Below are positions 1 to 64,000 of a DNA stretch of 64,000 nt, in pieces (position 1 is the stretch's first letter; the number at the start of each line of letters is the position of its first letter). Source of the DNA: Cyanidium caldarium (lineage: Eukaryota > Rhodophyta > Bangiophyceae > Cyanidiales > Cyanidiaceae); contig JANCYW010000001.1 of assembly GCA_026184775.1 (NCBI GenBank), positions 248,001 through 312,000 of the forward strand, written 5' to 3'. Made by a program: the position numbers and the translations under genes. The notes under the pieces were generated by a model that saw only the letters and a list, made by a program, of their open reading frames with translations, was not told where the DNA came from and ran no database searches.

Positions 1-1431
1 GCTTTTGACGACTTGGCGCGGGTGCTTGATGGGGAGCAGTGGGCGGCGCCTGAGTTTGGTCAGTTTGCCGCGCACACGCTGGACGCGATCGCCGAGGTGG
101 CGCGGCTGGTGGTGAGCAAATCGCCACCGGCACTGGCGATGCACGAACCGACACTGTACGCGGGCGGCGCTGGCATCGCCCTCTTCCTCTACCATGCGTG
201 GAGTCGACTGAAGGCGTTGGCGGTCAGAGACGGCGTGCCGACGTCGCTGCGGCCACGGCTGTTGGCGGACGCCGACGCCTACCTAGCGCACGCGCACGCC
301 TACGCCACCCAAAGCGTCGAGGCGTTGCGACGATCGCACGATCGCGGTACATTCCACTGGGAGCAGGTGGAGGCGGAACGCGGTCCGAGCGTGTTCTGCG
401 GGCAGGCGGGCATCTACCTGGTGGCCGCGCTGGTGGCGCACGCCCGGCAGGATCACACCGGCGCCACAACGCTGTTGAAGGAGTTTGTGCGCCTGGGATC
501 GTATTTGTTGTGCGACGACGGCGATGAGCCGGCGAGCGGCATCTGCGAAGATGAGGTGCTGTATGGTCAGGCGGGATATCTGCTGGGCGCGGTGTATTTG
601 TACCGGGAACTGGGCGATGACGCCGCACACCCCACCATCACCGCCATCTTGCGTTACGATTTTTTGAAGGCCCTGATTGACCAACTGATACGTCGCGGCG
701 TGGCGCTGGCCGAACAACTCACCGGCCGCCGTCGCATCCTGCTGTATCAGTGGCACGATCATCTGTATCTGGGTTATGCGCACGGCCTGATGGGCATTTT
801 GTCGGCGCTATTGGAGACGTTGGCGCTGCCGGGCATGCCCGCGCCGACCGAAGAACAGGCACAGCTGCTGCGGCGGACGCTGGAATGGGTGTACACGCAA
901 CACGACGGTCGCGGCTACTACAACAGCCGCGTGCGCTTGCGGCCCGCTGTCACCTCGTCATCCGCCGCGGAATCCAACGGCCGCGACACCAAGCGCTTAG
1001 TGCAATGGTGTCACGGCTCCCCGGGCGCCGTCTTCCTCTGTTCCAGTGCGCTGTGCCTCGATCCCGACGACGCGCGCCCGCGCCAAGAGGCGGTGCTGGC
1101 AGCGGAGGTGGTGTGGCGCGAGGGCCTGCTGCGCAAAGGCCCCGGACTGTGTCACGGCATCGGCGGCAATGCGTATGCGCTGTTGCGGTGTTATGTGGTG
1201 GCCGCCGGCAGCGATGCCGAGCGGCGGCTGTGGCTGCAGCGCGCCCTTGCCTATGCGGCCTTTCTCACCCGATATCGCGGCGTCGATGTCGCGACACCGC
1301 ATTGGCTGTTCGGCCCGCCGGGCACCCACATTCCCGACCGGCCGTACAGTTTGTATGAAGGCGCGGCCGGGTTCGGTTGTCTGTTGGTCGACCTACTGTG
1401 TCCCCGACACGCTCACCTCCCACCGTGTTGA
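1..1431 (+). CDS. LanC-like protein (LANCL family), 5' end cut by window edge
   Basis: The frame is open from the first base of the window, so the true start lies upstream; 476 residues are visible. The protein has the repeated Gly-rich loops of the LanC alpha/alpha toroid: GGAGIAL, CGQAGIYL, YGQAGYLLG, YAHGLMGIL, CHGSPGAVFL, CHGIGGNAYALL and EGAAGFG. The zinc ligands of the family are present: the Cys of the WCHG motif (about residue 337) and the Cys-His of the second CHG motif (about residues 384-385). Bacterial LanC enzymes cyclise lanthipeptides. Eukaryotic LANCL proteins are cytosolic or membrane-associated glutathione-binding enzymes that add glutathione to dehydrated Ser/Thr residues. 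No lantibiotic precursor or dehydratase gene is visible nearby, so a LANCL-type housekeeping role is more likely. It ends 75 bp from the convergent SAC gene. Family is confident, substrate unknown. Confidence 0.85.
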   Translation, partial: AFDDLARVLDGEQWAAPEFGQFAAHTLDAIAEVARLVVSKSPPALAMHEPTLYAGGAGIALFLYHAWSRLKALAVRDGVPTSLRPRLLADADAYLAHAHAYATQSVEALRRSHDRGTFHWEQVEAERGPSVFCGQAGIYLVAALVAHARQDHTGATTLLKEFVRLGSYLLCDDGDEPASGICEDEVLYGQAGYLLGAVYLYRELGDDAAHPTITAILRYDFLKALIDQLIRRGVALAEQLTGRRRILLYQWHDHLYLGYAHGLMGILSALLETLALPGMPAPTEEQAQLLRRTLEWVYTQHDGRGYYNSRVRLRPAVTSSSAAESNGRDTKRLVQWCHGSPGAVFLCSSALCLDPDDARPRQEAVLAAEVVWREGLLRKGPGLCHGIGGNAYALLRCYVVAAGSDAERRLWLQRALAYAAFLTRYRGVDVATPHWLFGPPGTHIPDRPYSLYEGAAGFGCLLVDLLCPRHAHLPPC

Positions 1432-1506
1432 GGGAGGACCGGTGCGTCGCGGCTAACACCTGATGCACCCGCCGGCCTCTTATTTTTATGTACACCCACT
1501 ATCGCC

Positions 1507-4500
1507 CTAGAAGCGGATCAAGTCGTTGCTGGTGGCAGGCGCTTTGGCTCGCGACGTCGTCCTCCCCTCCGCGTCCGTTTCGTCCGTCTCGCCCGCCAGT
1601 CGCACCCGCGGCGCCGCCGGCGAGTCATCGAACGTGGCCCAGCCGGTCTCCACGGCACCATCCGCAGCACTCGACGCAGTGACCTCGTCCTCCTCGTTGG
1701 TCGGCACTGCTTCGGGTCCGAATGCCGTTCCCGTCTCCGCGCGCCAGGCGGCACGCTCTCGACCCCCGGCTCCCGCCTGCAAGTGCGTGTTCTGCAGCTG
1801 GTGCGTCAGACCGAGCGGCTCCTCCACCACCATCCCGCTTCGGGCACCCGCACTGCCCGCATATCCGCCGGCGCCGTACCGCGGCCCACCGAACGTGGCG
1901 GTGCTCTCACGTCGTTCACCACGCACCCAATCGGCAATACTGCCCACCAGTTTCTTCACCCGACGCTTGCCGGACCGCCGCGCGGCACTACCACTCGCAT
2001 CCGGCCAAGCGCCCGGCGTTCCGGCACTGCTGCCCGCGAGGGCGGCATCATCCACGGCGCCGACATTCGCTCTTGCATCGGTGGATGACCGCGCCATCCC
2101 CGGCATCGATGACAACGACGACGACGGCAGCGACTCCACTCGGCGCACCCCCAGCCGCATCACCCCCGACACTCGCCCGACCACGTTTCCGCCATGCAAC
2201 AGCGGCAACTCGAACGGGCGCGCCGACGCCTCCATCGGCACCCGGAACACAAACGAGCCGCACAGACCATCCTCCCCCAACGGCTCCACATAGAACAACT
2301 GCCCGTGCACCACCGCATCCTCCAACTCGGCCACGTCGCTGGGCAGAAACGGCAGCGTGAGGCGGCCGGGCCATCGTGGCCGTCGATCCGGTATCGGATG
2401 CGACGGCGGCGTGGCCAACGCCTCCACCAGCAGATCGTGTGCAAACGCCACGTAAAACTGCAGCGGGATGTCCGACGCCAGATGCGCAGCCGGTGGCGGC
2501 AGCTGCAATCGCGACACCCGCAGGTTCTCCAGATGCACTGCGGCAGCTACCGGCTGTTGGGGAATCTGTGGCCCGCACCGCAGCGCATACACATACTCGT
2601 CGACCAGCACCGCGATATCGCGCGCCTCTACCCGCCCGATGGCTTCCGCGGCGCTGTTGTTCACCCGGGCGCGTCCGGGCGCGCTCCAGCGCAACACCGA
2701 GCGCTGCCCGGCCGTGGCCACCCATTCGCACGCCGCCCCGTACGGTGGTGGTGCGGCAGCAAGGTGGTCGTCGTTCGGGGCGCCCGGAAAGGCCGCCAGC
2801 AACGGCACCGCCGCCAGATGCCCCAACACGCCCGCCGCATACCAGTGATCCCACTGCAGGATCGGATCCAGCTCGGTGCGGCCGACGTGCGCCGACTGCA
2901 TGGCCGCGAGCAACTCGCTTGCGCCCCGCAACGCCCCGCCGCAGAAACACAACGCCGTGCCGTACATACGCAAACTCACCGCCACCAACCCGCTCAGACT
3001 GTTCTCCGCGGCCACCGACGACTCGCGCACTTCGGACACCGCATCGGCCGCATCGATGCGCACCAACACCGCCATGGCCGCGCCTCCCTGCGGCAGTGCC
3101 CGCGCCGCCACACACCGATACAGCCCGTCGGCGTCCAGGTCGCGCGGCAGCGCTGCCAAGCCGAACCGCCGCCCGGCCGGACCCGAATCCGGCAACACCA
3201 ACGCCACCACCGTCGGCGGGTTCTTGCTGGACTGCGGCAGGCCCCAGTCGGCGGCGGTGGCCGGCCATATGGACTGGCCGACGCTGGCCACCCGCACTTG
3301 CACCCGAAATGCGCCCGCCGGGGCATGCGGCAGCAGCGAGGGCGGTAGTGCCAGTGCGTAACTGCCCGACCAGGTGATCAGCGTGCGCAGAAACAGCTCC
3401 CGCGCTGATGCCGTGTGAAACTGCAAATCTAGCGGCGACGGCTGGTGCGCGCCCGAAAAGAACAACCGCAAACGGTGTTTGATGCGCCGGCCACTTTCCT
3501 TCTCGTACTGCGCCAGGCTGTCGCGGCGGTAGTCGTACTCGAGGTGCTCGGCGGTGCGCACCGCCAACTCGGCGCTCTTCAGGTGGATGACCACGTGCAC
3601 GCGCTCGCCACCGCCGGCGATCATCTGCGCGGTATCGAAACTGGTCCATGGCACGTCGGCCGCGGCTGCACTGGACTCCGCCACGGTCGACGCCGCCGAC
3701 GCATACCCCAACAACAGATCGTACGCCTCTTGGCGGTCATCATCCACAAAGTGCTTGTTGAAGATGCGCACCGCCGATTTGAAGCCGTCGTGCAGTAGGC
3801 CGCGCGTCGACCGTTTCCCGGTGCGGGTCATGTCGGATTTCATGGCGCCAGTGCCCGCGTACTGATACGCCAACGCGTCTGCATTGCTGCCCCACAGCCG
3901 CATGAAGGACACCTCGCTGTCCGGCGACAACTGCACCGCCGGCGTCCACTGCACGGCGGTCGTCGCATCGGCATCCGCCGACAGGGTCGGCGCCTCCGCC
4001 TCCATCGCCGTCAGCCCCAGCGCATACGCCAACTGCCGTTGTAGCGCCTGCTTGGCCAACGTGCTCTGCACCACCCCGGTGCGGTCCAGGCAGTCGACGC
4101 AGTTGACGCGGAACACGCCCGACTGCAGCTGCCGCTCGTCCACCAACACGCCGTACGCATCCAGATCGTTCAGCAGGCGGCTCATCAGCGCGCACAACCC
4201 GCGGTCGTACTCCCTCCCGCTGCAGTGGTGGTGAAAGTCGAACTCGACGAAACGCGGCGCCCACAGCGGCGGCTGGCCGGTACTGCGGGTGCGGGCCATA
4301 TCCACGTGACGGGCGTACGCCAGCGCCAGCGGCGCCTCCGAGCCGTCCAAATTCACCAGCGACACCGCGGTGCACTTGCCGTACGAGCGCGACAGCGCCT
4401 TGAAGTGCTGGCTGAATGCCTGCTCCGAAAGCATCATGGAGCCGTCCAGTTCCGGCGCCGGCCGCAGCGTGCCTTTGGTCTGTTTCCAGAACACCGGGAT

Positions 4501-4703
4501 GCTCCCGCGCACCGACACAAACGCCGAGAGGTGGTGCGGCGTGTACACCAGCTGTTCGGTCTCCACAAAGTTGGCCACATGGCCGCACTGATCGACGCCG
4601 CGCGAGTTGTAACGGGTGCCGGCGCGTCGACGGCTCTTGCGCGACACTACCGTCACATACACCGTCTGCACCGGTGCGTCCGCCGTCTCCTCCATGGTGG
4701 CTG

Positions 4704-4738
<35 letters not shown>

Positions 4739-5457
4739 TCCCGATGTCGGTAGATGGGCAGCTCGATGGTGCCCACGTAGCCCATCACGGCGCGCACCGC
4801 CCATCCACACGCCGACGCCCCCAGCGGCATCACCAGAGGCTTGTTCCACCAGAACGCGTTGCCGCGACTGCCCGACAGCTGTTTCTGCTGGGTGCGCACC
4901 AGGTCGGCCTCGAACGAGAAGAACAGAAAGCCCGACTCGAGCATCTTCACCGCCGCCGCCGACACATCGCGGTCAGCTCGTACCGCCGACCCGCCATGCA
5001 ACTTGACGAAGCGCACCCGACTCACCACGTACACCGCGGCACCGGCCACTGGGGTGTTATGGGGCGGCCGCGCGCCGTCCTCCCCGGCGCCCGTCCACAC
5101 CGGCACCGTGCCCGCCCGCTTCACCTCGGTCGCCAGCAGCAAGTACGGACCCGACGGCAGCGTCAACACGCCCAGCAGCGCCGTGCCCGCATCCATACCC
5201 AATATCCTCGACGCGTCATACGCCTCGGCCGCCGCCGCCGAGTCGCTCTCGAACGGGGCGGCGCGGAACGGCAGCACCAGCAAGCGGCCACAGCGGCGCG
5301 CCGCTGCCGCACTCATCCGGTTCACCGCGTCGACCACCGCGTTGGGCACGCATACGTCCACCACCAGGTCGGAACAGTCTTCCAACACGATGCGATCCGC
5401 ACAGTGCAGTACCCGAAACGCGCACGGCGGTCGCCTCACCACCGTCCCTCCCTCCAT
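1507..5457 (-). CDS. Large SAC-domain phosphoinositide phosphatase
   Basis: This is a 1316-residue protein from an ATG at its 5' end. The SAC catalytic P-loop is plain: NCVDCLDRTGVVQ, a CX5R(T) motif near residues 450-460. It is followed by the conserved block MRLWGSNADALAYQYAGTGA and then KRSTRGLLHDGFKS, as in yeast Sac1, Fig4 and INPP5F. SAC enzymes remove phosphate from PI4P, PI3P or PI(3,5)P2 on endomembranes. About 700 residues follow the SAC domain without a match I recognise. No inositol 5-phosphatase signature (as in synaptojanin) and no C-terminal membrane anchor are visible, so the subtype stays open; Fig4, INPP5F and plant SAC9 are the nearest large relatives. A ten-Thr run around residue 245 comes from a trinucleotide repeat. 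The last 250 residues are Ser/Ala/Arg-rich and probably disordered. Confidence 0.85.
4706..4735. repeat. (GTC)10 trinucleotide microsatellite inside the SAC gene
   Basis: Ten uninterrupted GTC units on the plus strand encode a poly-threonine run in the minus-strand SAC-domain protein. The repeat is in frame and likely varies in length between strains. Confidence 0.95.
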
Positions 5458-5830
5458 GGCCGGCTGAAAAGTCCGCTACCCGGTTGTGGGTGGGTTGAGC
5501 GTAGGCAGCGCGCCTTCGCCCTAAAAGTGCGGTGACCACCGCCTCCACACACACACACACACACACACCCCACCCAGTGTTCTGCACCGCACTGCAGTGC
5601 TCGGAGAGCGGGTTCCCCAGCACCCGCGCCACCTCTCCGACGCGTGTCTCGGGAGCGTCTGCGCCGTGCTGCTGGTGGTGGTGCCGGTGGTGTTTCGACT
5701 CGCCATTTCACACGGTGGAGGCGACCGATGCGGAGAGATGGATAGGACAGTCAGTGGAGTGGCAGGAGACAACGCATCGCCTAGCATAGGCGGCAGAGTA
5801 TGTAGGGTGTGCTCTGTGTTGTTGGTGCTT
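5458..5830. other. Intergenic: SAC upstream region and 3' flank of the WD-repeat gene
   Basis: No gene is supported. The stretch holds the leader/promoter side of the SAC gene and the 3' flank of the next minus-strand gene. The only clear structure is a CA dinucleotide run. Short frames here are low-complexity or Arg-rich. Confidence 0.6.
5546..5568. repeat. (CA)n microsatellite
   Basis: A 23-base CA/AC dinucleotide run lies about 90 bp upstream of the SAC start codon. Confidence 0.95.
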
Positions 5831-7075
5831 TTATTCCCTCATACCAGGGGAGGGAATGGGGAGGCAGCGGGCTACCAGACGGCCATCCACCGACAGCGAT
5901 ACCAATGCGGACGTCTCGGCGGCAACTGGCGGTGGGTCGGTGTTGACAGGAATAGGTGCGGATATTGGCGTGGCACTCCAGGCCAGGGCGATGATGGCGC
6001 GGTCGTGGTCGCGGAACTGACGTCGACAGGGAGTTTCGGCGCTTGTCGCGGCATCCGATGCAGCGGCGTACGCTTGCACTTGCCAGACGGCCACCACCGG
6101 CTCGTCGTTCTGGCCGTCGGCGGCCGCGGCCACGGCCGCGTGTCCCCGCGCTGGATGGCTGCATACCGCGGACGCCCACAGTCCGGCAGCGCCTTGGTCG
6201 CCGCTGGCGTCGCGCGTCAACAGCACCGAGCGCTCCTGCCGCAGGTCGATGCGGTAGAGGCAGCCGTCGTCGGCGCTGGCCAGGCAGTGCCACGGCCGAT
6301 GGGCGCTGACATCCACATCGAGCACGGCGCTCGCGGCGAGATGGACGGAGGACGCGCTCGCGGGCGGGTCGGCATCCCACCTATCGCTGGCTCCATACTC
6401 CAGCGGGAACAGTTGCACGTATCGCGCTGCCGTCGGCTGTCGGGTGTCCCACAACACCACATAGCGGTGCGTGTTGGCGGCTAGCAGCAAGTGCGGCGCG
6501 AAGGGATCCGCAAACTGCGCACACTGCCATTGCGCCGGGGGCGGCTGGGCATATTCCCCCGCCGGCACCAGGCGCGCTGCATCCACCAGCACTAGCGCAC
6601 GCGCAGTGCCCACCGCGAGCTGCTCGCTCGCCGGAGAGTACGCAAAGGCGTGCACACCGGCAGTTTTGGCGCTCGAGTCGGTCGAAGCGCTGATGGGAAA
6701 GGTGCAACCGCGGTGCAAGGCCACCGGCTGGTCGGACTCCTCCGTCGGGGGATATCGCGCCGCCCACACACTCCACGCACGCTCGGCCAGACGCGCGCCT
6801 ACTGCATATACCACCCGGTCGGCGGCGCCAGCCAACGAGCTGATGGCATCCACCTCCACGGTGACCGACGGCCGCACTGGGCACACGTCTCGTCGGCGCG
6901 GATCATACTCCAGCAGCACCAGCTCGTTCCCCGCAGCGGTGATGAAGCGCGGTCGCTCGATGGTCGTCGTCGGGGGCGGCTGGTCGGAAACGGTAGGTAA
7001 CGGCCACGGGAGGATGGCACGGGCCGGTTGCCGCACTCCGCAGGCTGCCGCACAGTCGGCAGTGTCGGTGGTCAT
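5831..7075 (-). CDS. WD40/beta-propeller-like protein, unidentified
   Basis: The 414-residue frame starts at the first ATG (MTTDTADCAA); the frame runs further upstream but without an earlier ATG. It shows degenerate WD-type blades: a turn ending YVVLWDTRQ, a blade with CLASADDGCLYRIDL, one with PVVAVWQVQAY, and a last blade starting FRDHDRAIIALAW and ending SVDGRLVARC. This pattern of His-Asp turns and Trp-x-hydrophobic strand ends is that of a WD40 propeller, so a scaffold role is likely. I cannot assign an orthologue. Nup43/Nup37-like, PEX7-like or WDR-type assembly factors are possible. No transmembrane segment or targeting signal is evident. Confidence 0.65.
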   Translation of the reverse strand: MTTDTADCAAACGVRQPARAILPWPLPTVSDQPPPTTTIERPRFITAAGNELVLLEYDPRRRDVCPVRPSVTVEVDAISSLAGAADRVVYAVGARLAERAWSVWAARYPPTEESDQPVALHRGCTFPISASTDSSAKTAGVHAFAYSPASEQLAVGTARALVLVDAARLVPAGEYAQPPPAQWQCAQFADPFAPHLLLAANTHRYVVLWDTRQPTAARYVQLFPLEYGASDRWDADPPASASSVHLAASAVLDVDVSAHRPWHCLASADDGCLYRIDLRQERSVLLTRDASGDQGAAGLWASAVCSHPARGHAAVAAAADGQNDEPVVAVWQVQAYAAASDAATSAETPCRRQFRDHDRAIIALAWSATPISAPIPVNTDPPPVAAETSALVSLSVDGRLVARCLPIPSPGMRE

Positions 7076-7405
7076 GGGCAATGAGGGCGAGGCGAAGATG
7101 AGGCACGGTGGCTGGGCGGGCCTGCGGGCGCGACCCAACGGACGCGCCAACAACAACGTCCACCGCAAGGGGATCAACGGTTACGGACCTCGTCGGAAGA
7201 GGTGACCGTGGTGCAGCGCCCCGGTAAACCGGTTCATCGGCAACGACGACGACGACGACGACGCCTTCGAGTTGAGATCTTTTACGCATCACTGCGCGCC
7301 GCACGCCCGCCACAGATAGCGTCGTTGCTCACCACCGCGACCGCTTGCACTGCAGCGCTCACCTCCGCCTATCCTGTCGGGCGCCGCACTCCCTCCCTCC
7401 CTCCC
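7076..7405. other. Intergenic: upstream of the WD-repeat gene, 3' flank of petC
   Basis: No gene is supported. There is a short CGA-type triplet run near 7245-7262 and a CTCC-rich stretch at about 7388-7405, just after the petC stop. Confidence 0.55.
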
Positions 7406-8143
7406 TCACGTCTTCCACCACGGCTTCTGTCCAGTGCGGAAGTCGGTCTCCTTCCAGGGCGTGATCTCAATGCTACCGTCCTCGCCGACGTTCACGTGCG
7501 TGAGCGCCAACGAGAGCGGCGCGGGACCGCGCACCACCTTCCCAGTATTATCATACTGTGAGCCGTGACACGGACAGATATACTTGTTATTGGCTGCGTT
7601 CCACGGAACCACACAGCCCAGGTGCGTGCACACCGCGTTCAGGCCGTAGCTCTCCAGCTCGCCGTTCTCCTTCACGATCAGGTAGGTCGCGTCGCCGTTC
7701 AGCCCCTGCACCAGATCCCGCGATCCCGGCTTGTGCGTCGCCAGGTACTTGTCTTTGGTGAGCTCGAGGCCGTCCGCATCGCGCGCCAAGGCGCTCTGGC
7801 CCTGGCCAGCCTTTTTCGGCGGCATGAAGAAGGCAAGGTACATGCCCGCCATGATCGACGCCGGCACCGCCGTCGCCCCCACCAACATCCAGTTCATCAA
7901 AACGCGCTTCCCCATGTCCGGCACGTAATTCTCGTCGCCCGCGCCACCACCACCACCACCTGGCGGCGGTCGCTGCTGCCCGCGCGACGCCGCGTCCGCG
8001 TACAGCATGTGAAACGGCTGCAGCGGACGGCGACGCCAACCCGCCCCCGTCACCTCTGCCACCGCCCGTCGACGCACCACCCGACTCGTACTCGAGCGAG
8101 ATGCAGTGCCTTGCGGCACGAATGAACTGGTGAACGCGAGCAT
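7406..8143 (-). CDS. petC: Cytochrome b6f Rieske iron-sulfur subunit, plastid-targeted
   Basis: The Rieske protein passes electrons from plastoquinol to cytochrome f in thylakoids. The start chosen, [12 protein letters not shown], gives 245 residues with an Arg/Ser-rich transit peptide bearing an early Phe. An in-frame ATG exists 150 bp upstream but would add Arg-rich, UTR-like sequence. One membrane helix lies at about residues 84-105 ([19 protein letters not shown]), followed by a Gly-rich hinge and the soluble Rieske domain. Cluster ligands are complete: CTHLGC (about 172-177) and CPCHGS (about 190-195). The C-terminus ends TGQKPWW, as in cyanobacterial and algal PetC. A Gly-rich run precedes the anchor. 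It is divergent from RACK1 across only 190 bp. Assignment to b6f rather than mitochondrial bc1 rests on length, the anchor sequence and the C-terminus. Confidence 0.96.
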
Positions 8144-8333
8144 AGGGGGGTGCAGGCAGGTGAGAACGAGGTCGTCGTCCCCAGCAGAAGAGGAGTCGAG
8201 ACGCAGCTCGGGAGCGCGTCGCCGCCGCCGTCGCGTCTCGTGGCGATCGCGATGCCGCCGCTCTCCGGTTGCGTCGACGCGGGACCTGCTCATCCCTTCA
8301 TCCTCTCTCTCCCCTCGTCTCTCTCTCACTTCG
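8144..8333. promoter_or_regulatory. Shared upstream region of petC and RACK1
   Basis: Only 190 bp separate the chosen start codons of these divergent genes. The 45 bases before the RACK1 ATG are almost wholly pyrimidine (TCCTCTCTCTCCCCTCGTCT and on), like a terminal oligopyrimidine leader. Promoter function is inferred from position only. Confidence 0.5.
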
Positions 8334-9275
8334 ATGGCGCAGACGATATCGTTACGGGGGTATTTAAAGGGTCATTCCAATTGGGTGACGGCGTTGGCGA
8401 CGACTCTGGAGAATCCCGATGTGTTGGTGTCGGCGTCCCGGGACAAGACGCTCATCTCGTGGGATCTGCTGCAGCAGGAGGGCGAGTACGGGCGGCCGCG
8501 TCGGTCGCTGCACGGCCACGGCCACTTTGTGAGCGACGTGTGTCTGAGCACGGACGGGCAGTATGCGTTGTCGGCGTCGTGGGATCACGAGTTGCGCTTG
8601 TGGGATTTGCAGACGGGTGCGTCGGCGCGGCGGTTCGTCGGGCACCGCAAGGACGTGTTGTCGGTGGCGTTCAGCCCGGACAATCGGCAGATCGTGTCGT
8701 CTTCGCGGGATCGAACCATCAAGATGTGGAACATTCTGGGGCAGTGCAAGTACGAGATCACCAGCGACGCGCACACCGACTGGATCAGCTGCGTGCGGCT
8801 GTCGCCGTCGGCGAGCGTGCCGTGTTTCGTGTCCTGCGGCTGGGACAAGCTGGTGAAAGTGTGGGATCTGACGTCGTGTCAGCTCAAGTTTAACCTGGTG
8901 GGACACACCGGCTACCTGAACTGCGTGACCATATCGCCGGACGGCAGTCTGTGTGCGAGCGGTGGGCGCGACGGCGTGACCATGTTGTGGGATCTGCAGC
9001 AGGGGCAGCACCTGCACTCGCTGGAGGGCAACGACGAGATCCACGCGCTGTGTTTCTCGCCCAGTCGGTACTGGCTGTGCACCGCGACCGCCAACTCGGT
9101 GAAGATCTGGGACTTGGAGAGCAAGTCGGTGGTGGAGGAGCTGCGCGACGACTCGTTCGTGGGCCCCAAGGCCGGACAGGTGCCGGCGTGCATGAGTATG
9201 GCCTGGTCGGCCGATGGCGGTACGCTTTTCTGCGGTTACACCGACAACCTCATACGGGCGTGGACCGTGCTGTGA
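8334..9275 (+). CDS. RACK1: RACK1, ribosome-associated seven-bladed WD40 scaffold
   Basis: The 313-residue protein starts [20 protein letters not shown] and matches RACK1 in length and order. Seven WD blades can be counted; several strands end WDL or WN, for example TLISWDL, ELRLWDL, TIKMWN, LVKVWDL, VTMLWDL and SVKIWDL. RACK1 sits on the head of the 40S ribosomal subunit and links translation to kinase signalling and quality control. The family diagnostic SRDKTLISW is present in blade 1. The upstream frame is open but lacks conservation, and the ATG chosen gives the canonical N-terminus. The pyrimidine-rich leader suits a ribosomal-protein-class gene. Confidence 0.97.
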
Positions 9276-9573
9276 AGGCAGACGAGAGGGAAGCGGGAAT
9301 GCGCCGGGCATGCGGAGAGCTGCGGGGAAGGCGACGCCCATGACGGAACCGGAGGCCGGTGTCGTCCGGAGCAGTTCGGGGAGCGGACGGATAAAGGGAG
9401 AGAGCGGTAAATAGGAAGGACGTGAGAAGAGAGTGTTCCATGGTGTGGGGTATCTCCGAGGCGCGTTTTGGTACAGGGCGCGTCTCGTCCGTCGTCGGTC
9501 GGCGTGTGAAACGTGGCGAATGCCGCAGTTTCGCCTCTTACGGGAGAGGCCGTGGCGTTGCCGCGCGTGGGCC

Positions 9574-10305
9574 ATGGAACGGCGGCACATTGCGGCGGAT
9601 GGGCGTCGGTGGAGTTGTCTCGTGGGCACGTTGATATGGATCGCGGCGTGGACGTGCCTCTGCGTGCAGGCGCGGGAGTTTACTTACGCGATGGACGCGC
9701 AGAGCGCGCCATCGTTCTGTAACGACGTCGAGGGGCCGATCCACCCGGTGGAGCTGAAGCAGCTCAATCAGCCGGTGGCGTTTGTGAATCACACGGTGTA
9801 CCCGCTGCAGTGGCAGTATTACCGGGTGCCGGGTGCCGATCCCCAGGCCGGCTTTTACCGCTTCCTGCAGATCCAGCTGGCGCCGGCTTTCTTTCTCAGC
9901 AAGCCGGGGCTGTTTCTACGCTGGAACCACACGCCCGCGCTGGATAACTTCACGATGGCTTCGTATGCGGTAGCAGGCCGCGTCTCGTTCACCTTGTACA
10001 ACCCCGAGTACCGGGCGGCGCCCTGGTGGTGTGTGGGGGTGTACGGCGCGCAGCCGCCATTGGGGCCGCTGTCGGACATCTCCCAACGCGGCGCCGACAG
10101 CGGCGCCGAGCACCCGTGGGATCCGCTCCGCGAATTTATTCTCTACAACATCAGTTTTGTGGCTCGCGATGCCGAGCCGGTGCTCCGCCTCCAATGGGCC
10201 TGGGGTATGCTGCTCGTATTGGCGCTGGGAAGCGCCGCCGGCCTCGTCGTCGGCGCGCTGACGTGGGAGTGGCGTTCCAAACGGGCGAATCGGAGGAGAA
10301 TATGA
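9574..10305 (+). CDS. Type I membrane glycoprotein with a PPC-like luminal domain, unknown function
   Basis: The start chosen (MERRHIAADGRRWS) gives 243 residues with a classical signal peptide: a hydrophobic core CLVGTLIWIAAWTCLCV and a likely cut after VQA. An ATG 54 bp upstream would lengthen the n-region. The luminal part has four N-glycosylation sequons (two NHT, NFT, NIS). It contains a beta-rich block, WQYYRVPG, RFLQIQLAP, KPGLFLRWNHTP and PWWCVGVYG, that resembles the bacterial pre-peptidase C-terminal (PPC) beta-sandwich also seen in TMEM8/PGAP6-like proteins. One C-terminal transmembrane helix (MLLVLALGSAAGLVVGALTW) precedes a short basic cytosolic tail ending KRANRRRI. Function is unknown; the PPC-like assignment is inference from pattern. 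Confidence 0.65.
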   Translation: MERRHIAADGRRWSCLVGTLIWIAAWTCLCVQAREFTYAMDAQSAPSFCNDVEGPIHPVELKQLNQPVAFVNHTVYPLQWQYYRVPGADPQAGFYRFLQIQLAPAFFLSKPGLFLRWNHTPALDNFTMASYAVAGRVSFTLYNPEYRAAPWWCVGVYGAQPPLGPLSDISQRGADSGAEHPWDPLREFILYNISFVARDAEPVLRLQWAWGMLLVLALGSAAGLVVGALTWEWRSKRANRRRI

Positions 10306-10808
10306 GAAGGGGGCGGACCAGTGCCAAGCTGCCTGTTCGCTGACAACGCCTGCGACGATGCCGGCAGAGGTGACACGACTTGGCGAGGAAGGACGCTTCT
10401 ACGTATAGATCCTCGAAAGGCGCCTGGAGGTGATACAGATGCATGCTGCTTGCGTGTGCGCCCTCAGCCACGCATTTTCTTCAAAACGTTTTCTTCTTCT
10501 CCTCCCCCTCCGACGGCCGTCTCCTGATTCACGAGATAACGTCCAGTATTGTCTCATCTGATGATTCGCGAAATGGCCCACGCGGCCAACACGACGTGCG
10601 ATTTGACCGCACACGCACACGACACGCACATTCCGGCGCGCGCGCGCTGCGTCGAGGCAATGACGTTCTCGGTTCTGGAACGTTGAACGTTGTGCTCATC
10701 ACTTCGGAGCCGTGGTGTGGGCCGTAGCCACGCCAAAGCGCTTCCAGGGGTTGTGTTGTGGCAACTGCTTGGTGGCGGTGACGTTTGGGTGGTGTTTTCC
10801 ACCACAGA
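10306..10808. other. Intergenic, 503 bp
   Basis: No gene is supported. It lies between two plus-strand genes, so it should hold the 3' flank of the membrane protein and the promoter of the zinc-finger gene. A CG/AC-rich stretch at about 10600-10660 is the only compositional feature I note. Confidence 0.55.
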
Positions 10809-12236
10809 ATGGTCAGTTCGCGGGAGGCGCGGGAACGGGCGGGCGCGCGGGAAATGGTTCTAGAGACGGTGCCGGTACCGTCTTCGGGTGCCGTCGCACC
10901 TGACCGGGCGGAGGGTGCGGTGCGGGCGTCCAGGCGTCCGGCGGCCATGTTCGTAGCCGGGTCGCCACCGGTCCACGGGTGGCACAGTGCTGTGGCGGGT
11001 GTGAATTCAGGCAACGCGACGTCGTGGAACGCTGTGAACAAGTCGGCCACGACGACAGCGACGACGGCTACGTACGGCACCAGTCCGTTCACGCCGTGCG
11101 CGGCGTCGCCGGCGTCGGACACAGTGGGTCGCAACAGTTTGGCGCCGGTGGCGGCAGGTAGCCAAGGAAGCGGTTTCCTGGGGCGCAGTGTGGGTTTCAA
11201 AGTGCCGCCGCGCAAGTCATCAGGCAAAGCAGGCGGCCAGGCGAACGGCGACGGACCGACGGCCACGCTGGAGGCGCCCAGCAACGTCACCTCGCCGTCG
11301 CAGCCGCGTGCCACGGGGCCGATGGAGTGGTCCGTGACCGAGCTTACGGCGCGCCTGACGTCGGAGGGCATGGCATCGCCTACGGATGCGATGCCGCCGC
11401 GCTCGCCGGCGCTGTTTCGGCATCGCACCGACGGCGTTCTGGGCGTCTCGCCGTCTGGCTTGCACGAACGCGGTCGCTTGGCCACCATGCCGGTGGTGCT
11501 GGACGAGCCGCCGCACAGCGCCGCCACGGCGCCGTACTCTTCGGTGAGCGTGATGTCGTTCTCGGCCGGTGGCACCGAGGTGACGCGCGCCGACCACCGC
11601 CAAGTGGTGCCGTTCGGCGCGTTTTCCGTGGATGACGCGCATCTGCTGGAATTGCGCTCGCGGCACGAACGGCTGACCGACTTGCTGCTGGCCACGCGTG
11701 GCAGCTGGCTGCATGGCCGTTTGCGCACGGGCCGGGCGATGGCGACAGCCACTGCCGAAGAGCAGCGCGGCCGTGCTCGAAGCGACGGCGACGAGCACGA
11801 GTGCCGTGTCTGTGGTGGACAGCGCGTACGCCGCTGTTTCGATTGCAACGGCCAAGGCCGCTTCCACCGCATTGAAGTGCAGAATCGTCTGGTGGGTGGC
11901 GGCGTCTGTGAGGTCTGTCGCGGCACCGGCATGATCGACTGCCCGGCGTGCATGAAGGAGGAGTATCGAAGAGCGCGCGCATCGGCCGCCTGGAACAACA
12001 AGCCTGAGCCGGCTACCGACGGTGCAGTTGCCGCCGATGTGATACGCTCCGCGCCGTGTAGTTTGTGCTCGTCGGAGGCGCAGACCGACGTCCAGCAGAC
12101 CGCGCCTACGGACGCATCGCTGCCGGTGGCCGGCGAGGTCGCGCCAGCACTGGGACCCCACGGCGCCGTGCCGATGACCACCGCCACGAAGGTGAATGTC
12201 GACGTGCCCGGTGTGCATGGTCTTGTCCCACTGTGA
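10809..12236 (+). CDS. DnaJ-type cysteine-rich zinc-finger protein without J domain
   Basis: From the first in-frame ATG (MVSSREARER) this is 475 residues. About 320 N-terminal residues are Ser/Ala/Pro-rich and look disordered. Then comes a compact DnaJ-type zinc-binding module at about residues 330-385 with four CXXC motifs: CRVCGG, CFDCNGQG, CEVCRGTG and CPACM. The His-Asp-Pro signature of a J domain is absent. J-less proteins with this module act as thiol or folding factors; the plant plastid proteins BSD2 and LQY1 are examples. Whether this one is plastid-targeted is unclear, since the N-terminus has no early Phe like the other plastid precursors in the window. A long frame on the opposite strand covers the same DNA, but the Cys pattern shows which strand is coding. 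Function not assigned. Confidence 0.7.
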   Translation: MVSSREARERAGAREMVLETVPVPSSGAVAPDRAEGAVRASRRPAAMFVAGSPPVHGWHSAVAGVNSGNATSWNAVNKSATTTATTATYGTSPFTPCAASPASDTVGRNSLAPVAAGSQGSGFLGRSVGFKVPPRKSSGKAGGQANGDGPTATLEAPSNVTSPSQPRATGPMEWSVTELTARLTSEGMASPTDAMPPRSPALFRHRTDGVLGVSPSGLHERGRLATMPVVLDEPPHSAATAPYSSVSVMSFSAGGTEVTRADHRQVVPFGAFSVDDAHLLELRSRHERLTDLLLATRGSWLHGRLRTGRAMATATAEEQRGRARSDGDEHECRVCGGQRVRRCFDCNGQGRFHRIEVQNRLVGGGVCEVCRGTGMIDCPACMKEEYRRARASAAWNNKPEPATDGAVAADVIRSAPCSLCSSEAQTDVQQTAPTDASLPVAGEVAPALGPHGAVPMTTATKVNVDVPGVHGLVPL

Positions 12237-12316
12237 AGTGGTGTGGCATGAGATGCGCGTCTGGGAGGGGCGTCGTCATTGGCTTTGCAGCGTTGGAATG
12301 TGTATCTTGCAGGTGC

Positions 12317-12338
12317 TGTGTGTATGTGTGTGTGTGTG
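12317..12338. repeat. (TG)n microsatellite, once interrupted
   Basis: A 22-base TG run with one interruption (TGTATG) lies between the stop codons of two convergent genes. Confidence 0.9.
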
Positions 12339-12403
12339 AATAGACCCTTGCGGCAGGAGGTGCCCTGTCGTTACCGTTCGCCGTTTTATCTAAACAACGC
12401 ACG

Positions 12404-15394
12404 TCAGGTCATCGATGCGCACCCACCCTCCCGATCGCCACACGCAACCCGCATCCACTCCGCGACCGCAGGCAGTAGCGTGTGGCGACCCGCTCCACCA
12501 CCGCCCCGACTTCCGTGCGCTTGCAGCAGCATCAACTGCGGTAGGAGCGACGGCGGCAACGCCAGGGCATCCGCCACCTGCAGCGCCGCCACCACCTCGC
12601 CCGAGCACACCGTCTTGGTCGCACCTCCCGCAGTCGACGATAATGGAGGTGTACGCAGTCGCAACAGATGCACCTCGCCCGACCATCCCGGGCGCCCCGA
12701 CGGCATCGTCTGCAGACCGCAGCGCAGCCCGGCGCCCAGCGGTGTGTTCCGCAAGTAGGCGAACAGTCCGCCAACACACGCCACCGGCAGTATGCGTTGG
12801 GCGGTGGACGGGGCGGCGGCAGCATCCCCGATCCATTGTCGTATGGCCGCGGCCACATGTCGTCCCAGGGCGAATCCGGCGCGCCACAGCGCCCTACGGG
12901 CGATGCCATTGCCGCCGCTTGGCACCGCAGCACCCGAGCCTGCTGCAAGCGATGATATCGACGGTGACGGTCGACCGGTATCCGATCGAGTGAGCGCCAA
13001 CTGGATCACTGCCGGTGCCAGCCGGGCGATCCACTCGCGCTCCCCCTGCATCCGGTACATCCCCTGTATCAGCGCGTCCAAATCGGCGCAGTCGGTGTGC
13101 TCCGCCAGGGAGCGTAAGAGTGCTTCGGCATCGTGTTGCAGTTGTGCGATGTCGACGGTGGACGTGTCTGCGGGAGTGCCGTGAGGGACACTGCACGCTT
13201 GGCCGACCCCGCAAGCCACGCAGTCCAGTAGCAGGTGATCGCGCACTGCCAACGCCATGCGGATCGCTTCGAGCACCATCACCGCCGGGGAGCCGTCGTC
13301 GCCCAGCAGGGTGCCGTAGCCCCCGATGCGCACGTCGGTCGCACCATGTCGATTGTTGCCCATAAGACGTGCGGGCGCTACCAATCGACACATACTACCG
13401 CGTTCGCTGGCGATCAGCACCGCGGCCGCCGACAATGCACCGCCCTCGGCGGCTGCTGCGTCTCTCGCCTCCCTGGATGCATCGACAGTGGGCACTGCCG
13501 ACGGCACGCCCCACGGCCACATCACTCGCGCTAGCGGAATGGTGGTGTCGTCCCAGCCGTTGACGGTCACGGCGCACTCGAACCGCCGTTGCAGCCGCTC
13601 CTGCAACACCTGCTGATCCGACGCGGCATCCACCCCGGACAGCAGCAGACCGAGGCCGACCAGTCGAAACGATATCTCGGGCGGGCGAGTGCGTCGCTCC
13701 TTGCGGCCGCAGACGTGGGCCGCACGTCGCACCACCGCCTCATACGATTCCGCCGGGGAATCGACAGGCATGGAGGTGCTGTCCAGGTGGTTGTTGTCGC
13801 TGGCGCGCAAGCTGGGCGCGGATGCCAGGCATCGCGACAGCTGCTGTTGATAGGCGCGCATGGTGGCATCGGTAACATGCACCGATGCCGATGACGGCGA
13901 TGCGCCCGTCGAACGCCCCGTCGCTCGCCGCCGTCGCTGTTCATACGCTTGCGCCAGGGCAAACGCTTCCAGCAACAGCGCCTCCACACGTTCCACCACC
14001 TGTTCCCGCGCACACCCGACGGTGCCGAGGTCGCTCAAGCGCAGCGACACGGCCGGCTCCACAAAATGCGCCACGACGCGGTCGGGCGAAGCGCTGCACA
14101 CGTGCTTCGGCGGCGGCGGCGGCGGCAGCAGCGGCGATGTATCGCAACCGCCAGCCAGCGACGAGGGATGATGCGGTGGACGGGCGGGTGAGGGCAGCGG
14201 TGAAAACGAGCTCGACGAGGAACAGGTGGAGCTGGGGGTACGCGTCGACACCGACGACATCGATGGCAGCGAGCGATGGCCGACGCTGCCGGTTTCGTGC
14301 ATGTGGGTCGAGCGCGTCGGCGCCGGTTCGCGCCGCTGGTGGGTTGTTGCCTTCGAGGGTCGTTCCGGCGTCAGCCATTCCGTTTGGAGCAAAGAGTCCG
14401 TGCGGGACATGCCCGCATCGGGAGAGGACGGGCAGGCACTCGGGCTGTTGCCGATGTGTATGTCTCTCGGCGACTCCAACGCTGCAGCGGCCACATCGGT
14501 GGACACGCATGAATGCCCTGCCCCCGCATCATTCTCATCGGCCGGCGCCATCGTTGCGGATGCTGCCTCCCCGAAAACACGTGCTCGGCTGGTGGGAGCG
14601 GTGAGGTCACCCCAACGGTCATTCCCCAACATCGCCGCCAATAGGCTTGTCGGATCCTCCCCTGCCTCTTCCCTGAGAGGCCCGGGCGGCATCGTGGCGC
14701 CCAGCAGTTCCGGCAAGTCCGACAGCACCCCCATCCACTCGGTGGTGGGCACCGATGACGCCGTGCCGGGTGCTGGCGCGGCGTTGACGCTCATCGCGGA
14801 CACGGCTGCCGCGGCGTCCGTGCCGCTCCGGTGCTCGGGTGGCATCGCCGAGGCCATCGCCTCCGCGACCGGATCCAGCGCCTCTACATCGAACGCATGG
14901 CAATGGCGTCGCTGCGCCAGCATCTCGTGGTCGGAGTTCGTCGGTGGCCAGGGCATCTCTGGCGCTGCACACGATGCTGCGCGGTCATCCATAAATAGCG
15001 CGTCCAACCAATCTTTCGCCAGAGGCGGCGATATGGGTGCCGTGTCCGATGGTGCTATCGACCATGGTGGCTGCGGGTCCATCTCGCCAGCGGCACCACT
15101 GACCTGACTGGCACTATCGATCATTGCCCGTTGCCCAGGCAACGGAGTGTGAGGCGCGTCCGGCGACTGCGGGCGTTGGTGTTGCAAAGCGTGCGACACC
15201 TCCACCACGATAACGCGGCACGCCGAGCCTGCTGCGGCGATGCCCACCATCACCGAGAGCACCTCCGACTCGCTCTCCGCAACGCTGCTGCGCCGGCCGC
15301 GGTTGCTTGCTACCGCCGCTGCTGCGGCCGGCGCGGTGCCGCGCGCCCCCGGCTGCCGACGCCGTGCGCTCAGTCTGCCACCAGCGGGCGACAT
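12404..15394 (-). CDS. Large Ser/Ala-rich protein, unknown function
   Basis: A 996-residue frame begins at an ATG. Roughly residues 1-440 are low-complexity (Ser, Ala, Pro, short poly-Pro near 430) and probably disordered, with an acidic-hydrophobic patch KDWLDALFMDD near residue 130. From about residue 440 the sequence becomes ordered. There are helical segments (VERVEALLLEAFALAQAYEQ, MRAYQQQLSRCLA), a mixed region ISFRLVGLGLLLSGVD, a patch with paired Cys (LDCVACGVGQAC), and a helical C-terminal third. No family I know matches. The layout of a long disordered arm with an acidic patch followed by helical domains is common in transcriptional co-regulators, but that is only a guess. The size, ATG start and lack of stops support a real gene. 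Confidence 0.6.
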   Translation of the reverse strand: MSPAGGRLSARRRQPGARGTAPAAAAAVASNRGRRSSVAESESEVLSVMVGIAAAGSACRVIVVEVSHALQHQRPQSPDAPHTPLPGQRAMIDSASQVSGAAGEMDPQPPWSIAPSDTAPISPPLAKDWLDALFMDDRAASCAAPEMPWPPTNSDHEMLAQRRHCHAFDVEALDPVAEAMASAMPPEHRSGTDAAAAVSAMSVNAAPAPGTASSVPTTEWMGVLSDLPELLGATMPPGPLREEAGEDPTSLLAAMLGNDRWGDLTAPTSRARVFGEAASATMAPADENDAGAGHSCVSTDVAAAALESPRDIHIGNSPSACPSSPDAGMSRTDSLLQTEWLTPERPSKATTHQRREPAPTRSTHMHETGSVGHRSLPSMSSVSTRTPSSTCSSSSSFSPLPSPARPPHHPSSLAGGCDTSPLLPPPPPPKHVCSASPDRVVAHFVEPAVSLRLSDLGTVGCAREQVVERVEALLLEAFALAQAYEQRRRRATGRSTGASPSSASVHVTDATMRAYQQQLSRCLASAPSLRASDNNHLDSTSMPVDSPAESYEAVVRRAAHVCGRKERRTRPPEISFRLVGLGLLLSGVDAASDQQVLQERLQRRFECAVTVNGWDDTTIPLARVMWPWGVPSAVPTVDASREARDAAAAEGGALSAAAVLIASERGSMCRLVAPARLMGNNRHGATDVRIGGYGTLLGDDGSPAVMVLEAIRMALAVRDHLLLDCVACGVGQACSVPHGTPADTSTVDIAQLQHDAEALLRSLAEHTDCADLDALIQGMYRMQGEREWIARLAPAVIQLALTRSDTGRPSPSISSLAAGSGAAVPSGGNGIARRALWRAGFALGRHVAAAIRQWIGDAAAAPSTAQRILPVACVGGLFAYLRNTPLGAGLRCGLQTMPSGRPGWSGEVHLLRLRTPPLSSTAGGATKTVCSGEVVAALQVADALALPPSLLPQLMLLQAHGSRGGGGAGRHTLLPAVAEWMRVACGDREGGCASMT

Positions 15395-16241
15395 AGCCGA
15401 CGCGTCGTGATCACTCGCCTTCAGTCAATGGCGGCGCACGCGGCAATTGGCACTGTCGTCCATCACTACCGCTGATCACTGGCCGAGCGCCGACAGGTCG
15501 ACTGCGACAGGATGCGAACGTATGCGGGTGTTTTGGTTGGTCAATGATCCCGCGGGAAATCACCGCAGTGACGCCGCCCTCTGCATCTACGTCCCGAGCT
15601 CCCTCGCACACCGCCGCCCGTTAAAATTTCCGCCCCAGATCTTCACTGGCGCTTTTATCGGCCGTGCGGGAGGTGCGCGACGGTGACGCGTCCCGCGAAC
15701 GGTCGCGACCGTTGCCCGGTGCGCATCGGCACGGACACACGCGCCAGAGGCCTCTGGCCAGCACTCCAAAGTACTTGAGAAGCCCAATTCAGCACCAGAG
15801 AATCACCCACGATACTGATCTGATCTGTATCATGATTGTACGCTTCGTCCACGTACCTGATATCTGCTTTCCGACTCCATGACGCTCTCCTCGCGGGCTC
15901 TGACTTGCGCCTCTCAAACTCCTGTTCCTGCACCAACTTGCGCGAGCAAGCTTTTTGGCGGCCAGCTCAGCCTTCCCCTCGTTTCCATTCGCTTCTGAGA
16001 ACCTGTCCAACTTCTGATCCTTCCCTAATCTTCCATTCGCCTCCACATCCGAAACCCTGCACGGAGATCGCCGCCAAGCGCGCCGGGCTCCTCGCGACGC
16101 GCGAGCGCACCCGCACCCCTGACCTGGCGCGTTCCGCCCGACGCTTGTTCTCCTCGGGCACGCGGCAGCGCGAGCGTGCTCAGACGGCGACATCGAAGTG
16201 CTCGTTCGGCTGTGATTGTTCCCTACTTGTTTCCTGTATCC
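15395..16241. other. Intergenic, 847 bp, with palindromes; shared upstream of two divergent genes
   Basis: It separates the minus-strand 996-residue gene from psbO. No coding sequence convinces me. The part at about 15740-15900 is less GC-rich than its surroundings and holds a 16-bp perfect palindrome (15743-15758, GCCAGAGGCCTCTGGC) and a 21-bp palindrome with one mismatched pair (15811-15831). It could hold psbO promoter elements or an undetected non-coding RNA. Confidence 0.5.
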
Positions 16242-17243
16242 ATGATCGGGTTCGTGTCTACTTTCTTTCCATCTCCGGCCGGGCTGCGCCAGAGCTCGCG
16301 TCCCCGCGCGGCCGCGCCGGCGCCGCGGCTGCGCATGCAGGACGCGCCGGCTGAGTCGCGTCGTCCGCAGAGTCGCCTGGCCCATTTCGGAGCTGCGTTG
16401 GTGACGACGGTGACGACGGCGGCGGCGGTGCTGAGCGCCAGCTCGTCCTTCATGCCAGCGCCGGCGGATGCGCTGACGGCCGCCGACGTACGCCAGCTCA
16501 CGTACGACCAGGTGAAGGGTACCGGGCTAGCGAATCGGTGCCCCGAGGTCACCTCGTCCAAGGGCAAGATCACGCTGGACAAGTCACATAAGTACAAAGT
16601 GGTGGACATGTGCCTGGAGCCGAAGCAATTCATGGTGGAGGAGGAGATCAGCCGCCGAAAGGGCGAGGTCAAGAAGGAATTCGTGGACACCAAGCTGCTG
16701 ACGCGAGCCAGCTACTCGCTGGGCAATGTGGAGGGCGAGTTGGTGAACGAGGGCGGCGGATGGAAGTTTATTGAGAAGGAGGGCATGGACTACATGGCCA
16801 CCACGGTGCAATTGCCCGGCGGCGAGCGGGTGCCGTTCCTGTTCACCATCAAGAAGCTGGTGGCCTCGCTGACCAACGCAGACGAGGGCATCAGCGCGAG
16901 CACGGAATTTGGCGGCGACTTCACCGTGCCCAACTACCGCACGGGCATGTTTTTGGACCCGAAGGGACGCGGCATCGCAGCCGGGTATGATATGGCGGTG
17001 GCGCTGCCCGCGCTCGAGGCCGACGGTGGCGAGGGACAGGATGAGCTACAGCGCGAGAACGACAAGCGGTTCGATGTGGGCAAGGGCAGCATCGAGTTTG
17101 CGGTGAACAAAGTGGACCCGTCGACGAACGAGATCGGCGGCGTTTTCGTGAGCGAGCAACCATCGGATACGGATATGGGCGCCAAGGCACCGAAGCGGCT
17201 GCTGCTCAAGGGTATCTTCTACGCGCGCGTGGAGCCGGAGTAG
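16242..17243 (+). CDS. psbO: PsbO, 33-kDa manganese-stabilising protein of photosystem II
   Basis: PsbO caps the oxygen-evolving complex on the lumen side of PSII. The ATG chosen (MIGFVSTFFPSP) yields a 333-residue precursor. A plastid transit peptide with early Phe is followed by a hydrophobic thylakoid-transfer segment (about residues 49-77, with VTTAAAVLSA) and a likely lumenal cleavage at ADA-LTAADV. The mature protein opens with LTYDQVKGTGLANRCPEV, the family hallmark. The two conserved Cys that form the PsbO disulfide are at about 100 and 124 (NRCPEV and VDMCLEP). The remainder keeps the beta-barrel motifs RASYSLGNVEG and GGDFTVPNYRTGMFLDPKG. The frame continues upstream without an ATG. 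Confidence 0.97.
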   Translation: MIGFVSTFFPSPAGLRQSSRPRAAAPAPRLRMQDAPAESRRPQSRLAHFGAALVTTVTTAAAVLSASSSFMPAPADALTAADVRQLTYDQVKGTGLANRCPEVTSSKGKITLDKSHKYKVVDMCLEPKQFMVEEEISRRKGEVKKEFVDTKLLTRASYSLGNVEGELVNEGGGWKFIEKEGMDYMATTVQLPGGERVPFLFTIKKLVASLTNADEGISASTEFGGDFTVPNYRTGMFLDPKGRGIAAGYDMAVALPALEADGGEGQDELQRENDKRFDVGKGSIEFAVNKVDPSTNEIGGVFVSEQPSDTDMGAKAPKRLLLKGIFYARVEPE

Positions 17244-17476
17244 ATGCGCAGCGGTGAAGCGGTGGGCAGAGGCGACTGCCCCAGGAAGGGGGCGGGACGA
17301 AGGTGGCGGTAGCGCCAGCGGGTACTGTGCGGGCCGCGCAGTGGCGGGACGCGGGAGAAACGCGGGGAGTCGCGTACGAAGCGCATACCTGGCACCTGAT
17401 AAAGTACGTGTGGTGGCGAGTTTTTCGGGTTGGATTCGGATTGCTGTGGGCCGCAGGGCACCATGGCTCCCCCACC

Positions 17477-18337
17477 TCAAATGTGGGCGACCGAGGAGCG
17501 AAAGGTGTCGTCATCCAGCGTGCAGTAGATGTGTCCCTCCTCGAAGAGGCCGCTGCAAATGCGACGTGCGTCCGCCTCGTTCATGCCCAACTGCTGCGCG
17601 ATGAGGCCCACGTGGGTGTCGCGGTCCTGGCGGGTGTTGTTTTGAATACACCGCAGCACTTTGCTCTGTTCCGCGGTGAAGCCGGAGAGCGTGCCCGATG
17701 CGGCATCCGCGGATGCCGTAGCGGCCCCGTATGGCTGGTGGCCGGGCAAGGCGCCGTTACCGCGGCCCGCGGTGGACACATCGCGCACCGGCCCCCGGGT
17801 GCGTTGCAACAACGCCAGCCGACACTGCAGTTCATGGTACTGGCGCTCCGAGTCGCCGCCCTCCGCCCGTCGAATCGTGCGCACGTTCAGCACGCGCTTG
17901 CCCTCCACCTCCGATACCTGGCCGTGTACCCGCACCAACACCCCCGCGCGCTCCAAATCCCCGAAAGCCGCCGAGGCGTTCCCTCCCGCATACCGCGCCC
18001 ATAACATCTCGCCGCTGTCGTCGTTCAACAGCCACAGCAGATCGATCGGCTGCTCCTGGAACTGCTCCACCCGCGCGACCACCCTCACCAAGTCGCTGTC
18101 TGATATGGCCATACTGTCCAGCCGGTTCTCGCTGCGCACCGTGAACGTGTTGGTCACCGGGTCGTGATGCGCCTGCACCAAGTCGGCCAGCCGCACCGGC
18201 AACACGGTCTTGCGCACGTCGCGCGCCCCCATTCCCGCGCCCGGCTGGCTCAAGTAGCCGCGGCCGTCCGCACCCCCGGCAGGTGGCAAAAAGCCCCCGC
18301 CGACGCCTCCAGAATACCCCGGAGCACCTAAGTCCAT
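17477..18337 (-). CDS. RPA2: Replication protein A 32-kDa subunit (RPA2)
   Basis: RPA2 is the middle subunit of the heterotrimeric single-strand DNA-binding complex used in replication and repair. The ATG MDLGAPGYSGGVGGGFLPP gives 286 residues, close to the usual 270. The N-terminus is Gly/Ser-rich like the phosphorylated tail of RPA32. An OB-fold follows (about residues 45-160), including VRVVARVEQFQEQPIDLLWL and ERAGVLVRVHGQVSEVEGKR. A C-terminal winged helix (about 210-286) reads VLRCIQNN, then HVGLIAQQLGMNEADARRI and EEGHIYCTLDDDTFRS. That last run matches the conserved RPA_C end. It is convergent with psbO, 233 bp away. Confidence 0.93.
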   Translation of the reverse strand: MDLGAPGYSGGVGGGFLPPAGGADGRGYLSQPGAGMGARDVRKTVLPVRLADLVQAHHDPVTNTFTVRSENRLDSMAISDSDLVRVVARVEQFQEQPIDLLWLLNDDSGEMLWARYAGGNASAAFGDLERAGVLVRVHGQVSEVEGKRVLNVRTIRRAEGGDSERQYHELQCRLALLQRTRGPVRDVSTAGRGNGALPGHQPYGAATASADAASGTLSGFTAEQSKVLRCIQNNTRQDRDTHVGLIAQQLGMNEADARRICSGLFEEGHIYCTLDDDTFRSSVAHI

Positions 18338-18592
18338 CTCTGAAGGAGCAAGCAGCGTCGGTTTGATGGTAACGAGGGGGCAGGTGATGGTGGCCGGCGC
18401 AACGAAAACTGGCGCGAGGAATTTGTCCCGTCCAAAAATTTGGCGCCAGAGGAAAGCGAGGCCATGCGGAGGTGCGAACAAGCTCGCGCGAGGAGAACGC
18501 GGTGCCCGCCGAGAAGTGTGGATATGCTAGGCGCGTATTGCTTGGTGGTGAGGGCTCAAGCGGGCGACCACGCTGAAAGTCTCCGCAGAGTC

Positions 18593-19831
18593 CTAGGCTT
18601 TACTCGATCGAGTCTCGGAAGGCGGTTGGCGCGGACTGCCTGAAAATCTTCGTGGTGGAGGCGGCGGCGGTGGCTCGTCTACTGCGGCATGCCGTGGCGG
18701 CGGCAGCAGCGTTCGCGATGGCACTGGCAGCGGAGGCGGATGTGACGTTTCAATCGGCGCCGATAAGAGCGTCGCTGAAGGTATTGGTCCTGGGCGCACA
18801 TCGGCATCCCGGCGGTTCCTTGCGGTGTGCGGCGTCTCCTCCCCGGTGGACGCGTCCCTCTCCATGAAGCCGTTGTTCTTGCCTCGTCGCTCCGTCGCAG
18901 CATGCGCCTCGTCACTCCCGATTGCCCGCGGTGCCCTATCCCCCTCCTCCACCTCCTCTTGCTCGATTTCGTTCAGGAACGAGTCCAGCTCCTCTTCGAA
19001 AGGGGCTGGCGCTGTCGCCGCCTGGGTCATCCCTGCATCCTCCTGCGCTGTGTCCACGCGCCGGCGCTTCTGAATCGCCTCCAGCTGGTGCTTGCGCTCG
19101 AGCGCCCGGGCGATCTTGGCGTCGTCGCGCAAGGTGCCGTTCATGCTGGCCAGCTCACGCAGCTGCGCCACTTTCAGCTCGTTCTCCTCATCGCATCGCG
19201 GCACCAACAGCTCCTCCGTCAGGTGTCGGGCGCAGGCGTCGACATTCTGTTCGGCATGCGGTCCCGTGGCTTCGATTACCGCGTGCAGCGCGTCGTCGCC
19301 GGCGTCGCGGGAGCGAGCGCCCTGCCCGCGTATTACCAACCGACACCGATACCGCTGCTCGATGCGTTTCTGGGTGAGTCCGCGCGGCCCCAACACCAGA
19401 CCGATGAAATTCACGTGCGGATGCTCGCGCACCGGGAAGTACACCCTGCGCACCGCCCGCGGCGGTGGACACCCTCGCGGTAGCACCAAGTGCGGATCGA
19501 GACGGTACGCTTGCAGTAGCAGTGCGTTGCGCTCCTCGTACAACTTGTCCCAAGCGCGCTGCAGCGGCGTGTTGACGCGTCGACCGCGGCGGTCGTACAC
19601 GGGCGGTGGATCGCGAAAGAAGTCTTCGCCCAACACCTCCTGCACCGGGATTCTGCCTCGATGATCCAGCAAATTGGAGAGTTGGTGGATACGTTGTAGG
19701 AGAGAATTCATTTGTTGGGGCGTCGAGGCCGTCGGTGGCCGGTTGGATGTCGGCGGCTCGACCGAAGCGTCCGCGTCGGGCGGACTGCGCGGTCGTTTCT
19801 CCCCAGCGGCGCCAGCGGCGAAGCCACTCAT
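18593..19831 (-). CDS. SF1: Splicing factor 1 / branchpoint-binding protein
   Basis: SF1/BBP recognises the intron branchpoint during early spliceosome assembly. The 412-residue protein has the SF1 helix-hairpin region (NSLLQRIHQLSNLLDHRG and DPPPVYDRRGRRVNTP, about residues 42-90). The KH-QUA2 domain (about 125-245) contains HPHVNFIGLVLGPRGLTQKR with the GPRG loop, RCRLVIRGQGA and the QUA2-like LRELASMNGTLRDD. The C-terminus is acidic, then proline-rich (PPPPPPPRR near 390). The CCHC zinc knuckle that usually follows QUA2 in yeast and human is not present. The start is the ATG MSGFAAGAAGEKRPRSPPD, whose KRPRSPP may be the U2AF-binding (ULM-like) region. It shows that a spliceosome exists although all genes here lack introns. 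Confidence 0.92.
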   Translation of the reverse strand: MSGFAAGAAGEKRPRSPPDADASVEPPTSNRPPTASTPQQMNSLLQRIHQLSNLLDHRGRIPVQEVLGEDFFRDPPPVYDRRGRRVNTPLQRAWDKLYEERNALLLQAYRLDPHLVLPRGCPPPRAVRRVYFPVREHPHVNFIGLVLGPRGLTQKRIEQRYRCRLVIRGQGARSRDAGDDALHAVIEATGPHAEQNVDACARHLTEELLVPRCDEENELKVAQLRELASMNGTLRDDAKIARALERKHQLEAIQKRRRVDTAQEDAGMTQAATAPAPFEEELDSFLNEIEQEEVEEGDRAPRAIGSDEAHAATERRGKNNGFMERDASTGEETPHTARNRRDADVRPGPIPSATLLSAPIETSHPPPLPVPSRTLLPPPRHAAVDEPPPPPPPRRFSGSPRQPPSETRSSKA

Positions 19832-20848
19832 GAGGAGGCTCCTAAGAGAAAAGTGCGCTTGCTCTAACGCAGAAAGGTGACTGGCGGGCGGCCGGCGGTG
19901 AGTTTATCGGATGAGTCACCTTCGAATGGGACACTCGACACGTTCAGGACGGAGAAAGACCAATGCGATGAACACAGGACGGCGCGAGGCATCATGGGCG
20001 CGAGAACATGGCATCGAATAAGAGGGAGGCAGAGGCGCTGAAGACGAAAGGTGTAGTGCGTTGGGGGCAATTGCGTCGACCTCGGTGGGTGGATGTGGCG
20101 AGATGCGTGGCTCTACCCGTGCAACGAGCGCGGTCGCCGCGGTCCCCAGTGTGGGCTCCTCCGATCATCACCGATGCCGGACGCCTTGCCAACTCGGTCG
20201 CTGGCAGACAAGCCGCCATGCACCATCATCCCGTGCTCACCGCGTTCCCATCGAGTCGCTGGTGAACTCGTCTTGCAAGCGGTTCTCCATCTCTCATGCC
20301 GCAATCTCCTCCACTATCCAATTTCTCCCAGATTGACGCATTTCGCCACGCACCATCGGTTCGGGCCCCGCGCCGTGCGCTGGGTCTCCCAGCAGCCTGC
20401 ACCTGCCCTGTCGTTTGCAGTGCCCGCGCATTCACGAGCAGCTGGCGCGCGCACGTTCGTCGAGGCCGCGAGGGCGGCACTGGGACACGCGACGGCTCGA
20501 CGGTCGACGACTGGGTGCGCTGGAGGTAACTGAGGGTCGCGGCTCACCGCGGGCGATTGAGACGTTGCCGCGTCGCGGCGCCGGTTCGCGACGCACGTGG
20601 CATTGACGCCGCCGCTGCCGACGATACGAGTGCGGTGCTGGTGCATGCTCCAAGGCTAACGGGGGCAAATACCAGTTCGTGGAAGGGAGCTGAAGACGTC
20701 CAGCTAGCGGCACGCAAAGGCGCGGGAGCGAACCAGCGACCGACGACCAGTCTTCCGCGGAGTGAACTGGGGCAAAGAGCCGAGTGGTCACCACCTGTTT
20801 GCGTGTCCGCGCTTTGGAGCACTGCTCGCGGACGTCGAGGACTACAGT
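19832..20848. other. Intergenic, 1017 bp, divergent upstream region of SF1 and TPS/TPP
   Basis: No gene is supported. The frame of the TPS gene is open into this region up to 20762 but has no ATG there. A perfect 9-bp inverted repeat lies at 19874-19882 and 19914-19922 (AAGGTGACT ... AGTCACCTT), 40 bp from the SF1 start. Otherwise I see nothing. Confidence 0.5.
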
Positions 20849-23800
20849 ATGTACGGCAACGCGCGGACGTATAGCCACGGGGGTGTAGATGCGTCGCAGC
20901 GGACGCGGGTCACGTTTGTGGTGCGCTGTAAGGATGTCGATCCCGGCAAGCAAGAACACCTCTTCGTGCTCGGCGATGCGGTGCCGTTGGGTTCCTGGTC
21001 GGTAGCGCACGCGGTGCCGATGATGCGTGAGGAGCGTGCCTCCACCCCGGAGCCGACCACCTCGCTCGCGACGGCCACCGGCGGCGGCGGTGGTGATGGG
21101 GCGGGATCGGCGCTGGCGCTCTTGCCCGGCGCGCCACACGGCAGCCGCGGTGCGCCCTGGTGCGCCACCGTCGAGCTGGACAGCGGCACTCAGGTGGACT
21201 ACAAGTACTGCATTTTGGTTCGCGACCCGGTCACCGGCGCGATCGACTTGACGCAGGAACCGCGCTTCGAGCCCTTCGAGGGCAACCGCGTGCTCAAAGT
21301 GTTCGGTGTGGGCATGCGCGTGGACGACCGCAAGTTCGGCGAGCCGTTCATGGCCACCGACGAGTCGCGCATCCGCGTCAACTACGGTCGGGTGTTTAGC
21401 CGCTTCGAGGCGCCCAAGTCGGAGTCGCTGGACTGCACCTCGGACGGGGCGGTAGCGTCAGCACGCAACGCGCCCTTGCGTTCGGGTCTGGCGGCCACAC
21501 GGTACGCCCCGGTCGTGCTGGAGCAGCCGAGCTGTCTCATCATCGTGCTGTACCGCCTGCCGATCCTGGCGCGTCGCGTCCACAACGAGTGGGTGTTCCA
21601 GTGGGATGATGACGCGCTCTACCTCACCTCGGTCGGGCTGCGCAAAGGCCTCGAGGGCAAAATCCGGGTCACCTGGGTGGGCATCCTGAACAGCGACGAG
21701 GAGGTGCCGGTCCACGAGCAGGCGCACGTCAGCAACATCCTCACTTCGCGTTACGGCTGCGTGCCGGTGTTCCTGCCGGCGGAGACGCGCGTCAAGTTCT
21801 ACCAAGGGTTTTGCAAGGGCGTGCTGTGGCCGCTCTTCCACATGATCACCGAGATCTTCGAGGACGACACGCACCGTACCAAGAACTTCGATCGCTCGCT
21901 CTGGCACGTGTACTGCAACGTGAACCGCAAATTCGCCGATACAGTGGTGAGTCTGTATCACGAGGGCGATCTGATCTGGATACACGACTACCACCTGTTG
22001 GTGTTGCCGTCGCAGCTGCGTCGCAAGCTGTGCGGTGCCAAGATCGGTTTCTTCCTGCACACGCCGTGGCCATCGAGCGAGATGTACCGCATGCTGCCGG
22101 TGCGCGATGAGCTGTTGCGCGGCCTGCTGTCGTCGACGCTGATCGGTTTCCACCTGTTCGACTACGCGCGCCACTTTCTGTCGGCGTGTGTGCGCCTGCT
22201 CAACTTGGAGCACGAGTCGTCGCGCGGCTCGTTGGCCGTGGAGTATGCCGGCCGCCACGTGATGATCCGCGTGTCGCACATCGGCATCGATCCAGAGCGC
22301 TTTCGGGAGCGCTTGTTGCATCCGGACGTGAAGGCGGCGATTGCCGCGCTGCGCCGCGACCTCAAGAACCGTGTCATCCTGGCCGCCGTCGACGATTTGG
22401 ATATGGTGAAAGGCATCGCCCTGAAGCTGCTGGCGTTCGAGGCGCTGCTGGCCAGCTATCCCGGGTATCGAGACGTGCTGGTGCTGGTGCAGGTGGCCAT
22501 CCCGAAGGTGGCGCGCGTGAAGCCGTACGTGCGCGACGAGATCCGCGCCCTGGTGGAGCGCATCAACAACACGTACGGCAGCGGCGATGGCGGCGATTAC
22601 ACGCCGGTGCTGTACATAGAGCGGGACATCTCTTTCGACGAGCGCGTGGCCATCTACTCACTGGCGGATATGGTGTTTCTGACGCCCATCCGCGACGGTC
22701 TGAACCTGGTGCCGTACGAGTACGTGGTGTCGGCGGCGGAGAACAAGGGCCAGCTCATCCTGAGCGAGTTCACCGGCTGCTCGCGTGCGCTGTCGGGCGC
22801 GGTGCGCATCAACCCGTGGAACCGCGAGGAGGTGGCCTACACCATCGACAAGGTGCTGCAGAATAACGACGAGGTGAAGCGGCGCAAGCACGCCGCCGAT
22901 CTGACGTACGTGGCTGGCCACACTACCGCCGACTGGGCGGTGTCGTTCCTGTCGGATCTGGAGCGCGCCTCGGAGCCGGTGGTGCGCCTGACCAAACTCG
23001 GGCTGGGGTTTGGCGTCGGCGCGCGCATGCTGGAATTCGAGGGCTTCCAGCACCTCACCACCGAGCAGGTGGTGAAGTCGTTGCGGGCGTCGCAGCAGCG
23101 CCTGTTCCTGTTCGACTACGACGGCACGCTCACCGGGACGGATCCGCGGCACGAGCGCATGGCGCACGCCTGGGCCAAACCGTCCGACACGGTCATGCAG
23201 GCGCTGGCGCAGATCTCCAGCAACTCGCACAACCTGGTGGTGATCATGAGCGGGCGCAGCCGGGAGATGTTGCAGAGCGCGTTCAAGGGCTTGGGCAGGG
23301 TGGCGCTGGCCGCCGAGCACGGCTTCTACTACCGCTGGAACGACAAGTACCCGTGGCAGGAGAGCCGGCCCAATGCGGACTTGTCGTGGATCGAGGTGGC
23401 GCACGAGATCATGCTATCGTACATGGAGCGCACTGACGGCAGCTACATCGAGAAGAAGACCGCCGGGCTGGTGTGGCACTACAAGGACGCCGACCCGGAG
23501 TTTGGCGGGTGGCAAGCGAGCGAGCTGCACGACCACCTCGAGTCGGTGCTGAGCTCGTTCGGCGTGCAGGTCATCTCGGGCAATCGATGGGTGCAGGTGC
23601 GACTGCGCGATGTGAACAAGGGCGTCATGGTGGAGACCATCCTGCGGTGGTACAGTAGCGGGCACTTGCCGCCATCGCCCACCGGGCCGCTGGATGAAGC
23701 GCCGCCGCCGCCGCCGGCCGCCTCCACGTCGCCGTCGACACCGAGCGGCGGCGGCCGGGCGGCAATGATGGCGATGCCGTCGCCGCACCGACCGGACTTT

Positions 23801-24271
23801 ATCTTGTGCTGCGGCGACGATCGCACCGACGAAGACATGTTCACCTACATCGACCAGGTGTACGAGCGCGCCAGCGAGGAGGTGCACTCGCGCATCTTCA
23901 CGTGTGTGCTCGGGGTCAAGCCGAGCAACGCGCGGTACTACATACGCGACAGCGATGAGATGGTGGAGATACTGACGGCGCTGGCGTCGGCGTCGTCCAG
24001 TCGCCCGACGCGCTCCAGCACGGTGGAGGACTTTCGGGGTCCGGCGTCGGCGCTTGGGGAAGGCAATAGTAGCGATGGCGGCGGCAGTGGTCTGCGCGGA
24101 CACCGCCTGAATGTGCTGGGTCGCGCCAGCACCAGCAACGACGAGGCGGTCGGGTTTCACCTCGCCGGCACCAGTTTGGACGACAGCGATAACAGAGCCG
24201 GTGGCCGCGGACGGGGAAGCGAGACGCGTAGCGATGGTATATCGGGGTCAAGCCTCCTGCGACGGCACTAA
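20849..24271 (+). CDS. CBM20-trehalose-6-phosphate synthase/phosphatase fusion
   Basis: This 1140-residue protein can be read in three parts. Residues 15-150 form a CBM20-type starch-binding domain (TFVVRCKDVDPGKQEHLFVL, GDAVPLGSWSV). Residues about 220-700 form a GT20 glucosyltransferase with IWIHDYHLLVLPSQLR, GFFLHTPWPSSEMYR and PIRDGLNLVPYEYV. Residues about 750-1040 form a HAD phosphatase with FDYDGTLTG (DXD nucleophile) and CCGDDRTDEDMF. TPS joins UDP-glucose and glucose-6-phosphate; TPP removes the phosphate to give trehalose or acts as a sensor domain. Key TPP motifs look intact, as in plant class II proteins and some algae. The C-terminal 120 residues are Ser/Gly-rich. The ATG is the first in frame. 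A starch-binding module suggests docking to cytosolic starch. It converges on the debranching-enzyme gene. Confidence 0.93.
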   Translation: MYGNARTYSHGGVDASQRTRVTFVVRCKDVDPGKQEHLFVLGDAVPLGSWSVAHAVPMMREERASTPEPTTSLATATGGGGGDGAGSALALLPGAPHGSRGAPWCATVELDSGTQVDYKYCILVRDPVTGAIDLTQEPRFEPFEGNRVLKVFGVGMRVDDRKFGEPFMATDESRIRVNYGRVFSRFEAPKSESLDCTSDGAVASARNAPLRSGLAATRYAPVVLEQPSCLIIVLYRLPILARRVHNEWVFQWDDDALYLTSVGLRKGLEGKIRVTWVGILNSDEEVPVHEQAHVSNILTSRYGCVPVFLPAETRVKFYQGFCKGVLWPLFHMITEIFEDDTHRTKNFDRSLWHVYCNVNRKFADTVVSLYHEGDLIWIHDYHLLVLPSQLRRKLCGAKIGFFLHTPWPSSEMYRMLPVRDELLRGLLSSTLIGFHLFDYARHFLSACVRLLNLEHESSRGSLAVEYAGRHVMIRVSHIGIDPERFRERLLHPDVKAAIAALRRDLKNRVILAAVDDLDMVKGIALKLLAFEALLASYPGYRDVLVLVQVAIPKVARVKPYVRDEIRALVERINNTYGSGDGGDYTPVLYIERDISFDERVAIYSLADMVFLTPIRDGLNLVPYEYVVSAAENKGQLILSEFTGCSRALSGAVRINPWNREEVAYTIDKVLQNNDEVKRRKHAADLTYVAGHTTADWAVSFLSDLERASEPVVRLTKLGLGFGVGARMLEFEGFQHLTTEQVVKSLRASQQRLFLFDYDGTLTGTDPRHERMAHAWAKPSDTVMQALAQISSNSHNLVVIMSGRSREMLQSAFKGLGRVALAAEHGFYYRWNDKYPWQESRPNADLSWIEVAHEIMLSYMERTDGSYIEKKTAGLVWHYKDADPEFGGWQASELHDHLESVLSSFGVQVISGNRWVQVRLRDVNKGVMVETILRWYSSGHLPPSPTGPLDEAPPPPPAASTSPSTPSGGGRAAMMAMPSPHRPDFILCCGDDRTDEDMFTYIDQVYERASEEVHSRIFTCVLGVKPSNARYYIRDSDEMVEILTALASASSSRPTRSSTVEDFRGPASALGEGNSSDGGGSGLRGHRLNVLGRASTSNDEAVGFHLAGTSLDDSDNRAGGRGRGSETRSDGISGSSLLRRH

Positions 24272-24450
24272 AGGCGATGCCATCTTCAGTGTAGATCGAT
24301 AGCGAGGCGGGTGAATGTCGTGATTCTGCCGACCAGAAGTGTCGGTCGACCGGTGGATGGTGTTCCGTGCGGACCTCATTATCGGGCCCCGATGCTTTAG
24401 AGTGTGCGCGATGTGGCTTTTCTGGATCGTATTCGTACATTCGTGGCGTC

Positions 24451-27276
24451 CTATGCGCCCTCCGCATGCTCCTCATTCCTGCTTCCCGATCCACCTCCGT
24501 CTCCCGCAGCCGGATCGCCTTCTGGCGGTTGCGTCTGCTCGGGATATTCTGCTCCCGGTTGGTCCTCCGCTGGTTCCACATCCGCCGCACCCTCCCTCGG
24601 CTGCTCGGCCTCCGTCTTGTGCGTTGTCTCGCCCTCCTCTCCAATCTCCTCTTCCCCTCCTCCCTTCTCCTCCTCTCCCTCTCTTACCGCAACGGGCTCA
24701 CCTCCCGTGGTGCGCGCATGCATCACCATCACCAGCGCCGAGTAGGGCAGCATCGGCACCGGCGGCTCCACACATGTCACCGACGCCGGCACGTCATCAT
24801 CACCAGCTTCCGCCTCATCGCTCAGCGTGTAACAATCGCCGGGCGGGTCCGCGCTGGTGTTGAACAGCACCACCCAACCGTACGCCTTCGAGGCGATGCG
24901 CGGCGGTTGCACCTGCCGCTCCACGTGCGACGCATTGAACGCCACGTACACGCTGCGGCCGTGCAGGCCCGGGATGCGGTAGCCGTGCAGTACGTACGCC
25001 AAAAAGTTGGCGTCGGTGCCCCAGTCGACCCCGGCCTCCGCGGGCAGCTGGCCGTTGCCGGCCGCCGCCAGCACCTCTTCCTCGTCGGCGCCCGGCGGTG
25101 GCAGCGTCGCCGCCGAGGCATCCGGGCCGAGCCACTGAATGTCGCCGCGTTCCGCTGACAGGAACCGTCGAAACGCCGGCGCCACCCGCTTGCGGAACCG
25201 AATCAGCGTGCGCACGAAGCGCAGCAGCGACTGCGCCTCGCTCAGCTCCGCCTTGCCCTCCGCAGCAGCGGTAACGGTTTCGGCACCCATCTCGTCCCAG
25301 TGCAGGTAGTTCAGCTCGTTGTCCTGGCACCACACGTTGGAGCTGCCCTGCTGCGTGTGTCCGATCTCGTCGCCGCTCTTGAGCATGGGGATGCCGGCGC
25401 TCAGCAGCAACGCCAGCAACAGGTTGCGCTGTTGGCGGCGGCGCAGCGCCAGCACACCCTCGTCGTCGGTCTCGCCCTCCACACCGCAGTTCCAACTGAG
25501 GTTGTGCTTCTCGCCGTCGCGGTTCTCCTCGCCGTTGGCCCAATTCTGCGCCTCGTTGTACGACACCAGGTCGCGCAACGACATGCCATCGTGGCAGGTG
25601 ACAAAGTTGATCGCACCCGGGCGGTAGGCGTCGGTCTCGGCGCCCGGCTCGGCCGGCTCCTCTACGTGCGCGCCGTACATGTCCTCCGAGCCGCACACCC
25701 GCGTGGCCATCTCCTCCATCGTGCCCTGGTCGCCTTTGATGAAGCGACGCACGGTGTCGCGAAACTTGCCATTCCACTCGGTCCAGTTGCGACCGAAGCG
25801 CAAAAACTCGCCCACCAGGTACGCACCGATATCCCACGGCTCGGCGATGAGTAGCACGTGCTGCAGCGACGGGTCGCGGCTCAGCGCCGTCATCAGCGTC
25901 GGATACTTCATCGGTGCGAACGGGGGCGATGGCGAGCGCGCCAGCGTCGCCGCCAGGTCAAACCGAAAGCCGTCCACGTGCATCTCCTCCGTCCAGTACT
26001 TGAGACTGTCGCGGATGAACTCCACCACCACCAGGCGATTGCAGGCCACGGTGTGCCCGCAGCCGGAAAAGTTCACGTCCTTGCCCTCGCTGTGCAGGTA
26101 GTAGTCGTGGTTGGCCAGCGCGCGAAAATGGTAGATACGCCACGTCTCGGCGGTATGGTTGAACACCACATCCAGGATGACCTTGATGCCAGCGCGATGC
26201 AGCTCCCGCACCATGGTGCGAAACTCGTCCAGCACGCTGCGGAAGCGCAGGCGGCGCCGGTGCAAGCTCAGTGAGCGACGCTGGAAGCTGAGACGGCCCG
26301 AGTGCCCCACCGCCCCGCCGCTGCACCCGACGGCCGAGTAGCGGTTCATCGGGGCGAAAAAGGCCACCGTGGAGTAGCCCCAGTATTGACACAGATCCTC
26401 GCCGGTGTTGGGGTTCCGGCGCTCCCACTCCAGCTCATTGAACTCGAACACCGGCAACAGCTCCACGCAATTCACGCCCAACGACTTGAGGTAGGGGATC
26501 TTCTCGATGACCGCGGCATACGAGCCCGGCGGTGCGGCGGTGTCTCGCGCCAGCGCCGTGAACGAGCGCACGTGCACCTCGTAGACAATCCAATCGCTCG
26601 GCGGGATATCTGGACTTTTCACTTCTTGCCAATCAAAGCCGTGGAGGTAGTCGCGCGGCGGAATGACCGCCCGAGGCTCGTACGAGTTGTGCCGTTTCTC
26701 GCGCGCGCCAAAGTCAATGCAGCGCGGCGACGACAACAGGCGCGCATACGGATCCATCACCAACTGTGCTTTCTTGCCCTGACCCACTCGCCAGGCATAG
26801 CGGTACATGGCGAGCGCCGGCTGTATGGCCACATGCCACACGTTGCCGGTGCGATTCACGCGCGGATCCAACTTGAGTTCCACACACGTATCCAGCGCCT
26901 CGAACGTGAGCGATTCGGAGGATGACTCGGGCTCCTCCTCGCCATCGCCATCATCTTCGCCCTCCTGCTCGTCTTCTATATGCGCCATCTGCGACATCGA
27001 CTCCGCCACCTCGGTCTCGTGCTCCGGGTGGTACACGATCAGCGTCATGTGCTTGGCCTCAGTGGAGTAGATCGCAAAGTTCACCACATCGTCCCGAAGA
27101 AATGAACAGCCCAGCGGCTTTTCCGATCCTGCCGACACCGCTTGCAGCCACGGCACTTCGGGTGGTACCTTGCGCGAGTTGATCAGCCGAGACGCCGACG
27201 ACGCGATCCGCGATATGCGCCTCCCGGTGCGGTGGTCCACCTCCTCCGCCAGCGGCGCCGACTGCACCACACCCAT
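24451..27276 (-). CDS. Isoamylase/GlgX-type starch debranching enzyme (GH13)
   Basis: Isoamylase trims alpha-1,6 branches during starch synthesis or breakdown. The start chosen (MGVVQSAPLAEEVDHRTG) gives 941 residues with no transit peptide, which fits cytosolic starch in red algae. An earlier ATG 276 bp upstream would add an Arg-rich extension running into the PheRS promoter. An N-terminal CBM48-like module includes PLGCSFLRDDVVNFAIYS. The four GH13 regions are intact: DVVFNHTAE (about residue 370), DGFRFDLA (nucleophile Asp, about 440), LIAEPWD (acid Glu, about 480) and NFVTCHDG (about 560). An acidic patch rich in Glu/Asp sits near residue 115. The C-terminal 70 residues are Glu/Gly-rich and look unstructured. 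It is divergent from PheRS alpha and convergent with the trehalose-phosphate gene. Confidence 0.94.
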   Translation of the reverse strand: MGVVQSAPLAEEVDHRTGRRISRIASSASRLINSRKVPPEVPWLQAVSAGSEKPLGCSFLRDDVVNFAIYSTEAKHMTLIVYHPEHETEVAESMSQMAHIEDEQEGEDDGDGEEEPESSSESLTFEALDTCVELKLDPRVNRTGNVWHVAIQPALAMYRYAWRVGQGKKAQLVMDPYARLLSSPRCIDFGAREKRHNSYEPRAVIPPRDYLHGFDWQEVKSPDIPPSDWIVYEVHVRSFTALARDTAAPPGSYAAVIEKIPYLKSLGVNCVELLPVFEFNELEWERRNPNTGEDLCQYWGYSTVAFFAPMNRYSAVGCSGGAVGHSGRLSFQRRSLSLHRRRLRFRSVLDEFRTMVRELHRAGIKVILDVVFNHTAETWRIYHFRALANHDYYLHSEGKDVNFSGCGHTVACNRLVVVEFIRDSLKYWTEEMHVDGFRFDLAATLARSPSPPFAPMKYPTLMTALSRDPSLQHVLLIAEPWDIGAYLVGEFLRFGRNWTEWNGKFRDTVRRFIKGDQGTMEEMATRVCGSEDMYGAHVEEPAEPGAETDAYRPGAINFVTCHDGMSLRDLVSYNEAQNWANGEENRDGEKHNLSWNCGVEGETDDEGVLALRRRQQRNLLLALLLSAGIPMLKSGDEIGHTQQGSSNVWCQDNELNYLHWDEMGAETVTAAAEGKAELSEAQSLLRFVRTLIRFRKRVAPAFRRFLSAERGDIQWLGPDASAATLPPPGADEEEVLAAAGNGQLPAEAGVDWGTDANFLAYVLHGYRIPGLHGRSVYVAFNASHVERQVQPPRIASKAYGWVVLFNTSADPPGDCYTLSDEAEAGDDDVPASVTCVEPPVPMLPYSALVMVMHARTTGGEPVAVREGEEEKGGGEEEIGEEGETTHKTEAEQPREGAADVEPAEDQPGAEYPEQTQPPEGDPAAGDGGGSGSRNEEHAEGA

Positions 27277-27668
27277 GCGAATTCCGGGAATCGATAGTAT
27301 CCACCTGCAGAAAGGTGATCGCGAAGCGAGAAGATGAGAAACAGACGCGGATGGTTGGTGGCGACCCAGGCGATGCTGCGGATCGACGCCTGCACGACGA
27401 GATATGCTCAACGTGGCCGTTCCAGCGCCGCCAGCGACGATGCGCGCTGCATTGCCGATCGATCGAACGGTGAACGTTTCGCTAGCGCGTTGCCGGGAGC
27501 GAAACCGCTGGTTGCGGACGAGAGGTGTCCGGAGGGGAGGAGAGGATCGCATCAAGTCCGTCAAGATTCTGTTGTGCACTGCGTCGCCACGATTCCCCCT
27601 TCATCATCAATCCCGAATTTCGTGCCGAAAACGTTCGTTCCCTCGCGCGATCCAGGTACGGGGGCTGC
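27277..27668. promoter_or_regulatory. Shared upstream region of isoamylase and PheRS alpha
   Basis: This is 392 bp between divergent start codons, as chosen. A CCGCGA/ATTCCC-type pyrimidine-rich stretch just before the PheRS ATG (about 27590-27660) is the only feature. Promoter role is inferred from position. Confidence 0.4.
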
Positions 27669-29318
27669 ATGGCGCACGCGACCGAGTCGGTGAGGCAGGC
27701 GCTCGAGCAGGCGGTCGTTGCCGCACTGGAGGCGGATGGAGTGATAGCGGACACGCGCACTTTCTGCCAAACAAAGGATGTTGAGCATGAGGAGCTAGTG
27801 GCGGTGCTCAATTCGATGGTGCGCCGCGATCTGGTCCGCTTGGAGGCGCTGGATGCCGAAGCGTTCTACGAGCTGACCGAAGAGGGCCAGCGGTACGCTG
27901 AGCACGGCACTCCCGAGCATCTGTTGGGTGCGGCATTGCGAGCGGCGCCGGCGTCACTGCCCGCCGTGTCTGACTTGCCCGCGCTGTTGCAGCAAGTGAG
28001 CAGCTCGCACGGCGTTGCCGACGCCGAGGTGGCCGCCGCGGATACCTGGAGACAGCGAGCCACCATCGGCATGCAGCAGGGTATCAAGCAGGGCGTGTTC
28101 CGCCTGGACAAGTCGCAGAAACCGCCGCGACTGGTGTTGGCAGTGGCCGCGGACGATGGTTGGCAACGCATCCACAAACTGTGTGCGGCACTGCGGGCCC
28201 TGCAGGATCGGCACGCCGACCAAGAGACGACGGATGCGGCCACCTGGGAGACGGCGCTGCGCCGCGGGTTGGTCATCAAACGGCTGCGCAAGGCATATCG
28301 GGCACGGCCCGGTGCCCGTTTCGCCGAAGCGCGTGTGCAACAGCTGACCGACCTTACCCGTGACATGCTGCTGGACCACAGCTGGGAGTCGGTGCACTTC
28401 AAGCCCTTCAACTTTGCCGCCCCGGGCACGGCGCCCATGGAGGGTGGTCGTCTGCATCCGCTGCTGAAAGTGTGCGAGCAGTTTCGGCGGATCTTTCTGG
28501 AGATGGGCTTCACCGAGATGGACCGCAGCCATTACGTGGAGTCGTCGTTCTGGAATTTCGACGCGCTGTTCCAGCCACAACAGCATCCGGCGCGGGATGC
28601 GCACGACACCTTCTTCCTGTCGGAGCCGGCATCGTGTGTGCGCCTCGGGGATGGCGACGTGCGCGAGCGCGAGTATGTAGAGCGCGTGCGACAAGTGCAC
28701 GAGCGCGGCGGGTACGGCTCGCTGGGGTATCGCTATACCTGGAGCGAGGCCGAGGCACGCACTTGCATTCTGCGCACGCACACCACGGCGGTATCGGCGC
28801 GTATGCTCTATCGCATCGCTCAGGAGCAGCGGGAACGCGCGCCCGGCTCGGCGTTCACGCCGCGCCGCCTCTTCTCGATCGACCGAGTGTTCCGCAACGA
28901 GACTCTGGATGCGACGCACCTGGCCGAGTTCCACCAGGTAGAGGGGTTGGTGGCTGCGCCGCATCTCTCGCTGGCCGACCTCAAGGGCATCATCGCGCAG
29001 TTCTTCCGGCGCATCGGTATGCCGCGCCTGCGTTTCAAGCCGGCGCACAACCCGTACACCGAGCCGTCGATGGAGATCTTCGCATTTCATCCGGAGCTGA
29101 ACAAGTGGGTCGAGATCGGCAACAGCGGCATCTTCCGACCGGAGATGCTGCTGCCGATGCAGTTGCCGCCTGAGGTGCGGGTCATCGCCTGGGGATTGTC
29201 GGTCGAGCGCCCCACCATGATCCTGTACGGCATGCGTAATATCCGCGACCTGTTCGGGCATCGCGTCGACCTCAACACCATTCGCCACCATCCCGTATGC
29301 CGCATCGGGTGGGAATGA
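27669..29318 (+). CDS. FARSA: Cytosolic phenylalanyl-tRNA synthetase alpha subunit
   Basis: PheRS alpha carries the catalytic site that charges tRNA-Phe, working as a heterotetramer with beta. The ATG MAHATESVRQALEQAV gives 549 residues, near the 500 of cytosolic alpha subunits. N-terminal winged-helix repeats (about 1-180) resemble the tRNA/DNA-binding arm of eukaryotic alpha. The class II core follows: HPLLKVCEQFRRIFLEMGFTE, then LRTHTTAVSARML, FSIDRVFRNETLDATHLAEF, FKPAHNPYTEPSMEIF and GLSVERPTMILYGMRNIR. The end, RDLFGHRVDLNTI, is typical of archaeal/eukaryotic cytosolic alpha. There is no transit peptide, so this is not the single-chain organellar enzyme. Confidence 0.95.
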   Translation: MAHATESVRQALEQAVVAALEADGVIADTRTFCQTKDVEHEELVAVLNSMVRRDLVRLEALDAEAFYELTEEGQRYAEHGTPEHLLGAALRAAPASLPAVSDLPALLQQVSSSHGVADAEVAAADTWRQRATIGMQQGIKQGVFRLDKSQKPPRLVLAVAADDGWQRIHKLCAALRALQDRHADQETTDAATWETALRRGLVIKRLRKAYRARPGARFAEARVQQLTDLTRDMLLDHSWESVHFKPFNFAAPGTAPMEGGRLHPLLKVCEQFRRIFLEMGFTEMDRSHYVESSFWNFDALFQPQQHPARDAHDTFFLSEPASCVRLGDGDVREREYVERVRQVHERGGYGSLGYRYTWSEAEARTCILRTHTTAVSARMLYRIAQEQRERAPGSAFTPRRLFSIDRVFRNETLDATHLAEFHQVEGLVAAPHLSLADLKGIIAQFFRRIGMPRLRFKPAHNPYTEPSMEIFAFHPELNKWVEIGNSGIFRPEMLLPMQLPPEVRVIAWGLSVERPTMILYGMRNIRDLFGHRVDLNTIRHHPVCRIGWE

Positions 29319-29750
29319 AGGGCAATTTGGGCTCTCGCAGTGTTCGCTTTGCAGAATTCGTGCCAGGACCGCGGTTCTCGCGATCGCCACGATCGAACCG
29401 GCGTCATCGAACCAGAGCGCGCCACGTGTCGTTTTCACGATGCACTCTCGTGATTGCGCTGGCCGTCGAAGTCGTTCGCATCTGCTCAGCAATCGATCCG
29501 TGCGGCCGCAGCTGGCGACGAACGCGTTCACTCGTCCTGCCGACGCGTTGTTTGTCGACGACGTCGGCGGCCGTCTTTGATTATTGGTTGCAGCGCCGCG
29601 TCGGAACTGGTGTGTGGTGAGCAGCGGACGTAAACGCTCGCCGGATAATACTCCAAAGCGACAGACCTCTCTCTCAGGGGGGAGTTTGTGAGCACACGTG
29701 CGGTGGCACAAGACGTTCGCCGTTGTTCACGGCACGCTGCACCAACCTCC
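29319..29750. other. Intergenic, 432 bp
   Basis: No gene is supported. It lies between PheRS alpha and the small basic protein, on the same strand. Nothing stands out. Confidence 0.5.
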
Positions 29751-30041
29751 ATGGCGTTTGTGCACTCTATCGTAATAGCGGCCACAGGGCGGCTGCCGTC
29801 GGGTTGCAGCAGAGCGCGGTATGCCGGGCGGACGGTGTTGCTGGGTTTGAGCGGTCGCGCACGGGCGATGACGGCGGTGCAACCGCGGCGGCCGTTGAGC
29901 GCAGCCGCTATGGCGGCGAACACACCGGACAAGATGGACAAGCCGAAGGACGCTAAAGATATGAGCAAGAGGCCGATGGAGAAGGGAGGCGGCAAGCAGG
30001 ACAAACGCAACAAGGGCAAGAAGGGCAACCGTGGCAAGTGA
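29751..30041 (+). CDS. Small Lys/Gly-rich protein, possibly plastid-targeted
   Basis: A 96-residue frame starts MAFVHSIVIAATGRLPSG at the first ATG. The N-terminus has the early Phe and Arg/Ser-rich, acid-poor sequence shared by the plastid precursors in this window, so about 50 residues may be a transit peptide (plausible cut near RPLSAAAMAA). The predicted mature part is only about 40 residues and almost wholly charged: KMDKPKDAKDMSKRP, then GGGKQDKRNKGKKGNRGK. Such a tail could bind nucleic acid or the ribosome, but I recognise no family. It converges on the thioredoxin reductase gene. Its small size makes the call uncertain. Confidence 0.45.
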   Translation: MAFVHSIVIAATGRLPSGCSRARYAGRTVLLGLSGRARAMTAVQPRRPLSAAAMAANTPDKMDKPKDAKDMSKRPMEKGGGKQDKRNKGKKGNRGK

Positions 30042-30215
30042 GGAGGGGAGATGGGAGAAAGCGGGCGTGAGCGGGGAGGTCATTTCAGTGAGGGGTCAGC
30101 AGGCGGCGCAGGCGTATTGGATGGTTGGCATCGACGGAGCTTTACGTAAACATCGCGTGCGGCAGCATGCGGATGCTCGACACGCACTTGCAATACCCTC
30201 GATGCCCAGCTGCCC

Positions 30216-31529
30216 TCACGAATTCGTAGGCGTCACAGCGACGCCCTCCCACGACTGCGTCACTGCGGTCAACTCGTCGGTGTGCGCCGCCAGCCACCGC
30301 TCGGCCTCCAGCGCCGCCATGCACCCGGTGCCGGCCGCGGTAATCGCCTGTCGATACTGCTTGTCTTGTACGTCGCCGGCTGCGAACACACCCTCCACGC
30401 TGGTTTGCGTGCTGCCGGCGTTGGTGATGATGTACTTTTGCTCATCAAGCGCCAATTGTCCCTCCAAAAACGCCGTCGCCGGATCGTGCCCGATGGCGAA
30501 GAAGAGGCCGGCCACCTCCAGGCGCTGTCGCTCGCCCGTCTTGGTGGACTGCAACGTGATCGCGCTCAGCAGTTTTTCACCGTGCGCCTCCACCACCATA
30601 TGCGACCAAACGAACTCGATGCCGCGGTTTTCCAGCGCCCGCTTTTGCATCACTTTGGAGGCCCGCAGTTCATCCCGCCGATGGATCACATACACCCGGC
30701 TGGCATAATGCGTCAGAAACAGCGCCTCCTCCAGGGCCGTGTCGCCGCCACCGACCACCGCCAGTGGCTTGTTGCGGAACATCGGTAGCGCGCCATCGCA
30801 CACCGCACACGCCGAGATGCCGCGATTCCAGAAACCGCCATCGCCTTCGTCAGCGCCCGGAAAGTGCAGCCGACGCGCCACCGCGCCCGTGGCGATGATC
30901 ACCGTCGCCGCCTGCACGTGGCGCTCATCGCTCCAGACTTGGAACGGGCGCGAGCGCAAATCCACCTTCACCACCGTCTCGGTGAATATGCGCGTGCCCT
31001 GCTCCTCCGACTGATCCCGGAAGCGCTGGCACAGCTCGTACCCGCCGATGCCGCCGGGGAATCCCGGAAAATTCTCCACCGACGTGGTGGTGGTCAGCTG
31101 GCCGCCCGCGGCCACGCCGTTCGCCATCATGCCCTCGAATAATATCGGCCACATCTGCGCCCGTGCTGCATAGATTGCCGCGGTGTGTGCTGCCGGCCCC
31201 GAGCCAATAATGCACACGGGAGTCGATAGCGAGGGCACGCCCGAAGAGCGCACCCCGTCACCCATCCCGCCGTTCGCTTCATGGGCCATGACAAGGCGCC
31301 TCTGCGGCAACCAGCCCCGTCGATATGCCCCCAGTCCTGTGCGAGTCCACGCCCGCCCGCTGTCTCTGATTGCGCGAAATAGCCCCAATACGAACGTCGT
31401 AGCGGCAGCACGGATGGCTCGATGATCTGCCTGCTCGGACAGAGAGTCGAAAACGTGCGCGCGCTCGCGCGGCAAATTGTGCACGCCGTTCACCCGACGC
31501 GCCGCTGTCGTGCGCTCTGTTCGCGCCAT
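30216..31529 (-). CDS. NADPH-thioredoxin reductase (low-molecular-weight type)
   Basis: The enzyme passes electrons from NADPH through FAD to a redox-active disulfide and on to thioredoxin. The 437-residue frame from its first ATG has a 100-residue N-terminal extension, then the FAD motif [19 protein letters not shown] (about 106-124). The redox site SACAVCDG (Cys 241 and 244), the NADPH motif [13 protein letters not shown] and the FAD-binding [10 protein letters not shown] near 385 follow. It lacks a C-terminal thioredoxin domain, so it is NTRA/B-like rather than NTRC. The Arg-rich extension could be a mitochondrial or plastid presequence. A second ATG at 31289 ([10 protein letters not shown]) would make a cytosolic form of standard length (about 357 residues), so dual targeting by alternative starts is possible. 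Confidence 0.95.
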
Positions 31530-31930
31530 GCAGTGGGCACCGAGTCAAGGGAGAGGAAGAAGAGCAATGCGTGTTGCTTCGTGAAGGGCAGGGAGTAGAT
31601 TGAATGGACCGGGACGAAAAGAGTGGCACTATCAAGGGCTTGGAATGCCGAGCAGATTGCTCCGGTGCACGATACCTCTCAGAGCGCCCATCTTGTCAGA
31701 CGCTCGTTATCGCCCTGCTCCCCTCTCTGCAATTCTAGTCACCAGAGGAGCATCTCAGCCACTTGTCCACCCGCCCACCTTATTGCTCCCTGTGCGTATT
31801 CTCCTCCTCTGTCGACGCTCCCGCGCGTTGACCGCTCTGTTCCTGTTCCGTTCCGTGTATCGCTTGACCGGGCGCTCGTCTCGCGTCTCCTGCCCACGAT
31901 CACTCCCGCTTCTGCCCGCAACCCTCATCC
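31530..31930. promoter_or_regulatory. Shared upstream region of thioredoxin reductase and GOS1-type SNARE
   Basis: This is 401 bp between divergent genes. The SNARE side is pyrimidine-rich over the last 100 bases (CTCCCTGT, CTCCTCCTCTGTCG, CACTCCCGCTTC). No ORF convinces. Confidence 0.4.
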
Positions 31931-32698
31931 ATGTCGTGGGAGGCGTTACGGGGGCAGGTGCGACGGCTGGAGCATGAGGTGGAGCAGAGCCTGACGGCGT
32001 ACGCCAAGGTGTCGGCGGCGTTGACGGGCGGGGCGTCGGGGCTGAACGCGGGGCCTACCGAGACGGCGCGTTGGACGCGCGAACTAGAGGCCGCGGAACG
32101 ATTGGGAGGCGAGATTCACACGCTGCTGATTCGCCTGGAGGAGGCGGATCAGGCACTGTCGGCGTATGCGCATGGCGCGTCTTCCAGTCCGGCTCTGTTG
32201 CACACGCTGCAGCGACATCAGGAGGTGCTGGCGGAGTACCGCGTAGAGTTTCGGCGGTTGCGGGTGTCGGTGCGGCAGTTGCGAGAATACGCGGAGCTGC
32301 TGAGCGGGGCGGAGGCAGCCGGCGCCGGTGTCGACAGGGGCGCGGACGGGTTCAGGCGCTCGGGGGATCTGGAGAGCGGTCTCTCCGGCGGCGCCCCTGG
32401 CGGTAGCAGCAACACGGCCGATCCAAATCTGGGGCGCGAGGCCGCCCACGTGAATGGGGCGCACCGCTCGGCGGATACCGCGCTGGGGCAGGGTTTGGCG
32501 TTGCGCGATGACCTGCTGCGACAGCGCCAGGTGTTCGCCAGCCTGGTGGATCGCATGGGCACCGCGGTCACCGCCATGCCGTCCGTTGGACGGTTGGTGT
32601 CGCAGATACGCCGACGCAAGCGCCGCGACGTCATCTTGGTGGCTGTCACCACCGGCGTGCTCTCATTCCTGACGCTGATGTGGAAGCTGATGCCGTGA
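31931..32698 (+). CDS. GOSR1: GOS1/GS28-type Golgi Qb-SNARE
   Basis: GS28 mediates vesicle fusion within and toward the Golgi. The 255-residue tail-anchored protein starts MSWEALRGQVRRLEHEVEQ, like the usual W-E-x-LR start of the family. It has a helical N-terminal domain (about 1-130) and a Ser/Gly-rich linker. The SNARE motif (about 190-235) runs from LRDDLLRQRQVFASLVDRMG to SVGRLVSQI. This is followed directly by RRRKRRDVILVAVTTGV, which matches the INLRKRRD...TM end of human GS28. One C-terminal helix (VILVAVTTGVLSFLTLMWKL) is the membrane anchor. Confidence 0.92.
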   Translation: MSWEALRGQVRRLEHEVEQSLTAYAKVSAALTGGASGLNAGPTETARWTRELEAAERLGGEIHTLLIRLEEADQALSAYAHGASSSPALLHTLQRHQEVLAEYRVEFRRLRVSVRQLREYAELLSGAEAAGAGVDRGADGFRRSGDLESGLSGGAPGGSSNTADPNLGREAAHVNGAHRSADTALGQGLALRDDLLRQRQVFASLVDRMGTAVTAMPSVGRLVSQIRRRKRRDVILVAVTTGVLSFLTLMWKLMP

Positions 32699-33166
32699 AC
32701 ACGAGTCCCCGGTGGAGATGCGTTGGCAGTGAATTAGAGTGTGGGAGGGTGTGGTGAAGCGCATTCGACGTGGCCACAGCGCTATCCAATGTAAATTCGT
32801 CCGGTGACGGCCACCTTTTGCAGATTCGACGGCGCAAAGGGTGTCTCTTTGACGAGCAAAAAAGAGGGCCCGTAACGGAAACGCCTCCATATGTGTGCAC
32901 ACTTCATCAACAACCTGAACGCTTTGGAGCACCTCTCTCCATTCTATCACCCTCATGCGGTCTCGTCGGCATTTCGCGCCCACCGCTATATTTCGACTGC
33001 ATCGCACCCGTCCAGCTGTCCACGACAGACGCGCGTTTCGTCTCGCGAGCGGGACGGGCGTTCGCGGTTCGCGGCGTCGGCGGAACCGGCGAGCACTCGA
33101 GAACCCCTCCAGGTGAGGGGTGGTTCCGCTTGTGAACTGTGCCACTGGGTGGGCGCCACCAGCGCT
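32699..33166. other. Intergenic, 468 bp, upstream of the syntaxin gene
   Basis: The syntaxin frame is open here from an ATG at 32891 (MCAHFINNLNALEHL), which would add 92 non-conserved residues. I take this as 5' leader. Nothing else is seen. Confidence 0.45.
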
Positions 33167-34213
33167 ATGCAAGACCGCTTGGCGGAGCTGCGCGGAGAGG
33201 CCGGACCGAGTTGGGCGACTGGACGACAGACGCCAGGAGCCGAAGCGACCACGTCCGACCGAGGGCCGACGTCGCTGACACCACTGGAGGAGGTGGTGGT
33301 GCACGGTGAGCGGCGACAACCCACTCAAGCCGAAAGTAAATCAGCCGTACCGGCTCCCGGCGAGGTGGAAGAGGACGGGGAAGGGAGTGGCGCCTCTGAC
33401 GCGCTGCTGGTGGACTTTTACGGTCAGGTGAACCGTATCGACGAGGAGGTTCGTCAATTGCGCGGTTGTGTAGAGCAGCTCGAGCCGCTGTATGAACAGA
33501 AGCTGTATACGGTGGACATCAGCGGGTCTTCCGCCGTGGACGACGCCGTCGACATGCTGCTGGGCAAGTCGCAATGCCTGCGCAGCAGCATCCAACGCGC
33601 GCTGAAAGACATGGCCGACGAGAACAAGCGCTTCTGTACAGAGCACCCGTCGCGCACCGGTGAGGCACGCGTGCGCATCAATCAGCATCAGCGCCTGATA
33701 CGACAGTTTATGAAAGTGACCGAGGATTTCGAGCACATGCAGGAGCGGCAGAAGCAGCGCATGCAGATGGACGTGGTGCGACAGCTCAGAGTCATCCAGC
33801 CGGATATCGGCGAGCAGGAGATCCAGGGCGTGCTGCAGGAGCACCAAGGCGTGGACGAGGTGCTGCGCAGTCGCATGGTGTCGCTGCGCACCGTGGCGGT
33901 GCAGACGGCCGTCGACGACATTGAGATGCGAAATCGCGACATTTTAGCCTTGGAGCAGAGCATTCAGGAGCTGCATCAGATGTTCCTCGACTTGGCGGTG
34001 TTGGTCGAGTCGCAGGGCGAGCTTATCGAGCAGGTGGAGGTGAACGTGCAGGCGGCGCGCACCCAGGTGAAACGCGGGGTCAAAAACTTGGTGTCCGCGC
34101 GCCGACTACAACGACGCTCTCGTATGCTCCTATGGTGTCTGGTGATACTGTTGATCATCTTGCTCGCCGCCATCATCCTGCCCGTGGTGCTCACCCAGAC
34201 GATAAACAATTGA
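33167..34213 (+). CDS. Qa-SNARE (syntaxin)
   Basis: Syntaxins organise SNARE bundles on target membranes. The ATG MQDRLAELRGEAG gives 348 residues, near family size; an ATG 276 bp upstream would extend it by 92 residues. About 80 acidic/disordered residues lead to a three-helix Habc domain (about 80-190, from DALLVDFYGQVNRIDEEVRQ). The Qa-SNARE motif (about 255-310) contains RDILALEQSIQELHQMF and LAVLVESQGELIEQVE with the zero-layer Gln. A basic stretch (RRLQRRSR) precedes a C-terminal transmembrane helix (LLWCLVILLIILLAAIILPV). The motif resembles plasma-membrane or Golgi syntaxins (SYP1/SYP3); the exact compartment is open. Confidence 0.92.
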   Translation: MQDRLAELRGEAGPSWATGRQTPGAEATTSDRGPTSLTPLEEVVVHGERRQPTQAESKSAVPAPGEVEEDGEGSGASDALLVDFYGQVNRIDEEVRQLRGCVEQLEPLYEQKLYTVDISGSSAVDDAVDMLLGKSQCLRSSIQRALKDMADENKRFCTEHPSRTGEARVRINQHQRLIRQFMKVTEDFEHMQERQKQRMQMDVVRQLRVIQPDIGEQEIQGVLQEHQGVDEVLRSRMVSLRTVAVQTAVDDIEMRNRDILALEQSIQELHQMFLDLAVLVESQGELIEQVEVNVQAARTQVKRGVKNLVSARRLQRRSRMLLWCLVILLIILLAAIILPVVLTQTINN

Positions 34214-34338
34214 GCGCACCTGGATAGCTCCGTGACCGACGCGGCTCGTCGCAGCATCTGCGGCAGTCCCTCGTGTCGCTGCCCCCTCCCGAACATGTCC
34301 CACACCTCACGTTACCGCCTCCATCCGTCCGCTGTCCT

Positions 34339-34824
34339 CTAGCGATACAATCCGTTGTTCACCTGGTCCACCACGTACTCGCTCTGCGGCGGAAGCGTCA
34401 CGAAGTGATCTATCTGCTGCTTGACCAAATCCTTCTCCTTCTCGGTCAGTTCCGAGTTCCGCAAGATATCCTCCGGCGACTTGTACGGCGCGCCCGCGAC
34501 GATCTTCTTGGCGATGTTCGGATAGAACCCGGGGAACCGCAAGTATACGCGGATGTTGGCGTTGTTCACGTCGATCTTGTCGCTACCGCCCAGGAACGGG
34601 ACGCCCTCGTAGTCGATGCGCGCGTTCGCCGCCTGTCCGCGGCCCAGCACCGCCGCCACCGTCGCCGCTAACACACCCGTCAACAGGGAGCGCCGGGAGA
34701 CGCGCGTCTCCTCACCGCCGTTTCCCGCTTGCATGCGCAGCGCCCGCGTGCACACGCCCGCCCGCGCCGAGCGCTGCGGGCCCCGCAGCGTGCCCGACGC
34801 CGCCGTAGTCACAAACGCAACCAT
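34339..34824 (-). CDS. psbU: PsbU, 12-kDa extrinsic protein of photosystem II
   Basis: PsbU stabilises the oxygen-evolving complex in cyanobacteria and red algae; green plants lack it. The 161-residue precursor starts MVAFVTTAASGTLRG, with an early-Phe transit peptide. A twin-arginine thylakoid signal follows (SRRSLLTGVLAATVAAVLG, RR at 44-45), with a lumenal cleavage near ANA-RIDYEG. The mature part (about 93 residues) has the PsbU helix-hairpin-helix core: FLGGSDKIDVNNANIRVYL, FPGFYPNIAKKIVAGAPYKS and PEDILRNSELTEKEKDL. The end YVVDQVNNGLYR is characteristic. It supports a red-algal source for the window. Confidence 0.97.
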   Translation of the reverse strand: MVAFVTTAASGTLRGPQRSARAGVCTRALRMQAGNGGEETRVSRRSLLTGVLAATVAAVLGRGQAANARIDYEGVPFLGGSDKIDVNNANIRVYLRFPGFYPNIAKKIVAGAPYKSPEDILRNSELTEKEKDLVKQQIDHFVTLPPQSEYVVDQVNNGLYR

Positions 34825-35246
34825 CTTTTCTCAGAGATTGATGGGAGGAAAAGAGAGTCAAGTCTAGGAGGTAGCACGAGCCAGGGCGACTCGAGGCGCA
34901 GAACACACCGTGTACAGGCACTAGAGTGCTACTCGAGAACGCGACGTGCGGCAAGTACCTCGCGCTCCCGAGCAGACGAGCGCGACCGGCGCTGCGGAGG
35001 TGCGCGGTCACCATCCATGAGGGACGAGATTAGGGATCGTTTAGGGACAGACGAGGGATGCGCCTTAGTGGGCTCGCCCAGCTGGGAGCGTCTGGGCGAG
35101 CCCATCATCCGCAGGACGGTCGACCCGTTGCGTCGGGCATGGACTTTCGCTGACGTGCCGTTCGGAGGCGGTTTGTTCGACGTCAACGTAGGGGCATTTG
35201 AGGCAAGTCGTTGATTTTGACGGCAGTACCTACTCAAGCGGTGCTC
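34825..35246. promoter_or_regulatory. Shared upstream region of psbU and the first HLH-PAS-like gene
   Basis: This is 422 bp between divergent start codons. The frame of the HLH-PAS-like gene is open for 36 bp upstream without an ATG. No motif I can name is seen. Confidence 0.4.
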
Positions 35247-36911
35247 ATGGCACCGAAGCGCCTGCGGGTGGCCCACGAAATGGCGATTCGGCAGCGTTCC
35301 GACGACGCTGACGACGCGGGGGAGGGAGGGAGTTGGAGTTCGCGTGAGAGCGGCGCGCCCAGAACGCGCGGCACGTCGTCCGCACCTCAAGAAGATGTTG
35401 ATGACGTGGTTGCTGAGCCACAACTCCAGGCGGTGCTGGATTCGCTGCGACACACGATGGGCCTGCCCAAGCGAGCACCGCTGGAGGATGTGCTGATCGC
35501 TGCTCAGCAGCGACTTTCTAGTGCCGGTGCGGCAGATGTGCTGAGGCGCCAGATCAGTGGCGGCAGTGTGCACCTCAGTCGGGACGGTGTGTGCAGCCTC
35601 CGGCGGAGCCAGACCGACGCACAGTGCGGAGCGGTGCCATCGAGTTCTGTGTTTAGCGAGGTGACACCCTCGGAGATGTTCACCGACCAAGTGGCGCCCG
35701 AATGGGCGGCCACGCGTCCCCGGGAGGAGTGGGATGAACACGTCGCCCGCACTCTGTGCACGCCCACCAATGTCGGACCCGACGTGCTGCGCACTCGAGC
35801 GTTGGGCGTGCTGATGCACCTGATCCTGGAGCATTCGTCGAGCACGCCGTTTCCCATGGCCGTGCGAGTTTTCTCGCACGGCGGTACAATGTATCAGATA
35901 TACGGCAACGCGCGGACGGTGTACGGGCACGAACGCGACCAGCTGATTGGCGGCAACACCTGGCACTACATATACCCCAGCGATGCGCTGCGCGGAATGG
36001 CTGCTGTCGAGGAGTGGAAGTTTCTCGGCCGCGATCCGGAGTACGTGAAAAAGTTCACCCCGTTGTTTTCCGCGCGCTTTTCCTGTGGCGGTTGTGACCC
36101 GCTGCGAGATGACCCGTCGTCGGGCGACGGGCGGTTCCACTGGCTAGGCATGATGGGGCTGGAATTCGGCGGCGGACTGATCGGAGCGTTCGACTGGTCC
36201 CGTCACACCGTGCACGAGTACGTCATGGACGGCATGGACACTTTTATGGTATGTGACGCGCAGGGGCGCATTGTGCATGTGGATGGCGGTGCGCACTCGC
36301 GTAGCGACTCGATGCGATGCAGCGAGCCGATCGTGCGCTCGCCGGTGGAGGACGAGACCGACATGTTGCTCTTTTCGCTGCATCGGGGGCAGAACTTTTT
36401 CCAGATGATACACGAGTCGGATCGGCAGCGCTGCCGCGCTTGTATTGAGCATTTGTTGCAGCTGGCCAGAGTAGGGAATGTTGGCGGCGGTGGCGTCGGG
36501 GACGAGGCTGATGCCCCGAAGCCGACTTCAACGCCTCGGCGGCAACCGCCAGGGCCTGCCGCGGCGCGCGTTGGCGGCGATGCCGTGGCGTGCGACGAGT
36601 CACCACCGGCCGACTTGGCACGTGGTGCCTGCGAGGCGTGGTTGTCGTATTGGCGTTACAATGTGCACGACAAGACGTTTTTGTGGAATGCGGCGTTCGC
36701 CGCTGCGCTGCCCGACGGCGTCGGCTTTGCAGTGTACGAGCGGCTGGCCAGTGTGCGCATGCATACTTGTCGCATGCAGTTGCGGCAGCTGATGGTGGAT
36801 TGGACCACGTCGCAGACACGCCAGCGACTGCGATCGCCGCCTGCGGGCAGTGCCGGAAGCGCGGAGACCGCGAACATCGGTCCTCGCCCAGCAACCGGTC
36901 GTCACCCGTAA
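35247..36911 (+). CDS. HLH-PAS-PAS-like protein, copy 1 (acidic region before the HLH)
   Basis: This 554-residue protein and the one at 37627 are tandem paralogues. Residues 59-90 (LQAVLDSLRHTMGL, then PLEDVLIAAQQRL) look like helix-loop-helix; in place of a basic region there is QEDVDDVVAEP. A first PAS-like segment (about 208-260) has IYGNARTVYGHERDQLIGG and TWHYIYPSDALRGMA. A Cys motif, CGGCDP (Cys 280 and 283), follows. A second PAS-like segment (about 328-405) has FMVCDAQGRIVHVD and FFQMIHESDRQRCR. A final block, WRYNVHDKTFLWNAAF, resembles a PAC extension. Linkers are low-complexity. The architecture resembles animal bHLH-PAS regulators, but that is inference from pattern; PAS segments sense light, redox or ligands. 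The ATG chosen is the first in frame. Confidence 0.7.
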   Translation: MAPKRLRVAHEMAIRQRSDDADDAGEGGSWSSRESGAPRTRGTSSAPQEDVDDVVAEPQLQAVLDSLRHTMGLPKRAPLEDVLIAAQQRLSSAGAADVLRRQISGGSVHLSRDGVCSLRRSQTDAQCGAVPSSSVFSEVTPSEMFTDQVAPEWAATRPREEWDEHVARTLCTPTNVGPDVLRTRALGVLMHLILEHSSSTPFPMAVRVFSHGGTMYQIYGNARTVYGHERDQLIGGNTWHYIYPSDALRGMAAVEEWKFLGRDPEYVKKFTPLFSARFSCGGCDPLRDDPSSGDGRFHWLGMMGLEFGGGLIGAFDWSRHTVHEYVMDGMDTFMVCDAQGRIVHVDGGAHSRSDSMRCSEPIVRSPVEDETDMLLFSLHRGQNFFQMIHESDRQRCRACIEHLLQLARVGNVGGGGVGDEADAPKPTSTPRRQPPGPAAARVGGDAVACDESPPADLARGACEAWLSYWRYNVHDKTFLWNAAFAAALPDGVGFAVYERLASVRMHTCRMQLRQLMVDWTTSQTRQRLRSPPAGSAGSAETANIGPRPATGRHP

Positions 36912-36997
36912 GGGGACGTCGCCGCATCGGACGCGACCCGCAAGCGCCCGTTCGCTTTCCCGTGCACACGACGGCCACACGGGTGCTTGCCACCCAG

Positions 36998-37258
36998 TTA
37001 TCGCTCTGACTTGTCGGAGGCGTCGCTGGGCGGCAACGGGGTCATTTCCCGCAAATCCCCCGGTGCCGTGGACTTCATCCTGTACAGCGTGTAAAAGTAC
37101 ACTCCCGCCACGCCCAGCAGCGTGCCCGTGAACGTCAGCTCGTTGCGGAAGCGGCACCACACGCGCATGGCCGTCGACGGCGGTGTGGCCACCCGCGGCG
37201 GCATCGGATGATAGGGAGGGGGTTGGCGCGGTGCACCAGAAGACGGTTGATGGGACAT
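36998..37258 (-). CDS. COA3: COA3-like cytochrome c oxidase assembly protein
   Basis: This is an 86-residue single-span protein beginning MSHQPSSGAPRQPPPYHP. The stretch RFRNELTFTGTLLGVAGVYF followed by YTLYRMKS resembles the conserved core of COA3/CCDC56: a short basic run before a helix, TG, then GVYxYT. COA3 is a small mitochondrial inner-membrane protein that supports Cox1 translation and complex IV assembly. Length and layout fit (family 85-110 residues). The usual Q-D-D-F after the helix is not clear here, so the call is moderate. It lies convergent to HLH-PAS-like copy 1 (86 bp apart) and divergent from copy 2, so it sits within the tandem pair. Confidence 0.6.
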   Translation of the reverse strand: MSHQPSSGAPRQPPPYHPMPPRVATPPSTAMRVWCRFRNELTFTGTLLGVAGVYFYTLYRMKSTAPGDLREMTPLPPSDASDKSER

Positions 37259-37626
37259 GAAACCGTCTGTTGTTGCCCCCACACGAACACCCTCTCGAGC
37301 GACAACGTACACCCGTCGTGCTCCCGAAGCGCACCCTCACGTCGACGTCGCGGGCACGCCGCACACGCGCGCGATCTGCGTCACGCGATCGACGAGTGCG
37401 CGTGACGCATTCGTGAGCACGCCTCCGACGTGGCCTGCAGCACCCATCGGCACGCGCTCGTGTGCAGAACCCGGTGTGCGCGCACGAGCGCGTGAAGCCA
37501 GCCGTCGGCCGAGGTGGATTGGCGCGTCGGCCGACGCTGCCCCATCTGCTGCTTTGCCGTGCGGCGGCAGCGAGCACGCTTTGGGGCTGGGGTGTTTCGG
37601 CGGCGCCCCCTCTCTGAAAGACGTTC
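37259..37626. other. Intergenic, 368 bp, divergent upstream region of COA3-like and HLH-PAS-like copy 2
   Basis: No gene is supported and no named motif is seen. The region is very GC-rich with many CGCG steps. Confidence 0.4.
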
Positions 37627-39240
37627 ATGATTGTCGGGACGGAAGAGAGCGACTCGGAGGTGTCGTGCAACGTGCGCGAACGCCACCGCACGCCCGAGTC
37701 GGAGGAAGGCGCGGCGGACACCGAGCCGGGGGCGGCAGGAGGTGGCAGGGCGTCCGCGGTTGCGTCGACGCGTTCGAGTCAGACTCGGCGCACGGCGGGC
37801 CGGCCGGCGGCGCATCAGTGTGTCGAGGAACGGCGGTGGCAACGGCGGCGGCGCGTGCAGGAAGCGCTGAGCGGGCTGCGGGACACGCTGGGAGTGCCAC
37901 CCCAGACGCCTATGATGGAGGTACTGTTGGCGGCGCAACGAAAGTTAGCGGAACAGGAGCGCTACACCGAGAGTATGCACGGCAGTTATGCGCCGCCCAC
38001 CAGCGCGCTCTCCGACGTGCACATGGGCGGGGGCAGCGCGTCGCCCTCTGAGAGCGAACCGGGGCCACGAGTGCCGCCCGCGTCGGCGCTCTGCAATTTT
38101 GATATGCAATATCTCACGCCACCACTACCGTATGAGGAGCTGCGGATGCTCACCACTGCACAAGAGCGCCGGCAGTACGCGATGCGCGTGTTGCTGGAGC
38201 GCGCCGACAGTCTCGGCAACGGTGAGCGCCTGCTACAGTTAGGGGTGCTCCTTTCCAAAGTATTGGAGACGTCGCCCTCGTCGCCGATGCCGATGGCGCT
38301 GATGATCACCGGGTTCGACAGCATCGTCTACGAGGTGTTTGGCGACACTCGAGCGGTGTACAACCTGGATCGCGACGCCATGGTCGGCATGAGCGGGTGG
38401 CAGCACATGCACCGCAACGATGCGTTGCGGGTCATGGCGGAGGTGGAGGCTTGGAAGGCGGCGGCTCTACAGACGGACCTGGGGCGCGACTACGTCAGCG
38501 TACATCACGATCGCTGGTACTGCGGTGGGTGCGACCCGACCAAGGACGATCCTGGCACAGACGGCCCGCGCTTTCATTGGCTCACCTCACTGGTGTTCAG
38601 CCTCGGTGGGTCGTTGCTGGGCGTACTGCATATCGCCATGCGCGAAGCGGACCCGTCGTTGAGCAACAGCGCCAGCACCTACATCGTGTGCGATCGCGAC
38701 GGACGCATCGTGCACGTGGACAGCGGTATGCACATGCGCCGCATGATCCTTGCCCATTTGGACGTGATGCCACTGTCCAGACGGGAGGAGGACAAGGATC
38801 TGTTGTTGTTCTCGCTGCGTCGCGGTCAGAACTTTTTCGATATCATCCACGCGTCGGATCGCGCGCGCTGTCGCGAATGCATCGAACACGTTCTGGCGGC
38901 GGGGCCGATCTCGCTCGCCGGCAGCAGCAACAACAACAACAACATCGCCGGTCCGCCACTTTCATCATCAGGCCCCGAGACGGTGGAGCATCGCGTGGCG
39001 GATGCCGCAGGGCAGGGCAGCGGAGACGCCTCGACGGAGGCGGATGCATTCGCGTCGGACCCGCGCACCGACTCCACCAACAGCGAGGGCTGGATGTGCT
39101 ACTGGCGCTACAACGTGCACGAACGGGCGTACGTGTGGAATACGGCGTTTGTGGCCGCGCTGCCCGATCGAGCGGGATTCGCCATCTACGAAGAGCTCGC
39201 CAGCACGCGCCTCCACAAGTACCGCAGCCAGGTGCAATAG
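37627..39240 (+). CDS. bHLH-PAS-PAS-like protein, copy 2 (basic region present), ends at in-frame UAG
   Basis: This is 537 residues from an ATG to a UAG. It is the tandem paralogue of the gene at 35247. Residues 68-76 (EERRWQRRRR) are strongly basic and lead straight into VQEALSGLRDTLGV, a loop, and MMEVLLAAQRKLAEQ, which reads as a bHLH DNA-binding/dimerisation unit. PAS-like segment 1 (about 225-275) has VYEVFGDTRAVYNLDRDAMV and WQHMHRNDALRVMA. The motif CGGCDP follows (Cys 299 and 302). PAS-like segment 2 (about 350-420) has YIVCDRDGRIVHVDSG and FFDIIHASDRARCRE. A PAC-like end reads WRYNVHERAYVWNTAF. A poly-Asn run (about 438) comes from an AAC repeat. The frame stays open for 59 codons after the stop. 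Light, redox or ligand sensing is family-level inference. Confidence 0.7.
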   Translation: MIVGTEESDSEVSCNVRERHRTPESEEGAADTEPGAAGGGRASAVASTRSSQTRRTAGRPAAHQCVEERRWQRRRRVQEALSGLRDTLGVPPQTPMMEVLLAAQRKLAEQERYTESMHGSYAPPTSALSDVHMGGGSASPSESEPGPRVPPASALCNFDMQYLTPPLPYEELRMLTTAQERRQYAMRVLLERADSLGNGERLLQLGVLLSKVLETSPSSPMPMALMITGFDSIVYEVFGDTRAVYNLDRDAMVGMSGWQHMHRNDALRVMAEVEAWKAAALQTDLGRDYVSVHHDRWYCGGCDPTKDDPGTDGPRFHWLTSLVFSLGGSLLGVLHIAMREADPSLSNSASTYIVCDRDGRIVHVDSGMHMRRMILAHLDVMPLSRREEDKDLLLFSLRRGQNFFDIIHASDRARCRECIEHVLAAGPISLAGSSNNNNNIAGPPLSSSGPETVEHRVADAAGQGSGDASTEADAFASDPRTDSTNSEGWMCYWRYNVHERAYVWNTAFVAALPDRAGFAIYEELASTRLHKYRSQVQ

Positions 39241-39420
39241 CTGGTGCGCGATTTCATGCGCTTCAGGGAGCAGATGCAGCAACACCACGACGCCGGCGAC
39301 ACGCTACCCACCACTGCACCGGTATTCCGCCTGCCGCCGGATGTGATGCAGATCAGTGCCGCACGGGCGGCCGCTATCCCTAGCATGCACGAGGTGCTCA
39401 CAAAGGCGCCCCATCCGTGA
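39241..39420 (+). other. In-frame 59-codon extension after the UAG of copy 2
   Basis: Directly after the UAG (39238-39240) the same frame runs 59 codons to a UGA. It begins LVRDFMRFREQMQQHH, which lines up with QLMVDWTTSQTRQR in copy 1, where Gln (CAG) occupies the UAG position. It could be a read-through tail, a recently cut C-terminus or a sequencing error. Confidence 0.6.
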
Positions 39421-39811
39421 GGGGTGACGTGGGCAGTCCGTAAAGAGACGCTCACCAAAATCTGCTGAACGTAAGAGGAGGCACCGCGGCACCACGGGCA
39501 TTGCGTATTTGCTTCCGCTTTGTGCGCGCCTTCTGCGAAGACGCATATCCTTTGGAGGGCTCGCCACTTGTCCGGCGCCTCGCGCAACCCCTTCGGTGGC
39601 GCGACCGAACGGGCGCGGCTGCCGATCGCGCCATCGTTGGAACGGCAGGCGATGTGGAAGGATGATGGGGCTGATGGGGCAGCGCGAGCACCCTTGAGAC
39701 AGGGGCTGCACCGGTGTCGGTGTCGACGTCACCTCTGCTTCCTCTACGCTTCTCGTTATCGTGGTCTGCTCGGTGACTTTCCGCCGCGCGCTCTCCTCTC
39801 TCTTCCACCCC
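39421..39811. other. Intergenic, 391 bp
   Basis: No gene is supported. It lies between copy 2 and the zinc-knuckle gene, same strand. The last 60 bases are pyrimidine-rich (CCGCGCGCTCTCCTCTCTCT and on). Confidence 0.4.
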
Positions 39812-41020
39812 ATGACCCGCGGGCGAGAGAGGCGCGCGGACATGCCATCGCCGAGCGCGACACTGGACGATGCCGACCCGTTTCACGCCACCCAACCCAA
39901 CGCGCCCTTCTTGTCGCCCTCGTGGGGGTGGCAGGGGCAGCGCGGGGGTGAGCCTGCGGGACTCGAGTCGCCGGCGGCGCCATCGGCGTCTGCGCCGCGC
40001 CTGCCGTCGGTCACGTTTCAAGTCATCCACAACAACGCGCTGGAGTGGGCGCGAATAACATCCCACCGTTTCTTCGACGAGGCCCAACGCGGCAAGATAT
40101 CGGACGCGGCGCTGGCGACGTACGCACGTGAGTGGGTGGCGTGGAACCGGCACGCGCTGTTGCAGCTGGGGTGGTATCCGAATCGGGCACGACGACATCG
40201 GTCACCGACCGCAGCATCGCCCCAGCGCACCGGGGGTGGACCGTTGGAGGGACGGTCGGATGCGTGGGCGGAGACGGAGCTGCCGTCGTCGGCGTCGCTG
40301 CTGGTGCCGCCCTCTATGCGCGCCTTTGCCTGGGCCAGACCGCTGCTCGCCGAACCGCTCCACGACTGGATGGAGCGGTTAGAAGCGTACCGTCTGGCGC
40401 TGGGAGGCGGCGACGATGACGATGACGATGACGGTGAAGCGCACTTACCCGATGCCGTCTTTAATAACGCGTTCGTGGGCACGCCGGCGGCAGCTCGTGA
40501 GAGCCTCACCGGCGCCTACGACCGGCTGGTGTCTTGCACCGAGCGCCTGTTCGTGTTCGGGCTGCTGCTGTTGGCGCATCAACAGGCGTGGTCGGGATCG
40601 CTGAAGAACCCAAACCGGCCGTTGCACGAACGAGCGCGCGACACGTTCGCGCTGATGCTGCCGCCGCACTGGGAGGCGACGCTGTTGGAGATGCAACGCC
40701 TGTTCGATGTGCAACTGTTCCGCACCTTCGCGTCGGAGTATGCCCAGAGCGTCGGGGCTGGTGTTGGCAGTGGAGCAGCCACCACCAGCAGTGCCCCGCA
40801 GACACAATGGGAAGAGTGTCTGCAGGCGACGCTGCAAGCGCCCGGCTGGCAGGGGGTGATCGCTCGTCTGGACGCCTGCGGCAAACAGTTTCTGGTGCAT
40901 TACGTGACCCTGCTGGAGAGCATCTGTCCCAGTCTGCGATACAAGAAGAGCGTGTGCAACAAGTGCGGGCGTGCCGGACACACCCCGGCCAAGTGCACAT
41001 TCCGGAGCACGGTGGACTGA
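39812..41020 (+). CDS. Unknown helical protein with C-terminal CCHC zinc knuckle
   Basis: The first ATG (MTRGRERRADMPSP) gives 402 residues; an ATG 30 bp on is also possible. A disordered N-terminus (about 1-70) leads to a helical body. Its segments include VIHNNALEWARITSHRFFDE, LATYAREWVAWNRHALLQLG and LFVFGLLLLAHQQAW, with an acidic DDDDDDD run near residue 210. The end carries one zinc knuckle, CNKCGRAGHTPAKC (C-x2-C-x4-H-x4-C), which binds single-stranded RNA or DNA or protein in other families. I do not recognise the body. No retroelement features (protease, reverse transcriptase) accompany it, so it is not a Gag remnant on present evidence. Role unknown; RNA binding is a mild inference. 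Confidence 0.6.
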   Translation: MTRGRERRADMPSPSATLDDADPFHATQPNAPFLSPSWGWQGQRGGEPAGLESPAAPSASAPRLPSVTFQVIHNNALEWARITSHRFFDEAQRGKISDAALATYAREWVAWNRHALLQLGWYPNRARRHRSPTAASPQRTGGGPLEGRSDAWAETELPSSASLLVPPSMRAFAWARPLLAEPLHDWMERLEAYRLALGGGDDDDDDDGEAHLPDAVFNNAFVGTPAAARESLTGAYDRLVSCTERLFVFGLLLLAHQQAWSGSLKNPNRPLHERARDTFALMLPPHWEATLLEMQRLFDVQLFRTFASEYAQSVGAGVGSGAATTSSAPQTQWEECLQATLQAPGWQGVIARLDACGKQFLVHYVTLLESICPSLRYKKSVCNKCGRAGHTPAKCTFRSTVD

Positions 41021-41186
41021 AGGCCGCGACGCGGCGTGTCTGACAGACCCGCTGATTTATATTCCCATTGAGATGGAATCCACAGCGAAACACACATATT
41101 CCCCGGGGTGACGTGGCGGAGACGACACGGCACTGCTCATGGAGGTGCGCGTCCACGCTACCGCCAATGACCGGTGCAGCAGGGGT

Positions 41187-42434
41187 TCACTGCCCGTCGG
41201 CCTCCCGATCCGCCGTCTGACGCGATGACGACGACGTTGATGATGGCGCGTTCACCCTGTCGGCCCAGGCTTTCCAGGCGCTGCGCGACGCCTCCCCCGG
41301 CAAGTGCCCACTGCCATCACCTATCTCCGCGCTCTCTTTCGCCACTTGGCGCAGATGCGGCGACGACGACAGCCGTGCCACCTTGTCGTAATCCTGACAA
41401 GCGACCATCGTCCGCACGTGCTCGTCCTCATCATCGCGGATATTCACAAACACATCGTACAGCGATGCCACCGGTGGGCGAGTGCGCATCTTCCCCTCGC
41501 CGCCCAGTACGGCGTGCTCGCCAAACTGGAACAGATTGTCAGTCGCGTAGTAGCGCATGGCTATCTCCGGCGCCGGCAAGTTGCGCAAACGCTCCGCGTT
41601 CTCCTCCAGAAACTGCGAATAGGTGTCCACCGCGTGCTTCTCCAGCAACTCGCTGAAGTTGTAGGACATGGCCGGCGCCACAATGTACAACGCTACCAGC
41701 AGCCAGTAGTAGATGACGCTGAGGTGGTACGCCAGAAAGCGGTCCAGCCAGCGCTCATCGCCCCCGAGCGCGCTCATGATCAACAGGTGGTGCATCTCGT
41801 TCCACTCCTCCTCGAAGTGGATCTTGCGCAGCTCCGCCAGATGCAGCCAGTTGAACGTCTCGTACAGATGCAGCACCGACAGGTACGAAAAATACGGCAT
41901 GCGCGCTACCGTCTCCAGAAACCAGAAGCGCGATATCGGTCGGTGGGTGAACGCCAGGTCCAGAAAGGCGCACGCCAGCTGGTACGGCACCCGGGACAGC
42001 CACGGCGCCCGCGTCAAATACCCAGTCTCGGCGTCGCGCTGTTGCTCGCGGCGCCGCACGCCTTCGTCGTCCAGCTTCAGTTGCAGCGCGCCCGGAAGAC
42101 GCTCGGCCTCGTTCACGCCGCGCAAGCGATCCCACGCGTCCAGAGCGATGCCGCGCGACTCGCGCACGAAATTCCGCACGCCCAACACCAGCGCGTTGCC
42201 CATGCGCTCCGTGCGCAGCCGCTCAAACACCGCCACATATGGCAGTGGCGGCAGTAGTGACTTGCCGCGCTTCTCATTACCGCTGCTGACGTCACCGGTA
42301 TCGTCCGCACCCCGCGCCTGCATCCGCCACCCGGCACGCCGGACCCTCGCTCCCGACACTCGCCGCCCGCCGCACCGCTGTACAAACCCGCCCGTTGGCG
42401 ACCGCCGCAACCCCGCCGAATTCACAAACGCCAT
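41187..42434 (-). CDS. PTOX: Plastid terminal oxidase (PTOX), copy 1
   Basis: PTOX is a di-iron quinol oxidase that dumps electrons from plastoquinol onto oxygen in thylakoids, protecting PSII and serving carotenoid desaturation. The start chosen, MAFVNSAGLRRSPTGG, gives 415 residues with an early-Phe transit peptide; another ATG lies 15 bp upstream. The di-iron ligands are in WFLETVARMPYF, EEWNEMHHLLIM (ExxH), YNFSELLEKHAVDTY and IRDDEDEHVRTM (ExxH). The run PEIAMRYYATDNLFQFG is the PTOX-specific insertion that separates it from mitochondrial AOX. The C-terminus is Ser/Gly-rich. It is followed by a paralogue in tandem. Confidence 0.94.
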   Translation of the reverse strand: MAFVNSAGLRRSPTGGFVQRCGGRRVSGARVRRAGWRMQARGADDTGDVSSGNEKRGKSLLPPLPYVAVFERLRTERMGNALVLGVRNFVRESRGIALDAWDRLRGVNEAERLPGALQLKLDDEGVRRREQQRDAETGYLTRAPWLSRVPYQLACAFLDLAFTHRPISRFWFLETVARMPYFSYLSVLHLYETFNWLHLAELRKIHFEEEWNEMHHLLIMSALGGDERWLDRFLAYHLSVIYYWLLVALYIVAPAMSYNFSELLEKHAVDTYSQFLEENAERLRNLPAPEIAMRYYATDNLFQFGEHAVLGGEGKMRTRPPVASLYDVFVNIRDDEDEHVRTMVACQDYDKVARLSSSPHLRQVAKESAEIGDGSGHLPGEASRSAWKAWADRVNAPSSTSSSSRQTADREADGQ

Positions 42435-42820
42435 GCTGCCACAGTCCATCACTGCTCCCTCGCGTTCCGGTGACGTGGTGGTGCTTGTTGGTGCAGACCG
42501 ACTCCAAAGCAACCGCTGTTGTTATGGCGCTCCACGTGCGATGACGAACCGACACCCCGCACGCGCTTCCCGAACGTCCCGATTCGCGCGCGTATGCACG
42601 CACGCCGACGGAAGAAGAATCTGCCACGTCATCGCCCGCATCCCCGCCAACCGGACAGCGAGAGGGAGCGACCGAGCGCACGCATGCGATGGACGAGCTG
42701 ACGCGGGCGATGCGAGTGGGTCGGCCAGGAAGACATTCGCGGTACGGGCGTGTTGATGCAAGTTGGAGAGGGAACCGCTCGATTGCCACCCGCTATCCAT
42801 TCATCTATCGACTCCGCGCC
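42435..42820. other. Intergenic, 386 bp, between tandem PTOX genes
   Basis: No gene is supported. It holds the upstream region of PTOX copy 1 and the 3' flank of copy 2. Confidence 0.45.
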
Positions 42821-44233
42821 TCACAACCCGAGTCCGTCCTCATAGTCGGGCAGGTTGGCGGCGGTGCGCTGCTTGTCCGGGTGCTCGCCGTGCGATGCTC
42901 CGTGATGGTGTTCGTGTCGTTGCTGTCCCTCGTCGATACGAGCGCTGGCGTATCGTCCGGTCTCGTCGATCCAGTGCTTCCAACGCTGGCGATCTTCCTC
43001 GACGCGAATGCGGTATGGGGCATCGGTGAGGTGCACCACGTCGCCTTGCGGTGTCGTCGGGCTATCCGACGATGTCTCTCGCCGGGGCACGTACGTCGTC
43101 GGCATCTCGGTGTGGCTCGTCACAAAATCGTCCCGCTGGCACGCCTCCATGGTCTTGATGTGTTCGGCTTCGTCGTCACGAACGTTGACAAACACGTCGT
43201 ACAACGACTCGACGGGTGGGCGACGAGCCGGCGCCGTCTGCCCCTGCGCTATCGGTGCAAAAGCGTACAACTCGCCCTCGCGATAGTACTGCACGGCGAC
43301 CTCAGGTGCCGGCAGCATGCGCAACCGCGCAGCATTCTGCTCCACAAACTCCGCATACGTGTCGTGGGCGTGCTTCTCCAGCAACTCGCTGAAATTGTAT
43401 GAGGTGGCCGGCGACACCATATACACCACCACCAACATCCAATAGTACACCAGCGACAGGTGGTACGCCAGAAAACGATCCACCCAGCGTGCATCCCCGC
43501 CCAGTGCGCTCATGATGAGCAGGTGGTGCAGCTCGTTCCACTCCTGCGCGAAATGCAGGCGGCGCAATTCGGCCACATGCAACCAGTTGAGCGTCTCGTA
43601 CAGGTGCAGCACCGTGAGGTAGGAAAAGTAGGGCATGCGCGCCACCGTCTCCAACAGCCAGAAGCGGGCAACGGGGCGGCCGCCAAACCACGCATCCAAA
43701 CTGCGACACGCCAGTCGGTAGGTGATGCGCGATATCCACGGCGACCGCGCCAAGAAGCCGGTCTCGGCCTCTCGTCGACGCTCCCGCTCCGCCACCGCGG
43801 CATCGTCCAGTGCCAACTGCAAGGCGCCGGGCAGTTCCGATGCGGCCGTGTTGCCGCGCAAGAGCGCGCTCCACTCGTGCCACAGCGCTTCCGCCTCCCG
43901 CCGCATGCTGCGCCCCGCCAACGTCAACACGCTGACCAGGCGAGCCGAACGAGTCCTATCCGAACCATCCACTTTCCGTTCCGTTGTTGCCATGAGGGTG
44001 ATGCGGCGTGACGGCGGCTTCCGAAGGTGGGACGGCCGCTGCACGGCCGGCAGCGGTGTCTCCCGGGGTGCCTGGAGCACCCGACAGCCTCGCCTCCCTG
44101 TCAGTCTACAGGGACCGCGCCCAACCCATACATAGACCGCACGATCCCCATCAGGCATCCAGAGTCCTCTATTCGCGGGTCGCAGCCCGCATCGACTGAC
44201 GCAACCGGCAACAAAGGCAAGATCCAGTGCCAT
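42821..44233 (-). CDS. PTOX: Plastid terminal oxidase (PTOX), copy 2
   Basis: This copy has the same core as its neighbour: FWLLETVARMPYFSYLTVLH, QEWNELHHLLIMSALGG, YNFSELLEKHAHDTYAEF, the PTOX insertion PEVAVQYYREGELYAF and VRDDEAEHIKTM. All di-iron ligands are kept. The start at MALDLAFVAGCVSRCG gives 470 residues with an Arg-rich plastid-like presequence of about 80 residues; a second ATG (MATTERKVDG) at 43993 would remove it. The C-terminus has a His-rich patch (QQRHEHHHGASHGEH) absent from copy 1, possibly a metal-binding tail. Tandem placement and near-identical motif blocks indicate a gene duplication. It is divergent from ctpA across 218 bp. Confidence 0.92.
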   Translation of the reverse strand: MALDLAFVAGCVSRCGLRPANRGLWMPDGDRAVYVWVGRGPCRLTGRRGCRVLQAPRETPLPAVQRPSHLRKPPSRRITLMATTERKVDGSDRTRSARLVSVLTLAGRSMRREAEALWHEWSALLRGNTAASELPGALQLALDDAAVAERERRREAETGFLARSPWISRITYRLACRSLDAWFGGRPVARFWLLETVARMPYFSYLTVLHLYETLNWLHVAELRRLHFAQEWNELHHLLIMSALGGDARWVDRFLAYHLSLVYYWMLVVVYMVSPATSYNFSELLEKHAHDTYAEFVEQNAARLRMLPAPEVAVQYYREGELYAFAPIAQGQTAPARRPPVESLYDVFVNVRDDEAEHIKTMEACQRDDFVTSHTEMPTTYVPRRETSSDSPTTPQGDVVHLTDAPYRIRVEEDRQRWKHWIDETGRYASARIDEGQQRHEHHHGASHGEHPDKQRTAANLPDYEDGLGL

Positions 44234-44451
44234 GGATGCACACCCACACGCCGCAAGCACCACTCCGAACACGTTCAAGCGGCAACGATCGCGCGATTCG
44301 CGTCGCGTCCGTCGACGACACCGGCTCGGAGTGCGCGCCTCTGCTGCTGTCGTTGTTGTTGTTGTTGCTGCACGGCGTGACCGACTTTCGAGGGCGACGC
44401 TACCCTTACGGTGGGTGTGCACTCCCACCTTCCCGCTGTTCCTACTCCACG
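44234..44451. promoter_or_regulatory. Shared upstream region of PTOX copy 2 and ctpA
   Basis: This is 218 bp between divergent start codons, as chosen. A GTT/GCT-type short triplet run lies near 44350-44370. Co-regulation of two PSII-protection genes is plausible but inferred from position only. Confidence 0.4.
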
Positions 44452-46014
44452 ATGTTTGTGGGGCTGACGCCGATCCGTGTGTCGTCGCTGTCACGTCAAC
44501 AGTCGGCAAGCGCTTCGTTGCGACGACGGCGGCGTGGCGCGTGGCGCGATCCTCTTCCACACCGGACGTGGCAGGCGTCGGTACTCGTTCAATGGGGTGA
44601 ACACGCACGCACTGCCGCAGTGGCAGTGGTGACGGCGGTGTGGTTGCACTGTGCTCCGGTGCAGGTGCAGGCGGCCGCCTTGAGCGCGCCGACGCCGACG
44701 CAGCTGATCGAGGAGGCATACATGCTGCTGCAGGAGAACTATATCGACACGCGCATGATCACGCCGACGCTGTTGGAGCATGCATTATCGCCGCCGCTGC
44801 CGCGAAATGTGGCGCAAGCGGGTCAGCGCATTGAGGAGGAGCTTTTGCGGCCGTTGCAGGACCGCTTCACCCGGTATGTGCCCCGCGAGCAGATGGAGCA
44901 CCTGTTGCGTTTCGATGGCAGTGGCATGGGCATGCTGCTGCGGCGGGTGGACGCGCGGGTGGCGGCGGCCTCGCGGGATGCGACAGAAGCGGCGTCGTTC
45001 CCGGGAGTGGTGCCGCGTGTGCCGGTATCACCGGGCGACTTGTACGTGAGCAGTCCGCCGGTGCGCGGTTCAGCGGCTGATCGGGCCGCCCTGCAAGCCG
45101 GTGACGTAATCGACCGCATTCAGGGCGTCGATGCTACTGGCGGGCGTGTGCTGCCGTTCGAGGCGGCCAATCTGATGCAGGGCGTGGACGGAGGCACGGT
45201 GACGTTGACCATCCGCGGACGCGGCGATGTACAGCTGGTGCGGCGCGTGCTGGGCGTGCACGCGTCTAGTGCGCGGCGCGTGGTCACCTACGGGCAGCTG
45301 GGACGTACGGGTGTGATTCGCATCCGCGAATTCAATGCGCTAGCGCGTCCGGGCGTCGAGCAGGCACTGCAGCATTTCTTCGGCGATGCCGCGACAGCGC
45401 CCATGCGCGCGCCGTCGGTCCCAGTGCAACGGCTGGTGCTGGATTTGCGGAGCAACGGCGGCGGCTCCCTGGAGGAGGCTATCGACGTGGCCAGCCTGTT
45501 CCTGGGGCCGAACGTGCCGTTGGCGTATATGTCCAATGAGAGCGGCGCCGAGCTGGCGGTCACCACGCGCTCGCCCACCCACCTGTACGCGCAGGGGCGC
45601 AGCTTGCCCATGGTGGTGCTGGTGAACGATCACACCGCCAGCGCCAGTGAGGTCGTGGCGGGGGCGTTGCGCGATCAGTGCCGCGCCGCCCTGGTCAGCG
45701 TCGGGATCGCCGCGAATCACACTTACGGCAAGGCGCTGGTGCAGGGCGTATTCGGCTTGAGCGACGGCAGCGGTCTGGTGATCACGGTGGGCAAGTACGT
45801 GACGCCGGTGGTGCGCGAACAGATTCAAGGCCGCGGTCTGCACGCCGATCGCCACGTACTGGGACTGTGGTCAGCGCTACCGCCGTGGCTGGGCGCCTCC
45901 ATGGCCGAGGCCGAGCTGTTCGATCGCGACGCGAAGGCGTTCGGGTCGCCGGCCCTCTGTCCGAGCCCGGCAACGCACACACTGCCGGCCGGTGGTGTGG
46001 CCGAAGGTGCATAA
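44452..46014 (+). CDS. ctpA: CtpA-type carboxy-terminal processing protease (D1 processing)
   Basis: CtpA trims the C-terminus of the PSII D1 protein in the lumen, which the manganese cluster needs. The start MFVGLTPIRVSSLSRQQ gives 520 residues: an early-Phe transit peptide, then a lumenal signal (AAVAVVTAVWLHCAPVQVQA) and a helical N-domain (SAPTPTQLIEEAYMLLQENY). A PDZ domain (about 205-270) contains AALQAGDVIDRIQGVDATG. The protease core has LVLDLRSNGGGSLEEA, the catalytic Ser in NDHTASASEV (about 397) and the catalytic Lys in TYGKALVQG (about 427). The Ser-Lys spacing is 30 residues, five longer than in the Scenedesmus enzyme, owing to extra residues in ALVSVGIAANHTYGK. An earlier ATG at 44236 overlaps the PTOX start and is unlikely. 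Confidence 0.93.
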   Translation: MFVGLTPIRVSSLSRQQSASASLRRRRRGAWRDPLPHRTWQASVLVQWGEHARTAAVAVVTAVWLHCAPVQVQAAALSAPTPTQLIEEAYMLLQENYIDTRMITPTLLEHALSPPLPRNVAQAGQRIEEELLRPLQDRFTRYVPREQMEHLLRFDGSGMGMLLRRVDARVAAASRDATEAASFPGVVPRVPVSPGDLYVSSPPVRGSAADRAALQAGDVIDRIQGVDATGGRVLPFEAANLMQGVDGGTVTLTIRGRGDVQLVRRVLGVHASSARRVVTYGQLGRTGVIRIREFNALARPGVEQALQHFFGDAATAPMRAPSVPVQRLVLDLRSNGGGSLEEAIDVASLFLGPNVPLAYMSNESGAELAVTTRSPTHLYAQGRSLPMVVLVNDHTASASEVVAGALRDQCRAALVSVGIAANHTYGKALVQGVFGLSDGSGLVITVGKYVTPVVREQIQGRGLHADRHVLGLWSALPPWLGASMAEAELFDRDAKAFGSPALCPSPATHTLPAGGVAEGA

Positions 46015-46226
46015 CGGTGGGATGATGGAGGGGCGCGTCGAGCGGGTGTGCTCGTCGAGCATTGCCCGACGGCGTGTCCGGGGCGGTCATATCCGCCCGG
46101 GCAGTCGGAGACGCTCACGTCTCGGGTGTGCGAGTGACTTTTTACGAAAGCGCGTTGCGGTTGACCGGCGTCGCCGCTCTTGTGCCGAAGTGTACCCCGC
46201 AAACACACCTCTCGTCCTCTACAACA

Positions 46227-47642
46227 TCATCGCCTCCTGGCCATGCCATAGGCAGCTTGCAGGGGACAGTCCAGTTGTCGCCATCGCCTCCAGTCCACCT
46301 GCGCGTCGACCGCCCGTGCAGGCCGTTTGCGTTCGCGTAGGCGGCCGATCTCGCCCCAGAAATAAAAGTCCACGTTGGAGTCGTTGGCGAAGCGCGTCCA
46401 AGTGTAGTCTTGACCGAAATCGTGGTGCCAGATCTTCTGCGCCAGCGTCTGTCCGTCGATGTAGGTGTCGTAGCCGAGTTGCTCGCCGCGGAGCCGGAGG
46501 TTGATCTCGTGACAATCGTCGCCGCGGTCCAGAAACTCCTCGGCGCCGTGCACGTCCTCCAGCAAACGCCACGGCAGGGCGGCAAAGCTGAGCTCCCAGA
46601 AAATGCCGTCGCTCTGCTTTTCGTAACCGTGTGGGTGGCCGGCCAGGTGCGCCCGCACCAACGGCGCCGGTCGCATATACGTATGCACCACCGGGCCGAT
46701 ACGGCTGCGGTTCACCATGCGACCACCCGGCAGATACTCCGCCGGTGAAGCAATCATCGGTTCGTGAAAGACCGTAAGACTGCCCGGTCGCGCCACGTGG
46801 GTGTCGTTGAGCTCTTTGGGCACCACGAATCGCTCCGGATAGGCGAGCAGCGAGCGCTCGTGCTCCGGCTGCCGGTAGAATTCTATCGTGCGGGCGATGG
46901 CGTTGGGCGGTATCCAGGTGAAATCCATCACCACCATAATCACTCGACCGCGGGATAACAAAAAGCCGGTGTTGAGCGCGTTGTAGATGCCGAACCGCAA
47001 GTCGCGGTACCGCGGTTGTCGCGGCTTGCTCGGCACTATGGCCACCAAATTCACCCCCAGTCGTCGGGCCTCTTCGCGCACCCTCTCCACACGAAATGGC
47101 GCCGCCTCGTCCACGCAGATGAGCTCATAATCAGCGGGTGAGCGGCGCGTCTGTTGCGCCAACGAGTTGAGCAACATGTCGTACCCGCCAGGCCGTTTGG
47201 TCACGTACACCACCGAGACGAACGGCGGCTTCGGATGGGCGGCGGCCACCACCGCCCGACGTGTCACCTCGGCCACGTCCAGATACAGCGGCACTCGGTT
47301 GCAGTACACCCAGGGCTCTTCGTCGGCGCCGTCTCCGTCGCCGACGCTATCGGCATACAGAGCCTTATCCACCGCCAGTGCCGGAATCTTCCATAGCGGG
47401 CGCGTGTGCCAGCCACTCCTTCTCCCCCTCCACCACCGCACGGCCAGCTCTCGCTGCAATACCGCATCTCTCACGCCGGGGCGGTGGACGGCCGGTGGGC
47501 CACGTGGGGCGGCGGTGCGGCCGCCCAACACCCAGCCCAACAGCAAACCCAGTAAACCCGCCCATAGCGCCACACGTCGCCGCTCCCATCTCTTCATCGC
47601 CTTCTCCACTTTCCTGAACGACAGCGCCGTGGCTTGCCGCAT
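46227..47642 (-). CDS. Type II membrane glycosyltransferase-like protein (GT2-like)
   Basis: The first ATG (MRQATALSFRKVEKAM) gives 471 residues; MKRWERRRVAL at 47597 is an alternative. A basic N-terminus precedes one signal-anchor helix (VALWAGLLGLLLGWVLGG), so the rest should lie in the ER/Golgi lumen. The catalytic region reads as a GT-A fold: PFVSVVYVTKRPGGYDMLL, then AQQTRRSPADYELICVDEA, and ALNTGFLLSRGRVIMVVMD with a likely metal-binding Asp. Later come FLDRGDDCHEINLRLRGEQL (an ED-like motif) and YDTYIDGQTLAQKIWHHDF. It has sequons NDT and NRS. The donor and acceptor are unknown. The family call rests on fold-level pattern, so a related GT2/GT-A subgroup is also possible. Confidence 0.65.
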   Translation of the reverse strand: MRQATALSFRKVEKAMKRWERRRVALWAGLLGLLLGWVLGGRTAAPRGPPAVHRPGVRDAVLQRELAVRWWRGRRSGWHTRPLWKIPALAVDKALYADSVGDGDGADEEPWVYCNRVPLYLDVAEVTRRAVVAAAHPKPPFVSVVYVTKRPGGYDMLLNSLAQQTRRSPADYELICVDEAAPFRVERVREEARRLGVNLVAIVPSKPRQPRYRDLRFGIYNALNTGFLLSRGRVIMVVMDFTWIPPNAIARTIEFYRQPEHERSLLAYPERFVVPKELNDTHVARPGSLTVFHEPMIASPAEYLPGGRMVNRSRIGPVVHTYMRPAPLVRAHLAGHPHGYEKQSDGIFWELSFAALPWRLLEDVHGAEEFLDRGDDCHEINLRLRGEQLGYDTYIDGQTLAQKIWHHDFGQDYTWTRFANDSNVDFYFWGEIGRLRERKRPARAVDAQVDWRRWRQLDCPLQAAYGMARRR

Positions 47643-47935
47643 CCACACTGCCGTGTTGGCGGCCGCCAACCGCCCTCAACTCGAAGCACAAACTGGCCAG
47701 TCGGAGAGAACATCGTCGCGGCGGTTGACGCGACGCCTCGAGCGCTAAAATGACACGCATGCGCGCGATCCGCGGCGATGCCGTGCGCGCGGAGAGCGCT
47801 CGTGCGGCGCGGATCGCCATTGAGGGTTCCGACGTCGCTGGGTCGCGCTCTGTCCGACCAGCGGCTGGGAACGGCGGTCGGTGGTCTCTCCGCGACACCG
47901 ACGATCGCACCGTTCGGCGACCACGTCACAGGGTC
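47643..47935. promoter_or_regulatory. Shared upstream region of the glycosyltransferase and fabZ
   Basis: This is 293 bp between divergent start codons, as chosen. The fabZ frame is open here from an ATG at 47750, so part may be coding if that start is used. Confidence 0.35.
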
Positions 47936-48742
47936 ATGTTTGTTACTGCAGCCGTGTCGCGGGACAACGGCACGGGGAGGAGGCAATGGAAACCGGTTGC
48001 GCGGAGTGGGAGGTCATTGCCGAGAGGGGCGGCGCTGGCGGGGCGTTCGGCGACGCATCGCAGTGCGTCGGGTGATGCGTTACGAGCAGGGAGCGTCGGT
48101 TGGCGCCCCCGGTTGAGAGCCCGGAATGGGTACATGTCAGCGGCGCCTGTCGGAGATGGTTCTCCGGCTGACGGAGTCGTCGCCACGACCTCATCCACCA
48201 CCACCGCCGCTGCGGACGTCGAGGTGGAGCCGCTATCGGCCGAGGCGGTCTCGCGAGGTCTGGTGCCGCCCGAGCCGGTGATGGATTGCGAGCAGATCAC
48301 CCAGGTGCTGCCCCACCGCTTCCCGTTCCTGCTGGTGGACAAAGTGCTGCAGTGTATGCCGGGAAAACGCATTGTGGCGTTGAAGAACGTCAGCTACAAC
48401 GAGCCGTACTTCCAGGGACACTTTCCCGACTACAAGATCATGCCCGGCGTACTGCAGCTAGAGGCACTGGCGCAATGCGCTGGTTTGCTGCTGCTGCAAC
48501 CGCCCATCAGCGACGGCAAGGGCACATTCTACTTTGCCAGCGTGGAGGGATTGCGGTGGCGAAAGCCGGTGCGCCCCGGCGACACCCTGGTCATGGAGTG
48601 CGACGCGCTCTCCATACGCCCGCGCTTCGGCGTCGGCAAGTGCCGCGCCCGCGGTTTCGTCGCCGGCCAACTGGTCATCGAGGCCGACATGACGTTCGCG
48701 TACGGCAAGGGCAGCAACGCGCTCGCCCAGAAGAGTGCTTGA
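47936..48742 (+). CDS. fabZ: 3-hydroxyacyl-ACP dehydratase FabZ, plastid-targeted
   Basis: FabZ removes water from 3-hydroxyacyl-ACP in plastid type II fatty-acid synthesis. The start chosen (MFVTAAVSRDNGTGRRQ) gives 268 residues with an early-Phe transit peptide of about 100 residues. An ATG at 47750 would add 62 Arg-rich residues. The hot-dog domain (about 120-265) begins ITQVLPHRFPFLLVDKV with the catalytic His. It continues NEPYFQGHFPDYKIMPGVLQ then LEALAQCAGLLL, which holds the catalytic Glu. Next come GTFYFASVEGLRWRKPVRPG, and at the end ADMTFAYG. It matches FabZ rather than FabA. Confidence 0.94.
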   Translation: MFVTAAVSRDNGTGRRQWKPVARSGRSLPRGAALAGRSATHRSASGDALRAGSVGWRPRLRARNGYMSAAPVGDGSPADGVVATTSSTTTAAADVEVEPLSAEAVSRGLVPPEPVMDCEQITQVLPHRFPFLLVDKVLQCMPGKRIVALKNVSYNEPYFQGHFPDYKIMPGVLQLEALAQCAGLLLLQPPISDGKGTFYFASVEGLRWRKPVRPGDTLVMECDALSIRPRFGVGKCRARGFVAGQLVIEADMTFAYGKGSNALAQKSA

Positions 48743-48982
48743 CCGGAGAAAGTAAACCGACGATAGGGTATATATCAGTGAGCTGTGCGAGCGTGCAGTG
48801 ATGCAAATAGACACGCTGGTTATCCGAGTTTATGGGTCACGTTCCGGTGCCTGCACGATTCCTCTTCCACACAGCGGATCATCGCCCGACGCCGTGGCCC
48901 CCGCCGCAGACACCTCTTGCGGGCAGCCGGTTACGGACGTTTTCACTCCGGTGCGCATCGGCGACTCGCTGCCACAGCTGCC

Positions 48983-49675
48983 ATGTTCATCTTGACTTGC
49001 AGACCACACAGCGCTAGGGGACCGGCGGCGGCGTACCGGTTGCATCGGGTGCATCCGTTGGGATCGGGTGTGTCGTTGGCGCCGTCGGGTCGGCGAGCAC
49101 GCCCTCGAGCGCCGAGCAGCATCGCCTCGCCCGGGCAGGGCGGCAGCTTGCGGGTGCAGTGCGCCAAGGAGGGAGTGCGCTTCTCGGAGACGCTGGACGG
49201 CACCAGTTTGCGAGTGGGAGTGGTGCGCTCCCGCTGGAACGAGGGCGTTACCGAGTCGTTGTTGGAGGCGGTGAAGCGCACCCTGAAGGAGTGTCGAGTG
49301 GCCGACGACAATGTGGTGGAGGTGGAGGTGCCGGGTGCGTTCGAACTGCCGTTGGCGGCGCGACTGATGATCGAGACGCAGCGCGTAGACGCGGTGGTGT
49401 GTTTGGGGTGTCTGATCAAGGGCGAGACGTCGCACTTTGACCTGATCGCTGACAAGGCCTCGGCGGCACTCATGCAACTGCAGATGAGCACGCAGACACC
49501 GATCGTGTTCGGCATCCTCACCTGCACGACTATGGAGCAGGCCACGGCGCGGTCGACGGGCGCTAACAACCACGGCATCGAGTGGGCCAAGACGGCCGTC
49601 GAGATGGGCACGGTGAAGAACGTGATGTTGGGCAAGTGGCCGGCCGGCAAGGAGAGCAAAAAGCTGCTCTTTTAA
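48983..49675 (+). CDS. ribH: 6,7-dimethyl-8-ribityllumazine synthase, plastid-targeted
   Basis: Lumazine synthase makes the penultimate intermediate of riboflavin. The start MFILTCRPHSARGPAAAY gives 230 residues: an early-Phe transit peptide of about 60 residues, then the conserved core. The core has LRVGVVRSRWNEGVTESLLE, EVEVPGAFELPLAARLMIE, VVCLGCLIKGETSHFDLIAD with the catalytic His, and TPIVFGILTCTTMEQATARS. It ends KNVMLGKWPAGKES. Lengths of the mature part (about 155) match. It lies just after fabZ on the same strand. The frame is open further upstream with no ATG I would prefer. Confidence 0.95.
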   Translation: MFILTCRPHSARGPAAAYRLHRVHPLGSGVSLAPSGRRARPRAPSSIASPGQGGSLRVQCAKEGVRFSETLDGTSLRVGVVRSRWNEGVTESLLEAVKRTLKECRVADDNVVEVEVPGAFELPLAARLMIETQRVDAVVCLGCLIKGETSHFDLIADKASAALMQLQMSTQTPIVFGILTCTTMEQATARSTGANNHGIEWAKTAVEMGTVKNVMLGKWPAGKESKKLLF

Positions 49676-49815
49676 GGAGGTGAAACTCGCGCGCGGAGCC
49701 ACCGAACGGAAATAGAGCGGACAGTTGTGGTGGTATATCGGTCACGGGATATACGCCCCCACAGAGACGAGCAGCGGATCGGCGAAGCGCCGTGCACACA
49801 CGCCGGGCAGCGGCC

Positions 49816-50940
49816 TCAAGACGAATCCGAACCCGACGCACCGCCGGTCGCGCTGGCGCTGAATAATGTAGATGACACCAGCGGACGCGGCGGCAGATCC
49901 GTGCGCGCCGCCGCGTCGGAGGCAGTCGTCGCTGGCGGTGGGACTTGCGCGGCCAAATGCTCGGCCAGAATGCGCCCGCATTCGCGCGCATACTCGTCGC
50001 TGCCCTTGACGAAGCTAAAACCGTTCACGTCGTGTACCACGAAACGGTCGCCGCTTCCGAATCGAATCAGATCAAACCCGCACACAAACTGTTTGAACGC
50101 GCACGGGATGACCGACGCCGCCTGGCGCTCCGCCGGCGTCAGTTCGATGCGGCACCGCACCTCCTTGCCGGCAGCGTTGCGCTCCACGATGCCGTCTACC
50201 ACTGGCGACTTGCGCCGCTCCGCATAGGCGAATGTTGGCCCCACCGCGTACACTTTGATATCGTACAACTCGTCGCTGGGTATGTACTCCTCGTAGAGGA
50301 ATGCGCCCTGGCGGCGGATGCGGCGGGCGCTGCCGTCGAACACCGAGCTGCAGTGTTTGGTCTTGCGAAACAGCTTGCGACAACCGTACGACGGCCGCCC
50401 GTAGTAGATGTACACGTCGTGGTCTTCGGCGTCAAGCGGCTTCTCCACGAACGGTTTGCCGACGCGCACCCCGCCATACTCGACGTAGTCGTCGGTTTCG
50501 CGGACGGCACTCGCATCTATGGTCTGGTGATCGAGCAACAGATGGCGCGGCACCGGCACGCCATGCTCCATCAACACGTCATACACTCGCTTGCGGTTGA
50601 AGAGCAGACGCTGATCTGTCACGGAATTCACGCAGTACGGTCGGCGCAGCTCCACGTACGCGATGGCCTTGTCCAGCGGGAACCCGTCCGAGTAGAAGGC
50701 AATGAGAGCGTCACAGAGCGGCCACTGCTCTACCGGCACCTCGGCGACGATCCGCTCATCGAACACCTCGATACGAAACTGTGCACACGAGCTGCGGGCG
50801 AGGAAGTGCAGGATGCGCAACATGGGCGCCGCGCGCGTCTTCTTCGCCATAGCACACACGCCCACCGTCAGCTGGCGGGTCGAGCGCCAGTTGCGTGGCC
50901 GGCTGGTCAGTTCGCAACCCCCAGACTCCTGTTCAGTCAT
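49816..50940 (-). CDS. VIP1: PPIP5K/VIP1-type inositol pyrophosphate kinase, kinase domain only
   Basis: VIP1 adds a pyrophosphate at the 1-position of InsP6/5-InsP7, making InsP7/InsP8 that report phosphate status. The 374-residue frame from its first ATG covers only the ATP-grasp kinase. It opens LTVGVCAMAKKTRAAPMLRI, then VPVEQWPLCDALIAFYSDGF and PLDKAIAYVELRRPYCVNSV. Next come PFVEKPLDAEDHDVYIYYGR, YTVGP-like VYAVGPTFAYAERRKSPVVD and VVHDVNGFSFVKGSDEYARE. These are near-identical in pattern to human PPIP5K. The histidine-acid-phosphatase domain, which follows the kinase in animals, fungi and plants (proteins of 1000 or more residues), is absent here: about 60 Ala/Ser-rich residues close the protein. 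The stop is followed by lumazine synthase on the other strand, so no downstream phosphatase is lost to a frame shift nearby. Confidence 0.93.
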   Translation of the reverse strand: MTEQESGGCELTSRPRNWRSTRQLTVGVCAMAKKTRAAPMLRILHFLARSSCAQFRIEVFDERIVAEVPVEQWPLCDALIAFYSDGFPLDKAIAYVELRRPYCVNSVTDQRLLFNRKRVYDVLMEHGVPVPRHLLLDHQTIDASAVRETDDYVEYGGVRVGKPFVEKPLDAEDHDVYIYYGRPSYGCRKLFRKTKHCSSVFDGSARRIRRQGAFLYEEYIPSDELYDIKVYAVGPTFAYAERRKSPVVDGIVERNAAGKEVRCRIELTPAERQAASVIPCAFKQFVCGFDLIRFGSGDRFVVHDVNGFSFVKGSDEYARECGRILAEHLAAQVPPPATTASDAAARTDLPPRPLVSSTLFSASATGGASGSDSS

Positions 50941-51433
50941 GGCGCCGGGTGACGGAAAGGGAGGACGGTGTTGCCGCGGGCATATACCTTGGCGGTGCGG
51001 CGCCTCCGCTCGGACGGAACGCGGCTCACCGGCCGCGCCGAATGGATGAGGCCCTGGTCGTCCTTTTCTTCAGGCGGTGGCCGTCCAGTCGACACGCATT
51101 CACGGGGTACTTGCCACTCGCCTTAGCGCCTCTTCCTACGGCGAGTTGCTCTTCATCCAACACACCGAAACCGCCAGCCCGCATGCAGACGAGCAACGCG
51201 CGTGCGGCACGTGCCGCATCTTCGACGCGAGTGCGTGAGGAGACGAGACAGACAGAGGAGCGAACAGACCGCAAGGCAAGAGGGTGTACGCGTAGGTGTG
51301 GGAGATGGTTCGCCCAATGCAGGGTGCTGGAGTGGTGTTTCCCAGCTCATTCAGGAACGACACTGAAGCGGCCTCAGAGAGCACCCCATCACCACCAACA
51401 GGTGCCCGTTGCCCCTGACGGACGTCCTCTCGC
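50941..51433. other. Intergenic, 493 bp
   Basis: No gene is supported. It lies upstream of the VIP1-type gene and downstream of the endonuclease III gene. Frames here are short and unlike any protein I know. Confidence 0.45.
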
Positions 51434-52363
51434 TCACATCACTTCTCTCTTTACCATGTCGTCTACGCGGCGACGCGGACGGAGGCGACGCGGCTCGTCG
51501 GCCAGCGCTCCGGTCTCCGCAGTTGTAGACGGTGTTCGCGCGACCGCCCGAACCCGTTTGGTCTGCGTCTTCGTGACCGCTGCCGCTGTGCCCTCCTTGT
51601 TCTCCTCCTCGCGCACATACGCCGGCCGTTTGGATCGTCCAAAGGCGATAAACTTGTTGGGCGAGCGTCGATTCACCGCGCGCGCCTCGGCCACCGCCGC
51701 CCAGCTGCATATCGGGCAGGCATCCATGTCATGCGTGCGCGCCGGACAGTGCTCGCGGCCGAACAGAATCATCTGGACGTGCAGATGGGCCCAACTGGAC
51801 GGATCCGGAAACACCAGCTTCAGCATTTGCTCCGTCTCTTCCACGCTCTTGGCGCCAAATCCCCACCGCTGCGCCAATCGATGAATGTGTGTGTCCACCG
51901 GGAAGGCCGCCTCGCCGAACGCCTGCATCATCACCACCGAGGCGGTCTTATGCCCCACGCCCGGCAGTGACTCCAGCTCGGCAAATGTGCGCGGCACCGC
52001 CCCGCCGTGCTCTCGTTCGATGCGCTCCGACAGACCGATCAACGAGCGCGCCTTGCGCGGTGCCAATCCCAGCGGCCGGATCACCTCGCGCACCCGCGTC
52101 TCCCCCAGCGCCAGCAGCGCCCGCGGATTCGGTGCCGCGGCGAACAGCACTGGCGTCACCGCATTCACTTTGACGTCAGTGCACTGCGCTGACAGCAACA
52201 CCGCCACCAACAACGTGAACGCGTCTCGGTGGTGCAGGAGCGTGGCCGGCGGGTCGGGGTACAGTCGCGACAGCGTCTCCTGCACCCGTTTCGCCTTTTG
52301 CAACAGCGCCGGCGACGGCGGCTGAAACGCCAACCGCCGCGCGACTGCTGCTAGAATAGTCAT
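51434..52363 (-). CDS. NTH1: Endonuclease III-type DNA glycosylase, Fe-S ligands incomplete
   Basis: NTH1 excises oxidised pyrimidines and nicks the abasic site in base-excision repair. The 309-residue protein starts at an ATG. The HhH-GPD fold shows FTLLVAVLLSAQCTDVKVNA and the hairpin LESLPGVGHKTASVV with the catalytic Lys 139, and AAFPVDTHIHRLAQRWGF with the catalytic Asp 157. The Fe-S loop that normally reads C-x6-C-x2-C-x5-C is here HCPARTHDMDACPICSWAAV: three Cys at about 206, 216 and 219, a ten-residue first gap, and no fourth Cys. So the cluster may be absent, as in some EndoIII relatives such as yeast Ntg1. A basic Arg/Lys-rich tail of about 80 residues follows. The N-terminus (MTILAAVARRLAF) could be an organelle presequence. 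Confidence 0.9.
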   Translation of the reverse strand: MTILAAVARRLAFQPPSPALLQKAKRVQETLSRLYPDPPATLLHHRDAFTLLVAVLLSAQCTDVKVNAVTPVLFAAAPNPRALLALGETRVREVIRPLGLAPRKARSLIGLSERIEREHGGAVPRTFAELESLPGVGHKTASVVMMQAFGEAAFPVDTHIHRLAQRWGFGAKSVEETEQMLKLVFPDPSSWAHLHVQMILFGREHCPARTHDMDACPICSWAAVAEARAVNRRSPNKFIAFGRSKRPAYVREEENKEGTAAAVTKTQTKRVRAVARTPSTTAETGALADEPRRLRPRRRVDDMVKREVM

Positions 52364-52624
52364 GCGATGGAGCCCGATAACCTATGTCGCTAGCGAGCGA
52401 CGCGCTCCAACATCCCGACGGGGCGACCGTGCAACCACGCACGAGGGGACGACGTCGAAGCGCGCCCGCGCCACCGATTCGGATGGCGGAGAGGCGGCGT
52501 GTGGACTCGACGGACAGGAGCGCGCGTCGAGGCGGGACGACGTCGGCGGATCGATCGGGAAGTGAGACCAATCCAGCATAGTCAAGCAGAGTGCAGCCGA
52601 TTGGTAAGCGTTCAGCTTGCAAAA
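52364..52624. promoter_or_regulatory. Shared upstream region of NTH1 and COQ5
   Basis: This is 261 bp between divergent start codons. The COQ5 frame is open to 52499 but without an earlier ATG there. Confidence 0.35.
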
Positions 52625-53518
52625 ATGGCGACTCGTGCCCTATTCCAACGTTACGGTCGGTTGCAGGCGACGACTCCAAAAGGGCCGCGGCCCGCGGCCC
52701 GCATCCCCTGCACGCGACCGCTCGTCACCGTCAACAGCGCGGACGCGCAGACCCATTTCGGGTATCGCCAGGTGGATATGCAAGAAAAGCCACAACTCGT
52801 ACAGGATGTGTTTGACTCGGTGGCCCGGTCGTATGATGTGATGAACGACGCCATGTCGCTGGGCATGCACCGTCTGTGGAAAGACCACTTTGTCAACCGT
52901 CTAGCGCCGTGGGACGGCATGCGACTGGTGGACGTGGCTGGTGGCACCGGTGATATCGCCTTTCGGGTGTTGCGAGCAGCACCGCAGGCTGAGGCGCTGG
53001 TGGTGGACGTGAACCAGAATATGCTGCAAGTAGGGGAGCGGCGAGCGCATGCCGCAGCGCTTTCGAGCGGCGAGCCGTCGTCGGCGAGGGCGCGGCCGCG
53101 GTTGCGCTTTATGCACGGCGACGCCGAGTCGCTGCCGCTCGATGCGGAGCAGTTCGACGCTTACACCATCTCTTTCGGCATGCGCAACGTGGCCCGGCCG
53201 GAGCGGGCGCTGGCCGAGGCGGTGCGCGTGCTGCGACGCGGCGGCCGTTTCCTCATGATGGAGTTGAGCGCAATGCCGGAAGACCGCTTCCCACTCTTGC
53301 GCCAAGCGTACGATACCTACTCGTTTCGGGTCATCCCGCAACTGGGCCAGTGGATCGCCAACGACCGCGCCGCCTACGAGTACCTGGTGCAGAGCATCCG
53401 GCGCTTCCCACCGCCCGCCCAAGTGGGTGCGACGATGCGAGACGCCGGCCTGCAAGCGTTGACCACCGAGGAGCTGTGCTTTGGCGTGGTGTGCATCTAT
53501 TCCGGTTGGAAAGTGTAG
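52625..53518 (+). CDS. COQ5: COQ5, ubiquinone-biosynthesis C-methyltransferase
   Basis: COQ5 methylates the benzoquinone ring carbon of the ubiquinone precursor using SAM on the mitochondrial matrix side. The first ATG (MATRALFQRYGRLQ) yields 297 residues, with an Arg-rich mitochondrial presequence of about 35 residues. The Ubie/MenG family core is typical: THFGYRQVDMQEKPQLVQDV, YDVMNDAMSLGMHRLWKD, SAM motif I in LVDVAGGTGDIAFRVL, then DAYTISFGMRNVARPERALA. COQ5/MenG ends such as YEYLVQSIRRFPPPAQ and GVVCIYSGWK are present. The THFG and EKPxxVxxVF start marks the mitochondrial COQ5 group rather than the plastid/cyanobacterial MenG. Confidence 0.95.
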   Translation: MATRALFQRYGRLQATTPKGPRPAARIPCTRPLVTVNSADAQTHFGYRQVDMQEKPQLVQDVFDSVARSYDVMNDAMSLGMHRLWKDHFVNRLAPWDGMRLVDVAGGTGDIAFRVLRAAPQAEALVVDVNQNMLQVGERRAHAAALSSGEPSSARARPRLRFMHGDAESLPLDAEQFDAYTISFGMRNVARPERALAEAVRVLRRGGRFLMMELSAMPEDRFPLLRQAYDTYSFRVIPQLGQWIANDRAAYEYLVQSIRRFPPPAQVGATMRDAGLQALTTEELCFGVVCIYSGWKV

Positions 53519-53606
53519 AGACGACCGACGGGAGAGGAGGTGCTCTGTACCTCAGCGGCATTGCGGTGGAGAGGTGGACGCTCTCCGCGCCACCTCCGCT
53601 CAGTCT

Positions 53607-54131
53607 CTACACGCGAGTCGCCGTGGATGCAGCGGCGGTGCCAAACAGCTGCGCATCCACCTCGTCCTCCATGCGCTGCATACTCTCCTGCTGCTGCTCA
53701 GTGTCGTGTAAATACCCGAACAGGTGACACAGGCCGTGCACCGCGATGCCGGTCAGGTGGCGGTGAAAGTCGGCGGCCGGCGTCGCGGCCGGCTCGGTGC
53801 GCCAGAAGCGCCGGTAGACGAACGGCACGGCGACAATCACCGTGCCCACGTCCATCAACGGCTTGCCGGGCTCTTCCTCGATCACCGGCGGATCCGGAAA
53901 ACCGAACGCTAACACGTCAGTCACGTGCCGCTCCTTCCTATAGTCGGCGTTGAGCCGCCGCACCGTCGCGTCGCTGGCGCACCACACCCCCACGTCCACC
54001 TCGTGCACGTGGTCGGCGCGCAGTGGCGTGCGGGCGCTTCGGCGGATGAGCTGCACGGCGCGCTCCAGGTGCTGTTGCAAGCGGTGCTTGTCGAGCGCCA
54101 CCGTGCGCTGGGTGCAACGGAGTACGAGCAT
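53607..54131 (-). CDS. ybeY: YbeY endoribonuclease (organellar rRNA maturation)
   Basis: YbeY is a zinc endoribonuclease that processes 16S-type rRNA. The 174-residue frame starts at an ATG and matches bacterial YbeY length (about 155). The signature HGLCHLFGYLHD (H-x3-H-x5-H) near residues 132-142 supplies the three zinc-binding His. Upstream, VGVWCASDATVRRLNADYRK and RHVTDVLAFGFPDP are conserved (the S-D and the TDVLSF block). No clear transit peptide precedes the domain, so it may act in mitochondria, as human YBEY does, with a start-proximal targeting signal. It is convergent with COQ5 and only 88 bp from its stop. Confidence 0.93.
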   Translation of the reverse strand: MLVLRCTQRTVALDKHRLQQHLERAVQLIRRSARTPLRADHVHEVDVGVWCASDATVRRLNADYRKERHVTDVLAFGFPDPPVIEEEPGKPLMDVGTVIVAVPFVYRRFWRTEPAATPAADFHRHLTGIAVHGLCHLFGYLHDTEQQQESMQRMEDEVDAQLFGTAAASTATRV

Positions 54132-54317
54132 GCATGGACGGGCGAGAGAAGATTCCAGAGGAACACGTAACGGTGGTGGAACGGGTCGGCGTTAAGCGTG
54201 ACCCGCAGCACGGGAAAGCCTCCGTCACCGGGAGCTCAGCGAGCGTCACGGAACCGCTGCGTGTTCCGCGCCAGAGCAGGCTGGCGGAGCACACTTGGGA
54301 GCACGTTGTGCGCGCGT

Positions 54318-55064
54318 TTAGAACAGATGGATGTACAAGTTGGCCTGTTGCAGTGTGGTGACCACGTCACCATATTCCGTGTGAGCGCATTGGGCGCCGG
54401 TGGAGTAGGTCACCTCGGGCAGCTGGACGGTGCCTTTGAGTTGCAATTGGGTGCAGCCGCCGCGGATCTCTCGCTTCGGTCCGCGATGCGGCAGCAGCAG
54501 TGCGAAACGAAAGCCGGGCGGCGAAGCATGCGGCTGCAGGGTGTGGCCGGCTCGCAGTTTGATCTGCAGAGAGCTGTTGCCGGTGGCGCAATCGAAGGCG
54601 ACGGCAACGGCCACGCGCACGTTGTCGATGACGTTCTCCTTGACGAGGCGCAGCTCGCTGCCATCGACGGTCAGCTTGCCACCCAGCAGCCGGTCGCGGC
54701 ACGACGAGCGCCAGATAAAGTTGCCACTGCGCAGATCGTAGTCGACGCCGATCTTGTAGGTGATGAGCGGGTGGAAAAATCGTTTGCGCAACTTGACGAG
54801 GTGGTCCACGCGGCCATCAGCACCGGCACCGCGAAAGAAGAAACGCGGTCGTCGATGAGGCTCTTCGACACTCCAAGTAGTTTGAGGAGCGTCATGAGCA
54901 CGTGTGGAGGACTTGAGGGGTGGTTCCGAATCAATCTGGTCGCTGGGCCATTTGTGGCTCGTTTCGACACGTCGAGCACGCTCGCCTCGAGCGGGCGGCG
55001 ACGAACCCGCTCCGCTCCACCGCTCGGCCTTGCCCCGCCGTCGCGTCCTCGGCCAGTCCCCCAT
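54318..55064 (-). CDS. Unknown protein with a beta-rich C-terminal region
   Basis: The first ATG (MGDWPRTRRRGKAERWSG) gives 248 residues. The first 80 residues are basic and probably disordered. From about residue 85 (RRPRFFFRGAGADGRVDHLV) the rest alternates hydrophobic strands: LITYKIGVDYDLRSGNF, CRDRLLGGKLTVDGSELRLV, VIDNVRVAVAVAFDCATGNS, SLQIKLRAGHTLQ, RFALLLPH, and it ends LQQANLYIHLF. This is consistent with a beta-barrel or beta-sandwich, such as a plastid envelope or outer-membrane protein, but I recognise no family. An overlapping plus-strand frame of 353 codons looks like antisense composition. Function unknown. Confidence 0.5.
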   Translation of the reverse strand: MGDWPRTRRRGKAERWSGAGSSPPARGERARRVETSHKWPSDQIDSEPPLKSSTRAHDAPQTTWSVEEPHRRPRFFFRGAGADGRVDHLVKLRKRFFHPLITYKIGVDYDLRSGNFIWRSSCRDRLLGGKLTVDGSELRLVKENVIDNVRVAVAVAFDCATGNSSLQIKLRAGHTLQPHASPPGFRFALLLPHRGPKREIRGGCTQLQLKGTVQLPEVTYSTGAQCAHTEYGDVVTTLQQANLYIHLF

Positions 55065-55583
55065 AGTGACTACGACGGCCAGGGAAGACAACTCCAACTG
55101 TCACGCCGCCAGTACCTCGCTCGCCGCGCCGCTCGCATCGTTGTTGTCGCAGCAAGGGACAAGTTGCCGCAACACGGGTTCTCAACACGCGACCGACTCG
55201 CGCGTTTTTTTCGACGGCGTGCGGTCTTTCGGAGACGCGAGCGCGATGACCGCCCATGAGAGCCTCTCGACAACATGCAACAATCCATGCCATTCTTGCC
55301 CATTTCCGTTGAACGGTGGTCGCCGCTCGTCAGGCCCCCGGCTCAAGCGTTGCGCCTCGCCTGCACGCGGCGTTTGCCGTTTCGTCAACGGTCGCGTCGT
55401 TGCACCTCTGTGTGGCACAGCACGAGTGGCCACGGCATTCGGTCGCCCCGTGTTCGGCACCAATTCGTGAATCAGCGCATTTGCCATCCGCGCCACATCG
55501 CCTGTTTCAGCAGCGCGGTGTCCTGAGCTGACTGCTCTTCGTTTCCCTTCTGTTTTTCCTGAATTCCTCTTTTCACCCTCGCC
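55065..55583. other. Intergenic, 519 bp, divergent upstream region of the unknown gene and glutamine synthetase
   Basis: A minus-strand ATG frame of 101 codons (55182-55487, MANALIHELVPNTG start) is present but low-complexity, so I do not call it. The last 65 bases before the glutamine synthetase ATG are pyrimidine-rich (CTTCGTTTCCCTTCTGTTTT and on). Confidence 0.45.
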
Positions 55584-56681
55584 ATGCGCTCGCCGCTCAG
55601 CCCGGACGTGACCAACCCGCCGGGGGTGGTGATAGCCGAATACGTGTGGATTGACGGTCGCGAGGGCCTGCGATCCAAGCCCAAGACGGTGGAGAAGAAG
55701 TGGAAGTCGCTCGATGATCTGAAAAAGTCGCCGATGAAGTACCTGCCCAAGTGGAACTACGACGGTTCGTCAACCGACCAAGCGCCCGGCACCGACTCGG
55801 AGGTGATGATCTACCCGCAGGCGGTGTTTAAGGATCCCTTCCGCGGTGGCGACAATATCCTGGTCATGTGCGACATGTACACCCCGGGCGGCACGCCCAT
55901 TCCCACCAACACCCGCTTCCAGTGTGCGCAGGTGATGGACAAGGCGAAACATTTGGCGCCGTGGTTCGGCATCGAGCAAGAGTACTTTATCATACGTCCG
56001 AAAGACCGGAAACCGATCGGCTTTCCGGAGGACGGCTCCGAGCCGGCACCGCAGTTTGCCTACTACTGCGGGGTGGGCGGAAGCAACGCTTTCGGCCGCA
56101 CCATCTGCGACGAACACTACATAGCGTGCTTGTATGCGGGCATTCAGGTGAGCGGCACCAACGGCGAGGTGGCACCGGGTCAGTGGGAGTTTCAGGTCGG
56201 GCCGTGCGTCGGCATCGACAGCGGTGACCAGCTGTGGATGGCGCGCTACATTTTGGAGCGCGTGGCCGAGGCGTACGGCTACGACATCGACCTGTCGCCC
56301 AAGCCGGTGGTCGGCGACTGGAACGGCTCAGGCGCGCACACCAACTTTTCCACCAAGCCGATGCGCGACAGCGGCGGTATCGAGGAGATCTACAAGGCCA
56401 TCGAGCGGCTGTCGATGAAGCACCGGGAGCATATTGCGGTGTACGGCAAGGGCAACGACAAACGCCTGACCGGCAAACACGAGACCGCCAGCATCGAGGC
56501 GTTCACGTGGGGCAAGGCCAACCGCGGTGCGAGCGTGCGCGTCGGCAACCAGACCGTGGCAGACGGTTGCGGTTACTTTGAGGACCGCCGCCCGGCCGGC
56601 AACATGGACCCGTACCTGGTGACGATGATGCTGACTTCCACGTGCTGCGATATCAAGATCGAGAAGATGCCGACTATGTAA
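55584..56681 (+). CDS. Glutamine synthetase, eukaryotic GSII type
   Basis: GS joins ammonium to glutamate with ATP. The 365-residue protein starts at an ATG and ends KIEKMPTM, close to the 350-residue GSII length. It has the N-terminal beta-grasp ([20 protein letters not shown]) and [20 protein letters not shown] at the active-site latch. Next come [10 protein letters not shown] with metal-binding Glu, [39 protein letters not shown] with the glutamate-binding NGSGxH, and ENRxxS-like [14 protein letters not shown] plus [18 protein letters not shown]. There is no transit peptide, so it is cytosolic. The isoform class is clear, but a gene number cannot be set. Confidence 0.95.
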
Positions 56682-57032
56682 GTTGAAGGAGGCAGACGGT
56701 GGTGGTGGTGCGGCGCGTCGAGGAAGAGGTGTGAAGGTGGCTGCGGAACGTTCGTATGCGGGCGGGGAAGGGAATCCACGCTCGTCGGGACCAGAGGGGA
56801 GCAAGCTTGTCGCACGGACGGGCCACCGGTGGCACGTCACGGCGACAATCCCTTGCTCGTGCGAGATATCATCGCGAGATGAGGTTGTGCAACCGTAAAC
56901 GATTTGCCATGGTCCCGGCGAATGAAGCGGAGTTGGATAGGCGGGCGCGTCGATGCATCCGCGACCGAGACACCGATGTTTGGAGGAGCTTCCCCTCCCT
57001 GCGGATGTCACCGGCGCGTCCGCACCCTGTGC
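56682..57032. other. Intergenic, 351 bp, between convergent GS and PAN3
   Basis: No gene is supported. It is the shared 3' flank of two convergent genes. Confidence 0.45.
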
Positions 57033-58568
57033 TCAAGAGACAGTCCCACATTGGGTGGATAACCGCGCCGCCAGTTCCCGCAGCGCGCCCTCCAGGCACC
57101 GCCGCACCTCGGCGTACTTGACGAACAGTCGCGAGCGCCCGTCACGGGACGTGAGCAGCAGCGTGTCGTTCACGCCAGCATCCAGTCGACGCAGCTCGTC
57201 CTTCACGCGGGCCACATCAAGGTCGACACCGTGGAACACCCGGTCGCGGAACAACTTGAGCAAATAGCGATCGCCCACCTCTGACCACTGCGGGTCGCCC
57301 AGCAAGTCGTGGCGCTCGTTGACAAAACACAGTTTCGCACACAGATGAAACAGACTGCTCTCGTCGGCCTCGAGACGCAGCCGCTCCAGCAGCGTATCCG
57401 CGTGCTCGAGGCAGCTTTCGTAGGCGCCGATCACCTGCGGCGCCAACAGCGCATCCAGCTCTTCGTGCCAACCGCCCGAGGCGCTGATCAGCGCCAGAAT
57501 CAGCTGACTCACGTCCGCCGAGTAGGTGGCCCGCACCATCTCTAGCGCCCGCGTCGCCCGCACCACCGCGCCGTTCTGCACCGCGTCAGCGTCACTGCGC
57601 GCACCCAGCGCCAACAGCGTCATACCGCACGCCACCAAATCCGCCGCCTGATGTTCTTGCATGCGACTCAGTTGCACGTCCTCATCGTCGATATCCAACG
57701 CGGCCGCGATGCCGATCTTGTTGAGTTGGATGCGGCCGAACCGCGTGACCAGGATGTCGCGCGGGGTGACCAGGCCAAAGGCGCTCAGATGATACACCAG
57801 ATGCAGGGCGCGCACGGCAGTCAGTACTTGCACGGCGATGCCCCAGAGCGTGTGCTCGTCCAGGGGCGTCGCGGACGGGTGGCTGCTCAGATGGCGATGT
57901 TGCAGGGTGTTCGCTTTGGGGTGGTATTCGTACACGAAGACCATTTCGTTGCCGGACGCCGCTGTCGGCGCATTCGACACCTCCATAAACGCGCGGGTGG
58001 TGAAGCCTTCCCGCAACCGCACCACATTGGGATGGGTCACTCGGTGGTATGCTTTCAGCGCTCGCACCACGTTGTCCGAGCGTGCGTGCATTGGACCCAC
58101 ATATCGTCGCAGGGCGTACGGCGCCAGATTCTCCGCGGACACCGCCTTATACACAACGGCCTGTGCACTGGGCGTGACGCCTTCCAGCGGCAGCAGCGTG
58201 TGATAGTGACGTACGCTGAAAGGGACGCTGTGGTCAGCGCCGGCCGCGCCGGTGGCCACCAGCGCGGCGTCCTCGCGGAACGCCTGGCGGTACGCGACCG
58301 GCAAGAACGCCGTCAGCCAGGCCTCGTCAGAAACACTGCCCGAGCGCGGAGCAGCCTGTGCGAGAGTGCGGCCCGGTGGCGACGGCCGCGCAGTCCGCAA
58401 CGGCCTCTCCGGGATTTCGGTGGTGGCCGCATCGATTTCGGTGCTCGTCCAACCGACACCCTCGGCTACGGTCGGCACGAATTCGGCCGCATGAACCGCC
58501 GCCAACAAGTCACTGGCGTCACCGAACCGCCGGCGATTCTCATCTTCTTCTCGACGCGCCCCTCTCAT
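57033..58568 (-). CDS. PAN3: PAN3, pseudokinase subunit of the PAN2-PAN3 deadenylase
   Basis: PAN3 binds poly(A)-binding protein and recruits the PAN2 nuclease to shorten mRNA tails. The 511-residue protein starts at an ATG. The N-terminal AAVHAAEFVPTVAEG (AEFVP at 28-32) looks like a PAM2 peptide that docks to PABP. The CCCH zinc finger found at the N-terminus of many PAN3 proteins is absent. The pseudokinase domain (about 110-400) includes YEYHPKANTLQHRHL and VTRFGRIQLNKIGI. The C-terminal knob (about 430-500) is decisive: NERHDLLGDPQWSEVGDRYL, then LKLFRDRVFHGVD, and RRLDAGVNDTLLLTSRDGRS. Confidence 0.93.
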   Translation of the reverse strand: MRGARREEDENRRRFGDASDLLAAVHAAEFVPTVAEGVGWTSTEIDAATTEIPERPLRTARPSPPGRTLAQAAPRSGSVSDEAWLTAFLPVAYRQAFREDAALVATGAAGADHSVPFSVRHYHTLLPLEGVTPSAQAVVYKAVSAENLAPYALRRYVGPMHARSDNVVRALKAYHRVTHPNVVRLREGFTTRAFMEVSNAPTAASGNEMVFVYEYHPKANTLQHRHLSSHPSATPLDEHTLWGIAVQVLTAVRALHLVYHLSAFGLVTPRDILVTRFGRIQLNKIGIAAALDIDDEDVQLSRMQEHQAADLVACGMTLLALGARSDADAVQNGAVVRATRALEMVRATYSADVSQLILALISASGGWHEELDALLAPQVIGAYESCLEHADTLLERLRLEADESSLFHLCAKLCFVNERHDLLGDPQWSEVGDRYLLKLFRDRVFHGVDLDVARVKDELRRLDAGVNDTLLLTSRDGRSRLFVKYAEVRRCLEGALRELAARLSTQCGTVS

Positions 58569-58838
58569 TTACTTTGGAGGGTCAGAGACGCGCTCATGAC
58601 CGAGAATGCCGGGAGAGCGACAACGCGCGACCGTGCCCAGGGCGCAAGCGGGCCCCCACGACGGTCGACCGATTCCGTCAGTCGGCACGAGGCGGTGGTG
58701 AGGCGCGGACGAGAGCGCACGCGACGGACAGTCGGCCGACCGAGTCCTGGTGGAGAAGACGCGATCATGATGCGCTGCTGAAGCAGATCAATTCAATCGA
58801 AAGCTCCCGTCTTGTTGCCTTTCGGAAAAATTGCCGTC
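58569..58838. promoter_or_regulatory. Shared upstream region of PAN3 and WDR55
   Basis: This is 270 bp between divergent start codons. The WDR55 frame begins 27 bp upstream without an ATG. No named motif is seen. Confidence 0.35.
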
Positions 58839-60008
58839 ATGGCGTCGACAGCGCTGGGGCCGGGCGGGCGAGCTGTCGAGGCGATCTCGTGTTCGGCGGC
58901 TTGCGTGGACTTTTGTCTGGGTCGCCAGGCGCCAGTACTGGTGGCTGGTCTGGTGGACGGCGCAGTGTGCGCGTACGACGTGCTGAGAGGTTCTCTGGCG
59001 TGGCGAGTGACACCGTTCGCTGAGGCAGACGCCGCGGTCATGACTTGCGCGCGATCGGCAGACGACGCGCTGGTGGCGATGGGCAACGCCGCCGGGGCGT
59101 TGAGCGTGGTATCGATGGAGTCGGGCAAGCCGGTATGGTCGCATGAAGCAGACGTTGGCCGAGAAGATGCTGGCATCACTGCGGTAACGTTCCTGGAAGG
59201 CGCGACCGATGGCAACAACGCACCGCCGACGGTGTTGATATCCGGCAGCGAGAGTGGCGTGGTAGAGTTTTGGGACACCCGACAAGCGCCCAGCAAGGCA
59301 GCCGTTGCCCGCTGCGCCAAACACAGTGACTACATATCCAGCTTGCAGACGAGTGCGAGAGCGGGGCGGAACACTCCAGGCCCGGTGGTCTTGTCCACTG
59401 CCGCCGACGGCACTCTCAGCATCATCGGCGCCGATACCGCAGCGCCGTCGTCGTCATCGTCGGCCCGTTTGGGCGCCCTGATCGCTCGGTCGGAGCCCGT
59501 CGGCGATGAACTGCTCTCCCTGGCGGTCGTGAAAGGCGGCCGCAAAGTGGTCTGCGGCACCCTGCTGGGCGCGCTGGCCATTTTCTCCTGGGGACAGTGG
59601 GACGACCTGTCGGACCGCCTGGTGGGCCACCCCGACACCGTCGAGTCGCTGGTCACAGTCGATGACGACACGCTGCTGACCGGCTGTGGCGATGGCCTGA
59701 TCCGCCTCGTGCAAGTGCATCCCAACCGACTGCTAGGCGTAGTTGGTAGTGCCGACGACGAGATGCCCATCGAGCGCGTTGATATATGTGCGTCGCGTGC
59801 CATTGTGGCCTGCTGTGGCCACTCGGAGCGCGTGCAACTGTTCGATGTGCTCTACTTGTACGAAGATGTCGCCGAGGAAGACGCATCGGAGCACGGAGAG
59901 GAGGACCATCGCCGTGAAGGACGTTCTTCGCGACAAGCTGCCAGACGCCACGTTCGTCGGGTGCCACCCACCACCACCACCAGCAGCAACTTTTTCGACG
60001 GACTCTAG
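58839..60008 (+). CDS. WDR55: WDR55/JIP5-type WD40 protein (ribosome biogenesis)
   Basis: WDR55 and its yeast homologue Jip5 act in nucleolar ribosome biogenesis. The 389-residue protein starts MASTALGPGGRAVEAIS. WD blades run from about residue 25. The most diagnostic block is GDELLSLAVVKGGRKVVCGT, then ALAIFSWGQWDDLSDRLVGH with PDTVESLVTVDDDTLLTG and DGLIRLVQVHPNRLLGVVGS, which follows the Jip5/WDR55 pattern closely. An acidic and then basic C-terminal tail (EEDASEHGEEDHRREGR, RRHVRRV) ends the protein, as in homologues. It is divergent from PAN3. Confidence 0.9.
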   Translation: MASTALGPGGRAVEAISCSAACVDFCLGRQAPVLVAGLVDGAVCAYDVLRGSLAWRVTPFAEADAAVMTCARSADDALVAMGNAAGALSVVSMESGKPVWSHEADVGREDAGITAVTFLEGATDGNNAPPTVLISGSESGVVEFWDTRQAPSKAAVARCAKHSDYISSLQTSARAGRNTPGPVVLSTAADGTLSIIGADTAAPSSSSSARLGALIARSEPVGDELLSLAVVKGGRKVVCGTLLGALAIFSWGQWDDLSDRLVGHPDTVESLVTVDDDTLLTGCGDGLIRLVQVHPNRLLGVVGSADDEMPIERVDICASRAIVACCGHSERVQLFDVLYLYEDVAEEDASEHGEEDHRREGRSSRQAARRHVRRVPPTTTTSSNFFDGL

Positions 60009-60140
60009 CACCCATGCGTCAGTGGGGAACCTGCAGCGGTCCAGTAAAGAAAAAACGCGCGCGCTCGCGCGCATCCTCCGCGAGGGCTACCGCGCGCTTT
60101 CGGTTTTGCCTCTCTCGGTTCGACGCATGCTCCGACACTT

Positions 60141-63100
60141 ATGCCGCAACAGACGACACTGCTAGGCTTTTTGGGAAAGCGTAAAGAGGCGCCCAGTGCA
60201 GTGGACACGTCACCGTGTCGCACGCCGGAATCCCAGCGGGTGAATGGCGTGATCGGAGCAGAGGCCGAGGAGGCGCTGTTCGCCAGCGACGAGCTGCAGC
60301 AGTGGGTGGAGCGGGTGGAGAGCACCGTGGAGAAGCGGCGACGCACGCCACTCAGTGTGTGTACGGCGCTCGCGTCCCGTCGCTCGGAGTATGTCTCTCC
60401 AACTGTGGACGATGCGGCCGAGGCGCTGGTGTTGAGCGATGAGACCAAGCGAGCGGATCCGGCCGCTCGGCTCGATTTTCAGGAGGTATCGCCGCTGCCG
60501 CTGCAGCTCACGCCGGCGACAGCAACCCAGGACCATGGGTTGCCTACAGCATCGCCAGACGCACTGTCCGCAACGGGTGCGACGGAGGCAGATTGTTGGC
60601 GCAGCGCGTCGCCATCGACTGGCAGTTCCACATCGGCCGCACCCGACGCCGAGCCAGCGCTCGCCGTCAGTCGCTCCAGCGGAAGCCGTCCATCGTTGCC
60701 GGCGGACGGTCTCTCGTCCAGTGCGCGCACGGCATCGGTGACGCGCGGCACCGATGAGTGGTCTCGGCAGAACCCGTGGACGGTGCAGGTGCGCGATGCG
60801 CAACAGCGCCGACCGGGCGATCCCGACTACGACCCCACCACGCTGTATATACCGCCGTCGGCCGAAAAGGCTATGACGCCCTTTCAGCGGCAGTTTTGGG
60901 CCATCAAGTCCCGGTATTACGACGTGGTATTGCTATTCAAGAAGGGCAAGTTCTACGAATGCTACGATCGCGACGCCGACATCGGGCATCGGCTGCTCAA
61001 CCTGAATTACACCGGCGGCGGCCGTGTGGACATGCGCTGCGTGGGCGTGCCCGAGTCCGCCTTCAACCGGCATGCCGCCAAGCTGGTCGACAGCGGTTGC
61101 TGTGTCGGCCGCGTCGAGCAGGTGGAGACGGTGCTGGCGGCGCGCAGCAATGCCAATAAGGTATGCGACCGCCAGCTGACGCGCATCCTCACCAAGGGCA
61201 CGTTGGTCAGCGACGACGGGGACGGCGGTGTCCTGGGCGATGCGCGCTACCTGGCGGCCATTGTGGAGGGCCACGATTACGGTCTGGCCAAAGCGGCGCC
61301 GACGGTGGACATCGGCGTGTGCGTGGTGGATGTAGCCACGGCGGCGGTGTGGTTGGGCGTGTTGCGTGGCGATGATGAACGGCGGAGCAAACTGGAGTCG
61401 TTCCTGATGCGGGTGCGCCCGCGCGAAGTGCTGTGCCACACGGCAGCCGCGCGCACCCGGGCGTTGGTGCGACAGTGTGCGGCGCCGGATGCGTTGGTGC
61501 ACGAGCGTCGCCTGGACGCGCTGTTCGAGGACGCGCAACACCTGGAGGCGATTCGGTCGGTGAGTGCCGATGCGCTGGCGCTGCGGGCGGTGCGCGGCGT
61601 GGCCGATTACTTGCGGCGGCTGCGCATTCTGGACGAGGTGTTCCCGCTGCGCAATTTCTGCTCCATTCACGATCCGTCCATCACCGACTCGTACGAGAGC
61701 ATGGAGATCGACGCGGCGGCCATGGAGAATCTGGAACTGTTGCGCAACTCGTTCGACGGCTCCGACAAGGGCTCGCTGTTCGCGTTCCTAGATCGGTGCA
61801 GCACGGCGATGGGCCGGCGTCTGCTGCGGCGCTGGCTGTGTCATCCGTTCCGACAAGTGCGCCGCATCGAGGATCGGCTGGATGCGCTGGAAGATTTGCG
61901 TGACTGGGGTGCGCCGGCGAATGGGTGCCGGCGACCATCCGTCCCGACCGCCAGCGATTTTCTGGGGCGTCTGCGACGGTTGCCAGATCTGGAGCGGCTG
62001 CTGGCGCGCCTGCACGCTACGGCGGTGGATGTCAGCGGCGCAGTGATGTTCGACGACACGAACCGGCGCAAAGTGCACGAGTTTGTGGCCACCGTGAAAG
62101 CGTGTGCGGCGGCCATCGAGTGGGTGGCCGACTTGCGTCAGGCGGTGGGCAGTGCGCCGTCGGCGTGCCGTTCCCACCGCCTAGCGTGGCTGCTTAGCGA
62201 TGCGGCCCTGCCCCTGGGGCGGGCACAAAGCGCCATCGCCACCTTTCGGGACGACTCGCTCTTTGAGTGGGCGACGGGTGAGAGCGAGGGCGTGCTGCGA
62301 CCGGCGTCCGGCGCGAACGGCGCCCTGCAAAAGGCGCTGACAGAGAAACGCCGGATGGAGCAGGGCCTGGAGGAGCATCTGCAACAGGTGCGACAAGCAC
62401 TGGGCGGCGACGTGCCGGTGCGTTATTATCACCGCATGCGCGAGACGTACCAGATCGAAGTGCCGGCCACGGTGCAGCAGGTGCCCGACACGTTTCTGCT
62501 CATGTCGCAGACCAAGCACTGTCGGCGGTACTGGACGCCGGAGATACGGGCGTCGCTCAAGCGGCTGGCGGATGTGGAGGAGCGCATTGCCAAAGCCGAG
62601 CAGGATGCCGGCCGCGAGGTGTTGTTGCGCTTTGACGCGCACTATTCCACGTGGCTGGCGGTGTGTCGGGTCGTGGCCGAGCTGGACGCGCTGCTGTCGC
62701 TAGTGCAGGTGAGTTTTTACAACGCCGAACCGATGGAGATGTGTCGGCCGGTGTACGATGCGCCGTCCGATGATGAGGGATCGGCGGTGGTGGTGCCGCG
62801 CCTGGAGTTGCGCACGCTGCGGCACCCGTGTCTGGCAATGCGCATGGGCGTAGCGCACTTTGTGCCCAACGATCTGATGCTCGACGGTCGTCGCCATCCG
62901 GTGTTGGTGCTGACCGGCCCGAACATGTCCGGCAAGTCGGCGCTGCTGCGCGCGGTGTGCATTGCAGTGATCATGGCGCAGATGGGTTGTTATGTGCCGG
63001 CGAGCGCAGCGCGCTTCGGTGCCCCGGCGGATCGCCTCTTCACTCGTATCGGCGCGCGCGACCGCATCACGCGCGCGCAGTCGACGTTTATGGTGGAGAT

Positions 63101-63551
63101 GTCGGAGACGGCGGCGCTGCTGCAGCATGCCACCCGGCGATCGCTGGTGATCCTGGATGAGCTGGGCCGCGGCACCTCCACCTTTGACGGATACGCGATC
63201 GCCTATGCGGTGCTGCGGCATTTGCTGCATCGCGTCGGCTGCCTGACCCTGTTCGCCACCCATTACCACATGCTGACCAGCGAGCCGGCACTCACCGGCG
63301 GCGATGGGGGGTGCAGCGTCGCGCTGGGGCACATGACAGCGCTGGCGAGCGAACGCGATCACGACCTGACGTTTTTGTATCGGCTGGCGCCGGGCATCGC
63401 GCCGCGCAGCTGCGGTCTGCACTGCGCGCGCATGGCCGGCGTGGCGCCGCACGTGCTGCAACGCGCGGGCTACCATGCGGACGCGTTTGAGCGCAGCGTG
63501 TGTCAGAGTGGAGAGGGAGAGAACGAAGACGACGGAGAGGGCAGGCAATAG
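60141..63551 (+). CDS. MSH6: MSH6, MutS-family mismatch-repair protein
   Basis: MSH6 pairs with MSH2 (MutS-alpha) to recognise base mismatches. The 1136-residue protein starts MPQQTTLLGFLGKRKE, a PCNA-binding (PIP-like) motif at the extreme N-terminus, as in other MSH6 proteins. A disordered linker follows (about 20-235). The mismatch-binding domain I has TPFQRQFWAIKSRYYDVVLL and GKFYECYDRDADIGHRLLNL, with the F-x-E lesion-reading motif. Domains II-IV follow. The ATPase has Walker A TGPNMSGKSALLRAV (about 925) and Walker B VILDELGRGTSTFDG (about 1003), and the final CGLHCARMAGVAP. No PWWP domain is present, unlike plant and animal MSH6. Confidence 0.95.
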   Translation: MPQQTTLLGFLGKRKEAPSAVDTSPCRTPESQRVNGVIGAEAEEALFASDELQQWVERVESTVEKRRRTPLSVCTALASRRSEYVSPTVDDAAEALVLSDETKRADPAARLDFQEVSPLPLQLTPATATQDHGLPTASPDALSATGATEADCWRSASPSTGSSTSAAPDAEPALAVSRSSGSRPSLPADGLSSSARTASVTRGTDEWSRQNPWTVQVRDAQQRRPGDPDYDPTTLYIPPSAEKAMTPFQRQFWAIKSRYYDVVLLFKKGKFYECYDRDADIGHRLLNLNYTGGGRVDMRCVGVPESAFNRHAAKLVDSGCCVGRVEQVETVLAARSNANKVCDRQLTRILTKGTLVSDDGDGGVLGDARYLAAIVEGHDYGLAKAAPTVDIGVCVVDVATAAVWLGVLRGDDERRSKLESFLMRVRPREVLCHTAAARTRALVRQCAAPDALVHERRLDALFEDAQHLEAIRSVSADALALRAVRGVADYLRRLRILDEVFPLRNFCSIHDPSITDSYESMEIDAAAMENLELLRNSFDGSDKGSLFAFLDRCSTAMGRRLLRRWLCHPFRQVRRIEDRLDALEDLRDWGAPANGCRRPSVPTASDFLGRLRRLPDLERLLARLHATAVDVSGAVMFDDTNRRKVHEFVATVKACAAAIEWVADLRQAVGSAPSACRSHRLAWLLSDAALPLGRAQSAIATFRDDSLFEWATGESEGVLRPASGANGALQKALTEKRRMEQGLEEHLQQVRQALGGDVPVRYYHRMRETYQIEVPATVQQVPDTFLLMSQTKHCRRYWTPEIRASLKRLADVEERIAKAEQDAGREVLLRFDAHYSTWLAVCRVVAELDALLSLVQVSFYNAEPMEMCRPVYDAPSDDEGSAVVVPRLELRTLRHPCLAMRMGVAHFVPNDLMLDGRRHPVLVLTGPNMSGKSALLRAVCIAVIMAQMGCYVPASAARFGAPADRLFTRIGARDRITRAQSTFMVEMSETAALLQHATRRSLVILDELGRGTSTFDGYAIAYAVLRHLLHRVGCLTLFATHYHMLTSEPALTGGDGGCSVALGHMTALASERDHDLTFLYRLAPGIAPRSCGLHCARMAGVAPHVLQRAGYHADAFERSVCQSGEGENEDDGEGRQ

Positions 63552-64000
63552 CCGCAGGCACGAGAGCATCATCGCCCTCCTCTGTTTCCCCGTCTATGTC
63601 TGCGCTGCGCTATCGTTGCATCCTCCGCGGTTTCTGGCCCGCGGATATAGCACACACAGGGTGTGCCCTTCGCGCGGTTTCCCTCCGGCGCTGATCGCGG
63701 AGGGATTCCCTAAACAATTTTGAAATTCGATGGTGTGGCCGTTCTCGGATCCCGACTTCAAACCGCCTGGCCGATTCGGCACGCCTCCTTGTGGAGACGG
63801 AGGCCGCAGGGCGCCGCTGTGGTCAGGGAGCGTAACGGGCGGCTTGCGGGAGCGGGGCGCGGGCGTTTGAGTTGGGCGACGGTGCGGTCGGTGCGTTGCA
63901 ACACTGTCGGCGGGCGCAGAGCGTGTAGCAAGGTGCATCAGGAGAGGAGCGCAGGGCGGTGTCACGAATCGGGTGCGGATTCGTCGGCGTCGACGCTTCA
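63552..64000. other. Downstream of MSH6 to window edge, 449 bp
   Basis: No gene is supported. A minus-strand 123-codon frame (63594-63965) has no family resemblance and starts at GTG, so I do not call it. A neighbouring gene may begin past the edge. Confidence 0.45.

Follow-up and report, generated by a model that had tools for sequence, protein, structure and literature searches.

Putative HLH-PAS-PAS proteins in Cyanidium caldarium and their resemblance to animal bHLH-PAS regulators

Closest described systems

Animal bHLH-PAS regulators include clock, low-oxygen and xenobiotic factors. The basic region of bHLH proteins is recognised by E9 and R13 ahead of helix 1. PERIOD has a PAS-PAS arrangement without an HLH, and the bacterial regulator PpsR combines PAS domains with an HTH motif. 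Two-PAS HLH regulators (clock, hypoxia, xenobiotic) are regarded as an animal or near-animal invention: a Sycon paper states that bHLH-PAS proteins were deemed metazoan-specific until a filasterean example appeared (PMC5064789), and Xing et al. report no sequences resembling the human PAS orthologues in other eukaryotes (PMC10468136). RITMO1-type proteins of diatoms and other protists, likened here by description only, are likewise algal proteins combining bHLH and PAS. Stramenopile bHLH-PAS proteins carry one PAS, as stated in an excerpt (PMC4827209), and the discovery of RITMO1 homologues in rhodophytes is credited to Annunziata et al. 2019 in part of another paper (PMC10739334). A red-algal transcription-factor survey covers Cyanidium caldarium, and its supplement may contain a bHLH count for this species (PMC8304369).

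The window analysed here is a stretch of 64,000 nucleotides from a contig of the hot-spring red alga C. caldarium and encodes two related proteins, copy 1 and copy 2. It seems fairly likely that both are HLH-PAS-PAS proteins which have the build of animal bHLH-PAS regulators (ARNT/BMAL1, CLOCK, HIF, AHR) and act by the mechanism proposed below. The ARNT/BMAL1 branch of the animal proteins (group C bHLH) is among the closest known systems, but the red-algal proteins differ from it by a sequence similarity near noise, by an insertion of about 60 residues in the PAS-B of copy 2, and by a basic region that is absent in copy 1, irregular in copy 2 and partial in a third paralogue, P0005. Whereas the stramenopile proteins possess one PAS, the models and Foldseek alignments of the red-algal proteins give two PAS-like regions, PAS-A being the less secure, and the single-PAS build of the RITMO1 type is not found in the family of copy 1 and copy 2. 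The initial annotation knew of no such architecture in red algae; our literature search found no two-PAS case there, but the statement has to be qualified in view of the RITMO1 homologues reported from rhodophytes (PMC10739334).

PERIOD shares the tandem PAS (Foldseek ranks 45, 48 and 49), but it is outranked by bHLH-PAS proteins, and a pair of N-terminal helices is predicted for copy 2. PpsR, a transcription regulator with multiple PAS domains, was found at ranks 38 and 33 in two comparisons, under bHLH-PAS entries. Pfam scans of the whole family proteins detected no HTH family; the C-termini were modelled at low confidence.

Gene layout and kinship

The coding frame of copy 1 occupies positions 35247..36911 of the plus strand (554 aa counted from the ATG at 35247; GC at the codon positions 0.67/0.52/0.73), and the P0001 version of this protein starts with a TTG 12 codons upstream of that ATG. 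The frame of copy 2 occupies 37627..39240 of the plus strand (537 aa) and stops with a TAG at 39238-39240. The genes had been annotated as a tandem pair. They are two neighbouring copies, but not directly adjacent ones: a COA3-like (cytochrome oxidase assembly) gene, which is outside the HLH-PAS-PAS family, lies between them on the minus strand (36998 to about 37258), its start being placed at an in-frame ATG, and matches Pfam Coa3_cc with E 3.7e-5 and 23.7 bits, below the 27-bit cut-off. The end of copy 2 had been placed at 39420, which overruns the TAG; the true end is 39240. The in-frame tail past this stop (39241..39420, plus strand) comprises 59 codons followed by TGA, and 52 of the 59 residues are identical to the C-terminus of P0003, the frame of which is open at that place. 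RNA folding downstream of the TAG is ordinary (z 0.29), with no structured read-through signal seen. The TAG is located 3' of the last predicted PAS strand.

The two proteins are paralogous and share the motif order. All the motifs quoted in the initial annotation are present in both ORFs: GNARTVY/GDTRAVY, YPSDALR/HRNDALR and CGGCDP (both), followed in the second PAS-like segment by VCDAQGRIVHVD/VCDRDGRIVHVD and IHESDR/IHASDR, and WRYNVH (both). These motifs are not due to chance, because copy 1 and copy 2 align over 461 columns with 35% identity (E 1e-88), and the same family includes P0003, encoded on a different ENA contig and 88% identical to copy 2, and P0005, a distant paralogue that aligns across the PAS region with 22% identity overall. 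P0005 has neither the full CGGCDP nor the full WRYNVH. Likewise, the Cys pairs CGGC (PAS-A) and CRxC (PAS-B) are common to copy 1, copy 2 and P0003 and absent in P0005. Conservation between copy 1 and copy 2 is concentrated in the proposed domains: the PAS-B halves have 41/79 and 28/44 identical residues, PAS-A has 51/142 and the HLH 15/46, compared with 11/82 for the linker and 12/53 for the insertion within PAS-B. Between copy 2 and P0003, 131 of 142 PAS-A residues and 42 of 44 late PAS-B residues are identical.

When P0002, P0001 and alignment A2 were used as queries against a protein database, the sole matches were P0002 and P0004 of the window, plus P0003; these searches scored 7994, 7984 and 7993 candidates, and distant relatives with few common exact words would escape them. 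Judging by these searches, the family looks narrow. Four pattern matches were obtained in viral contigs, none of them a relative of the family.

Predicted domains

The HLH-like segment of copy 1 (35412..35531, plus strand), delimited by alignment to that of copy 2, has no basic region. In copy 2, an Arg-rich segment and a helix-loop-helix occupy 37813..37980 of the plus strand (residues 63-118), with helices predicted at residues 62-88 and 96-118 and a short loop between them (pLDDT of the block 32-64). P0003 matches Pfam HLH at the corresponding place with E 0.057, under the cut-off. Scanned on their own, the corresponding segments of both copies and of P0005 gave no Pfam HLH match. A genome-wide HLH profile search found two other genes and none of the family. 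The 15 residues ahead of helix 1 in copy 1 include no K/R and five D/E, with D9 and E13; copy 2 has R9, R12 and R13 and lacks E9; P0005 has S9 and R13 and does not keep the other key positions. P0003 is the only member with E9, R10, R12 and R13; three of the four proteins thus have an irregular basic region or none. The Arg-rich segments of copy 2 and P0003 differ in length by two residues. The assignment to bHLH in the initial annotation is thus retained in part: a helix-loop-helix is predicted, weakly, while the "basic" element is lacking from copy 1 and irregular in copy 2. Since neither copy has the E9 plus R13 basic region, the proteins are classed as HLH-PAS-PAS, bHLH-PAS-like, and not as bHLH-PAS.

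PAS-A comprises 35853..36203 in copy 1 (plus strand, delimited by alignment to P0002 and P0005 and including CGGCDP) and 38290..38640 in copy 2 (plus strand, residues 222-338). The NCBIfam model sensory_box matches PAS-A of copy 1 in P0001 with E 0.016 and P0005 with E 0.068, both under the cut-off. The isolated PAS-A of P0005 matches Pfam PAS_3 with 19.8 bits and E 0.00097, not reaching the cut-off of 25.6, and the isolated PAS-A segments of copy 1 and copy 2 gave no Pfam match. A profile of four relatives aligns with BMAL1 PAS-A at E 0.088-0.13, close to the noise of that search. The sub-threshold matches are in the register of BMAL1/ARNT PAS-A. The models predict the PAS order of strands and helices with the third strand absent or very short and CGGCDP ahead of the last two strands; in one comparison, the VIA rows barely cover PAS-A.

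PAS-B is split in both copies. In copy 1 it extends over 36228..36764 (plus strand, by homology to copy 2), with a poorly conserved insertion at about 36465-36632. In copy 2, all on the plus strand, the first half is located at 38665..38901 (residues 347-425, including IIHASDR), the low-confidence insertion of about 60 residues at 38902..39084 (residues 426-486), and the second half at 39085..39216, where WRYNVH forms the first of the last three strands. The insertion is probably disordered, as suggested by the model pLDDT of 23-36 across residues 431-490. Residues 348-525 of copy 2 gave a structural match to ARNT PAS-B, and the predicted PAS-B matches ARNT/BMAL1 PAS-B closely, as expected of the ARNT/HIF type. 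Under the cut-off, PAS_3 matches copy 1 (E 0.22, residues 393-416) and the first half in copy 2 (E 0.024). As isolated segments, PAS-B of copy 2 gave a Pfam PAS match and those of copy 1 and P0005 gave none; among the nine segments scanned in this way, only P0005 PAS-A and copy 2 PAS-B had a PAS match.

Structure comparison and the in-register sub-threshold matches support two PAS folds, PAS-A followed by PAS-B, the latter being the firmer. The initially proposed two-PAS order is therefore upheld at this level, and the profile searches and models suggested for checking it favour the PAS folds and support the HLH weakly; no PAS or HLH match anywhere in the family attains a curated cut-off. The two models have mean pLDDT of only 37.7 and 45.0 (pTM 0.29 and 0.47), and they are partly dependent, because each alignment included the other paralogues. 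bHLH-PAS entries rank above PERIOD and PpsR in Foldseek, with low TM-scores by query (0.14-0.17 in one comparison) and with row counts inflated by a PDB rich in bHLH-PAS entries, the three BMAL1 matches being near-identical proteins. The multi-domain VIA rows have an rmsd of 12-28 Å, and the models therefore do not give the inter-domain arrangement.

In the PDB profile searches, the unrelated DDI1 homolog 2 scores E 0.17 and 0.14, which places E of about 0.1 near noise; this chain, adiponectin and other unrelated chains were rejected. Against PDB sequences, no PAS chain was found with profile A1, which lacks P0005, or with P0001, P0002 or P0003 alone, nor did P0003 give a PAS match in the family scans. 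The best match of a reversed-sequence control was a sensor histidine kinase (E 1.1). Whole-genome searches with PAS_3, PAS, PAS_9 and PAS_11 yielded nothing at E <= 10; they miss the family genes themselves and so do not prove that other PAS proteins are absent. Matches to Ribosomal_S27, Flu_M1, EAD11, SMN_G2-BD, Linocin_M18, zf-CCCH_7, Borrelia_P13, Tet(E) and OiaX were attributed to chance, as they do not recur at matching places in three paralogues; the weak Ribosomal_S27 match is shared by P0002 and P0003, which are 88% identical.

Proposed function and alternative explanations

The proteins would consist of an N-terminal helix-loop-helix, PAS-A, and a PAS-B broken by the probably disordered insertion, and may form dimers via the HLH and PAS faces that regulate nuclear transcription. 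Copy 2 is putatively the likelier DNA-contacting subunit, because of the Arg-rich stretch ahead of helix 1, and copy 1, having no basic residues there, would be its partner or damper without binding DNA itself; P0005 may be an additional partner. Redox or metal control through the common Cys pairs CGGC/CRxC is a guess from the residues. A wider reading, speculative and rather doubtful, is a true HLH-PAS-PAS system of the ARNT/BMAL1-CLOCK/HIF kind in Cyanidiales, with three genes, in which one subunit would have lost DNA contact and would tune the other; the two-PAS build would be older than animals or transferred between lineages, and the system could respond to redox, metal or light/time cues.

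The chances are about even that HLH and PAS were joined independently in red algae, giving a bHLH-PAS-like function without orthology to the animal family. Such convergence is a matter of origin and does not conflict with the HLH-PAS-PAS mechanism. It is favoured by the near-noise similarity to animal proteins (E of about 0.1), by the suggestion of convergence for stramenopile one-PAS bHLH-PAS proteins in the excerpted text of Thiriet-Rupert et al. (PMC4827209), and by the excerpt of Xing et al., which reports no human-PAS-like sequences in non-metazoan eukaryotes and infers multiple bacterial origins (PMC10468136). The PAS-A to PAS-B order with ARNT/BMAL1 PAS-B as the best match, and a loosened H-x-x-D...R pattern in PAS-A and PAS-B alike, argue against it. 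It is less likely that the copies are tandem-PAS signalling or scaffold proteins which dimerise or sense without binding DNA, in a PERIOD-like role, their N-terminal helices being a plain coiled coil. The lack of basic residues in copy 1, the retention of only R13 among the key positions of P0005, the lack of a Pfam HLH match for either copy or for P0005, and PERIOD and PpsR structures at Foldseek ranks 38, 45 and 48-50 agree with this, but the helices and short loop predicted in copy 2, the sub-cut-off HLH match of P0003 combined with its E9-R10-R12-R13, and the higher rank of bHLH-PAS point to the HLH.

A decaying gene pair, in which copy 2 lost its C-terminus to the stop and had its basic region disturbed and copy 1 lost its basic region, is improbable. 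The TAG within an otherwise open frame, the P0003-like tail and the two-residue length difference in the Arg-rich segment would fit such decay, but every proposed domain is open and conserved relative to P0003, and a stop past the last predicted PAS strand would leave the folds intact. Most improbable is a lineage-specific fold that is neither PAS nor HLH, for which the structural matches would be artefacts of low-confidence models; the low pLDDT, the sub-cut-off matches and the unrelated PDB chain scoring almost like BMAL1 speak for it.

If the HLH-PAS-PAS reading is true, a red-algal two-PAS HLH family would mean a far older origin of this build or a striking convergence. Since the genome of Cyanidium is small, with 4870 coding genes and fewer than 50 introns, the question is testable there, in a system of three known members among which one lacks the basic region.

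Domain pattern and reading frames of the paired proteins

The products of copy 1 (35247–36911, + strand; protein P0001, which begins 12 codons further upstream) and copy 2 (37627–39240, + strand; P0002) had been described in the initial annotation as tandem bHLH-PAS-PAS-like proteins. All motifs quoted there are present in both ORFs, and the copies are neighbours, but they do not form a simple head-to-tail tandem because a COA3-like cytochrome oxidase assembly gene (36998–37258, − strand) lies antisense between them. The copies share 35% identity over 461 columns (E 1e-88). Copy 2 is 88% identical to P0003, a relative from another ENA contig, and a third, distant paralogue, P0005, is encoded about 31 kb to the left of the window (C1:215818–217383, − strand). 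Most of the identity between copies 1 and 2 lies in the HLH-like segment (15/46), in PAS-A (51/142) and in PAS-B, whose halves score 41/79 and 28/44; it drops to 11/82 in the linker and 12/53 in the PAS-B insertion. This is the pattern of a putative multi-domain protein with weakly conserved linkers. Cys 299 and Cys 355 (copy 2 numbering) are common to all four proteins; P0005 lacks the second CGGC cysteine and the two cysteines of CRxC, which copies 1, 2 and P0003 have in common. Redox or metal sensing via the shared cysteines would be a guess.

The copy 2 frame is closed at 537 residues by a TAG (39238–39240) at a position where P0003 is open. Past this codon the frame runs 59 more codons (to 39420), 52 of them identical to the P0003 C-terminus, and a separate sequence match over copy 2 likewise contains one internal TAG. 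The stop may have arisen by recent truncation, may be polymorphic among strains or may be an error in the assembly; RNA folding 3′ of it did not point to a structured read-through signal. In the structure model, the predicted PAS strands are all complete by residue 524, ahead of the stop.

Similarity to PAS proteins

Family profile scans gave no PAS or HLH match above the curated cut-off in copy 1, copy 2, P0003 or P0005. Under the cut-off, sensory_box was matched in P0001 (residues 216–259, E 0.016) and P0005 (212–265, E 0.068), and PAS_3 in P0001 (393–416, E 0.22), P0002 (401–426, E 0.024) and P0005 (227–305, E 0.0049; isolated segment 19.8 bits, E 0.00097). P0003 gave no PAS match in the same scans; of the six PAS segments scanned in isolation, four gave none. 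The proposed PAS assignments are thus favoured by matches recurring at the expected places, but none passes the curated cut-off.

A profile of four relatives, compared with 177,635 PDB sequences, listed four chains led by three BMAL1 entries (E 0.088–0.13), the unrelated DDI1 homolog 2 being close behind (E 0.17). BMAL1 was again first (E 0.13–0.19) among eight chains listed for a three-row PAS-region profile; P0005 alone listed only two chains, both ARNT (E 1.1 and 1.6). The reversed three-row control listed two chains, neither of them bHLH-PAS, the better being a sensor histidine kinase (E 1.1). With copies 1, 2 and P0003 but not P0005, no PAS chain was found in the PDB sequences, and DDI1 scored E 0.14. 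Taken alone, this profile evidence is near noise, because an unrelated protein scores E 0.14–0.17 and the PAS chains vanish without P0005; its weight lies in the recurrence and register of the PAS matches. That the copies are neither PAS nor HLH proteins is highly improbable, its odds being raised slightly by the noise level that DDI1 sets in these searches.

HLH segment and proposed mechanism

Two helices are predicted in the copy 2 structure model (residues 62–88 and 96–118), with a short loop between them. Pfam HLH was matched in P0003 (residues 64–87, E 0.057, under the cut-off); scanned in isolation, the corresponding segments from copy 1, copy 2 and P0005 did not match it. In standard bHLH numbering, the helix-1 anchor is counted as position 16. 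The basic region of P0003 has E9, R10, R12 and R13; that of copy 2 has R12 and R13 without E9, that of P0005 has R13 without E9, and copy 1 lacks any K or R over the 15 residues before helix 1. Because of the key residues kept or lost, the N-terminal segment of P0003 is a plausible candidate for a DNA-contacting bHLH. The bHLH designation given to the pair is doubtful for copy 2 and, judged by sequence, does not hold for copy 1.

The most likely mechanism, by analogy with ARNT/BMAL1 partners, would be dimerisation through HLH and PAS faces, with DNA contacted by the Arg-rich segment of one of the two chains. Copy 1, since it is without a basic region, may serve as a partner or damper.

A canonical bHLH gene without a PAS match is located elsewhere in the genome (contig C4, 40.3 bits). 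Another HLH gene (L008:808–2061, − strand, contig C7) is divergent, its predicted loop is long, and it may resemble plant ILR3-type bHLH. The genome also contains four cryptochrome/photolyase loci (L012–L015, on contigs C6, C7, C7 and C8), which speak neither for nor against a clock role of the copies.

Known bHLH-PAS proteins and genomic setting

Stramenopile bHLH-PAS proteins are reported to carry a single PAS, and convergence with the vertebrate proteins is suggested for them (Thiriet-Rupert et al., PMC4827209); according to a paper on Sycon, bHLH-PAS proteins were believed to be metazoan until a filasterean example was found (PMC5064789). Xing et al. report that, among eukaryotes, nothing similar to the human PAS orthologues occurs beyond Metazoa, and they describe H(P)(D/E)D...R as a motif of bHLH-PAS (PMC10468136). 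The four proteins considered here have, once per PAS domain, a relaxed version of it, in which H or Y stands three positions ahead of D and an R follows; this version was defined post hoc after the sequences had been inspected. The initial claim that no such architecture is known in red algae stands insofar as no two-PAS HLH protein from a red alga was reported in the literature searched (subscription papers mostly outside it; PMC8304369 without its supplement), but it has to be narrowed, as a Chromera paper reports the discovery of RITMO1 homologues in rhodophytes as well as alveolates and cryptophytes, in a passage that gives no PAS number for the rhodophyte proteins (PMC10739334).

The window (C1:248001–312000, in an assembly of 8,787,356 bases and 20 contigs) has a GC content of 0.62–0.68 in 2-kb steps. 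The copies are surrounded by ordinary nuclear genes, including PsbU, the COA3-like gene, two adjoining SNARE genes with V-SNARE_C and Syntaxin/SNARE domains (31931–32698 and 32891–34213, both +) and two adjoining genes with alternative oxidase domains (41187–42512 and 42821–44719, both −). A starch-binding CBM_20 domain stands at the N-terminus of a single frame at 20762–24271 (+) that also encodes domains of trehalose-phosphate synthase and phosphatase.
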